IMG/VR virus record: IMGVR_UViG_3300037153_000036
Span: 1-38,435 of that record
DNA from: a virus
Length of the DNA: 38,435 nt
Reading direction: 5' to 3' (one strand)
Position numbers and translations under genes: made by a program. This document shows, piece after piece, positions 1 through 38,435 of the stretch; the stretch's first letter is position 1; the number at the start of each line of letters is the position of its first letter. The notes under the pieces are model-generated. The model was not told the DNA's origin and ran no database searches. It was given only the letters and a program-made list of their open reading frames with translations.

Positions 1-150
1 GACTTCGAGGAGCGACTAAGGGACCTCAAGCGCAATGATCCTAAGCCCGTATACGTAATAGTAACTTCAGAGGACGACAGGTTCAGACTGCGCGGTTCAT
101 TCGACATCGCTGACACAGTTTGGATATTCGGCGACATAGACAAATACTGA
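1..150 (+). CDS. Partial hypothetical protein, C-terminal end
   Basis: An open frame runs from the window edge to a TGA at 148-150 and encodes the last 49 residues of a protein (begins DFEERLRDLK, ends FGDIDKY). The start is outside the window. The composition is acidic and soluble with no recognised motif. The next gene follows 13 bases later with its own GAGG ribosome site, so this is the upstream member of the same plus-strand gene string. Function unknown. Confidence 0.6.
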   Translation, partial: DFEERLRDLKRNDPKPVYVIVTSEDDRFRLRGSFDIADTVWIFGDIDKY

Positions 151-163
151 GAGGTAAACACCG

Positions 164-439
164 ATGCTTCACATCACCAGTTGCGAATATGCAGACCAAC
201 CAACCTACGCCGCGGCTACTCATGATCCCGAGCGATACGTGGGTATGCCATTAGGCACGCGATGCTTACGCATTGTGCGCGCCACACGTGATCGATGGCT
301 TGTGTGGTTGGCAACTACGGACTTCAAGATCGGCACCTACCTCGTCCTACGGGATGATGGTATGGTGCTGCGTGTCACCGCTCGTGCCGATGAAGGTGAC
401 GAAGTAATCATGGTCAAGCCAGCAGAGAGGAGCAAGTAA
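164..439 (+). CDS. Hypothetical phage protein, 91 aa
   Basis: ATG at 164 is preceded by GAGG at 151-154, a usable ribosome site. The 91-residue product is soluble and probably beta-rich, with alternating hydrophobic stretches such as WLVWLATTDFKIGTYLVLRDD. No known family was recognised. It stops two bases before the GTG start of the following gene, consistent with co-translation in an accessory operon. Confidence 0.7.
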   Translation: MLHITSCEYADQPTYAAATHDPERYVGMPLGTRCLRIVRATRDRWLVWLATTDFKIGTYLVLRDDGMVLRVTARADEGDEVIMVKPAERSK

Positions 440-441
440 TC

Positions 442-783
442 GTGCCATTCGATGCAACAACCTACGTAACAGACAACGTGCTTCGTATACTTGAGCGCGC
501 ACATCAGTTGCTCAGCAAACGAGGTGCCTGGGTCAAGCATGTATACCAGAGTGGCGATGGCAAGAAGTTCTGTATACTTGGAGCCCTCGATCGGGCATCA
601 GTAGACATTGGTTGGGATGTCAGCAGTAGCATGACAGCAAGAGGCTACGTGAAGTGCGTGCTACCACCGAGATACGTCAGTGTGCCCGTGTTCAACGACG
701 CTCCACAGACAACTCGTAAGGTTATGCTGTCTGTGCTCACTCGTGCAATCGAGGCTCGGAGGCATTATGTGGATACCAACTAA
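442..783 (+). CDS. DUF6197-like protein
   Basis: Starts at GTG 442 with an AGGAG-type site just upstream, inside the end of the previous gene. The 113-residue product has the layout of the DUF6197 family found in phages and actinobacteria: an N-terminal helix with LLSKRGAW, a short loop leading to KKFCILGALDRA, and a C-terminal FNDAPQTTRKVMLSVLTRAIE helix resembling the family's WND-x-T-x-VL ending. The biochemical role of that family is unknown. The assignment rests on motif resemblance only. The next gene begins inside its 3' end. Confidence 0.65.
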   Translation: MPFDATTYVTDNVLRILERAHQLLSKRGAWVKHVYQSGDGKKFCILGALDRASVDIGWDVSSSMTARGYVKCVLPPRYVSVPVFNDAPQTTRKVMLSVLTRAIEARRHYVDTN

Positions 784-1063
784 TGTCCTCGATGCCGTGA
801 ATGATGTAGCGCGCATTGGCTATGTAGACGGCTCACTCTGCCGACGTTGGAACCAACAGCGTCGGGAGGGTGAGCTTAGATTAATGACAGGATGGTATTG
901 GGAGAGCAGAACTGCGCGCAAGTTCAGACAAGGGTTCAAGACACGTAGCGTCGCGTATCGTGACTGCTGGTATGAACTCGTGCAGCAAACATCAGCACCA
1001 TCATTCACACGTGGTCCAAGACTGCGTGTAGTAGAGGAGCCGAGAAAGAAAGGTAGTGCGTAA
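767..1063 (+). CDS. Hypothetical phage protein, 98 aa
   Basis: The frame is open further upstream, but the ATG at 767 has a strong CGGAGG site at 757-762 and gives a 17-base overlap with the previous gene, so this start is preferred. The protein is basic and rich in Arg, Trp and Tyr (GWYWESRTARKFRQGF) and ends in a basic tail. This suggests nucleic-acid contact but shows no known domain. The stop overlaps the next start as TAATG. Confidence 0.65.
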   Translation: MWIPTNVLDAVNDVARIGYVDGSLCRRWNQQRREGELRLMTGWYWESRTARKFRQGFKTRSVAYRDCWYELVQQTSAPSFTRGPRLRVVEEPRKKGSA

Positions 1064-1575
1064 TGGCCCAACAACCCTCACCAAGACAATTAGAACGATG
1101 TGGTCACATCGCGAAGGCAATCAACAACTATCTGGAGAAGTCCGGTATTGGTCCGGCTGAGTTTCAGAAGCAGTTAGATTTGCCGAAGAATACTACCGCT
1201 GTGTATGCATGGAAACTTGCGAAGTCCGCCCCACCGGTTGAGTTGCGACCGAAGATCAGCAAACTCACGGGCATACCAATCGAGCAGCTTACACCCACGT
1301 GGGAGGGCACAACCGGTGGAGCGCAGCCAAGATCGGGCAAGAAGAAGCAAACACCAACCGAGGTAATCGAGCACATCGAGGCCATGCCTGAGCCGCGTAA
1401 GCTCATAGGTCGGATGTCATCCGCGGAGACACCGCTATCGTTCCAGGTGCTCAGCAATGGCGAGTGCCGGATCAGGCTCGACATCACCCTACCAGTCGAA
1501 CAGGGCGCACCACTACTGCGCATGTTGCTTGATGCAGGCATAGTCTACGGAACCAAGCAGGAGAACAACGGATGA
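1063..1575 (+). CDS. Putative helix-turn-helix DNA-binding protein
   Basis: The 170-residue protein starts at the ATG of a TAATG overlap. Residues about 8-75 read like a lambda-repressor/XRE-type helical domain: IAKAINNYLEKSG, then PAEFQKQLDLPKNTTAVYAW as a possible helix-turn-helix, then LRPKISKLTGIPIEQLTP, a typical last helix. A hydrophilic linker (GGAQPRSGKKKQ) leads to a C-terminal segment of about 60 residues with beta-like pattern (ECRIRLDITLPVEQGAPLLRMLLDAG). A regulatory role is inferred from the HTH-like region; the operator is unknown. The next gene starts in an ATGA overlap. Confidence 0.65.
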   Translation: MAQQPSPRQLERCGHIAKAINNYLEKSGIGPAEFQKQLDLPKNTTAVYAWKLAKSAPPVELRPKISKLTGIPIEQLTPTWEGTTGGAQPRSGKKKQTPTEVIEHIEAMPEPRKLIGRMSSAETPLSFQVLSNGECRIRLDITLPVEQGAPLLRMLLDAGIVYGTKQENNG

Positions 1576-1799
1576 TTATTGCAATCGGCTCGAGCATCGA
1601 GGATGAGACCGACACAATACTGATCGTGTCATTGTCGAAGGTTGATCTAGATGTGTTGGCATCACCAAACAGTAATCGCATCGCGTTCGTCGATAAACAC
1701 GAGCACGAGGGTATGGCTCATAATCTACTCGTGATGTATCACGACACTGAGGAGGAAGCCGAAGCAGCATTAGCAGCGAGGATGCAGAGGAGGCACTAA
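1572..1799 (+). CDS. Hypothetical phage protein, 75 aa
   Basis: ATG overlaps the preceding stop (ATGA), with AGGAG about 8 bases upstream. The 75-residue acidic protein ends in an Ala/Glu-rich helix (DTEEEAEAALAARMQRRH). No family was recognised. Overlapping junctions on both sides (ATGA upstream, TAATG downstream) support it as a genuine operon member. Confidence 0.65.
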   Translation: MIIAIGSSIEDETDTILIVSLSKVDLDVLASPNSNRIAFVDKHEHEGMAHNLLVMYHDTEEEAEAALAARMQRRH

Positions 1800-2191
1800 T
1801 GGCACGAGCATTCCTGATCGATCCGGAGAAGCGTGAAGTAACGGAGGTTGACTTCAACCCACCAGCGCAGAGAGTGGGTGATCTACTCGGTTGTGATGCT
1901 ATCGGTGTCGCATACAGTTGGGGATTACGTGAACCAACGTTGTATGTTGACGATGAAGGACTGCTTCATAGTCCAAAGCACTTCTTCACATTCGTGCCTC
2001 GAATGCGATACACAGCCGATCCGTTAGCAGGCAAGGGCTTGATCGTTGGTGCTGAGTGGGAAACAGAAGACCCACCAGCATGGGGTGTGCACGATGTGCC
2101 ATTCACCAAGCAACAGGTGGAGCATTGGGTGGCGTATTGGACGCTCAGTGTGGTTGTTCGCTATACGCGGTCGCAGGGAGATACCGAATGA
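1799..2191 (+). CDS. DUF3846-like phage protein
   Basis: ATG in a TAATG overlap with a GAGGAGG site just upstream. The 130-residue protein resembles DUF3846 phage proteins: an N-terminal strand with FLIDPEKREVTEVDF, a middle LYVDDEGLL strand, and DPLAGKGLIVGAE near residue 77-90, which matches the family's ending (D-x-I-x-G-x-x-V-x-G). A C-terminal extension of about 40 residues (VEHWVAYWTLSVVVRYTRS) is additional. Function is unknown in the family. Motif-based call without a database search. Confidence 0.6.
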   Translation: MARAFLIDPEKREVTEVDFNPPAQRVGDLLGCDAIGVAYSWGLREPTLYVDDEGLLHSPKHFFTFVPRMRYTADPLAGKGLIVGAEWETEDPPAWGVHDVPFTKQQVEHWVAYWTLSVVVRYTRSQGDTE

Positions 2192-2394
2192 AGACCATGA
2201 CGATAACAATCAACATCATGCCTGCACCAGATGACGCGGATGAGCTTGCCTTGTTGGTTGGTAAGATAGCCAGCGATATCACTGGGTGGTCTATGCAAGC
2301 CGAATACCCAACAATCATGGCTCTACGTGATGTAGAGGGTAGACTGCGCGGTGCGGTCATATTCTCAATGGATGAAGTAGATGCCGGCACGTAA
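2188..2394 (+). CDS. Hypothetical phage protein, 68 aa
   Basis: The frame extends upstream, but ATG 2188 sits in an ATGA overlap with the preceding stop and has a GGGAG site about 9 bases before it, so this is the likely start. The product is a small acidic protein (MKTMTITINIMPAPDDADEL) with no known motif. Its end overlaps the HNH endonuclease start by 14 bases. Confidence 0.6.
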   Translation: MKTMTITINIMPAPDDADELALLVGKIASDITGWSMQAEYPTIMALRDVEGRLRGAVIFSMDEVDAGT

Positions 2395-2839
2395 CACCAA
2401 GCACGATGTGTTCACACTAATCGACATGAGGGGTTCGGATGACTGCTGGCGATGGCTCGGAGGTTGGGGAGGCAGAGAAAGACACCGCCTCCCATACTAT
2501 CAAGCAGAAGGAAAACGCTACGTTAGCTACCGACTTGTTTACGAACTCGTCCACGGATCATGTCCAGACGATCAGATGGTGCTCCATAGTTGTGATCGTG
2601 GAGGCCATCCTACTGGTTGTTGTAATCCTAAGCACCTCAGGTTGGGGACTGTTCAAGACAACACTAGTGATATGGTGGATCGCGAGCGTCATGGCCTGCC
2701 TACTACTGTCATAAAGGCAATAAGGAGGCTACTCGATGAAGGCAGAACACAAGCGGACGTGGCAGAGCTGTATGGTGTATCACGCGAGACGATCAGCGCA
2801 CTTCATACCGGTAGATCGTATAAAGGACGTGTTCTATGA
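2381..2839 (+). CDS. HNH endonuclease with C-terminal HTH
   Basis: The 152-residue protein has the classic small phage HNH plan. An N-terminal DDCWRWLGG motif is followed by SYRLVYELVHG, then MVLHSCDRGGHPTGCCNPKHLRLGT, which carries the catalytic His (LHSC), the central Asn and the last His (NPKHL), with Cys residues suited to a structural zinc. Residues 110-145 form a resolvase-type helix-turn-helix (RRLLDEGRTQADVAELYGVSRETISALHTGRS) that would bind the target DNA. The family makes nicks or breaks and is often mobile (homing) or aids packaging. Its ribosome site is weak. Unusually, two other-frame ORFs with strong ribosome sites lie inside and across its 3' end. Confidence 0.9.
   Translation: MPARNTKHDVFTLIDMRGSDDCWRWLGGWGGRERHRLPYYQAEGKRYVSYRLVYELVHGSCPDDQMVLHSCDRGGHPTGCCNPKHLRLGTVQDNTSDMVDRERHGLPTTVIKAIRRLLDEGRTQADVAELYGVSRETISALHTGRSYKGRVL
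2439..2714 (+). CDS. Possible overprinted small membrane protein inside the HNH gene
   Basis: This 91-codon ATG frame lies wholly within the HNH gene in a different frame. It has GAGGGG at 2428-2433, five bases before the ATG. The N-terminal half is polar; the C-terminal half has two hydrophobic segments (SIVVIVEAILLVVVILS and TLVIWWIASVMACLLL) separated by a short loop, the topology of small holin-like or antiholin-like proteins. It is in the same frame as the membrane gene at 2736. It may instead be a by-product of HNH codon choice, as the Gly-rich ribosome-site bases also encode HNH residues. Not proven. Confidence 0.3.
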   Translation: MTAGDGSEVGEAEKDTASHTIKQKENATLATDLFTNSSTDHVQTIRWCSIVVIVEAILLVVVILSTSGWGLFKTTLVIWWIASVMACLLLS

Positions 2840-3041
2840 GATTGTGTGCGTCATCATTATCATCGTCACCGTGCCCGTGATCGTTGTGGGAATAGTTATC
2901 GTCAGGTTCACATATGTGGTCGAGAACGCGGCCCATCGATTTGGTCGTGATGCGTTATGGGCAATACTCGCAATGCTCGCCGCGGTGTTGGTGATGTGGG
3001 TAACATACATCGCCATGACTGTGACGTGGGCTGAGTGGTGA
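2736..3041 (+). CDS. Small membrane protein, two transmembrane segments
   Basis: ATG 2736 has a textbook AAGGAGG site at 2722-2728 with seven-base spacing, although both lie inside the HNH gene (104-base overlap). The 101-residue product has a basic N-terminus of about 33 residues and two long hydrophobic helices, about residues 34-60 (IVCVIIIIVTVPVIVVGIVIV) and 74-97 (WAILAMLAAVLVMWVTYIAM), giving a hairpin topology. A shorter product from GTG 2829 is possible. Such proteins may be holins or membrane anchors, but no lysis enzyme lies beside it and the role is unknown. Confidence 0.65.
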   Translation: MKAEHKRTWQSCMVYHARRSAHFIPVDRIKDVFYEIVCVIIIIVTVPVIVVGIVIVRFTYVVENAAHRFGRDALWAILAMLAAVLVMWVTYIAMTVTWAEW

Positions 3042-3097
3042 GCGGTAGGCGGTAGGCGCGGTAAGAGCGCAACAGCCGAAACCTAAGTAGTGGACAG

Positions 3098-3139
3098 CGA
3101 ACAAGGGTCGGTGCACAATCGAGTGCTGACCTTTGCTCG
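3098..3139 (+). ncRNA. Long imperfect RNA hairpin upstream of the DUF3008-like gene
   Basis: The 19-base arms 3098-3116 and 3121-3139 flank a four-base loop (AATC). Seventeen of 19 positions can pair in the plus-strand RNA: thirteen Watson-Crick and four G-U pairs, with one A-C and one A-A mismatch. On the minus-strand RNA the G-U pairs become C-A mismatches, so the fold is specific to the rightward transcript. It ends one base before the GAGG site of the gene at 3154. This could be a processing site, a translational control element or a terminator without a U-tract. Confidence 0.5.
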
Positions 3140-3153
3140 TGAGGAACGTTGCC

Positions 3154-3354
3154 ATGCCATACAAGTCACAGGCTCAATCGCGGTATATCCACGGAGTTGC
3201 GTCAGGATCGATCCCACAGAAGAAGGGTGGGATGTCGAAGCAGGCAGCGCAGAAGTTCGTCAGTGACAGTCATGGACAGAGCGTATCTAAATTGCCACAA
3301 CGCATCGCAGGCGCGGTGAGGAGCGGATCACCGGCCAAGTCGATCAAATATTAA
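3154..3354 (+). CDS. DUF3008-like small basic protein
   Basis: ATG 3154 is preferred over an upstream TTG because GAGG at 3141-3144 is well placed. The 66-residue product begins MPYKSQAQSRYIHGVASG and continues with SKQAAQKFVSDSHG, matching the KS-x-AQ-x-R opening and SK-x-A-x-x-F middle of DUF3008 and related phage/bacterial proteins. It is small and basic with unknown function. A structured RNA element directly precedes it and a promoter lies just downstream. Confidence 0.7.
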   Translation: MPYKSQAQSRYIHGVASGSIPQKKGGMSKQAAQKFVSDSHGQSVSKLPQRIAGAVRSGSPAKSIKY

Positions 3355-3382
3355 GTTGTTGAGAACCAGTTGCGAAAAGCTA

Positions 3383-3412
3383 TTGACAAGCATTATCACA
3401 CTACCCCACAAT
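3383..3412 (+). promoter_or_regulatory. Putative sigma70 promoter
   Basis: A perfect -35 (TTGACA, 3383-3388) is followed by 18 bases and CACAAT (3407-3412), a 4/6 match to the -10 consensus. It lies in the 220-base space between the genes at 3154 and 3575. It would transcribe a GC-rich leader of about 160 bases that contains the repeats at 3537-3571 before the gene at 3575. Confidence 0.55.
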
Positions 3413-3536
3413 GCCTACACGACGGCGACGGCCAACGGCCGGAGCTGTTGTGCCCGCGAGCTACCACAGCGAGCGCCGGTTCCACAGGCCGACTCACCGC
3501 ACCATGACACGGGGCTGCTCACAGGTGACGCGGTGC

Positions 3537-3571
3537 ATACTCACATATCGTGAGTATTCGTATGTGAGTAT
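3537..3571 (+). promoter_or_regulatory. Operator-like triple repeat
   Basis: ATACTCACATA (3537-3547) and TATGTGAGTAT (3561-3571) form a perfect 11-base inverted repeat separated by 13 bases. The spacer contains a third copy of the core, GTGAGTAT, at 3550-3557. The right arm runs directly into TATAATG, which overlaps the start codon of the gene at 3575. Three copies of one eight-base core at a start site are typical of a repressor operator or an RNA-level control site. The binding protein is unknown; the HTH gene at 1063 is one candidate. Confidence 0.5.
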
Positions 3572-3574
3572 ATA

Positions 3575-3820
3575 ATGAAGACGAACGTATTCGATATCGT
3601 GTTGTATATAGACGGGAGACATCTGGTTGTGAAGAACCACGTTGAGACCATACTGTCTAATACCGCGGACTTCTTCGAGGATGCAATCGCTGGCAACCCT
3701 GTTGCTAAGAGCGACTTCACTGAGCTACTCAACAACAACCAAAATCCGAACGTCGTTCGCATACTCCAGGACATGCCTGGGTATGAAGTCGTAATCGCTG
3801 TGCGTAGTTCACAAGCATAA
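3575..3820 (+). CDS. Hypothetical phage protein, 81 aa
   Basis: ATG 3575 is the only ATG near the 5' end; a TGA lies in frame at 3551-3553. The ribosome site is poor (GTGAG only) and the start codon overlaps a TATAAT sequence and the operator-like repeat, so initiation may be regulated. The 81-residue product has alternating strand/helix character (NVFDIVLYIDGRHLVVKNHVETI) and no recognised domain. It is followed after 13 bases by the proline-rich gene. Confidence 0.55.
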   Translation: MKTNVFDIVLYIDGRHLVVKNHVETILSNTADFFEDAIAGNPVAKSDFTELLNNNQNPNVVRILQDMPGYEVVIAVRSSQA

Positions 3821-3833
3821 GGGAAAATATGCA

Positions 3834-4364
3834 ATGGCATCAATACCTGTCACTATCGTTGGCTCAATGACGTATAGCGACCTGACAATCGGTGGTGGGC
3901 CGATTGTTGGTGGTGGTTCACCTCCTGTGATATGGCCCTCACCGGGTTACCCTGCACACCCAATTGCACCAGGAGGCCCGCCTGTAGGTATCTGGCCGTC
4001 ACCTGGATACCCTGCACATCCTATCGCTCCGGGTGGTCCACCACCTGGCATATGGCCGTCACCGGGTGTGCCAACACATCCTATCGCCGGTCCACCTCCT
4101 GGTATCTGGCCAAGCCCTGGCGTGCCGACGCATCCGATTGCACCGGGTGGTCCGCCGCCGACAATTTGGCCTAATCCTGGCTATCCGTCGCATCCGATCG
4201 TATTGCCACCTGGACAACCGCCCGAGAGTGGATTGCCTGACGAGAGCTGGTCATGGGCATGGTCACCCGTATACGGTTGGGTAGTGCAGCCGCCCGGTGA
4301 TGGTGGCAAACCGCAACCGCCCGCTGAGGGTGCAGCAGCTAAGCCAGCACCCGCTAAGGTATGA
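3834..4364 (+). CDS. Proline-rich tandem-repeat protein
   Basis: The 176-residue protein starts at ATG 3834 with AAGGGA nine bases before. Residues 1-32 form a leader (PVTIVGSMTYSDLTIGGGP). Residues 33-127 hold five tandem units of 17-20 residues with the consensus IWPSPGYPAHPIAPGGPP. The C-terminal part has a Trp/Tyr patch (SWSWAWSPVYGWVVQPPG) and a Pro/Ala/Lys tail. Comparable Pro-rich proteins with I-W-x-P repeats occur in other podovirus genomes, without known function. An extended, possibly surface or assembly role is a guess. It overlaps the next small gene as ATGA. Confidence 0.75.
   Translation: MASIPVTIVGSMTYSDLTIGGGPIVGGGSPPVIWPSPGYPAHPIAPGGPPVGIWPSPGYPAHPIAPGGPPPGIWPSPGVPTHPIAGPPPGIWPSPGVPTHPIAPGGPPPTIWPNPGYPSHPIVLPPGQPPESGLPDESWSWAWSPVYGWVVQPPGDGGKPQPPAEGAAAKPAPAKV
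3930..4214 (+). repeat. In-frame tandem repeat array, about 60-base units
   Basis: Five consecutive units starting at 3930, 3990, 4050, 4104 and 4164 encode the IWP-S-P-G repeats. Four are 60, 60, 54 and 60 bases and the last is partial. The third unit lacks two codons (PG). Synonymous differences between units show the array is not freshly duplicated and that the amino-acid pattern is maintained. Confidence 0.8.
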
Positions 4365-4528
4365 TAACTCTATTACTCATTGTGTTGCTTGTCTTGCTGC
4401 TCGCTGGTGGAGGCTACGGCTGGCATCGTGGAGCCGTAGCCTACAACCCAGCAGGTTTACTTCTTCTTATTCTTCTTATCCTCGTCATCATTGCGATCTT
4501 TGGTGGTCCGCGCGCTGGCTGGTGGTGA
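4361..4528 (+). CDS. DUF3309-like small membrane protein, 55 aa
   Basis: The ATG overlaps the proline-rich gene's stop (ATGA), giving translational coupling despite a poorly spaced AAGG. The product has two hydrophobic stretches, residues 2-15 (ITLLLIVLLVLLLA) and 32-47 (GLLLLILLILVIIAIF). They flank a GYGWHRGAVAYNPAG loop, the arrangement of DUF3309 peptides common in Proteobacteria. It probably inserts in the inner membrane as a hairpin. Its last 72 bases are antisense to the 3' end of the GH5 gene. Function unknown. Confidence 0.65.
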   Translation: MITLLLIVLLVLLLAGGGYGWHRGAVAYNPAGLLLLILLILVIIAIFGGPRAGWW

Positions 4529-5902
4529 TGCACTCATTGTAGCTGCGCCACCACCACGCTGCTGAACGTGATCACGAACAGTGGTGCCATATGGCGACGT
4601 GAGATTGTGCGGTGGTGGATCGAGCAACACATCGCCAGTATCACTGCCAATATACCAGTGCCATGCAGCAGTGCTATATCCACTCTCATGCACCGCCTGC
4701 ACTGCTTGCATACCGCCTGGATCGACACCCTGACCAGTGGTGCTGTCACCATACTCACCAAGCACAATCGGTGGCACACCATCAGCAGTGTGCGCTGCCT
4801 GTAGCGACGCAGCCATGTTAGCAATCGCCTGCTTGTTGGTGTTGAGGTCGTTGCTATATCCTGGTGCACCGTCCCATGCATACTTGCTAGCCCAATTGTA
4901 GTAGTGCAATTCGACTGCGCATTGTGAGAAGTCACGCCAGATACTTGCGTCGAAACCAGTCCATGACTCGATGGTGTAGCTACCAACCGGATTAAGCTGC
5001 ACGATCTTATCCCTGCTACCACGCCTGATCGCCTGATAGATGCGCGTGATCATATCCTCGACATAGTGTGCGCCATGGTCATGCGTTGGTTCGTTCTCAG
5101 TGCTACACCACAGATAGTCGTCATCTGCATAGTGTGCAGACATGCGCTCCATGAAGTCGCACACCACGTCCAAGTCATGGCCTGAGTAGACACCCTTGGT
5201 TGGTGCCGATCCGGTATAGTAGCCAACGTAGTCATGCGGATCGATGACGACAACGATACCCTGCTTGGTGAGTGCCTTGACTTGCGCCTCGATATAGTTG
5301 GCCTGCAAGTTTGCCATGTCCTTAACATACACGTTCACACGCACATACTTGAGACCAGGGAACGTTTGCGTTGCCGGTGCACCAGTATTCAAGTCCGTGA
5401 CTACTTGGTCGTGGAACTGGAAGATATCGCAGTTAAAACCCGATCCCGTAAACGGACGATCATTTGGGTCAAGTATCTGACCATTCGATACACGAAATTT
5501 GCCGCTGGGTGGCGGCGCTTCTCCTGTCGGATCGTTAGTTGAGTCCCATGTATCGTTGGGCATATACCACCAATCGTCATCTTGGTTCTCTTGGTAGCAC
5601 ACACCGCTCTTAGCATAGAGACGGGCAACGCGTTGCGTGTATTGCGACTGCTCACCATCAATGGTGATGTGGTAGTTAGTCGCGAGACCAGCTAGCCTGA
5701 ACTGACGACCTTTGCTGTCAACGATGACACCGCTGGTGTCTGTAACAGTAGTGCCATCGGGTGATGGATCAGGTGATGGGCCAGGATTATGGCCGGACTG
5801 CTCAAGCGCAGTGATCCGAACCTCATGGTCCTCAACCTGAGCCTTGAGTGCGTTGAACTCTTCCATTGTCGGAACGTCGGCTGACCGCGGTTCACGTGCC
5901 AT
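4457..5902 (-). CDS. GH5-family glycoside hydrolase (cellulase-like)
   Basis: The 481-residue protein has a clear AGGAG site at 5909-5913 and an ATG at 5902. Residues 12-35 are a short coiled coil, then a Pro/Ser linker (38-50), then a Trp-rich accessory domain (about 53-128, ending WWYMPNDTW). The GH5 catalytic domain spans about 137-450. Visible catalytic features are the acid/base E271 in STENEP and the nucleophile E383 in LGEYGD, plus RVNVY and HDY barrel motifs. It should cleave a beta-glucan or exopolysaccharide. The coiled-coil start suggests attachment to the virion, but it lies far from the tail genes and opposite to its neighbours. The Lys/Asp-rich tail (residues 459-481) overlaps the 4361 gene antisense. 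Confidence 0.85.
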   Translation of the reverse strand: MAREPRSADVPTMEEFNALKAQVEDHEVRITALEQSGHNPGPSPDPSPDGTTVTDTSGVIVDSKGRQFRLAGLATNYHITIDGEQSQYTQRVARLYAKSGVCYQENQDDDWWYMPNDTWDSTNDPTGEAPPPSGKFRVSNGQILDPNDRPFTGSGFNCDIFQFHDQVVTDLNTGAPATQTFPGLKYVRVNVYVKDMANLQANYIEAQVKALTKQGIVVVIDPHDYVGYYTGSAPTKGVYSGHDLDVVCDFMERMSAHYADDDYLWCSTENEPTHDHGAHYVEDMITRIYQAIRRGSRDKIVQLNPVGSYTIESWTGFDASIWRDFSQCAVELHYYNWASKYAWDGAPGYSNDLNTNKQAIANMAASLQAAHTADGVPPIVLGEYGDSTTGQGVDPGGMQAVQAVHESGYSTAAWHWYIGSDTGDVLLDPPPHNLTSPYGTTVRDHVQQRGGGAATMSASPPASARTTKDRNDDEDKKNKKK

Positions 5903-5943
5903 GACTGTCTCCTTTCAACCAATGCCCGAATAGCACACACGAC

Positions 5944-5969
5944 CAGTGCGGTCCACTGAATAATAGTGG
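5944..5969. promoter_or_regulatory. Cluster of palindromic half-sites upstream of the main promoter
   Basis: CAGTG (5944-5948) pairs with CACTG (5954-5958), and CCACT (5953-5957) pairs with AGTGG (5965-5969). The two overlapping short palindromes lie just before the -35 box at 5973 and within the region upstream of the GH5 start. They could be operator half-sites for either direction. The arms are only five bases, so chance is possible. Confidence 0.3.
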
Positions 5970-5972
5970 CAC

Positions 5973-6001
5973 TTGACATAAGGAATTACTTGTGCTATAC
6001 T
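5973..6001 (+). promoter_or_regulatory. Near-consensus sigma70 promoter of the replication operon
   Basis: TTGACA (5973-5978), a 17-base spacer, and TATACT (5996-6001), which matches the -10 consensus at five of six bases. It faces the long plus-strand operon, with a predicted start near 6008, just before the leader ORF ribosome site. It is the best promoter match found in the window and needs no phage RNA polymerase, consistent with early transcription by the host enzyme. Confidence 0.8.
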
Positions 6002-6024
6002 AGTCTTGATAATGAGGAAAGGAC

Positions 6025-6087
6025 ATGACGTTCACTCCAAGTTATCAATCCACCAACTCAGGAGTAGACGATGCCGCTAACAAGTGA
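6025..6087 (+). CDS. 20-codon leader ORF
   Basis: ATG 6025 follows a strong GAGGAAAGG site and starts about 18 bases after the expected transcript start. It encodes MTFTPSYQSTNSGVDDAANK and stops at 6085-6087, overlapping the start of the next gene (6071) by 17 bases in another frame. The arrangement resembles a coupling or attenuating leader peptide. The peptide has no run of one amino acid that would point to classic attenuation, so simple translational coupling is more likely. Confidence 0.5.
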   Translation: MTFTPSYQSTNSGVDDAANK

Positions 6088-6529
6088 ACAAGCAAACGCA
6101 TATGTTCGTCGGGTAAAGTCACAGTTCGATGGTATCGGTGTCAAGAATGGCACCAGTATGCCACCAAGCAAGGATAGTAACACCGATCCAATTGTGTGGG
6201 AGTTGTATGTTGTGCAACTGCTTGAGGGATTGCTCAAAGCGCGTAAAGAGAAAGCAATGGAAGCGTTAGTCAGTAACGATATCATTCAGGACCATAAGGC
6301 AGAGCCGTATCCACCGGGCACCGAGTTGGCGGCATATGTTGGTTACAACTGTCAAGTGTTCGTCAAGGTCAACAAGGAAAGTAGCCGGTTTGATCGGGCC
6401 GCGTTGAAGGGCGTGTTGATCCGTCACAAGATCAGCCCGAAAGTAGCAACCACAATCGAGAAGGAGTGCATGAAACCAGCAATACCGGCAACGTCGATCA
6501 GAGCAATTCCTTTGATCAACGACGAGTAA
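6071..6529 (+). CDS. Hypothetical early phage protein, 152 aa
   Basis: ATG 6071 has GGAG at 6061-6064. This is the first full-size gene of the long rightward operon and is followed by a stem-loop. The 152-residue protein is soluble and mixed helix/strand, with a helical segment (VWELYVVQLLEGLLKARKEKAMEAL, about residues 42-66) and a basic C-terminal half. No family was recognised. Its promoter-proximal position suggests an early takeover or regulatory role, which is inference. Confidence 0.7.
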   Translation: MPLTSEQANAYVRRVKSQFDGIGVKNGTSMPPSKDSNTDPIVWELYVVQLLEGLLKARKEKAMEALVSNDIIQDHKAEPYPPGTELAAYVGYNCQVFVKVNKESSRFDRAALKGVLIRHKISPKVATTIEKECMKPAIPATSIRAIPLINDE

Positions 6530-6543
6530 TGTGTGCGCGTGTG

Positions 6544-6569
6544 GCCCCGAGCGCAGATTACATCGGGGC
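6544..6569 (+). terminator. Stem-loop after the first early gene
   Basis: GCCCCGA (6544-6550) and TCGGGGC (6563-6569) form a perfect seven-base stem with a 12-base loop, followed by AT-rich ATTAATAATAA rather than a T-tract. It lies 15 bases after the 6529 stop and before the ribosome site at 6583. A weak terminator/attenuator or mRNA end-protecting hairpin is likely. Confidence 0.5.
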
Positions 6570-6595
6570 ATTAATAATAAACGGGGAGTTCGGTT

Positions 6596-6853
6596 ATGGA
6601 GAACAACACTCGTAAGAGTGAAGAGTATCGGTTCGACAATCATACCTATACAATAGAACACAATCCAGATGCTCCTGACGGTAGGCGGTGGACGTGGGTA
6701 GTCGCTCACATCATCGCTCTATCATTCGTAGGTGAAGCTGCTACTATGGCCGCAGCGCACCACGACGCGCGACACACGATTAAGGAGCTAGGGAACGATG
6801 CAAATAGATACACCGATCAGTCGCGCAACAATCAATCAACTGAGCGTAGATGA
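6596..6853 (+). CDS. Hypothetical phage protein, 85 aa
   Basis: ATG 6596 with GGGGAG at 6583-6588. The hydrophilic 85-residue protein has a moderately hydrophobic middle (WVVAHIIALSFVGEAATMAAA, about residues 34-54) and a polar Asn/Arg tail. The last 56 bases overlap the next gene. No family was recognised. Confidence 0.55.
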   Translation: MENNTRKSEEYRFDNHTYTIEHNPDAPDGRRWTWVVAHIIALSFVGEAATMAAAHHDARHTIKELGNDANRYTDQSRNNQSTERR

Positions 6854-7085
6854 ACTAGACAAGCAGCTAGACGCCATACGTGCGCGTCGGCTTGTGCGTG
6901 TGCAGAAGCTAGAGGAGTTGGCCAAAGTAAAAGCGGATGAAGCACGACTGACCAACTACATCAAGTTCGAAGGCCAACTTCAACGTGTGAAGCGTATGCT
7001 GGAGAAGCACATGGAGACCGAGCAGAAGCTAGACGAAGCGATCCACAAGCTGCGTGTAATTGTGTTGAACATGGAGCTAATGTAA
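6798..7085 (+). CDS. Coiled-coil hypothetical protein, 95 aa
   Basis: ATG 6798 preceded by AAGGAG at 6782-6787 and GGGA nearer the start. The 95-residue product is almost wholly alpha-helical with heptad-like Leu spacing (ELDKQLDAIRARRLVRVQKLEEL and the segment to residue 90), so it probably forms a coiled coil and oligomerises. No known family. The stop overlaps the next start as TAATG. Confidence 0.7.
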   Translation: MQIDTPISRATINQLSVDELDKQLDAIRARRLVRVQKLEELAKVKADEARLTNYIKFEGQLQRVKRMLEKHMETEQKLDEAIHKLRVIVLNMELM

Positions 7086-7366
7086 TGAGTGATGAACCGA
7101 CGGTCCACGACTTCAGCCTGCCGGTCACTGAACAGTTCCCCAACACGCAGCCATGGCCGGTCAAGCCGCCCGAGCGTCATTGGCTCCATCGGTGGCATTG
7201 GCTGCTAGACGACGACGGCGCGTTCTATCTCGGGCAATGGAACTGGAAATTCGGCTGGCACTTCGGATGGAGTGGAAAGCCTGATCCTGAGGACATGGAT
7301 GGTTGGCGCTACATGGAAGCCGCCTCACCGTCATTACGCATTGCAAGTGGAGCCAAATGTGAGTGA
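7085..7366 (+). CDS. Trp-rich hypothetical protein, 93 aa
   Basis: Starts in a TAATG overlap. The 93-residue protein is strikingly aromatic in the middle (HWLHRWHWLL, then GQWNWKFGWHFGW, about residues 33-59) with 11 Trp residues. No signal peptide or membrane segment. Family unknown. Its end overlaps the next gene by eight bases. Confidence 0.65.
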   Translation: MSDEPTVHDFSLPVTEQFPNTQPWPVKPPERHWLHRWHWLLDDDGAFYLGQWNWKFGWHFGWSGKPDPEDMDGWRYMEAASPSLRIASGAKCE

Positions 7367-7739
7367 CAAAACTACGGACTGCAACTGCGGTAGCTCGGGC
7401 GCTGTCCACGCCTACAACTGCCCAGCGGATCAACCCGCTCGCCACCAATCGACAGTCAGATGGGACGACTGCGCCGAGTTCTGCATCGACGTTGACTGGT
7501 GCGTGGAGCACCGTCGCTGCAAGCGGGCGGAAGATCAGCACGCGCGTTCCAATACGACCGAACTGCAACAGGCAACAATTGCGCTCAATGAGGCGCTTGA
7601 CGCCTATTGGAATGATGCAGTTCGCGGCCTTAGCCTAACCGGCATGGGGGAGCACCACATGATCCGAATTACCGATGCCCAGCGCCGATGCCGCCTAGCG
7701 CTGGAAGCCGAAGGCGTGGAGACCAGAGATGAGCGATAA
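7359..7739 (+). CDS. Cys-rich hypothetical protein, possible zinc binding
   Basis: The frame is open further upstream, but GTG 7359 has GTGGAG seven bases before and an overlap with the preceding stop, giving 126 residues. The N-terminus has DCNCGSSGAVHAYNC and then DDCAEFCIDVDWCVEHRRC; these Cys/His clusters could bind one or two zinc ions. The C-terminal half is helical (QQATIALNEALDAYW). No family was recognised. Confidence 0.6.
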   Translation: MSDKTTDCNCGSSGAVHAYNCPADQPARHQSTVRWDDCAEFCIDVDWCVEHRRCKRAEDQHARSNTTELQQATIALNEALDAYWNDAVRGLSLTGMGEHHMIRITDAQRRCRLALEAEGVETRDER

Positions 7740-7774
7740 AACCACCGTTTAGTCCATCGTTATGGAGAACCACA

Positions 7775-8050
7775 ATGCCTGAACTAAAGGGTCCGGTTCG
7801 TGCGCGTGATCTGCGTGTAGCAATAAAGGAATACGGTGCCGAGGGCGGCATCATCTACATATTGGAGCGCTTCCTTGACGAATACTCTACCCATAGACAG
7901 CAACTCCGTGAGTTGGCCGAGATACAAGCCAACCTCGTAGACCAGTTCTCCACTGTCATCCGTGCCGCGACTGAGCTACAGTCGCAGGTCGCCAACTTTC
8001 GGCGGCTGATCCAGCAAGGGGATGACACCGATGAAGGAGCACACGGCTAG
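7775..8050 (+). CDS. Hypothetical helical protein, 91 aa
   Basis: ATG 7775 with TGGAG at 7763-7767, after a 35-base gap with no visible structure. The 91-residue protein is mostly helical, with a long amphipathic stretch (HRQQLRELAEIQANLVDQFSTVIRAATELQSQVANFRRLI, two consecutive helices). Its end overlaps the nuclease gene by 20 bases. Its position just ahead of a recombination nuclease suggests an accessory factor, but no motif supports this. Confidence 0.65.
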   Translation: MPELKGPVRARDLRVAIKEYGAEGGIIYILERFLDEYSTHRQQLRELAEIQANLVDQFSTVIRAATELQSQVANFRRLIQQGDDTDEGAHG

Positions 8051-9116
8051 CTTCCGACTCGCCACGCCTGCCGACAACCATCTACAGGTGTTCGACAACA
8101 CCAAGCTGGTAGCCATGAACACGTGCCCCACGTATGGCTTGCTACGCTACGACTTACACAAAGCAGTAGAACGTAGGTCACGTGCTCTAGCACTAGAGTG
8201 CGGCAAGGCCATGCACGATGTGTTCGCATGGGTGCGCTTGGTGACACTGCTGCATGGTCCTGATGCTCCTAATGATCCACACCTAATGGAGAAGTATCGA
8301 TACCATGGTATCCGTCTGTTTGGGGAGGACAGGTTCAGGGAGATCACTACTCATGCATCCGACACTGATCATGTTGATGTTGCAAAGCGCGGAGCTATCG
8401 CTGTGTTGGACACGAGCGGTTACTACGACGACCCTCGCGACCGCCGACGCACACTTGCAAATATGGAGGAATGCGCTCTCTACTATATTGATCGCTGGCG
8501 ATGGGATCGACCTGTATGGCAGCGTGATCCTACCGATGCACACACCGATGTCGGGATCGAGATACCGTTTGATCTAGTGATCGACATCGAGGGTCTCAAT
8601 CTGATGTCAGTCCGCTATGTGGGGCGGATCGATGGCATCCATCACCATGTGGACGGCATCAACCTGCACGACAACAAGACCGCATCGCGTCTCAACGATG
8701 CCTGGGAGATGTCGTTCAACATCAGCAGTCAGATCACTGGATACTGTATCGCAGCGTCGGTATTTACACAACAGGTAGTAGAGCGCGCGCATGTATTAGG
8801 TCTTGCGGTCCCACTTCCAAAGTTGTATGACTATGGTGGTTACGTTCAGTCTGGCTACCTGCGGCAATCCTACCACTACGACCGATGGCTGACATGGTTG
8901 GTTCATACCGTGCAGATGTATAACCTCTACACAGGTGACCCGTATGCTGCACCACGCTACTCACATAGCTGCAATCGATACTTTCGGCCATGTCAGTTTA
9001 TCCCGTTCTGTGATGCAACAGAGGAGGAAGAACGCCTGATGATAAATGAGTTCGTTACCGATGTGTGGAGTCCGCTCGATAGCGTAGCAGCCGAAACCCT
9101 TCACCAAGAGGACTAA
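8031..9116 (+). CDS. Cas4-like PD-(D/E)XK exonuclease with Fe-S cysteines
   Basis: ATG 8031 is chosen over ATG 8022 because AAGGGG (8016-8021) abuts 8022 but is nine bases from 8031. The 361-residue protein has the RecB/Cas4 nuclease layout: G58-KAMH-62 (motif with the first catalytic His), E177, GRID201 and D214-N-K216 (the D-x-K catalytic pair), and Q234-x3-Y238. C32 near the N-terminus and C314-x6-C321-x5-C327 near the C-terminus can hold a 4Fe-4S cluster as in Cas4 and AddB. It is expected to resect DNA ends to ssDNA for recombination. It lies beside a Sak4-like ATPase and an SSB-like gene, a standard phage recombination set. No CRISPR array is present. Confidence 0.8.
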   Translation: MKEHTASFRLATPADNHLQVFDNTKLVAMNTCPTYGLLRYDLHKAVERRSRALALECGKAMHDVFAWVRLVTLLHGPDAPNDPHLMEKYRYHGIRLFGEDRFREITTHASDTDHVDVAKRGAIAVLDTSGYYDDPRDRRRTLANMEECALYYIDRWRWDRPVWQRDPTDAHTDVGIEIPFDLVIDIEGLNLMSVRYVGRIDGIHHHVDGINLHDNKTASRLNDAWEMSFNISSQITGYCIAASVFTQQVVERAHVLGLAVPLPKLYDYGGYVQSGYLRQSYHYDRWLTWLVHTVQMYNLYTGDPYAAPRYSHSCNRYFRPCQFIPFCDATEEEERLMINEFVTDVWSPLDSVAAETLHQED

Positions 9117-9118
9117 CG

Positions 9119-9334
9119 ATGTCCGAAGTTACCGAAAACCTAGACCTTGTAGCCATCATGCTCGCACTAAAGTCAGCAGCACGATCCGCTAATGCTGGCC
9201 ACATCACGACAGCCATCGACACCATCGTTGATGTGATAACTGACATTGGCCAAGCAGTCGTCAGACTAGAAGATGCCGTGTTCGAGGTCGATGCGCCAGC
9301 CAACGATGACGAGGGTGGCAGCGAGGATGAATGA
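9119..9334 (+). CDS. Acidic hypothetical protein, 71 aa
   Basis: ATG 9119 with AAGAGGA just upstream, two bases after the nuclease stop. The 71-residue protein is helical and acidic with a Glu/Asp tail (ANDDEGGSEDE). It sits between the nuclease and the ATPase and overlaps the latter by eight bases. Acidic tails are common in SSB-type and recombination accessory proteins, but no domain is recognised here. Confidence 0.6.
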   Translation: MSEVTENLDLVAIMLALKSAARSANAGHITTAIDTIVDVITDIGQAVVRLEDAVFEVDAPANDDEGGSEDE

Positions 9335-10121
9335 GTGGAACATTGGCGGTGTCGCCATATCAACGCCTAAAGTCGATGACGCTCGACTGATGGCGCTATT
9401 GTGGGGTGACACAGGCAGTGGCAAGACAACGCTCGCAGCTACAGCACCGGGTGTCAAACTGCATCTGTGCTTCGATCCTGGTGGTTACTTGTCATTGGCT
9501 GGCCGCAACGACGTAGCACTGTTCAACTTAGCAGGAGAGTTGCCCACTGCAATGATGACCAAGTTTGCACAGCCCGATCCGTATGGTATCGAGGCATTCG
9601 TTAAGCAGCATGACGAAGTGCAGACCATCATCGTGGACAGCATGACTACGTTCGCTTACAAGGCACTTGTCTACGTGACTACACAACGCAAGGGTGGTGC
9701 CGGATCACTCGATATCCCCGGCATTCCAGGCTACTCACAACGCAACACCCATGTCATCCGTATGGTTGCTAGTCTGATGACTATTGCTGATCGACACAAG
9801 CGCAACCTGATCCTGATTACCCATGAGGGCACACGCGATGAGGAGACAAAGCGCATCACCATGGTGCTCGCCAAGAACACGGCCAATCAGATTGGTTTGC
9901 GCCTGAACGAGATATGGCACGTGACAGACGATGGTAGTAAGCGCACCATCGCTGTGCGACCATACCTGCTACGTGAGCCGATGAAAACGCGCATGTTCGA
10001 CACACGCAAGGCATCGACGTTCACGTGGGTGTATGACCCCGACACGCACACAGGAGGAACAATCGATGGATGGTTGACGAAATGGCAACAGGGTGGTGGC
10101 CGCAAGATACCACTACCATGA
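9327..10121 (+). CDS. RecA-like P-loop ATPase, probable Sak4-type annealing protein
   Basis: ATG 9327 overlaps the preceding stop, with GAGGGTGG at 9311-9318. The 264-residue protein has Walker A GDTGSGKT (27-34), Walker B IIVDS (101-105) and a later IHVRM/LILITHEG strand. This is the size and order of phage Sak4/AAA_24 nucleotide-binding proteins, which are RecA/Rad51-related and promote single-strand annealing. Co-location with a Cas4-like exonuclease and an SSB-like gene supports the recombinase role. A generic phage AAA ATPase is the alternative. A perfect hairpin follows seven bases after the stop. Confidence 0.75.
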   Translation: MNEWNIGGVAISTPKVDDARLMALLWGDTGSGKTTLAATAPGVKLHLCFDPGGYLSLAGRNDVALFNLAGELPTAMMTKFAQPDPYGIEAFVKQHDEVQTIIVDSMTTFAYKALVYVTTQRKGGAGSLDIPGIPGYSQRNTHVIRMVASLMTIADRHKRNLILITHEGTRDEETKRITMVLAKNTANQIGLRLNEIWHVTDDGSKRTIAVRPYLLREPMKTRMFDTRKASTFTWVYDPDTHTGGTIDGWLTKWQQGGGRKIPLP

Positions 10122-10127
10122 AGAAGG

Positions 10128-10158
10128 CTCGGGTGGGGAGGCGATCCTACCACCCGAG
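10128..10158 (+). terminator. Perfect 9-base stem-loop after the Sak4-like gene
   Basis: CTCGGGTGG (10128-10136) pairs perfectly with CCACCCGAG (10150-10158) across a 13-base loop. It is followed by TAAGTTGTAAC, so there is no proper T-tract. It could be an attenuator, a 3'-end stabiliser or a processing element before the SSB-like gene. Confidence 0.55.
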
Positions 10159-10235
10159 TAAGTTGTAACACCGATGCGCTCCCTCACCAGGAGACAGGTG
10201 TTCAGTGTATGGATCATCGAAGGAGTATGCAAGGC

Positions 10236-10646
10236 ATGAGTGGCTCGCTCATCGAATTTTCACAAGACTTGACCACCCAGGAAGCACCGCCCCCACTGCC
10301 ACCGGGTCCGTATCCTGCTGAGATTGTATCAGCACAGCGTCGCATATCGCAGACCACAGGCAAGCCGTATGCCAACATCGGCATCCGTATCGCTCCTGAG
10401 AGCTATCCCGCGGATTTCCCCGATGGCGATCCCGAAGGCATCACGCTGTTCTACAACCGCTTGCAGATTGGTGATACGCAGACCATCCGGTTCGCATGGA
10501 AGCGGTTCTTGCTCGCCTGCGGTATGCCGCTATCCAACCGTGTGGATATGTTGGACCTGATCGGCAAGACAGTCACAGTGGACATCACCCATCAGGAATA
10601 CGAGGGTGAGGATCGTGCACAGATTGCCCGTGTCCTGACACCGTGA
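10236..10646 (+). CDS. Putative ssDNA-binding protein (DUF669-like)
   Basis: Of three in-frame ATGs, 10236 is preferred because AAGGAG (10220-10225) is ten bases upstream. The 136-residue protein follows the pattern of phage DUF669/SSB-like proteins: a PGPYPAEIVSAQRRISQTTGKPYANIGIRI opening, an ITLFYNRLQI central strand, a FAWKRFLLACGM helix, and a final LIGKTVTVDITHQEYEGEDRAQIARV strand pair. It would coat ssDNA during recombination or replication. Evidence is the pattern plus context; no aromatic ssDNA-contact residue can be assigned by eye. It is flanked by hairpins at 10128 and 10653. Confidence 0.55.
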   Translation: MSGSLIEFSQDLTTQEAPPPLPPGPYPAEIVSAQRRISQTTGKPYANIGIRIAPESYPADFPDGDPEGITLFYNRLQIGDTQTIRFAWKRFLLACGMPLSNRVDMLDLIGKTVTVDITHQEYEGEDRAQIARVLTP

Positions 10647-10652
10647 CCAGTG

Positions 10653-10693
10653 AGCGCGCACATTGTGTATTGCAACTGCGCGATGTGCGCGCT
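10653..10693 (+). terminator. Perfect 11-base stem-loop after the SSB-like gene
   Basis: AGCGCGCACAT (10653-10663) pairs perfectly with ATGTGCGCGCT (10683-10693) around a 19-base loop, followed by ATCTTCC. The GC-rich stem begins seven bases after the 10646 stop and ends 24 bases before the next ribosome site. It is a good candidate for an intrinsic terminator of partial strength or a stabilising 3' structure. Confidence 0.6.
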
Positions 10694-10728
10694 ATCTTCC
10701 ACTCGCCTACTAACCAACAGGAGTTTTC

Positions 10729-11028
10729 ATGGCCCAAGCAGCTCAGCCCGCACCTGTCGTTGACAAGAAGAAGCGCACCCGCTCTCCGTCACCGCCGCGT
10801 GTGGCGTTCCTCGTTATGCAGGCCGTCGGTAATGACGGTCAGCCGATCCCTGGTTTCAGCAAATCCAATCTCAAGGTTCTGTCCGTCGAGACCAACGCAG
10901 AGACGGTGTTGGAGAAGGTTGATAGCGGTGAGACACAGAACGCATTCTATGTGCGTGTTGTGGTTCCGCCTCGCGTGGCCGCACGACCGGGGCAGTCCGC
11001 TCCCAAGCCTCTGCCTGCCGCTGCCTGA
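10729..11028 (+). CDS. Small basic hypothetical protein, 99 aa
   Basis: ATG 10729 with a strong CAGGAG site at 10718-10723. The 99-residue protein has a Lys/Arg/Ser/Pro-rich N-terminus (VDKKKRTRSPSPPRVAF), a beta-like core (LKVLSVETNAETVLEKV, FYVRVVVPP) and an Ala/Pro tail. A monocistronic-like setting between two strong hairpins and a strong ribosome site suggests high expression. Nucleic-acid binding is a guess from charge; no family was recognised. Confidence 0.7.
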   Translation: MAQAAQPAPVVDKKKRTRSPSPPRVAFLVMQAVGNDGQPIPGFSKSNLKVLSVETNAETVLEKVDSGETQNAFYVRVVVPPRVAARPGQSAPKPLPAAA

Positions 11029-11054
11029 CGTTAGTCTACACGGATGGGATGGAG

Positions 11055-11082
11055 TGGGCCGCACCGCGGAGGCTGCGGCCCA
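11055..11082 (+). terminator. Rho-independent terminator
   Basis: TGGGCCGCA (11055-11063) and TGCGGCCCA (11074-11082) form a perfect nine-base GC-rich stem with a ten-base loop, followed by TTCTATTT. It lies 26 bases after the 11028 stop. This is the best terminator candidate in the early operon, and it argues against an upstream start at 11049 for the next gene. Confidence 0.75.
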
Positions 11083-11102
11083 TTCTATTTATGGAGGGTA
11101 TC

Positions 11103-11369
11103 GTGCGGATCGTTCGCATAGACACCTACATCCCTGTCGATAAGCTAAAACGCACTGGCAGGGAGAGCACGACACCGCCGTATGGCACCGTCATCGTATG
11201 GCGCTGTGACGAACAGCTAGCACATGCTCTCGATGCAGCGGCTAAGCAATACGGTTTATCACGTGGTATGCTGATCGCCAACACCATGCGTAGCGTGGTT
11301 CACAAAATCATCAACGGTAGAATTGAGGAGCGTGAGGATGAGTGGCACACCGATCCAGTGGGACAGTAA
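11103..11369 (+). CDS. Ribbon-helix-helix-like small protein
   Basis: GTG 11103 is preferred: GGAGGG at 11093-11098 is ideally placed and the in-frame ATG at 11049 lies before the terminator stem. The 88-residue product has a short strand (TVIVWRCDEQLAHALDAAAKQYG) followed by LSRGMLIANTMRSVV, the strand-helix-turn-helix order of CopG/Arc-type DNA-binding proteins. It may regulate the operon. It overlaps the helicase gene by 32 bases. Function is inferred from this pattern alone. Confidence 0.55.
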   Translation: MRIVRIDTYIPVDKLKRTGRESTTPPYGTVIVWRCDEQLAHALDAAAKQYGLSRGMLIANTMRSVVHKIINGRIEEREDEWHTDPVGQ

Positions 11370-12633
11370 ACAACAGGAGGCGATAGACGCATGTTGCGAC
11401 GTGACCAAGCGCCTTGTAGCTGTGACTGGTGCTGCGGGGACAGGCAAGACACGGTTGCTGGATGCTATAGCGAACAAGCTAATTGGGTATGGATATTCTG
11501 TCCAAACCAGTGCACCAACGGGCAAAGCAGCCAAGCGGATCAAGGAAGCTACTGGCTTGGAAGCGATGACCAATCATCGGATGCTTGGGTATGGTATGCC
11601 GACTGAGGTTGACGATGTGACTGTTGACGGTAAGAAGCGTAAGATAATGCTATCTACCGGACCCAAATTTGGTCGTGAATTGCCGCTACCATTCGACACC
11701 ATCCTGTGCGATGAATACGCGATGGTGAACGTGGAGATACACCGCAACCTCATTGATGCGCTCAAACGAGGTGCCCGATTGTGTATGTTCGGTGATGCAA
11801 ACCAGTTGAAGCCTATCGAGGAGAACAAGCAACTGGACGAAAGACCGAGTAGCTTCCAAGAAATGCTGCGTCGTTTCTCGGGGATCGTGCTGGAGACCAA
11901 CCATCGCCAGGACGAAGGAAGCGGGATCACAAGCAATGGGGTTCTTATTCTGGCAGGCCGTATGCCTAAGCGCAATGATGACTTCGCTATCACCGTCACC
12001 GACACGCCCGTGGACGTTATCCGTAAGCACGTATCTGATGCTTTCGATAGCGGTATCAGCTACGCTTCGGTAGACAACCAGATTATCACGGGCATGAACA
12101 AGTCGTGGATCGGCACGCGGAGGATGAATCTCGTCATACAGTCAATGTTCTGGGATCGCACACTGCCATACATTGAACTACCCAGGTGGAAGTCGGACAA
12201 CGATAACCCTCCCATCCGGGTTCAAGTCGGCTCTAAGGTCGTCAACACAGCCAACGGCTACGACCTTGGTAATGGAGACTCGGTATTCAACGGAGAACTC
12301 GGTATCGTTAACCAGATTGACTTTGAGTATGGAAACATTGAAGTTGACTTTGGAGACCGTTGTGTTATAATTCCTCCGTTGGTGGTTGTTCCAAAGTCCA
12401 ACGGCAGGTTCATCGAGTTCGATCCACGTAAGAACATCGACCTCGGCTATGTGCTGACGACCCACAAGTGCCAAGGCAGTGAATACCAACACGTGACATA
12501 CTGCATGAACAAGAGCACTGGATGGACGCAATCGCGTCGCAACTTCTACACGGGTATCACCCGAGCACGCAAACACTGCACCGTAATCACCGACATGTAT
12601 TCGATCACCAAGTCAACCAAGTTCCCTGGATAG
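11338..12633 (+). CDS. RecD/Dda-type superfamily 1 DNA helicase
   Basis: ATG 11338 has GAGGAG at 11325-11330. The 431-residue protein shows the SF1B helicase motifs in order: motif I GAAGTGKT (31-38), motif Ia SAPTGKAAKRI (58-68), motif II DEYAM (125-129), motif III GDANQLKPI (152-160), motif IV-like LETNHRQ, and the C-terminal TTHKCQGSEYQHV and FYTGITRARKH (motifs V and VI). This matches AAA_30/UvrD_C_2 proteins such as RecD2 and T4 Dda, which unwind DNA 5' to 3'. It likely serves replication initiation or recombination, next to the polymerase gene. Confidence 0.9.
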   Translation: MSGTPIQWDSKQQEAIDACCDVTKRLVAVTGAAGTGKTRLLDAIANKLIGYGYSVQTSAPTGKAAKRIKEATGLEAMTNHRMLGYGMPTEVDDVTVDGKKRKIMLSTGPKFGRELPLPFDTILCDEYAMVNVEIHRNLIDALKRGARLCMFGDANQLKPIEENKQLDERPSSFQEMLRRFSGIVLETNHRQDEGSGITSNGVLILAGRMPKRNDDFAITVTDTPVDVIRKHVSDAFDSGISYASVDNQIITGMNKSWIGTRRMNLVIQSMFWDRTLPYIELPRWKSDNDNPPIRVQVGSKVVNTANGYDLGNGDSVFNGELGIVNQIDFEYGNIEVDFGDRCVIIPPLVVVPKSNGRFIEFDPRKNIDLGYVLTTHKCQGSEYQHVTYCMNKSTGWTQSRRNFYTGITRARKHCTVITDMYSITKSTKFPG

Positions 12634-12642
12634 GAGACAACT

Positions 12643-13161
12643 ATGGCGTTCCAAAAGGTAGACAAGGGTTCATGGCAGAACACCGCAGACGACTTACCTA
12701 GTGTAAGGATGAGTGCTCATCTGGCGGATAGCACCTCCGTCAGATCAGTCGTGTTTTTCATCACGCGAAGAGTTCTCGACGACGTAGGTGCTCCGATTGA
12801 TGAGGAGAACCGCGGATCAATCAAGAAACGAACCCGGATGGCCGTGTATGAAGGAACCGGAACGGATGAGGGTTTCTTGCTGATCACACCCGATCCAAAG
12901 GGATATTCATGCACGCTGAGTGCTCATGGAGCACACACATTTAGTATGTCCGTAGCCATTAGCAAGCTGAGACACTACGTGCTCAATGAGTGTCCTGCTC
13001 CTGTTTGTGATGTCGAGTTCACAATAGATGAGAAAGAACATTCGATCCTCGTCCAATGTCCTGATTGGCTCCGGTTCAATGTAGAGACCAGAACACGACT
13101 GATCGAAGGTCCAAAAGTGGACGTTGTGGAAATGCGCGGCAGGCGGCGTCGCGTGGGTTGA
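12643..13161 (+). CDS. Hypothetical replication-region protein, 172 aa
   Basis: ATG 12643 follows an AGGAG site in the helicase-gene end. The 172-residue protein is soluble with a beta-rich centre (FFITRRVLDDVG, MAVYEGTGTDEGFLLITPDP, VEFTIDEKEHSILVQCP) and a very basic C-terminus (EMRGRRRRVG). No family was recognised. The basic tail and its place between helicase and polymerase suggest a DNA-associated accessory role, unproven. A long hairpin follows four bases after the stop. Confidence 0.65.
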   Translation: MAFQKVDKGSWQNTADDLPSVRMSAHLADSTSVRSVVFFITRRVLDDVGAPIDEENRGSIKKRTRMAVYEGTGTDEGFLLITPDPKGYSCTLSAHGAHTFSMSVAISKLRHYVLNECPAPVCDVEFTIDEKEHSILVQCPDWLRFNVETRTRLIEGPKVDVVEMRGRRRRVG

Positions 13162-13165
13162 ACAT

Positions 13166-13200
13166 TTGCCCGTCGATGTGATACAACCATCGGCGGGCAA
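13166..13200 (+). terminator. 13-base stem-loop before the polymerase gene
   Basis: TTGCCCGTCGATG (13166-13178) pairs with CATCGGCGGGCAA (13188-13200) with one G-U pair and a nine-base loop. There is no T-tract; CCCC follows, then the polymerase ribosome site AAGGA at 13207. It may reduce read-through into the polymerase gene or act as an RNA processing or translational control site. Confidence 0.6.
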
Positions 13201-13219
13201 CCCCACAAGGAATAGGCCG

Positions 13220-15760
13220 ATGATGAAGGCACCGTTTAAGTCGATAGCGGAGGCTACGCATGAGGTTCGCGCGCTTACTCTTAGTGCTGGTCTTGCTTAT
13301 GATTGTGGACCCGGTGGAAATCCTAATAGCGATATCGCCTTGGTCGCTGAGGCTCCGGGTGAAAGGGAATGCCAGCAGAAGCAACCGCTCATTGGCCCAT
13401 CGGGACGCTTGCTATTCGATGTTCTAAGGAAGGACGGGATCACCCGCAACCATGTATACATCACTAACGTGGTCAAACGAAAGCTCGTGTCAGCAGCCGA
13501 TGCATACGAGTTGCCTGATGCATCTCGCAAAGCAACACTCACACGACAAGAGCTGGCCGCATGGAAGCACATCATTCACGAAGAACTCTCGCGTCTCCCG
13601 AACCTGCGATATCTGCTTCTGCTTGGTAACTATGCACTGGAGACCCTCACTTCGTTTCATGGCATCCTAAAGCATCGCGGATCAGTCCACGACATAGTCA
13701 TCGATGGCCGACCGATGAAAGCGATATGCACGATCAACAGTGCATACGCGATCCGTGAGCCGCGGATGGAGATCATTCATCGGATGGATTGTGCCAAGCT
13801 GCTCAAGGTCAAGGAGGGTAGGCTACATGCCCCGTCGATCACTTGTCACATCAACCCGACGGTATCGGATGCGTTGGACTATCTCCACAGCATCCGCGAA
13901 TGTGGAGTGCCAGTTGCACACGACATTGAGACGATGGCTGATGAAACAGCATGTGTGGGTTTTGCAGCATCCAACACTGAGGGCATGTGCATCAACTGGC
14001 GGTCCCAAGGAACCAACTACTACTCCGCTGCCGACGAACGGACGCTACGGCTCGCTATTCAAGAGACGGTCGGTGATCCGCGTGTTTCGCTTGTGGCACA
14101 GAACGGCCATTTTGATGCTTCGTGGTCCTGGTATAAGGACCGGATACGTGTTCACGCGTATTGGTTCGACACGATGCTTGCACACCATCTCCTTTACCCG
14201 TCCCTCAAACATGACTTGGGCTTTATCACCGCGCAATACACGGATTATCCTTACTACAAGGATGAACGTGAGGATTGGAAAGAGAAAGGCAATATCGATG
14301 ACTTCTGGCGTTACAACATCCACGACTGCTGCATCACACGTATAGCAGCAGAGGCTATGCTAGCGGAGCTACGTGAGCAGAAGCTAGACGACTTCTTCTT
14401 CAACCACGTGATGCGGTTGCAACCTGAACTAGTAGGGATGACAATAGGAGGGATACTCTGTGACACTGCCAGAAAGCAATTCATTAGCACTGAACTCGAA
14501 AGGAGTGTTGCAGAAGCAAGACTACTATGTCAGGCAACGGCTCGTATCGCAACTGGCATTAGCGATTACGAGTTCAATCCACGGTCTGTGCCGGGACTTG
14601 GCAAACTCTTCTTTGAAGACCTGCGATTGGTCGGACGAGGAACTAGCTGCGATCGAGAAAACCGCGACCGTATGCGAAAGCATCCACGGACAAGTGCAAG
14701 TGCTAGAGCATGTATCGAGGCCATTGATCGATACCTATCGGAAGCGAAGTTCTTCTCAACCTACGTCAACTCGACCATCGATGGAGACAACCGGTTCCGG
14801 TGTGAATACAGACAAACAGGAGTGAGCAGCGCGCCGGGTCGATTGAGCAGCAAGCAGACCGCTTGGGGAACCGGTCTCAACTTGCAGAACATCCCTGAGA
14901 ACGCGAAACAAATGTTCATTGCTGACCCTGGCTACGAGTTCTCTTACTTCGACATGAGCCAGATCGAGGCACGCATTGTTGCGTATCTCGCAAATATCAT
15001 CAAGTGGAAACACCAATTTGAACAAGCACGCTTGCATCCGGGATCATACGATGCACATTGTGCTCTAGCCGCTGAGATGTTTAAGGTGGACTATGAGCAC
15101 GTTCCACGACATGACCGCGACGCTGACGGAAGGCCAACGATCAGGTTCGTGGCCAAACGGTGCCGACACGGCCTCAATTATCGGATGGCTCCCGACAAAT
15201 TGGCAACGGTCACTGGACTATCTATCTCCGAAGCAGAAAAGGCTTATCGGCTCTACCATGCCGCAAGTCCAGAGATCACCGTGTGGTGGGATGATCTTGT
15301 TGAGTTGGTGCGGCGGGACCGTGCAATTACTACTTGCCTCGGACGACGATGGCTGCTACTAGAGCGGTTCGATCCAGCCGCTCTAGATAGCATCGTCGCG
15401 TTCGAGCCACAGTCGATAAACGGTGATCACACAGCCGCGGTCATCTACAAATCGCACAACGATCCGAGATGGCCTCGGGATGCTAGGGTCATACTGAATA
15501 TCCACGACGCACTCGTAGCCATGAACCGTCCTTCTGACGGTCCACTCGTTCGCGAAATCATGCGTGCCCATGCTGAGGCTCCGATCTGGATCAACAGCGT
15601 AGCCAATCGACTCAACGGTATCAACAAGCCTGAGCCGCTGATCGTGCCTGCCGAGTTCGGTGTCAGCCAACCGGATGAGCACGGTATCCACCGCTGGTCA
15701 ACCATCAAGAAGATCAAGCCCATTGCAACCGACAACGTAGCAGTGGAGTTGGCAGCATGA
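13220..15760 (+). CDS. DNA polymerase I (family A) with fused UDG-like N-terminal domain
   Basis: ATG 13220 has AAGGA eight bases upstream; 846 residues. Residues about 36-195 resemble a family-4 uracil-DNA glycosylase: AEAPG (43-47), IGPSGRLLFDVL, TNVVKRK (82-88), LLLLGNYAL, and TINSAY (171-176) at the place of the usual HPA loop. The Fe-S cysteines are missing and the loop His is Asn173. Next is a DnaQ-type 3'-5' exonuclease: D235/E237, D299 and Y365-x3-D369. The polymerase has motif A YFDMSQIEA (D578, E583), motif B R642-x3-K646-x7-Y654, and motif C NIHDAL (H762, D763). There is no 5' nuclease. This is the replicative polymerase. Residue 650 (His) replaces the Phe/Tyr equivalent to E. coli Pol I Phe762. 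Confidence 0.92.
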   Translation: MMKAPFKSIAEATHEVRALTLSAGLAYDCGPGGNPNSDIALVAEAPGERECQQKQPLIGPSGRLLFDVLRKDGITRNHVYITNVVKRKLVSAADAYELPDASRKATLTRQELAAWKHIIHEELSRLPNLRYLLLLGNYALETLTSFHGILKHRGSVHDIVIDGRPMKAICTINSAYAIREPRMEIIHRMDCAKLLKVKEGRLHAPSITCHINPTVSDALDYLHSIRECGVPVAHDIETMADETACVGFAASNTEGMCINWRSQGTNYYSAADERTLRLAIQETVGDPRVSLVAQNGHFDASWSWYKDRIRVHAYWFDTMLAHHLLYPSLKHDLGFITAQYTDYPYYKDEREDWKEKGNIDDFWRYNIHDCCITRIAAEAMLAELREQKLDDFFFNHVMRLQPELVGMTIGGILCDTARKQFISTELERSVAEARLLCQATARIATGISDYEFNPRSVPGLGKLFFEDLRLVGRGTSCDRENRDRMRKHPRTSASARACIEAIDRYLSEAKFFSTYVNSTIDGDNRFRCEYRQTGVSSAPGRLSSKQTAWGTGLNLQNIPENAKQMFIADPGYEFSYFDMSQIEARIVAYLANIIKWKHQFEQARLHPGSYDAHCALAAEMFKVDYEHVPRHDRDADGRPTIRFVAKRCRHGLNYRMAPDKLATVTGLSISEAEKAYRLYHAASPEITVWWDDLVELVRRDRAITTCLGRRWLLLERFDPAALDSIVAFEPQSINGDHTAAVIYKSHNDPRWPRDARVILNIHDALVAMNRPSDGPLVREIMRAHAEAPIWINSVANRLNGINKPEPLIVPAEFGVSQPDEHGIHRWSTIKKIKPIATDNVAVELAA

Positions 15761-17022
15761 ACTACTCCCGACTTGCACCTGCTGACACCTTCCTTGGCAA
15801 ATACATGGCTTACATGAGTCGCCAGGAGACAGCATACGTCTACGACTTCTGGTGTGCAATGTGGCTGATGTCCTGCGCATGTGGTAGGCGCATCTTTGTC
15901 GATAGGCCACGTGCACCTGTCTACATGAACCTATATGCCACCCTAGTAGGGGAGAGCGGTGTTGTCCGCAAGTCAACTGCCGTCAACACTGCGTCACGTA
16001 TTGCTCGAGAATTACTTGCAGACGACCCTATCATGGGGTTTTACGACGCGAAGATGTCGGCCGAGCGTCTGGATCAGGTTCTCAATGATAGGACAACCGA
16101 GCACCAGACAGCGCAAATGGTCATCGCCATTAGTGAACTTGCCGTATTCCTTGGAACTGAGCGCTACATGGCTAACATGCCCATACTGCTCACGGACTTG
16201 TATGATTGCCCCAACAAGCGTGATAGTGCTGGAACCTTCCTCCACGGTAAAGTAGACCAACGTGATGTATGGGTGTCGTTTCTCAGTGCGAGCACACCGA
16301 TATGGCTGCTCAAGGCGATCAACCCAAATGTGGTTGAGGGTGGCTTCACAAGTCGGTGCTTGTTCATTGTGAGCAGCAAACCAAAGAAGCGGATCGCGTG
16401 GCCAGACGTTGTGGCTACCGAAGAAGATGATCGAGCAGAACTATTGTCACTGTTGAAGGATGTCCGAACCAACGCTGAACGCTACGAGAACATAAAGATG
16501 ACGCCTCATGCATTGGCGCAGTTCTCGCGTTGGTATCGCAGTCGGACCCCACATGCAGACCCATTCCGGTCCACCTTCGATGCGCGGGAGGATGCTCACG
16601 TTTTGAGATGCGCTGCGTTCTTAGCCATCAACGATGGATCATGGGTCATCCAATCACATCATCTATCGCGATCGATCAATCTTATCAAGCAGGTGAAGGA
16701 AGATGCTGCTTCAATATTTGAAGGGACTGGTGGCAAGACCAAGTTCGCACTCGGCTTCGATGCGATCAGAAATGCACTCATCCTCTCAGGCGATGAGCCA
16801 GTGCTACGATCCCGGCTATTCATCCGCGTGCGTAACCGAATGGACAACATCGAGTTCGATGCACTACTTGGCGTTCTACATGAGTTGGATGCGATACAAC
16901 GCTTCGAGTATCGACACAATGGCGAGCGTGGACGACCAGCAGAATACATACGCGGAACGAAGCTGTTGCTTGCGCGCGGTCTCGGAGAGCAAGTGATGGA
17001 TCGGTTCGAGCAAGCGTCCTAA
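15757..17022 (+). CDS. DUF3987-like P-loop ATPase (putative primase-helicase partner)
   Basis: ATG 15757 overlaps the polymerase stop (ATGA). The 421-residue protein has an N-terminal helical region, a Walker A-type loop GESGVVRKST (65-74), an acidic strand MVIAISELAVFL in the Walker B position, LTDLYDCPNKRD, and FLSASTPIWL with GGFTSRCLFI, which are typical of DUF3987 proteins. These occur in phage and plasmid replication regions and are thought to be helicase-like ATPases of primase complexes. No TOPRIM or zinc primase domain is visible. It ends the plus-strand operon and shares stop-codon bases with the opposing virion operon. Confidence 0.75.
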   Translation: MNYSRLAPADTFLGKYMAYMSRQETAYVYDFWCAMWLMSCACGRRIFVDRPRAPVYMNLYATLVGESGVVRKSTAVNTASRIARELLADDPIMGFYDAKMSAERLDQVLNDRTTEHQTAQMVIAISELAVFLGTERYMANMPILLTDLYDCPNKRDSAGTFLHGKVDQRDVWVSFLSASTPIWLLKAINPNVVEGGFTSRCLFIVSSKPKKRIAWPDVVATEEDDRAELLSLLKDVRTNAERYENIKMTPHALAQFSRWYRSRTPHADPFRSTFDAREDAHVLRCAAFLAINDGSWVIQSHHLSRSINLIKQVKEDAASIFEGTGGKTKFALGFDAIRNALILSGDEPVLRSRLFIRVRNRMDNIEFDALLGVLHELDAIQRFEYRHNGERGRPAEYIRGTKLLLARGLGEQVMDRFEQAS

Positions 17023-17028
17023 CGCTTG
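17011..17028. terminator. Small palindrome at the convergent operon junction
   Basis: CAAGCG (17011-17016) and CGCTTG (17023-17028) form a six-base perfect stem. Its six-base loop (TCCTAA) holds both stop codons: TAA at 17020-17022 for the plus gene and TAG read from 17021-17019 for the minus gene. The symmetrical hairpin forms in either transcript, and the minus strand could also pair GAGC/GCTC outside it. It may help end both operons. The lack of a T-tract makes intrinsic termination uncertain. Confidence 0.5.
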
Positions 17029-20000
17029 AACTGCTCCGGCCCTTTAGTCCAGTCTACGCTACGAATGTCCACCGGAGCACCGACGATCTTACCAAGTGCA
17101 GTCTCCAGGTTGTTCACGTAACCACCAAGCATTTCATAGCGATCCTGTATCTTCGCAGCAAGTGCGTTCACCTGCTGACGTTTGACCTCAGCAGACAGCG
17201 GGCCACGACTGACATCTGATAGCTGCGATTTGAGGTCGTGTATCTGCGGCATTATCCGCTCGCCAATCAGTTGAGCGTAATTGCTGGTCACAGAATACAT
17301 CTGTCGCATCACCGGATCATCAGGGACCTTAGCAGTGTCACCGCTCGGCAGCAGCGGTAAACCACCAGCACGTGTCAACCCTGCCTTCTCCACATCTGAT
17401 GCCATACCTGCCGTTGCGCTGATCTTGGTCCACGACTTATCAAGGCTCTCCTCAAGTGGAGACTTCGTGGACTGTTTCAGCGTATCCCGCCAGACGATGT
17501 TGCCCCATGGTGACGTGTCCATAAGGTTCTGCTTAGCATCGGTCCATATACCGGCTACCCGATCAGCAAGGCCCTGACCAGCACGCTCGGTGAAGTTATG
17601 ATACATCGTGTAGGCATTACCAGCGATACCAAATAGACTACTCATCAATGCCTGAATAGTCCGACCATCGTCGTTCGATAGTGTGTTATCGTAAATACTC
17701 TCACCAGGATTAGGACGCGCCGGAACAATATCTGTTGCCAGCGTGTTCATTACTGGCTGGCCTTCGAGATATGAGTTAATCATTTCAGTCGCATCGGGGC
17801 GTAGTCGTTTACCGGTTAAGTTAGCAGCAAACTGCATCCCTGGTGGTGCTGCAACAGTGAAGCCAAGGAACTCGCCTGCTCCCTTCTCTGCTGCCAATCC
17901 AGTCGAGTTGCTGATATGATGCGAGAATATGTCACCAAGCATATCCAGCGTTCGGTTGAGTGTGCCTTCGTCAGCATGTGCATCCCATGCACCGATAGCT
18001 GTCGATATCATTTCGTGGATCATCGGATACAACGGACGCCAGCGTTGCGGCAGGCTGATTTCGGTGTGGTCCGCAGGATCAGTGCCAGGGCCATGATATA
18101 ACGTGACGTTAGCTTCACGCTGCTGCGTTGTAAGTCCTTCCTCCATATGCTTCACATGCTCAGGGCCGCTAATGATCGCAGACAGGTTAGACGCCAATGA
18201 TGGCAGCGCCAACGTCATGATCGTGCCTGTTGAGAACGCAATTGGGTTGTCACGGAACAGCTTGAACATACGTGCTGCATCTTGCATCGACACGTTGAAG
18301 TATGGAACGTTAGCAGCCAACCGCTGAGCGACACGACCTGCACCCGCAGTGCCTGGATCACCGATCAACTGCATAGTCTCATACGCCAGTCTGTTCGGCG
18401 ACAGTCGCGGATTGGCTTCGTTAAGACGGAAGTAGTATGACTGCGCACCGTTACTGATGGTCTCATGGATGTCGCGTATCAGTGAGCGTAGGTTGATGTA
18501 TGAGTGCGCAACAGTCGATGGGATCGGTATGCGCGTGCCAGGGATCGTTGTCCCACCCATAATACCGGGCACCTGCTCAGCCAACGGATTGCGTGCTTGG
18601 TATCGACTACCCCGCAACTCCGCGGTTTGCAGTTCTATACCACCCTGTGCACCCTGACCACCAATACCGAGAGCGCGTTGCTGCGCCAGTGTGCTGCGCT
18701 CGAAATACTGACTCATTCGCTGAGCAAGTGCATCGGTCCACGCATCACCCTTAATCGCTCGGATCGCTTGCGTTGCCGGATTAGCAGGTGTCATCAACGC
18801 GTCCCCAAACGACTTAGCAACACCTGCCGTTAGGTCAGCGCCCGTTGAGAATAGCACACCGAATGGTGTTGTCGGATCGAACCCTCGATACCCAGGCAAT
18901 CCAGCCCGCTGCAATGCTCGATCAATCAACCCACCATACGTGCCAACTGGTCTGTCCGGCCCCATCTGTAGTGTAGTGCGGATCAAGTTGATCGGTGCAA
19001 AGAACCGCTGACCAGTGACAGCAGCAAGAGGACCTGTGACACCAGACTGGTATATGCGTCGTGATGCATTCGCCGCGTTGTTGAACAAGTTCATCTGCGC
19101 TGGTGGACCTTGAATAGCCCGATACAGCGATGTGTTATCCACCAAGAACGTGCGCTTGCCTGACGCTGTGCGAATGCTCACTGCGCGTTGGCGATCGGCG
19201 TCCGCTGGTGTAGCGAAGTCAGGACCAAACTTCTCATTGATAACACGAGCTTCATTAGGATTGGCGCGCTGAAATTTGTCGGCTTGCAGCAATAGTGCAC
19301 GACGCCATTCGTTCGTAGCCATATCGCGATAGAGTGCGTCCTGATGCTGGATCAGCGCACTCCACGCAGTGGTCGGTATGTTCTGCACACCTGAGAACGG
19401 TGTCACATCCCGTTGCTCGAATATGTGCTGTATGCGTCCTTCCTCATCTACTGTCGGTATATAGTGTGGACGCTCCGCAGATACACGTGCGAAGTCATCA
19501 TTCGTTATATATCCGCGTTTAAGTGCGATCTCCAGGTTGCGTCTACCAATGGACCACGCTGTGTCCATAACGCCGCGAACCTCAGGGATGCGCTCTGCAA
19601 GCTGCACAGCCGCGCGCAATGTGTCACTACTCTCATCGTAGAAGTTGACACGGAAGTCGCGATCATTGCTTATCGGCTTACCTTCGCGAATAGCGCGATC
19701 AAATAGCGTCTTACGCGTATTCAATTCGTCCTTTGCCCACATGCCGATATTGGCCATCTGTTGATAGCCTTCTGGCAACGACTGTATCCTCTGCCCCCAC
19801 TCGGTGAGCGACGGCATCGTGTCACCTGTCACCACATCCACGCCAGTCCTGAACTGTGCGTGCATACGTCTAGACATGGATTGGTTATTGTTGACGGTGC
19901 CAAGCGCAGCCTGCAACTCACTAGCTGCATCTGGCGTGTCAGCGATCTGTCTATAGTATGAGTTGAGCAGTGCGTTCTTGTCCAACCAATACTGCGACAT

Positions 20001-20945
20001 CCGAGTGCCTAGTGAACGCGGCTCCAGTCCAGGCAACGGTGCCTCACCACGTGCAACCTCACCCATTGTGCCTGTGAGATTTGCGCCGGGCTGTGTAGCT
20101 AATCGATCAAGGTTCTGATTGAATGCATCTATTGCTGCCTGTTTGCCACCACGCAGCATGTCCGACGCAGCAACCAGACCGCGACCGCCGTATCTCAACG
20201 TTGCCCACGTAGCAGCGCCAACCGCAAGTGCACCGGCTAGTCCCTCACCGAATGACAGCTTACTCTCACCAGTCTGCTGCCCAAAGTCTGGTGCCGGTGC
20301 TGACCCTTGATCGAACGTGAATGGTGTCGGTGTCGTCCGTCCAGCATCGAGTTGCGGTTGCTCGAAGTTGAACGGTGTCGGTTGTCCTTCTTGCGTTGTC
20401 GTTCCTTGTGCCTCGGGACTGAGTGCAATCGATAGTCCTGCCATAGCCGGTGCTGCGATAGCCATTCCCTTAGTCGTCGGCACGATAGCATGTGCTGGAA
20501 TGCTCAATGCCTTCGGTAGACCGGACAATACACTACCAGGGATTGGTAGCATGACGCCACCAGCAGCTTGCGACGCCTCCTCAATAGTCTTCTCCTCAGG
20601 TGATGTTCCCGACATGTGCGGTATAATGTCACCAGCTAATCTGCTCGTATCTCGATAGCTCTCTAATGCTGTCTGTGCACCGGGCGCATCAGGAATGTTG
20701 GTCCCGAATGCGTAATTGCTTAGTCGTGGAATGATCGAACCAAGCCCACCATATATAGAAGTGAACAGCCCAGGAATGGCGGGTTTTACCGCGCCTTCTT
20801 CAGTCTTGCGTGCGGGCAATATTTGTGTAACAGCACCAACCGGTAGGTTGGTAAGTGCGAGCCCAAAGCCGCGCATCTTCGCGCGCTGGAACTCATTGTC
20901 CTCAGGCGATCCAGGCTCATACGGACTGTCTAAGAACTCACTCAT
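17019..20945 (-). CDS. Large internal virion / ejection protein with LPD38-like region
   Basis: 1308 residues, the largest gene in the window and last in the virion operon. Residues 1-230 are Pro/Gly/Thr-rich with hydrophobic patches, followed by a possible membrane-active segment (EGLAGALAVGAATWATL). The middle is largely helical. Around residue 885, NVPYFNVSMQDAARMFKLFRDNP followed by a hydrophobic stretch (MTLALPSLASNL) resembles the large-polyvalent-protein-associated domain LPD38, seen in many podovirus internal proteins. The last 100 residues are helical. No lysozyme or transglycosylase motif was found. By size, order and composition it probably is packaged in the capsid and ejected with the DNA, like T7 gp15/gp16. 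Confidence 0.7.
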   Translation of the reverse strand: MSEFLDSPYEPGSPEDNEFQRAKMRGFGLALTNLPVGAVTQILPARKTEEGAVKPAIPGLFTSIYGGLGSIIPRLSNYAFGTNIPDAPGAQTALESYRDTSRLAGDIIPHMSGTSPEEKTIEEASQAAGGVMLPIPGSVLSGLPKALSIPAHAIVPTTKGMAIAAPAMAGLSIALSPEAQGTTTQEGQPTPFNFEQPQLDAGRTTPTPFTFDQGSAPAPDFGQQTGESKLSFGEGLAGALAVGAATWATLRYGGRGLVAASDMLRGGKQAAIDAFNQNLDRLATQPGANLTGTMGEVARGEAPLPGLEPRSLGTRMSQYWLDKNALLNSYYRQIADTPDAASELQAALGTVNNNQSMSRRMHAQFRTGVDVVTGDTMPSLTEWGQRIQSLPEGYQQMANIGMWAKDELNTRKTLFDRAIREGKPISNDRDFRVNFYDESSDTLRAAVQLAERIPEVRGVMDTAWSIGRRNLEIALKRGYITNDDFARVSAERPHYIPTVDEEGRIQHIFEQRDVTPFSGVQNIPTTAWSALIQHQDALYRDMATNEWRRALLLQADKFQRANPNEARVINEKFGPDFATPADADRQRAVSIRTASGKRTFLVDNTSLYRAIQGPPAQMNLFNNAANASRRIYQSGVTGPLAAVTGQRFFAPINLIRTTLQMGPDRPVGTYGGLIDRALQRAGLPGYRGFDPTTPFGVLFSTGADLTAGVAKSFGDALMTPANPATQAIRAIKGDAWTDALAQRMSQYFERSTLAQQRALGIGGQGAQGGIELQTAELRGSRYQARNPLAEQVPGIMGGTTIPGTRIPIPSTVAHSYINLRSLIRDIHETISNGAQSYYFRLNEANPRLSPNRLAYETMQLIGDPGTAGAGRVAQRLAANVPYFNVSMQDAARMFKLFRDNPIAFSTGTIMTLALPSLASNLSAIISGPEHVKHMEEGLTTQQREANVTLYHGPGTDPADHTEISLPQRWRPLYPMIHEMISTAIGAWDAHADEGTLNRTLDMLGDIFSHHISNSTGLAAEKGAGEFLGFTVAAPPGMQFAANLTGKRLRPDATEMINSYLEGQPVMNTLATDIVPARPNPGESIYDNTLSNDDGRTIQALMSSLFGIAGNAYTMYHNFTERAGQGLADRVAGIWTDAKQNLMDTSPWGNIVWRDTLKQSTKSPLEESLDKSWTKISATAGMASDVEKAGLTRAGGLPLLPSGDTAKVPDDPVMRQMYSVTSNYAQLIGERIMPQIHDLKSQLSDVSRGPLSAEVKRQQVNALAAKIQDRYEMLGGYVNNLETALGKIVGAPVDIRSVDWTKGPEQFKR

Positions 20946-21982
20946 TAGTAGACCTGACCCGACCTACCCTTGATACCAATTGATCCATCAGCACGCTGTT
21001 CGAGCGGGATCACGTTGCCGTTCATACCAGCACGCACATCAGCAGCAGCTTTCTTATCGGCAGCATTTGGTGACTGCATAGCACGCTGCAACCATACACG
21101 AGCTTGTGCCTGATAAGCCTGTCCTGCCGATGTCGTTATGTCCATCGGACTACCGCTCACACCCTCTCGTTGGTTGGGCTGCATACCGGGTCCGACTTTA
21201 TTCGATGGCGGAGCGCTTGTCGTCCCTTCGTCACTCTGCGCCAGTGGTAGATTAGTTCTACTAGCTGGTGCTTCTGGACCAATGGTTGGCGGTCTATTCG
21301 GTGCAAACGTGCTCTGTCCTGATAGTGCACGCTGCAATATAGTATCAGTGTCCGCACGCTTGCCCCCGATACTTACCGTGCCCGGAGACTTACCCGTGTT
21401 CGGATCGATTGGTAACGGAACGCTGACCGACATTGTCGGCTGATTAGCAGCACCAGCGGCAGCAATGCGGCCAGCAGCACCGATGTTCGCTACCTGGATG
21501 GGCAGCGGTGTGGTCGGGCTCAGACTGACACCGGAAACACTACTCAGTTGCCTAATGTCTGGTGTAAATCCTGCTTCTACACCTGACTTCCCACCTGCTA
21601 ATGTCTTCTCCAGTATGCTTGCGACCTGCGCACGGTTCTGCAAACCAGCAATACCGGCAGCAGTATCGACAGGTGTATCAGGGAACAACTCTTGTCGTAG
21701 CGATGGCGATGACATAGCCAGTTCAAGTCCACCCGGCTCCTTCAATAAACCGGTCACACCTGATACACGGTTCTTCGCCATTTCAGCAGCCAACGTATCG
21801 CGTGCTATCTGTCGCTGTTGCTCCAACTCCTGCGTATACCCACTCTGTGCAGCACCACGCTGTGCCATGTAACCAGCAAGCAACTGGATGGCTCCTGGCG
21901 ATCCCTTCGCTGCTTCCTGCGCAAGTGGTGTCTCGATCTGGAACGGATCAAACGCTTGAGGACTGACGGCTGTATATGCCAT
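20945..21982 (-). CDS. Putative internal virion protein, 345 aa
   Basis: ATG at 21982. The 345-residue protein is rich in Gln, Ala, Pro and Ser, with helical N-terminal and C-terminal parts (ELEQQRQIARDTLAAEMAKN; VWLQRAMQSPNAADKKAAADVRAG) and a disordered middle. Its stop touches the start of the 1308-residue gene. Low complexity and position among ejection-type genes suggest an inner-core or scaffolding-like virion protein. No family was recognised. Confidence 0.6.
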   Translation of the reverse strand: MAYTAVSPQAFDPFQIETPLAQEAAKGSPGAIQLLAGYMAQRGAAQSGYTQELEQQRQIARDTLAAEMAKNRVSGVTGLLKEPGGLELAMSSPSLRQELFPDTPVDTAAGIAGLQNRAQVASILEKTLAGGKSGVEAGFTPDIRQLSSVSGVSLSPTTPLPIQVANIGAAGRIAAAGAANQPTMSVSVPLPIDPNTGKSPGTVSIGGKRADTDTILQRALSGQSTFAPNRPPTIGPEAPASRTNLPLAQSDEGTTSAPPSNKVGPGMQPNQREGVSGSPMDITTSAGQAYQAQARVWLQRAMQSPNAADKKAAADVRAGMNGNVIPLEQRADGSIGIKGRSGQVY

Positions 21983-21991
21983 CGTTAGCTC

Positions 21992-23026
21992 CTATATTCC
22001 GAAACCGCCACCGACAGCACCAGTGTATTTAGGTTGCTGCGCCGGTCCGAATAGCGTAGTCAGTGACGCCATCAGATCCTTGTCCTTGCCGAGCGCACCA
22101 ACCTGTTGACCGGCACTAATCAATCCAGTGGACAGCAGATTGCTATTCGGCACCGCACCAGCAGTGGCACCTGATGCACCGCCCATCAAGTTGGTTGCCG
22201 TGTTGACATTACCACCACCATACACGGCTGCAAGTGTGCTGTTCCGTGCTCGATCAGCAGCAATCGCAGCTAATGCCTTATTCGGATCAGCACCGGTTGG
22301 TGATGCATACTGCAAGTTGGGCGCTGTCTGCCCACCAGTCGCAGCAACGTTCGCATTCAATCCCTGCTGCCGTTGCTGATTGATCTGATCAGCACCAGTC
22401 ATTGCAGCAATACGTGCGTCGATGATCGCCTTCCGCAGTTGGTCGGCATTATTCGATTGCAACGATGTCACGATTGGAGCAGCCGATGTGCCAGTGCGTG
22501 CGGCATTGGCGAGCACGGTTTGCAATGTGCTCCGCAATGCATCATTCTGTGCGGTTGCAGCACGTGTCTCCAGTAGTCCTGCCAGATCAGCAGCCTGTAT
22601 CGGTTGGAACTGCTCAGCACGCAACCGTGCAGCCTCAGCAGAAGGACGCGCAGCCGCGGCACGCATCAACTCCTGCTCATTCGCTTGCTGTGCACGCCGC
22701 GTATCGGTCGTATCGCGTGCTATCTGTGCAGCAATCGATGCGACGTTCTGTGCCTGCGCTTGCGGACCGAGCGTTGTCTTCCATGTATTGGTTGCAGGAT
22801 CATACGCGATCGTGCTACCAGATGCATCGGTATAACCAGCTTGCGCCTGCCTCTGCGCCATCGCAGTGAGCGCGCGCTGGTAGTCCGCATTCTGTCGAGC
22901 CTCAGCAAGACGTTGCTGCTCGATGGCATACTGAGCATTCGCCTGAGCATTGTTCGCACTTGCCGATCCAGCAGCTTGCAGTCCAAGACCAGCGACCGCT
23001 GCAATAGCAGGAATGATGGCTGCCAT
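21992..23026 (-). CDS. Putative internal virion protein with hydrophobic N-terminus
   Basis: ATG at 23026; 344 residues. It starts with a short hydrophobic helix (AAIIPAIAAVAGLGLQAAG) and continues as a long Ala/Gln/Arg-rich helical region (residues 20-210, probable coiled coil) and a Gly/Asn-rich tail. Small podovirus ejection proteins such as T7 gp14 combine an N-terminal membrane-active segment with helical repeats. Similarity is of type rather than sequence. Its start touches the GNAT gene stop. Confidence 0.6.
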   Translation of the reverse strand: MAAIIPAIAAVAGLGLQAAGSASANNAQANAQYAIEQQRLAEARQNADYQRALTAMAQRQAQAGYTDASGSTIAYDPATNTWKTTLGPQAQAQNVASIAAQIARDTTDTRRAQQANEQELMRAAAARPSAEAARLRAEQFQPIQAADLAGLLETRAATAQNDALRSTLQTVLANAARTGTSAAPIVTSLQSNNADQLRKAIIDARIAAMTGADQINQQRQQGLNANVAATGGQTAPNLQYASPTGADPNKALAAIAADRARNSTLAAVYGGGNVNTATNLMGGASGATAGAVPNSNLLSTGLISAGQQVGALGKDKDLMASLTTLFGPAQQPKYTGAVGGGFGI

Positions 23027-23478
23027 CAGTTGAGTTCTTTCATGTATGAGACTTCAACCGGTTTGAAGCCCAACCTCTCGAACAACGGCTTGTCAGGATA
23101 GATCAACCGATGCTGATGCACCATGTGCGTGCACCCACGACCGCGTAGCTCTAGCTCCGCCCGCTTAACTAACTCGCGACCAATGCCCTTACCGCGATGC
23201 GACGGCCGCACGCCGATCATATCGGACTGACCGAACAACCACTCGTCCTTGTGATGTAGGTGTGGGAATATGTGGTATAGCACAAACCCAACCAGATCAG
23301 CGCCATCGATGGCAACCATCAACAGCGTTCGACGCTCCTGCTCCAGTAGTAGATACGTTGGCCAAGCGAAGTCCAACTTGGTCATACCCTGGCTAGCAAT
23401 AGTGCTCGCGTAGTATTCACGCACCAACGCATCACACTCACGATGGTATCGCGCCAACTTGGCCTCGAATATCACCAT
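23026..23478 (-). CDS. GNAT-family acetyltransferase-like protein
   Basis: ATG at 23478 in an ATGA overlap with the preceding gene. The 150-residue protein has the full GNAT order: N-terminal helices, a VAIDGADLVGFVLYHI strand, DMIGVRPSHRGKGIGRELVKRA (residues 86-107) as the acetyl-CoA motif A with R-x-x-G-x-G, and a C-terminal LFERLGFKPVEVSYMKEL motif B. It should bind acetyl-CoA. GNAT-like proteins occur among T7-like virion genes, sometimes annotated with internal proteins. Whether it modifies a host protein or serves in the particle is unknown. Confidence 0.8.
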   Translation of the reverse strand: MVIFEAKLARYHRECDALVREYYASTIASQGMTKLDFAWPTYLLLEQERRTLLMVAIDGADLVGFVLYHIFPHLHHKDEWLFGQSDMIGVRPSHRGKGIGRELVKRAELELRGRGCTHMVHQHRLIYPDKPLFERLGFKPVEVSYMKELN

Positions 23479-24524
23479 CAGAACGCTCCCTGCGTGCCAA
23501 GACCACGCCTACGGTTCAGGATGTCCTGACCTAACGTAGCACCACCAGTCGGTGTTGTCGTGCCGGGTGCATTCGTTGGACCTTGCACAACACCACCAGC
23601 ATTCATCAGGTCTTGCAGTGTAGCGAATTGCGTTCCGCCTACAGCGTTTCGTAGTGCTCCCGGTAGACCTGAGATGTCGGTCGCAACTCTACGACCAGCT
23701 TCACTGACATAGGCTCCCGGATCGAATGTGTCTGCAATGCCGAGACCACTAGCCGTGCTTCGCGCTCCAGAGATATAGTCAGACAAGTCATTTCTTTCGC
23801 CAGCGAGGATGCCTTCACCGAGGTTCCTAACGGTAGCCTCAGCTCCACTTCGCTTTTGGCCGAGAGCAGCGAGAGCAGCGTTGTATCCTGTATCGGTAAG
23901 CGTTCCACGTTTCCTCGCGTTTTCTAGTTGTGATTGTAGTGGATCGAACTGCTCACTCAGCAGGCCACTGATCTGTGGATCGAGTAGTGAACTCGACAAT
24001 GCAGTGGTTGCATACGTTGGTGTGAACGTTTGGTTCAGTCCGCGCAATGCTTCACCACGCTTGCCGGTTGTGATCTGATTGATGATGTCCTGGCCTAGCG
24101 TTGGCGAGAATGCACTGCCAGGATTAGGGTCAAGATCAGGTATTCCAGCCGTAGCACGCGCAATCGCAGGCTCAATATCGCTAGACGCATACAGGGACGG
24201 ATCAACGCCAGCCAACTGGAAAGCACGGTTCACATTCCCCCTAGCTGCTGTGATCGCTTCACCACGTCGCGTCAAGAAGTCCTGCTCTGACTTAGCCTGA
24301 TCTGCCGCAGCCTTAGCAGCAGTAGCGTCCGATGCAGCCTTCTGCTCAGCCTGCAATTGCGCAAGGTGTTGGTTCAATTCAGCAGGTGAGTTGAACACCA
24401 TTGCGTCTTGCGGACTTGTATACGTGGGTGGCGGTGCCGGTGGAGGTTTGCCACCCTTACCACCACCATATACACCGTGGAAGGTCAGGAGGTCGAGTTG
24501 ACCACCTGGGGTGAACTGCGGCAT
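23478..24524 (-). CDS. Putative virion-associated protein, 348 aa
   Basis: ATG at 24524. N-terminal Gly/Pro-rich segment (GGGKGGKPPPAPPPTY), helical Ala/Gln/Lys region (LAQLQAEQKAASDATAAKAAADQAK, about residues 54-80), several helical stretches with LLSEQFDPLQSQLENARKRG, and a Gly/Thr/Pro-rich tail. No family was recognised. It sits between two GNAT-like genes and ahead of the putative ejection proteins. A structural or ejection role is likely from context. Confidence 0.6.
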   Translation of the reverse strand: MPQFTPGGQLDLLTFHGVYGGGKGGKPPPAPPPTYTSPQDAMVFNSPAELNQHLAQLQAEQKAASDATAAKAAADQAKSEQDFLTRRGEAITAARGNVNRAFQLAGVDPSLYASSDIEPAIARATAGIPDLDPNPGSAFSPTLGQDIINQITTGKRGEALRGLNQTFTPTYATTALSSSLLDPQISGLLSEQFDPLQSQLENARKRGTLTDTGYNAALAALGQKRSGAEATVRNLGEGILAGERNDLSDYISGARSTASGLGIADTFDPGAYVSEAGRRVATDISGLPGALRNAVGGTQFATLQDLMNAGGVVQGPTNAPGTTTPTGGATLGQDILNRRRGLGTQGAF

Positions 24525-24988
24525 GACGCATCCCTCTCATACTTGTATATCACACCATATCGCCTAAAGCCAAGGCGCACGTAGGCACCTTCGACTGCAA
24601 CCGTGTCGATGTTCGCGACATCACCACCTTGCACCATCACTGCTTGCTTAACGTCCAGTGCCCATCGGATCATGCTGCGCATCAGTGTAAACGCTATCTT
24701 GCCTCGATCCTTGGTTCCCTGGCGCACGAACCAGCTATCCTCGACAACGATGCACTTCGGTGAGAACCACAACGGCTCGATATGACCAGCAACGAAGCCA
24801 ACGAAATCACCGTCACGTGCCATGCAGATGTAGTTATCAGGACTACGGATTGCGAACGTGACGTTGTGCAGCGTTTGCGCCCAATCGAACTCGATATCAT
24901 GGTATGAACCGAGCGCGTGCAACTCCTTGCACAACGCAACTAGATACGGTGCTTCGTCGTCGCCAGGAATGATGTAGCTAGCTGCCAA
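24485..24988 (-). CDS. Second, degenerate GNAT-like protein
   Basis: Starts at TTG 24988 with GGAGG six bases upstream, inside the fibre gene end. The 167-residue protein has the GNAT fold pattern: YICMARDGDFVGFVAGHI strand, EDSWFVRQGTKDRGKIAFTLM in place of motif A, and GAYVRLGFRRYGVIYKYE at the end. The motif-A glycines (x-x-G-x-G) are largely missing, so acetyl-CoA binding may be lost or altered. The last dozen residues overlap the next gene by 40 bases. It is probably an ancient paralogue of the GNAT at 23026 or a structural GNAT-like protein. Confidence 0.65.
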   Translation of the reverse strand: MAASYIIPGDDEAPYLVALCKELHALGSYHDIEFDWAQTLHNVTFAIRSPDNYICMARDGDFVGFVAGHIEPLWFSPKCIVVEDSWFVRQGTKDRGKIAFTLMRSMIRWALDVKQAVMVQGGDVANIDTVAVEGAYVRLGFRRYGVIYKYERDASCRSSPQVVNSTS

Positions 24989-26390
24989 CCTTGGCCTCCA
25001 ACTCCTTCACTCGATCTGTTAACTGCTGAATTGCCTTCACAGCAATCGCGAGGATGTTGCTCTCCTTAATTCCGAGCATCCCTTCATGCGCATCAACGAC
25101 CGCGTGAGGATACACCTTCTGCATATCCTGAGCAATGAAACCAGCGTCGCGACCACTCTTACCGATGCGGTCGAACTCGACAGGGTTCATAGCCATGATG
25201 GCATCCAGGCCATACGGTAGCGGGTTGACGTTCTCCTTCAACGAAGCATCACTGAGGTTGACATACGCACCGTTACCCGCCACGGTGCCAAGCACGTTGC
25301 TCCACTGCCAATCTGATGCTCGCGAATACCACCACGTAGTAGCACCACCAGCATTGAAGTATAGGTTGTTTACCGAGGAGTCGAATATGAATGCATATGC
25401 GCTGGAAGAGAAGTTGATGGCTGGCTTTCCTGATATCTTCTTCATATAGAAGTTGCCATCGTTGCTAAATGAACATCCACCATGGAAGCCTGCATCTACG
25501 CCTTGAGCGAGTGTCAGCACTTGCGATAGTGTTGTGACACCCCCAGCGGTTGCTGTAGTGCCAACATACAGCTGCACATTACCAGACCCATCGACTGATA
25601 TAGCACCAGAATAGCCATTGTTCACTGCGCGCCATACACTTGAACCGTCGAGGTATGCATTCAGCCCGAATGCCTTGGCTGATACATAATTGGAACCAAC
25701 AGAAGGAGACAGCGTGGTCCCAATCACGAACCCTGTCGATGACAAATTACCGGTAAGTGTGCCACCACCAAGTGATAGCATCGTATCAACGTATTGCTTC
25801 GGTGCTGCTTCCAATGCAGCCGATGGGTTGCCGGGTAACACGATTGCACCAGTCATGGTGCCGCCAGTGGTTGGCAGATAGCCGACACCACCGACGTGTG
25901 CATCGACGTATTGCTTGGTCGCAGCGTGCAGTGCTACTGTCGGATCAGCGTCCAGCACGATTGGTCCAGTCATCGTGCCACCGGACAACGGTAGCGCTCC
26001 TTCTACAACAGCAGCCGATGTTGCAGCACTTGAAGCACTATTCGCTGCATCGACTGCGCTGTTCGCTGCCTGCGTTGCCCAATAACTTGGTGTTGCACTG
26101 GTTTGTGACCAATACGTTGGGTTGGCTACGCGATCATCTGCGAACGTCCCACTGCCTGATGTATGGCTGACCAAACACAACCATGCCGAACTATCAGCAG
26201 GATCATACACCGACTGACCAGCCAGATATGCTGTGCTAGTCTGCCACACACCGGCAAGGTTCGGCACGGTAATGAGTTGTGCGAGCGCGCCATCGAGCGT
26301 AGAGAAGTTATTATTGACATCCTCATCCCATGGTGAGGAGTCGAACAGAGGCAGGTTCAGTTTCAGGATTGGCGTCTTGTCGAGTGACAC
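24978..26390 (-). CDS. Tail fibre with C-terminal S74 intramolecular chaperone
   Basis: ATG at 26390; 470 residues. The N-terminal region (about 1-60) is a particle-binding part, followed by an Ala/Ser-rich helix and two LSGGTMTG...KQYVD modules (about residues 130-205) typical of phage fibres. The receptor-proximal region is Gly/Ser/Asn-rich and beta-like. The end, residues about 380-470, is a peptidase S74 domain: S380-DASL-K385 gives the Ser-Lys autocleavage pair, then GFIAQDMQKVYPHAV and a C-terminal helix. S74 domains trimerise the fibre and then cut themselves off. This is a likely receptor-binding protein. Confidence 0.88.
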   Translation of the reverse strand: MSLDKTPILKLNLPLFDSSPWDEDVNNNFSTLDGALAQLITVPNLAGVWQTSTAYLAGQSVYDPADSSAWLCLVSHTSGSGTFADDRVANPTYWSQTSATPSYWATQAANSAVDAANSASSAATSAAVVEGALPLSGGTMTGPIVLDADPTVALHAATKQYVDAHVGGVGYLPTTGGTMTGAIVLPGNPSAALEAAPKQYVDTMLSLGGGTLTGNLSSTGFVIGTTLSPSVGSNYVSAKAFGLNAYLDGSSVWRAVNNGYSGAISVDGSGNVQLYVGTTATAGGVTTLSQVLTLAQGVDAGFHGGCSFSNDGNFYMKKISGKPAINFSSSAYAFIFDSSVNNLYFNAGGATTWWYSRASDWQWSNVLGTVAGNGAYVNLSDASLKENVNPLPYGLDAIMAMNPVEFDRIGKSGRDAGFIAQDMQKVYPHAVVDAHEGMLGIKESNILAIAVKAIQQLTDRVKELEAKVGS

Positions 26391-26392
26391 TG

Positions 26393-28132
26393 CTACCTCC
26401 GTATTGAACCGTGCAGATAGGCAAGCGAAATGCTAACGAACTTAATCCGCTCCATTGTCGTGCCACTGAACTTGAGCTTCAACAGCTTAAACTTGATTGG
26501 AAACGCCAATAACCGCTCATCTTGTGCTCGCCGCCCAGCACCAAATCCGCCTTCACCATATCCACCTGCACCATAACCACTTGTATCACCAGCACGCATA
26601 TCAATCGACAGCAGCGGTTCACTATCGATGTTATCGACGAATGCTGAACATGTGAACGGTCCAGTGCCTTGTGTATCCATGCCGATGTAGCGTGTGTATT
26701 TGATGTCCATTCGGTGCTTGAAGTCAGCCCACGGTAGTTCCCATGTGAAATCGATGGGATAGCCGAGCGGATTGTCTGGTGCGTCAGGATCGTTAACATA
26801 GTCAGCACAACTGTTCTCATCATCGAAGTTGTAGTAATACAGGCTACTGCCTGCGCCAAAGATGATGTTCTCAAGTGCTGTTCGACACGCGCATACCCAT
26901 TCCCAACCACGCAAACGCGCCCACGCTTGTATCTTCATCGTGGGTATGTTTGTGTAGCTGAACGCCATGTTCTCATTCAGGTTACCGAGGTCATCGACAT
27001 CAGGCACGAACAGGATATACCTGAAATGTCTTAGGTCATAGACCGCGAACACATACTTGTCGATCTGCTCTCTGGTCAGCTTCTTCATCAGGTTGGCGAT
27101 CTGCGGATCGATCAGATGACTGGTCCGCACAGGCCGCAACGTGTTGAATACCGATACGCGAGCAATCGAGTTGACGCCAACATTGTCCACGTAGAACGTA
27201 TCATCACCAACCGATGTCAACGACCGGTGTGCCTGACAACCGAACTCCTCGATAAACCCATCATCAGTAGGTGTGTGCACCTCAGGACTACCGACGTAGA
27301 CGCCTAAGTTGAGTGGTAGCACTCCACGTTCAAAAGTAACGAGCAGCTTGTCTCGATAAGCCACCAGACCAGTAATAGTGCTATCACCAATGGACACACG
27401 CGGACCAAGATCGATAGCAATGGAGTCGTTCGGCGGTGCATCCCCTGGGAATGTTCCACTGGTGCCTTTGCTACTGATGTAAATTGTCGATGGCTCACCG
27501 ACGACCCCCGCCACTATGAGGTATTGGCTATGCGTGACAACATACCTACCGATAGGAACATTGACATTGCTACCTGATGCGATGTCCTCTAAGTATTGCG
27601 GAACCATGTAGTTGGGATCAGTAGGATCACCAGCAATAATCAGTGGCTTGTCATTTCCATTGCAGAGGATCAGGTTGCCATTGAAGACAGAGAACGACAC
27701 ATATGCGACCGGATCAGTCCACAAAGCAGCAGGACCGTCCAGCAATGTGACCGTTCCATCACCCGCAACAGCGCAAATACTTGCATCAGTTTGAACTGCT
27801 ATCACGTAGCCATTGAAGTATTCGATGTTGACGATATCTGCAAAAGAACCAGCATCGGTTAGGTTCGCTAGAAATTTCGTGCCATATCGCACGGACAGTG
27901 AACCATCTAGACCGCGTTCGATGTTATCCAACACGCGCGCATACTGCGGTGACATGTTCAGATCGGTGTCAGCCGTATTCAATCCACCATCGAACGAGCG
28001 GATCGTGCTGATCTGCAAGTTGCTCTGCGGCTGTTGACCGCGAGGATTGAGTCCACCCTTGGTGCGTTCGTTGAACACTATGCCATCACCATAACGCGTT
28101 GCTGCGTGGTTGTTACCAATGACCAATCCCAC
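26393..28132 (-). CDS. Probable tail nozzle/tubular protein (T7 gp12 / P22 gp10-like)
   Basis: 579 residues from GTG 28132 (weak ribosome site, overlapping the preceding small gene). The beta-rich body has repeated blade-like elements: STIRSFDGGLNTADTDLNMSPQYARVLDNIERG near the start, then VNIEYFNGYVIAVQTD, YVSFSVFNGNLILCNGNDKPLIIAG, and similar. A Gly/Tyr-rich segment (GYGAGGYGEGGFGAG, about residue 520) and a C-terminal strand region follow. Length and context fit the tail nozzle that closes the podovirus tail. Sequence similarity to named proteins cannot be tested here. Confidence 0.6.
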   Translation of the reverse strand: MGLVIGNNHAATRYGDGIVFNERTKGGLNPRGQQPQSNLQISTIRSFDGGLNTADTDLNMSPQYARVLDNIERGLDGSLSVRYGTKFLANLTDAGSFADIVNIEYFNGYVIAVQTDASICAVAGDGTVTLLDGPAALWTDPVAYVSFSVFNGNLILCNGNDKPLIIAGDPTDPNYMVPQYLEDIASGSNVNVPIGRYVVTHSQYLIVAGVVGEPSTIYISSKGTSGTFPGDAPPNDSIAIDLGPRVSIGDSTITGLVAYRDKLLVTFERGVLPLNLGVYVGSPEVHTPTDDGFIEEFGCQAHRSLTSVGDDTFYVDNVGVNSIARVSVFNTLRPVRTSHLIDPQIANLMKKLTREQIDKYVFAVYDLRHFRYILFVPDVDDLGNLNENMAFSYTNIPTMKIQAWARLRGWEWVCACRTALENIIFGAGSSLYYYNFDDENSCADYVNDPDAPDNPLGYPIDFTWELPWADFKHRMDIKYTRYIGMDTQGTGPFTCSAFVDNIDSEPLLSIDMRAGDTSGYGAGGYGEGGFGAGRRAQDERLLAFPIKFKLLKLKFSGTTMERIKFVSISLAYLHGSIRR

Positions 28133-28275
28133 GCGACTTCGATACCAAGCTGTGACACAACAAGTGCAGGCACTAAGTTGTAAGCAACCTCCACACCAAG
28201 CTGCGATATACGTATGGTTCCATCGCCGACAAATGCGACCTCATCACCAATCTGTGTGACGCGGAGATCGGTCAT
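28078..28275 (-). CDS. Small triple-repeat structural protein, 65 aa
   Basis: ATG 28275 overlaps the preceding stop (ATGA). The 65-residue product contains three near-identical ten-residue strands: RVTQIGDEVA, RISQLGVEVA and VVSQLGIEVA, separated by 7-9 residue loops. The pattern predicts a small beta structure. Peptides with VTQ-x-x-VEV repeats occur between tail genes of other phages; function is unknown. The last 55 bases overlap the start of the nozzle-like gene. Confidence 0.65.
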   Translation of the reverse strand: MTDLRVTQIGDEVAFVGDGTIRISQLGVEVAYNLVPALVVSQLGIEVAWDWSLVTTTQQRVMVMA

Positions 28276-29807
28276 GACGCCACCGACACACTAATCTTCA
28301 TTGCATTGATATTCGCAGTAGTCCACGCCGCACCAGTCGGATCAGTCGGCATCCATCCAAACTTACTTACATACGACAGGCTAGGCGTGATGTTGGTGAT
28401 ACCTGTCACCGCCGTATCGCCTGATCCATTTGCATCTACACCAACGGTGCCTCCTCGTGCACCACTATCACTCTTCTTCCAGTTCACATGCACATCGACA
28501 CCGATGATCGAGGCAGGGTTGATCGCACCGAGACCAGCGACGGTGAAGATGTCCTTGTGGCTGACTATGCTGTCGAAGATGTAAGTCGTGTCGCCGTCGT
28601 TGGTGACATCGGAGACCAGCCACCAGTTGTCGGGGATCACGGTCAGCACGCCCTTGAAATTCCTACCGTTGCCTGCACTGGTCGTTGTGGACGTGAAGGT
28701 TACAAAGCCAGACCCATAGGTCTGCGATTGCGTCCACCAATTGGTTCCGGCGGTTCCCGTTCCACCGAGAGCTGCTGTCGCATCAGTGAGGACCGCGACG
28801 TAGTATTTCACCCCATTGACAATATGGAATGGCGTTGTCACCGCGCAGGTAAAGTCGCCATTTAATGGGTTTGTCTGCGCAGCGAATGTGCCGAGCAAAG
28901 TTCCCGGGCCGCCTGTCGATCCATCCGAGGCGTAGACCGCAGCTTGGAGATGTCCCGTCAGTGACGACACCAGGTTGAGCGTCAGTGACTGAACCATGCC
29001 GGTGATCGATGATGTAAAGCCAGTGCCTTGCGCCACGATGGTGTTGGCGGCTGGCCCTCCACTATTGGTGCTCGAAGTCGTAAGGCCAGTCGTGTTAGTT
29101 GAAGGCGATGGCGAGAACTGATTACTCACATTGCCACTAGTGTTGCTGTAAATTAACCGAACGTCACCCGGCCAGCTCGTCGGCGCGGAGCCGTTGTCGC
29201 TGTTGATGAACAGGTCATCCCATAGATACACCGCGGTGCTTGCGCCATTGGTAAATGAACCCATCGCGAAGGCGTTGACATAGTTGTTCGAGGTTCCGCC
29301 GCGCGTATTTACATTTGTGATCGGCGTGACGAATGGAGTAGACGCCCCGTTCTTGCGGACCTCGACGCTGCCTGCCGTATTGTGAATGACGAACTTGAAT
29401 TGCCAGCTATCCCAAGTGCCCGCCGTCAGCGCTGGATTGATCGTCTGTAGGACCGTGCCACCCGTGCTACCCGACTTAATAACGATCGTGCCATCGACGG
29501 AGCGGAACTCGACCGTAACCTGCGCCGTTCCTCCATCGCGAAGCTGGAAATAAGTGCTGGTCAGGCCCGAAGTGAACGACGTATGCGGGCGCACGCGCAC
29601 GGAGAGATAAACCGTGCTCTCATTGCTCCCAGTCTCGAAATTGCCCGCTATGTTGTCAGACGTGTTGCTGTTATGAAGGGCCGACTGTCCGACTCCGAAC
29701 GCGGTTGTGCCCGATAAACCCCACCCGCTGCCGGTGGTGAATTTCCCCGCGATTATATCGGCAATCGCAGCGTATTTGTCAAACCCATCATTGAACAGCT
29801 TGGCCAT
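28272..29807 (-). CDS. Putative tail fibre / receptor-binding protein with lectin-like N-terminus
   Basis: ATG 29807 in a TAATG overlap; 511 residues. The N-terminal half (about 1-220) resembles concanavalin/LamG-type modules: FETGSNESTVYLSVRVRPH, YFQLRDGGTAQVTVEF, WDSWQFKFVIHNTAGSVEVRKNG and AVYLWDDLFI. The Thr/Ser-rich middle leads to a beta-sandwich-like domain (HLQAAVYASDGSTGGPGTLLG...YYVAVLTD) and a C-terminal domain with FDSIVSHKDIFTVAG and VDVHVNWKKSDSGARG, a theme of phage tail proteins. Likely binds host surface sugar. Codon usage looks more GC-ending than in its neighbours. Confidence 0.7.
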   Translation of the reverse strand: MAKLFNDGFDKYAAIADIIAGKFTTGSGWGLSGTTAFGVGQSALHNSNTSDNIAGNFETGSNESTVYLSVRVRPHTSFTSGLTSTYFQLRDGGTAQVTVEFRSVDGTIVIKSGSTGGTVLQTINPALTAGTWDSWQFKFVIHNTAGSVEVRKNGASTPFVTPITNVNTRGGTSNNYVNAFAMGSFTNGASTAVYLWDDLFINSDNGSAPTSWPGDVRLIYSNTSGNVSNQFSPSPSTNTTGLTTSSTNSGGPAANTIVAQGTGFTSSITGMVQSLTLNLVSSLTGHLQAAVYASDGSTGGPGTLLGTFAAQTNPLNGDFTCAVTTPFHIVNGVKYYVAVLTDATAALGGTGTAGTNWWTQSQTYGSGFVTFTSTTTSAGNGRNFKGVLTVIPDNWWLVSDVTNDGDTTYIFDSIVSHKDIFTVAGLGAINPASIIGVDVHVNWKKSDSGARGGTVGVDANGSGDTAVTGITNITPSLSYVSKFGWMPTDPTGAAWTTANINAMKISVSVAS

Positions 29808-30589
29808 TACGTCCTCGCTGCCAGTATAGTGATGCCAACATCTGACAGTGTAGCATCCTGTGTCGGTGCGACCATCTGCAACACGTCACCAGCAGCCAGC
29901 GATGCGCCACTGCCTGCGAGCGTGCACGACGTATGTGACGCCGACGTAATCGTGACTGTGCCTATCGCCGTAGTCGATCCCCCGCTAATCTTGTTGACGG
30001 TGAATATTGTGTTGGCAGTCGCTTGCGTAGTGTCATATACAACCGTGCCTGTGAGGTTAGCAGGTATGGTAATTGACCACGGCATGGGCACGTTGACGAC
30101 TGTGCCCGTTGCAGGCTTACCCACGAACGGGAAGCTGATTGGCACTTGTTGCACTTCAGCAGGTAGGTTAGCATATGGCCACACCCGAGCATTGATCGTA
30201 GCAATATCAGCAGTATTGGTCGCGATCTGCGCTGTATTCGCAGCAATATTGGCCGTGTTCGTAGCTATGTTCGACGTATTGGTTGAGATGTTACCGGTAT
30301 TGGTTATGATGTCCGCAGTATTCGTATCGACCTGCGTCTGTAGATTATCGGTCTGCGTTTGCAGATCGTTGACCTGAACTTGCAGCGCATCGATCTGCGA
30401 TTGCAGATCACTGTCGAAGCTAACGAGCTTGTCGTCAACATACTGCTTCGTCACAGCATGAAGCGCAGTCGTCGGTGGCTTGACACTAAACGGACCATCC
30501 ATGCTGTCACCAGCACGATCGATCTTCTTGCCAAACTCGGTGTTCAGCGCATCGGCGTAGAGTGTTTCACCTCTAAAGAAGTTCGACAT
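29807..30589 (-). CDS. Coiled-coil tail fibre protein
   Basis: The frame is open to 30622, but the ATG at 30589 (TAATG overlap, protein begins [16 protein letters not shown]) is the better start; 260 residues. An N-terminal [14 protein letters not shown] module matches those in the S74 fibre. Then comes a trimeric-coil-like stretch ([19 protein letters not shown], then seven-residue repeats [42 protein letters not shown], about residues 75-130). The C-terminal beta domain ([28 protein letters not shown]) is carbohydrate-module-like. A structural fibre or adaptor fibre. Confidence 0.75.
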
Positions 30590-31290
30590 TACGCAAGCGG
30601 GTCCACGTCCACTTGGAACCAACCAGCCGTTGCGTCTACATCGGTCGGATAACGGTTATCGAGTTCCAGCGGATGCTGATTAAGTATTGCTATCATCTGT
30701 TGTCTACGTTTGGCGGCCAGCATTTGGAATTTTTGGACCTGTGCTGGAACTGTTCCGTCGTCGACGCAATACATCCAGGTGGCATCGTAGGTAAGTAGCA
30801 ATCGGTCAACATATACCACGGTCGTATTGTCGAAAGGCAATGCAGTGTGTTGTTGCCCAAGCACGACGACATCACCGGTTGAACTCTGTGGCCACACACG
30901 AAATGGTCTGGCTGCAACCAGATTATCTGGAGACATGTATTGACATTGGGGTCCGGATTGCAGCGTATAAGGGTTAAGTGATTGAGGTAGCTCTCGCAGC
31001 TTACGATTGCTACCAGCAGGCCAAACAGACACAATATCCTCATAGCTGTCTATTGTGCTGATCGGCCCAACTAAGTCAGCCGCCAGCCTCCCGGTTGTGC
31101 CATCGAGCGTTGAGGTGACATAACACATGTATCCTGGCCACCAGATGTCACCATCGATTTCCAGTAAATACGCATCCTGCACATGCTGCATGATGCGGCC
31201 AGATGCATATAGCTGAGTCGCGATGCCAGGAACTTGACTAAGCTCAACGATCACATCGCTGACAATATCCTTGGCAAGTGTGCCTGCCAT
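30589..31290 (-). CDS. Putative head-tail adaptor (tail tubular A / P22 gp4-like)
   Basis: ATG 31290 with GAGG six bases upstream; 233 residues. The N-terminal half is helical ([18 protein letters not shown]), then beta-rich with [44 protein letters not shown], and a basic C-terminal helix. Size, helix/beta pattern and position after the capsid genes and before the nozzle and fibres fit a podovirus adaptor binding under the portal. No family motif is visible. The gene is preceded by a hairpin at 31306-31344. Confidence 0.55.
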
Positions 31291-31305
31291 GCATACCTCA
31301 CAGTG

Positions 31306-31344
31306 AGTGGCCGGCGAGAGGGGAGGACACCATCACCGGCCACT
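31306..31344 (-). terminator. Stem-loop between capsid and adaptor genes
   Basis: AGTGGCCGG (31306-31314) and CCGGCCACT (31336-31344) form a perfect nine-base GC-rich stem with a 21-base loop. On the minus-strand transcript it follows the stop at 31371 by 26 bases and precedes the adaptor ribosome site. No T-tract follows. It probably reduces read-through or protects the 3' end of the upstream capsid messages. Confidence 0.55.
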
Positions 31345-31370
31345 ATTGCTCACAACGGACGCGCCCCAGG

Positions 31371-32060
31371 TTATGCCGTGTAGTGAGCAATACCGTGCAG
31401 ACCACCACGATTGCTACTGTTGACGTCGTTCTGACACAGGAAGTCAGCAGTCAACACCTTGCTTCCGTTCGGTGTCGTTGTCGGCGTATACGTGCCGCGC
31501 GGATCACCGGTTGTCGCAGTCTGCGGATCGGTAAGCACCGGTGCAGCCAATGTGCCCGCTGTAACGAGTGCTTGGTCCGATGTCTCATGATCGCACTTGA
31601 TTGCCTTATATGGCAGACCAAAGACATTCTGCGTGCCCAAATTGATCGTGGTTGCAGCGGTTCCAGTCCACGATGCACTGTATAGATACTTGAACGCCTT
31701 CTTACCGAGCACCGGAGTAGCACCGTTGAGTGTGAGTGTCTCACTCATCGGCTGACCAAGGTAGTCAAAGCCTTTGATCGTAACAGTTGATGTCGCAGCA
31801 CCGCTCGCTACAACCTGCAACGCACGACCATACGGAGCATCGAGCAGTGCTTGATACGTCGATGCGGTCAGATCAATACTTCCTGCCGAAGCGATATCCT
31901 GAGCACTCAAGATATTGGTTGCGCTCGCTGCCGCAGGAGCACCGAACGATACGCGAGTGAAGCCATTGTAGTTTACATCCGACGAATACCGCATCGCGGG
32001 ACAGTATGTGTTGATACGTGCCGGCGCAAAGTTCGTCGGGTTAGTCATTACGTTAGCCAT
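31371..32060 (-). CDS. Putative capsid-associated / head decoration-like protein
   Basis: ATG 32060 in a TAATG overlap; 229 residues. Thr/Ala/Gly-rich, beta-strand pattern with TSTVTIKGFDYLGQPMSETLTLNGA (about residues 93-117), followed by GKKAFKYLYSASWTGTAATTINLGTQ. This Ig-like/decoration-type pattern is found in phage head proteins encoded near the major capsid gene. The Thr/Pro/Asn-rich C-terminus is variable. A decoration or minor head protein is likely. Followed by the hairpin at 31306. Confidence 0.55.
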   Translation of the reverse strand: MANVMTNPTNFAPARINTYCPAMRYSSDVNYNGFTRVSFGAPAAASATNILSAQDIASAGSIDLTASTYQALLDAPYGRALQVVASGAATSTVTIKGFDYLGQPMSETLTLNGATPVLGKKAFKYLYSASWTGTAATTINLGTQNVFGLPYKAIKCDHETSDQALVTAGTLAAPVLTDPQTATTGDPRGTYTPTTTPNGSKVLTADFLCQNDVNSSNRGGLHGIAHYTA

Positions 32061-32470
32061 TACTCTTCTCCTAGTTCTTGCGCCAGATCGCTAAGACCAC
32101 CTTGCGATGACGGTCGCGGTCGGTTGCGTGTCTTACGCTCCACGATGTCCTTAGGCGACAAGTTGAACTCCGGTGGAATAACCTCACCGGTATTCATGTC
32201 CACGTAACCAGGGTCGGCCAACACACCAATACGTTGCAACTGCTGAACATCATCAGCCGCAATCCTGATGCTATGGCCCTGTGGAAAGTAGACCATATAC
32301 GCTCCGTCGTATTCCTCTTGCACAGGAACGAGTTTGCGCGTAATGATCCGCTTGTCGCCTGTAGCACCAACTTCGCGCACTTCTTCCTCAATCTTAATCA
32401 CAGTGCGCTTGAACTTGCCCTCCAGCTTCTCAGCTTGGAACGCGGGCTTGATGTTAAGTTGGCCTGACAT
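32060..32470 (-). CDS. Hypothetical structural-operon protein, 136 aa
   Basis: ATG 32470 in a TAATG overlap. 136 residues: an N-terminal Lys/Glu-rich strand/helix region (KLEGKFKRTVIKIEEEVREVG), a central YMVYFPQGHSIRIAADDVQQLQRIGV and a C-terminal Arg/Pro/Ser segment. No family was recognised. Position between capsid and decoration genes suggests a head-completion or structural accessory protein. Confidence 0.6.
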   Translation of the reverse strand: MSGQLNIKPAFQAEKLEGKFKRTVIKIEEEVREVGATGDKRIITRKLVPVQEEYDGAYMVYFPQGHSIRIAADDVQQLQRIGVLADPGYVDMNTGEVIPPEFNLSPKDIVERKTRNRPRPSSQGGLSDLAQELGEE

Positions 32471-32730
32471 TACACCTCCGCTGCCGGATCAGTATTGTCT
32501 TCTTCCTCCGCGGGTTCCTCCGCGGGCTCCGCGGGTGGCCTCGGCTGATGCTGCATAATCCGCTGCGGATCAGACGGAACGAAATTAGGACCCGTTACGT
32601 TAGGCGGCGGTGGATTACGCGGTGACATCACTTCCTTCGGTGGATTAGCACCAGGAGTGGTATCGCCCTTTTGCTCCCACACTTCACCCTCAGGTGTCGC
32701 TTCGGGTTCTACAGTTGGATCGTCACTCAT
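32470..32730 (-). CDS. Pro/Glu-rich disordered protein, 86 aa
   Basis: ATG 32730, nine bases after the capsid stop. 86 residues dominated by Pro, Glu, Thr and Asn (EPEATPEGEVWEQKG; PRPPAEPAEEPAEEEDNTDPAAEV), with no folded domain apparent. Probably an intrinsically disordered accessory of the capsid cluster. Its exact role is unknown. Confidence 0.6.
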   Translation of the reverse strand: MSDDPTVEPEATPEGEVWEQKGDTTPGANPPKEVMSPRNPPPPNVTGPNFVPSDPQRIMQHQPRPPAEPAEEPAEEEDNTDPAAEV

Positions 32731-32739
32731 TGCACACTC

Positions 32740-33708
32740 CTAGTTGGTTACGACACCATGCGTGCGGAATGCCCGCCATAGGCACCACTGCCCCTGCCAC
32801 ACGACACGGCTACCAACCGCATCGACGTTCCACGGTGCAACAAGCTCCTTCACCTTCATGTTCACACCACGGAGCATATGCAGACGCATATACTTGTCGT
32901 TGATGAAGTATGCGTAGTTGACCGGGCAGTCTTCGTCATAGAGCAGTGGGATGCCGTTGTGCAGACAGCCTTCGAAGCCAAGATCGAACATCCGCTTACC
33001 GGCTTTACCTTCGCCAAGCGTGATGAGGAACTTGTCGCGCACAGCCTGTCGATATGTGCGATAGATGTTGCGACCAGTCAGGATAACGGTCGGTCGGTCA
33101 CCTTTCAGTGTCAGGTCCATCAGCACGTCATCGAACACTTCCTCGATGTTCGTGCTATCCATACCACCAGCAAACACGTAAGCACTAGTGCGCCACTGAG
33201 GCTGAGTAACACGACTAATCCCACCGAGCGTGCCAGTGGTAGGGTCTGTTGGAATGAGACTGCCTAGACCAAGAGGATCAGTGCCACCACCAACAGCATA
33301 GAGATACTGACTAAACTTGTCCTTAATGCTCTCCTCAAGCACATTCATCTTCTCTTTCATGAGCTTGAAGATCGCAGCGGCACCGTTGTTCTCGTCCTCC
33401 TCCTGATCACTGATGATCACGCTACCAGCAACACGGCTATATCCATATTCCACCGTGTCGAACTCGTCGGTCTGATTGACCGGCAATGCTTGGTAGTATT
33501 GGTAGGACGCGACGTTGGGATTTCGCCCAACAGTCAGTGGATTGGTGATATTGTAACCACCATCCTCATACTCAACGCGATCATTCGAGAACACCCACGC
33601 CATGAGCGCATTCGACTTGATCGACGCCATCACGAGCTTCCGTCTACTCTTGGTCAGAGTAGAGTGAAGAACATCGGCAACTGCCGGAATTACTGTGCCA
33701 ACTGGCAT
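32740..33708 (-). CDS. Major capsid protein, HK97-like fold
   Basis: ATG 33708; 322 residues, immediately after the scaffold gene. N-arm to about residue 40, then YEDGGYNITNPLTVGRNPNVASYQYYQALPVNQTDEFDTVEYGYSRVAGSVIIS (an E-loop-like stretch) and a long helix (AAAIFKLMKEKMNVLEESIKDKFSQYLYAVG). The P-domain and A-domain have VILTGRNIYRTYRQAVRDK and NGIPLLYDEDCPVNYAYFIND, and the end is WRAFRTHGVVTN. These are hallmarks of phage coat proteins of the podovirus type. It will form the procapsid with the scaffold. Confidence 0.85.
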   Translation of the reverse strand: MPVGTVIPAVADVLHSTLTKSRRKLVMASIKSNALMAWVFSNDRVEYEDGGYNITNPLTVGRNPNVASYQYYQALPVNQTDEFDTVEYGYSRVAGSVIISDQEEDENNGAAAIFKLMKEKMNVLEESIKDKFSQYLYAVGGGTDPLGLGSLIPTDPTTGTLGGISRVTQPQWRTSAYVFAGGMDSTNIEEVFDDVLMDLTLKGDRPTVILTGRNIYRTYRQAVRDKFLITLGEGKAGKRMFDLGFEGCLHNGIPLLYDEDCPVNYAYFINDKYMRLHMLRGVNMKVKELVAPWNVDAVGSRVVWQGQWCLWRAFRTHGVVTN

Positions 33709-33716
33709 TGTCTACC

Positions 33717-34778
33717 TCAGCTTAGGTTGATGTTGTTCTCCTGCATCGCTTGACGAATGATATCGCTCCACGACGCGTTCTCGTTAAACTGTTGCGCCGC
33801 TCCGTTACCCTGTTGGGCAACACCATTACCACCGGATGCGCTACGTCCTTGCGGTAGTGGTCGAGTGCGCTGAGTTGTCGGCTGCTGGGTAGACTGCTGT
33901 TGCATCGCAGCGATCTGCTGCTTCAATGATGCATACGGATTGAGACCGTTTTCGTGTGCCCACCTCGCCATCTGGATGTAAGCACTCTGGATCGTCAATC
34001 CGGGCTGAGCCTGCAACATTTCGGCAAGCACGTCAAGGTTCTCGTGTGCTTCACTGTGCTGCTCTAGGAACGTATCGAGTTCCTTCCTCGCACTAGCGTT
34101 GATCTGCGCTTGCCTCTGCTGCTGCTCACGCTCTTGCGTCCACGGCTGCAACTTGGCATCGATCATCTTGCCAAGTGCTGACATGTCCATACCTGGGTTC
34201 ACACCTTGGGTAAGGAATGGTATCTGATAGCCCTTGCTCTTTACCTCCTCGACCAAATACTCTAGTGTTCGCACCGGATCACGCATGAAGTCAGCCATCA
34301 CACGGATGGCGATAACCGAGTTCTCCGGGTTGACATTCAACCGACGGCTTTCTTCGAGGACAGCATTTGAACCTTGCACTTGTGCTGCTAGTTGCTGCAA
34401 TTGCTGTTTCAGTTGGTTGTTCTCACGAGCATGGCGCTGGCCATCCTCATAGACCTTACGCTCAATTCCTCCTTGCGCTACGACACGTCCTGTTACCGGA
34501 TCAACTAGGTCTCGGGCATTAGGATTTTGCTGATTGGGAACTTCAACGAGTCCATCGTGCCGTCGCCTAATTGCCCCCGGCTGAGCAGATACGTCCGTTC
34601 TGCCGCCTCTGCTGCGTGGATCAGTCCCCGGTTGAGCACTGCTCTGCGATCCGCCTTCATCAGTCGTTTGCGTTGTGCCTTGTGTAGACGTGCTATCACC
34701 AACGTCGTCACTGCTACCTCCATCATCGATACCAGGAATACTATTGAGGATGCTTTCTTCTGTGCCTGTTCCGCTCAT
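33717..34778 (-). CDS. Capsid scaffolding protein
   Basis: ATG 34778 overlaps the portal stop (ATGA). 353 residues: acidic/Ser/Gln N-terminal part, then a coiled coil (ERKVYEDGQRHARENNQLKQQLQQLAAQVQ, about residues 110-140). Further helices follow, with WTQEREQQQRQAQINASARKELD, then a Gln/Gly/Asn-rich tail ending EENNINLS. Low complexity, helical content and position between portal and capsid are typical of scaffolding proteins that guide procapsid assembly and leave the head. Confidence 0.75.
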   Translation of the reverse strand: MSGTGTEESILNSIPGIDDGGSSDDVGDSTSTQGTTQTTDEGGSQSSAQPGTDPRSRGGRTDVSAQPGAIRRRHDGLVEVPNQQNPNARDLVDPVTGRVVAQGGIERKVYEDGQRHARENNQLKQQLQQLAAQVQGSNAVLEESRRLNVNPENSVIAIRVMADFMRDPVRTLEYLVEEVKSKGYQIPFLTQGVNPGMDMSALGKMIDAKLQPWTQEREQQQRQAQINASARKELDTFLEQHSEAHENLDVLAEMLQAQPGLTIQSAYIQMARWAHENGLNPYASLKQQIAAMQQQSTQQPTTQRTRPLPQGRSASGGNGVAQQGNGAAQQFNENASWSDIIRQAMQENNINLS

Positions 34779-37042
34779 TCTGCTGCTACTCCCTGTTGCT
34801 GACCACCCTGACTAGATTGCACCATTTGCGCGAATATCTGCTGAGGTGGCACACCTTGTGCTAACGCTTGACCGATCGCTTGCAGCATCTGTGGCGGTAG
34901 TTGTGACAGCAACCGCGTTACCATAGCTGCGGCTTGTAGTCCTCCTTGTGATGCACCTTGTGGAACGTTAGCATTCGCTGGTGTCCCACCTTGCGTCGGT
35001 GCACCTTGCTGGCCAGGAGCGCCTCCCATCTGCGCCTGTGCCATAGCCTGCGTCTCCTGTGAGATGGCGTCCCAATCCTCCTTCGATATCTCGAAGTCGT
35101 CGAACGCTTTGCCCATCATCTTTAGTGTCGTCTTGAGCGCTGCTGCTGGTGCAGCTCGCACGTATTGTGCAAGTATTTGGCCAACTTGCACGGCCTCCTG
35201 CTTCTTGCCTTGGGTTGTCAATTTCTGCGTAGACCCGCCAACACAGACGACAGACAATGCAGCGAAGTCGCTGAGTGCGTCCAGCGGTCTCCAGAACTCC
35301 GTCACATCCTGTCCAATTAGCTGCGTGACAGTTGCCGCATCCATGAAACGAAGGCACAGCTGCGCGAGTTTCCATCCCACATCCCCCAACGCATCTTCTA
35401 TGGCATCCAGTCGCATATCCATACGCATGTTGCCCATTGTGCTGTAGTAGTCGATCGCCTTATTCGTGGTATTGGTCTTGAACTGACCACCACGCTCCAC
35501 CTCATTAGTAGATGCGATGCGATCAACCGACTGATACAAGTCCTGCTTGTCGAACAACTGATGGAATGCCATGCTCGGTGGCGGTATCGAGAAGATCAAC
35601 TCGGTTGGCTTCTTACCTTCCGGCACGTTGATCGGTGTAGCAGTTGCATCAGGACCCTTCAGTATCTTATCCGCAATCTCCTGTGTGACACCGGACGACG
35701 GATCGAAGAAGATGTTGCGACGCGCCCATAGCAGAGCACGGCGGCGTTCATCGTTAATTTCGTTAATCTGGTCCTGTTGGTCGAGGTAATAGCTGACTTC
35801 ACCTTTGGCGAATGTTGCAACTGGATTATCGTGGAACCACATTGGCGTAACCGGAAAGAAGCCCTGCAACTGATATGGGTCATCCCATACCCAAATCGGC
35901 CACTTCCAGTCGTTGTCGGCATACATCTCCAATCGACGTGTAACCTTGTCCCAAACATACCAGACCTTAGTGCGCTTGGCCTTATCGAATGCCTCCTTAC
36001 TATCGAAGCCATAGGCGTTGTATGAATTATTATCCTTATTGAACAGCGAGAACTCTTCGTTATCGCCGACTGAACTTCCTCCGTCGAGTATATGAGTAGG
36101 CTCGTATATGGACTTAACTTCCTCTGTATCCTCGTCCTCGATCCCGAACACCGCGTTGATGTAGTCGGTTGGCAGCATGTCCTCAATCATGATCCAGTTG
36201 GCATCGCTCAGATGCGGATCACAACTGTCAGGATCGATAAGCACCTGATGTGGCAACCGCACGCGAACATACGGACCAGCAGGTTGTAGGAACTCGATCT
36301 TCTCCTCTAATGCTACAAGCGCTTGTTCAGTCTCTCTAATATCCTCTGCGTCATCCGCTTGAGCCAACTGCTGCGATAGGTTAACCAGATCGGTATACGC
36401 TTGGTCACTCGATTTGTCTTTCTTAACGTAACCACACTCGAACCACGCTCGGTTCGTGAGAAGGGCCACCAAGACATTGCGCTTCGCCTTATTCTTGATG
36501 TTCACACCAGGTGGTGTCTTCATCCCAAATAGACAATTGACGAGCTTCTCTATACACCGTGCAAAGTGATCGCCAACATCCGATTGGTTCTCGTCAGAAG
36601 AAGGTCGTGCCGTGCAACTAACCACGGGGTTCTTTGCATATAGCTCAGGAACCTGGGCGTTAACGTTAGCATACACGATGTTCTCAGTGGAACTAAATCG
36701 CTCGTTAAGTCGTCGAGCCACATGTCGATTACCGGCAACCTTGAGGTCGCTACCCTCTCGATGGTCGGACTGGTCATGATTGTAATACCGAATGCATTCG
36801 TCCCACGCATCAACCAAGTCCTGCATAGCCTTCTGTGCGGTATCCTTGCGTGACTTCCACACCTTGCCGCGGTTCTTGGATACCGGCACACGCGACTCAG
36901 GCATTGCCTTATAGACTGGCAACGTGTCCTGTTGCGGCTCCGGTAATGGAACACCAGCTTGACCAAGCGCATCCTCAAGCGGGTTCTCGTTACCAACATC
37001 ACCAGCAGGATTGGGTTCGTCTTCTTCGTATGTGCCGCTCAT
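34775..37042 (-). CDS. Portal protein
   Basis: ATG 37042; 755 residues, the size of P22-type portals. Conserved-style elements include the N-terminal AWDECIRYYNHDQSDHREGSDLKVAGNRHVARRLNE, a clip/wing region with RLPHQVLIDPDSCDP, HDNPVATFAKGEVSYYLDQQDQINEINDERRRALLWARRNIFFDPSSG (long stem helix), and an Ala/Gln-rich C-terminal barrel helix. It forms the dodecameric DNA entry vertex and docks the terminase and adaptor. Terminase lies upstream and scaffold downstream, as usual. Confidence 0.85.
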   Translation of the reverse strand: MSGTYEEDEPNPAGDVGNENPLEDALGQAGVPLPEPQQDTLPVYKAMPESRVPVSKNRGKVWKSRKDTAQKAMQDLVDAWDECIRYYNHDQSDHREGSDLKVAGNRHVARRLNERFSSTENIVYANVNAQVPELYAKNPVVSCTARPSSDENQSDVGDHFARCIEKLVNCLFGMKTPPGVNIKNKAKRNVLVALLTNRAWFECGYVKKDKSSDQAYTDLVNLSQQLAQADDAEDIRETEQALVALEEKIEFLQPAGPYVRVRLPHQVLIDPDSCDPHLSDANWIMIEDMLPTDYINAVFGIEDEDTEEVKSIYEPTHILDGGSSVGDNEEFSLFNKDNNSYNAYGFDSKEAFDKAKRTKVWYVWDKVTRRLEMYADNDWKWPIWVWDDPYQLQGFFPVTPMWFHDNPVATFAKGEVSYYLDQQDQINEINDERRRALLWARRNIFFDPSSGVTQEIADKILKGPDATATPINVPEGKKPTELIFSIPPPSMAFHQLFDKQDLYQSVDRIASTNEVERGGQFKTNTTNKAIDYYSTMGNMRMDMRLDAIEDALGDVGWKLAQLCLRFMDAATVTQLIGQDVTEFWRPLDALSDFAALSVVCVGGSTQKLTTQGKKQEAVQVGQILAQYVRAAPAAALKTTLKMMGKAFDDFEISKEDWDAISQETQAMAQAQMGGAPGQQGAPTQGGTPANANVPQGASQGGLQAAAMVTRLLSQLPPQMLQAIGQALAQGVPPQQIFAQMVQSSQGGQQQGVAAE

Positions 37043-37044
37043 CT

Positions 37045-37281
37045 CTATCCCCTAAGTATAGCAGCCGCAATGCTTGCATCGTTCGCTGGATAAAACCCAG
37101 GGAATACAGGAGCAGGACGGTTCTGTAAATCAAATAGCGGACCGCGATACGTTTTCCAAAACGTGCGTGGCAACTGCTGATCAGGTGCGATGGGTGCACC
37201 ATCCTGCAATATCTGCGGCACAGGGAATGGAACCACATCACCGACACGCAATATCTGCTGTGCAATGTCCTGTGGCGTCAT
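37045..37281 (-). CDS. Hypothetical protein between terminase and portal, 78 aa
   Basis: ATG 37281 in a TAATG overlap with the terminase stop; ends two bases before the portal start. 78 residues, Pro-rich (VVPFPVPQILQDGAPIAPDQQLPRTFWKTYRGP) with aromatic residues. No family was recognised. It may be a packaging or portal accessory protein by position. Confidence 0.65.
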   Translation of the reverse strand: MTPQDIAQQILRVGDVVPFPVPQILQDGAPIAPDQQLPRTFWKTYRGPLFDLQNRPAPVFPGFYPANDASIAAAILRG

Positions 37282-38435
37282 TAGCGATGCCTTGGCTTAG
37301 TCTTGTTACCAGTCATACGCTCGATCTCATGCCACGCCAACCATGCGGGTGGCCTATTCGGTTCACCGACAAATCGCGCCAGCTTCGGTCGTGGTGTCAT
37401 AGCATACTTCCACATGTCCATAGCGTGGTCATGTCGATCAACTGGCTTATCGGTTAGCTCATCGCTCGTGTCACGTTGGAAGTAATACTCGGTCACCTCA
37501 TCGATGAACCACGTGCACTGATCCGATACATAGAAGTGCGGAGCATTGGGCACGCCAGTCAGTGGTTGTTCATGCCTCGGCAGAACAGTCAGGTATTGCC
37601 AGTTCTTCGCAATGCCGCTCGCAATATCATTATTGCCGCGCTGCATTCTAATTCCCTCATCCGCAAACAGTCCAGCAACAGTCTGTCCGACCGTTCGCGC
37701 ATCGCCAGTCTTGCGTCGGAATGCATCAGGATCAGCCCACACTGCGGACAGTGCTTCGGTGTCGAGGTTGTAGACCGCACGGATACGATGCATGTGCAGT
37801 GCAGACTGCGATACGGTTTGCTCTGCCGCATAGAACCCATCCAGCAAGAACACGTTGCCATCGTCATCGATAACGAACAGCCCGTAACACGATTGCCGCA
37901 TCAAGCCATGGTCGTATCCCTCTAGCCATCCCGGCTCGAAACCGGATAACCTCAACTGTCGAACGTAGCGCAGGAGGTCATCATGACTGACGATGTGGAC
38001 GGCTATATCGAACTGTGGGTAGACAAGTCCTTGCAGAGCACCCCATTCACCATAGACGTATCGGTTGCGCATAGAGCCGGTATACGTCGCAAGCATACCG
38101 CGAATGTAATCTTCACCAACGTTCTGAACGTTCTCGTATGTGCTGCCTTCGAACAACTCGATGATCGGTCGCGGTTTGCCGTCGATAAGGATGGGTTTGC
38201 CGTCATCGTCTACTTCACAAAGCAGCTTCGGGTTCAGGATGCCCTTGCGATAATCCTGCAATGGCTTAACGATTTCCCGATAGCACCAATTTCGTGTCGG
38301 GTTCAGTGTTGCTATGAACCACCGCGGACCGACACGTGGCATCGTATTGTCGTCACCCTGGTATTCCGTGCCGCCACGCAGACGACCCATCAAATCCATG
38401 AAGTCCTTATGCGAGAACTCCGGGTCCTCCATCTG
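37281..38435 (-). CDS. Terminase large subunit, C-terminal part (5' end beyond window)
   Basis: The frame is open to the right edge; the ATG at 38432 is an internal Met preceded by an in-frame CAG, so the start and ATPase domain lie outside. About 384 residues are visible. RWFIATLNPTRNW is the end of the ATPase part. NRYVYGEWGALQGLVYPQFD is the linker. The RNase H-like nuclease domain follows: GYDHG with the first catalytic Asp (D174 from the internal Met), an AVWADPD segment, and a C-terminal DRHDHAMDMWKYAM with the final acidic residue. It packages DNA into the procapsid with the portal. This is the upstream end of the virion operon. Confidence 0.85.
   Translation of the reverse strand, partial: QMEDPEFSHKDFMDLMGRLRGGTEYQGDDNTMPRVGPRWFIATLNPTRNWCYREIVKPLQDYRKGILNPKLLCEVDDDGKPILIDGKPRPIIELFEGSTYENVQNVGEDYIRGMLATYTGSMRNRYVYGEWGALQGLVYPQFDIAVHIVSHDDLLRYVRQLRLSGFEPGWLEGYDHGLMRQSCYGLFVIDDDGNVFLLDGFYAAEQTVSQSALHMHRIRAVYNLDTEALSAVWADPDAFRRKTGDARTVGQTVAGLFADEGIRMQRGNNDIASGIAKNWQYLTVLPRHEQPLTGVPNAPHFYVSDQCTWFIDEVTEYYFQRDTSDELTDKPVDRHDHAMDMWKYAMTPRPKLARFVGEPNRPPAWLAWHEIERMTGNKTKPRHR

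Follow-up and report, generated by a model that had tools for sequence, protein, structure and literature searches.

The DNA polymerase gene of this locus opens with a domain that resembles uracil-DNA glycosylases (UDGs) and seems to lack the residues needed for excision, which raises the question of what such a domain does at the front of a replicative polymerase. The window, i.e., the whole stretch of 38,435 nucleotides that was analyzed, is an IMG/VR virus record (IMGVR_UViG_3300037153_000036) and carries further genes consistent with a tailed phage, namely portal, terminase, tail fibre, Sak4, exonuclease, SSB, helicase, and DUF3987 primase-like. The fold of the domain, its active-site residues, their conservation across relatives, and the selection and descent of the fusion were analyzed, and the putative function of the domain was weighed against this evidence.

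The Polymerase Gene and Its Genomic Setting

The polymerase gene (13220..15760, + strand) starts with an ATG codon at position 13220, preceded by CAAGGAA, and encodes a protein of 846 amino acids composed of a UDG-like domain, a 3'-5' exonuclease domain, and a polymerase domain. Pfam matches above cut-off were obtained for UDG (residues 33-182), 3'-5' exonuclease (residues 220-383), and DNA_pol_A (residues 441-782), with E-values for the full-length protein of 1.2e-15, 1.9e-9, and 2e-28, respectively. The DNA_pol_A score of 99.9 bits against a gathering score of 34.3 identifies the protein as a family-A DNA polymerase. The catalytic residues D235, E237, D299, and D369 of the exonuclease domain (residues ~205-400; 13832..14419, + strand) are intact, as are the palm carboxylates of motifs A and C (D578 and H762-D763) of the polymerase domain (residues ~401-832; 14420..15715, + strand), which matched Pol I large fragments with a Z-score of 34. 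The full-length AF2 model was predicted with a pLDDT of 89.8 and a pTM of 0.86. The PDB matches listed for this model, Pol I large fragments together with Pol theta, covered residues 205-834, and in BFVD the whole length was matched by other predicted phage polymerases.

A RecD/Dda-like helicase gene (11323..12633, + strand), assigned by profile match and synteny, and a gene for a DUF3987 primase/helicase-like protein (15757..17022, + strand; synteny), the start of which overlaps the polymerase stop, are conserved neighbors of the polymerase gene. Throughout the clade these genes keep the order exonuclease - Sak4 - SSB - helicase - polymerase - DUF3987. Just 5' of the polymerase gene lies a gene for a 172-amino-acid protein without a family match (12643-13161, + strand), which was recognizable at 29 loci and was not found in the more distant members examined. 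ARAGORN called a tRNA-Ser (anticodon act; 15298-15388, + strand) that lies entirely within the polymerase reading frame and is probably a false positive. Elsewhere in the window a glycoside hydrolase family 5 (cellulase) gene (4457-5902; PF00150, E-value 6e-17) is located on the opposite (-) strand among early genes, an unusual cargo for a phage of this size.

Fold and Family Assignment of the N-Terminal Domain

The N-terminal domain (residues 1-203; 13220..13828, + strand) matched the Pfam UDG model with an E-value of 8e-17 and 62.0 bits (cut-off 24.3), the NCBIfam model UDG_fam4 with 2.5e-19 and 69.6 bits, which is under the curated cut-off of 125.3 for that model, and the UdgX profile with 2e-14. 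The structure of residues 1-213 was predicted by AF2 from a 12-sequence alignment (pLDDT 83). The top match of this model was the family-4 UDG 4zbx (Z 20.5, 2.6 Å, 181 residues aligned), and Thermus UDGa (1ui0) was matched at Z 19.4. Lower-ranked matches were UdgX (Z ~18), the Thermus UDG 2d3y (Z 14.8), and TDG/Mug (Z ~12), and 158 residues were aligned to a phage family-A polymerase (9QHS; Z 12.2). The relationship to UDGs that the initial annotation had read from short motifs is hereby borne out at the level of both the family profiles and the predicted superfold, and a chance resemblance of motifs was ruled out by the profile E-values together with the fold match at Z 20.5. According to the predicted model the domain is a family-4-derived UDG fold (Z 18-20.5). 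The family-2 Mug/TDG enzymes are characterized by motif 1 GINPG, at which place the window reads AEAPG.

Active-Site Residues

The pocket of Thermus UDGa (Tth UDGa) consists of E41, G42, E47, F54, N80, and H155, and N89 places the water; E47 blocks thymine and N80 holds N3/O4 of uracil, and the N80A mutation costs more than 40-fold in k2/Km (PMC5387724). In UdgX, activity is lost in each of the mutants F65A, N91A, K94A, and H178A (PMC10776899). The corresponding residues in the window are E44, A45, E50, Leu57, N83, and N173, and the counterpart of Tth K83 is kept as K86. The motifs from which the domain had been recognized initially, AEAPG (residues 43-47), TNVVKRK (82-88), LLLLGNYAL (132-140), and TINSAY (171-176), were all found in place.

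Motif 1 (AEAPGERE, residues 43-50; 13346..13369, + strand) follows the family-4 pattern GE(A/G)PG with both glutamates present, E44 corresponding to Tth E41 and E50 to the thymine-blocking E47, although the first Gly is replaced by Ala. According to the clade alignment the Phe that stacks on uracil (Tth F54, UdgX F65) is replaced by Leu57 in the window (13388..13390, + strand). Motif 3 (TNVVK, residues 82-86; 13463..13477, + strand) keeps N83, the equivalent of Tth N80, and K86, the equivalent of UdgX K94; the segment behind it, which holds a Cys and N89 in family 4, is replaced and N89 is gone. In motif 2 (NSAYAIR, residues 173-179; 13736..13756, + strand) R179 corresponds to UdgX R184, and N173 stands where family-4 enzymes have the catalytic His of HPS/HPA, a loss that had been correctly recognized. 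The four-cysteine Fe-S cluster of family-4 UDGs is likewise absent as annotated: just one Cys (C29, out of register) precedes motif 1, the motif-3 region is without Cys, and the Fe-S cysteines of a fused relative (C-x2-C, KCRPP, and a later C in L025) have no counterpart in the window.

To call the active site lost goes too far: the loss is confined to its catalytic and stacking part, and the active enzyme Mug also has an Asn at the position of the His; the uracil-recognition residues E44, E50, and N83 are kept. Neither the replacement of Phe by Leu57 and the absence of N89 nor the retention of E44, E50, N83, K86, and R179 had been noticed in the initial annotation. In sum, the residues for holding uracil and keeping out thymine are present, and three others are lost, namely the His that acts on the leaving group, the Asn that places the water, and the Phe that stacks on uracil. 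The loop formed by residues 87-105 was modelled poorly and might hide a replacement residue.

Conservation Across Relatives

A first search seeded with the UDG domain yielded 73 loci. Because this choice of seed could bias the result, the search was repeated from the exonuclease-polymerase part alone, which gave 286 relatives, of which 80 were kept. All 77 loci with an intact 5' end have at least 150 residues ahead of the exonuclease, and the remaining three are cut by contig ends.

Residues were counted in 66 distinct polymerases, including that of the window (numbering of Tth UDGa); polymerases of the clade are ~45-70% identical. The catalytic His was found in none of the 66, its place being taken by Asn in 65 and by Ser in one, and the position of Phe54 is occupied by Leu or Met in 63/66 and by Phe in 3/66. 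The recognition residues are nearly invariant (E41 65/66, E47 66/66, N80 64/66, K83 66/66), and the motif-2 Arg is present in 61/66. The N-S-A loop described initially is real and private to the window: the second place is Pro in 61/66 and Ala in four, Ser occurs in the window alone, and the clade thus reads N-P-A. This combination of lost catalytic and mostly retained recognition residues is fixed across a large virus clade. A single odd phage or a sequencing error was ruled out, as the state is common to dozens of distinct contigs.

A small subclade recovered by the UDG-seeded search (L079, L084, L086, L087) has Glu at the place of the His and a broken motif 1 (GEAVNEHE), and the two changes occur together.

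Selection and Descent

For 17 members the median dN/dS values (NG86) of the UDG, exonuclease, and polymerase domains, approximate since dS was often high, were 0.127, 0.106, and 0.142, respectively, and the mean identities of the three domains were 73, 73, and 74%, respectively. The UDG domain is under purifying selection as strong as that of the polymerase. A decaying pseudodomain was ruled out by the polymerase-like dN/dS and the presence of the domain at every intact locus.

The clade of the window forms one branch (support 100/99) in the exonuclease-polymerase tree, and no member of this branch has the His. Its deepest members (L068, L076) retain Phe54, which suggests from the sequences that the His was lost earlier than the Phe. 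Related fusions range from a seemingly intact catalytic complement to complete pocket decay. In neighboring fusion clades, L025 has all the canonical features (cysteines, GEAPG, PF, TN, HPA), L093, L096, and L103 miss the full Cys set and keep the pocket and the His, and much of the pocket is missing from L022, L095, and L098. The last two differ in motif 1, Phe, N80, and His alike. Since decayed fusions (L095, L098, L111, L022) stand beside close relatives with intact pockets, pocket loss happened several times.

In several phage relatives (L023, 3977-7381; L024, 1727-4364; L026, 2602-5736; L107) the UDG-exonuclease and the polymerase are encoded by two reading frames, in some cases separated by small ORFs, a pattern of either inserted elements or a split that recurred at the border of exonuclease and polymerase.

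Putative Function of the Domain

Because the domain is always present, is constrained like the polymerase, and has lost its catalytic residues with the recognition residues retained, a non-excising module that engages DNA is the best explanation, and we consider it moderately likely that the domain was silenced for excision and kept in this capacity in cis with the replicative family-A polymerase. The residue losses would abolish uracil excision, or nearly so. In Tth UDGa the H155S mutation lowers k2 more than 1000-fold and does not raise Km (PMC5387724), and the UdgX mutant H178A is inactive (PMC10776899); as chemistry is lost in Tth H155S with no increase in Km, binding in the absence of excision is by analogy a reasonable description of the window domain. 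Elements of its pocket and those that contact phosphate would give the domain a grip on the template DNA. It may still read a base that is flipped out, with uracil the likeliest, and a link to stalling or proofreading is speculation. Excision in the single-stranded template beside the polymerase would leave an abasic site ahead of it; silencing would avoid this lesion, which provides a reason for it.

Four points speak against this explanation. With Leu at the position of the stacking Phe, bases should be bound less well, if the mutants of the characterized enzymes are a guide: F54A costs Tth UDGa 17-fold in k2/Km (PMC5387724), and UdgX F65A has lost activity (PMC10776899). The conserved Glu, Asn, and Lys could be structural, and the N91-K94 pair of UdgX has been described as a structural contact. 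In 18 clade records no gene related to uracil turned up. Finally, L093, L096, and L103 keep all the catalytic residues, and since such complete-looking fusions exist, silencing is not an obligatory result of being joined to a polymerase.

The main rival is a purely structural or processivity role, in which the UDG fold would support the exonuclease-polymerase or keep hold of duplex or template DNA with no recognition of a base. We regard this as possible, if somewhat doubtful. It would account for the combined loss of the Fe-S cluster, His, N89, and Phe, and it agrees with the confident prediction of the full-length protein as one body (pTM 0.86), with the persistence of the domain in fusions that decayed further (SPO1, L095, L098, L022), and with the vaccinia D4 UDG, which serves in a processivity factor independently of catalysis (PMC1936997). 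However, E41, E47, and N80 are kept at 97-100% across polymerases that are ~45-70% identical, which a bare scaffold would not require, and pocket decay of the L095/L098 type is limited to two members of the window's clade.

That the domain senses uracil in some form is plausible from its residues, with E47 and N80 favoring the reading of uracil and Leu57 and the absence of uracil-linked genes disfavoring it; the exchange of F54 for Leu would argue against tight uracil binding in particular. A full reader that checks the template for uracil, excludes thymine, and alters synthesis without excision is a rather unlikely form of the module. If true, it would make a disarmed repair enzyme the convergent counterpart of the uracil pocket of archaeal family-B polymerases.

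Improbable, in our judgment, is a glycosylase that is still active with altered chemistry or on another substrate and that uses the motif-2 Asn. E. coli Mug is an active glycosylase with Asn at this very position (NPSGLSR), and E41, E47, and N80 are retained in the clade. Inactivity is hence beyond proof by sequence alone, Asn being natural in active Mug. Mug differs from the window in having Lys at the place of N80 and in motif 1, where the Asn of GINPG positions the water; this Asn is Ala45 in the window and N89 is missing, so that no known water-activating residue is left. The stacking Phe is lost too, and replacement of the His kills activity in both Tth UDGa and UdgX (PMC5387724, PMC10776899).

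Very improbable is a domain that reads modified bases of the phage genome itself, which might be expected in thymine-replacing phages such as SPO1 or SP-15: although the polymerases of both have UDG-like domains and 9QHS is titled 'phiLo family-A DNA polymerase with modified template', 18 clade records contained no gene for a dUTPase, a ThyA (thymidylate synthase-like) protein, ThyX, or a second UDG, leaving nothing among the neighboring genes of the clade that would link the domain to thymine modification or uracil metabolism, and E47, which blocks thymine (5-methyluracil) in Tth UDGa, is invariant.

The favored explanation, the silenced module that engages DNA, is of interest since the loss of catalysis-linked residues, the hold on recognition residues, and polymerase-like selection make it a specific and testable case of a repair enzyme repurposed into a replication module. 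If it included the true reading of uracil, such a polymerase in a bacterium or a bacterial virus would represent a new solution for copying damaged templates and possibly a reagent.

Comparison with Known Systems

With the family-4 UDGs (Tth UDGa, Sulfolobus tokodaii UDG) the window domain shares the fold, the E-x-PG motif 1, E47, and N80, and it differs from them by the absence of the Fe-S cysteines, the catalytic His, and N89, by Leu in place of Phe, and by its fusion to a polymerase. UdgX is defined by the KRRIH loop with the covalent His109 and by GEQPG (PMC10359453). The window domain resembles UdgX of Mycobacterium smegmatis in fold (Z 18), in N91, K94, and R184, and in a longer motif-3 loop, but it reads AEAPG and has neither the KRRIH loop nor His178; a UdgX-like crosslinker was ruled out, as the loop is without His.

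In vaccinia virus the D4 UDG has a catalysis-independent role in the polymerase holoenzyme (PMC1936997), and D4 with A20 and E9 shows a UDG fold serving a replicative polymerase independently of excision. This is a functional analogy only, because D4 is a family-1 UDG and a separate subunit that is bound via A20 to a family-B polymerase, an arrangement that is not that of the window and has no common origin with it.

The N-terminal fusion of a UDG to a polymerase is already known from the PaBG group, SPO1, and the structure 9QHS. The PaBG/Lupandier-group polymerases have the same order of UDG, exonuclease, and polymerase as the window, and the best match of their UDG domain is likewise Thermus UDGa 1ui0 (PMC7412058), but they belong to jumbo phages and to another sequence clade. 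That publication, the only one found to describe such phage polymerases, treats the domain as a repair glycosylase and, in the passages considered, does not discuss lost catalytic residues (PMC7412058). The phiLo polymerase 9QHS, a solved structure, is like the window a phage family-A polymerase with a UDG-like fold, and unlike it longer (1142 amino acids) and distant in sequence. The SPO1 DNA polymerase gp31 also has an N-terminal UDG-like domain without Fe-S cysteines and has also lost the stacking Phe, whereas it keeps the motif-2 His (HPN) and has lost N80 (TSIVK). SPO1 DNA carries hydroxymethyluracil, a dUMP hydroxymethylase gene lies near the polymerase gene, and the PDB molecule names of family-4-type UDGs include 'phage SPO1 DNA polymerase-related'. 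Compared with these systems, a silenced domain that retains its recognition residues throughout a clade is, as far as we searched, new.
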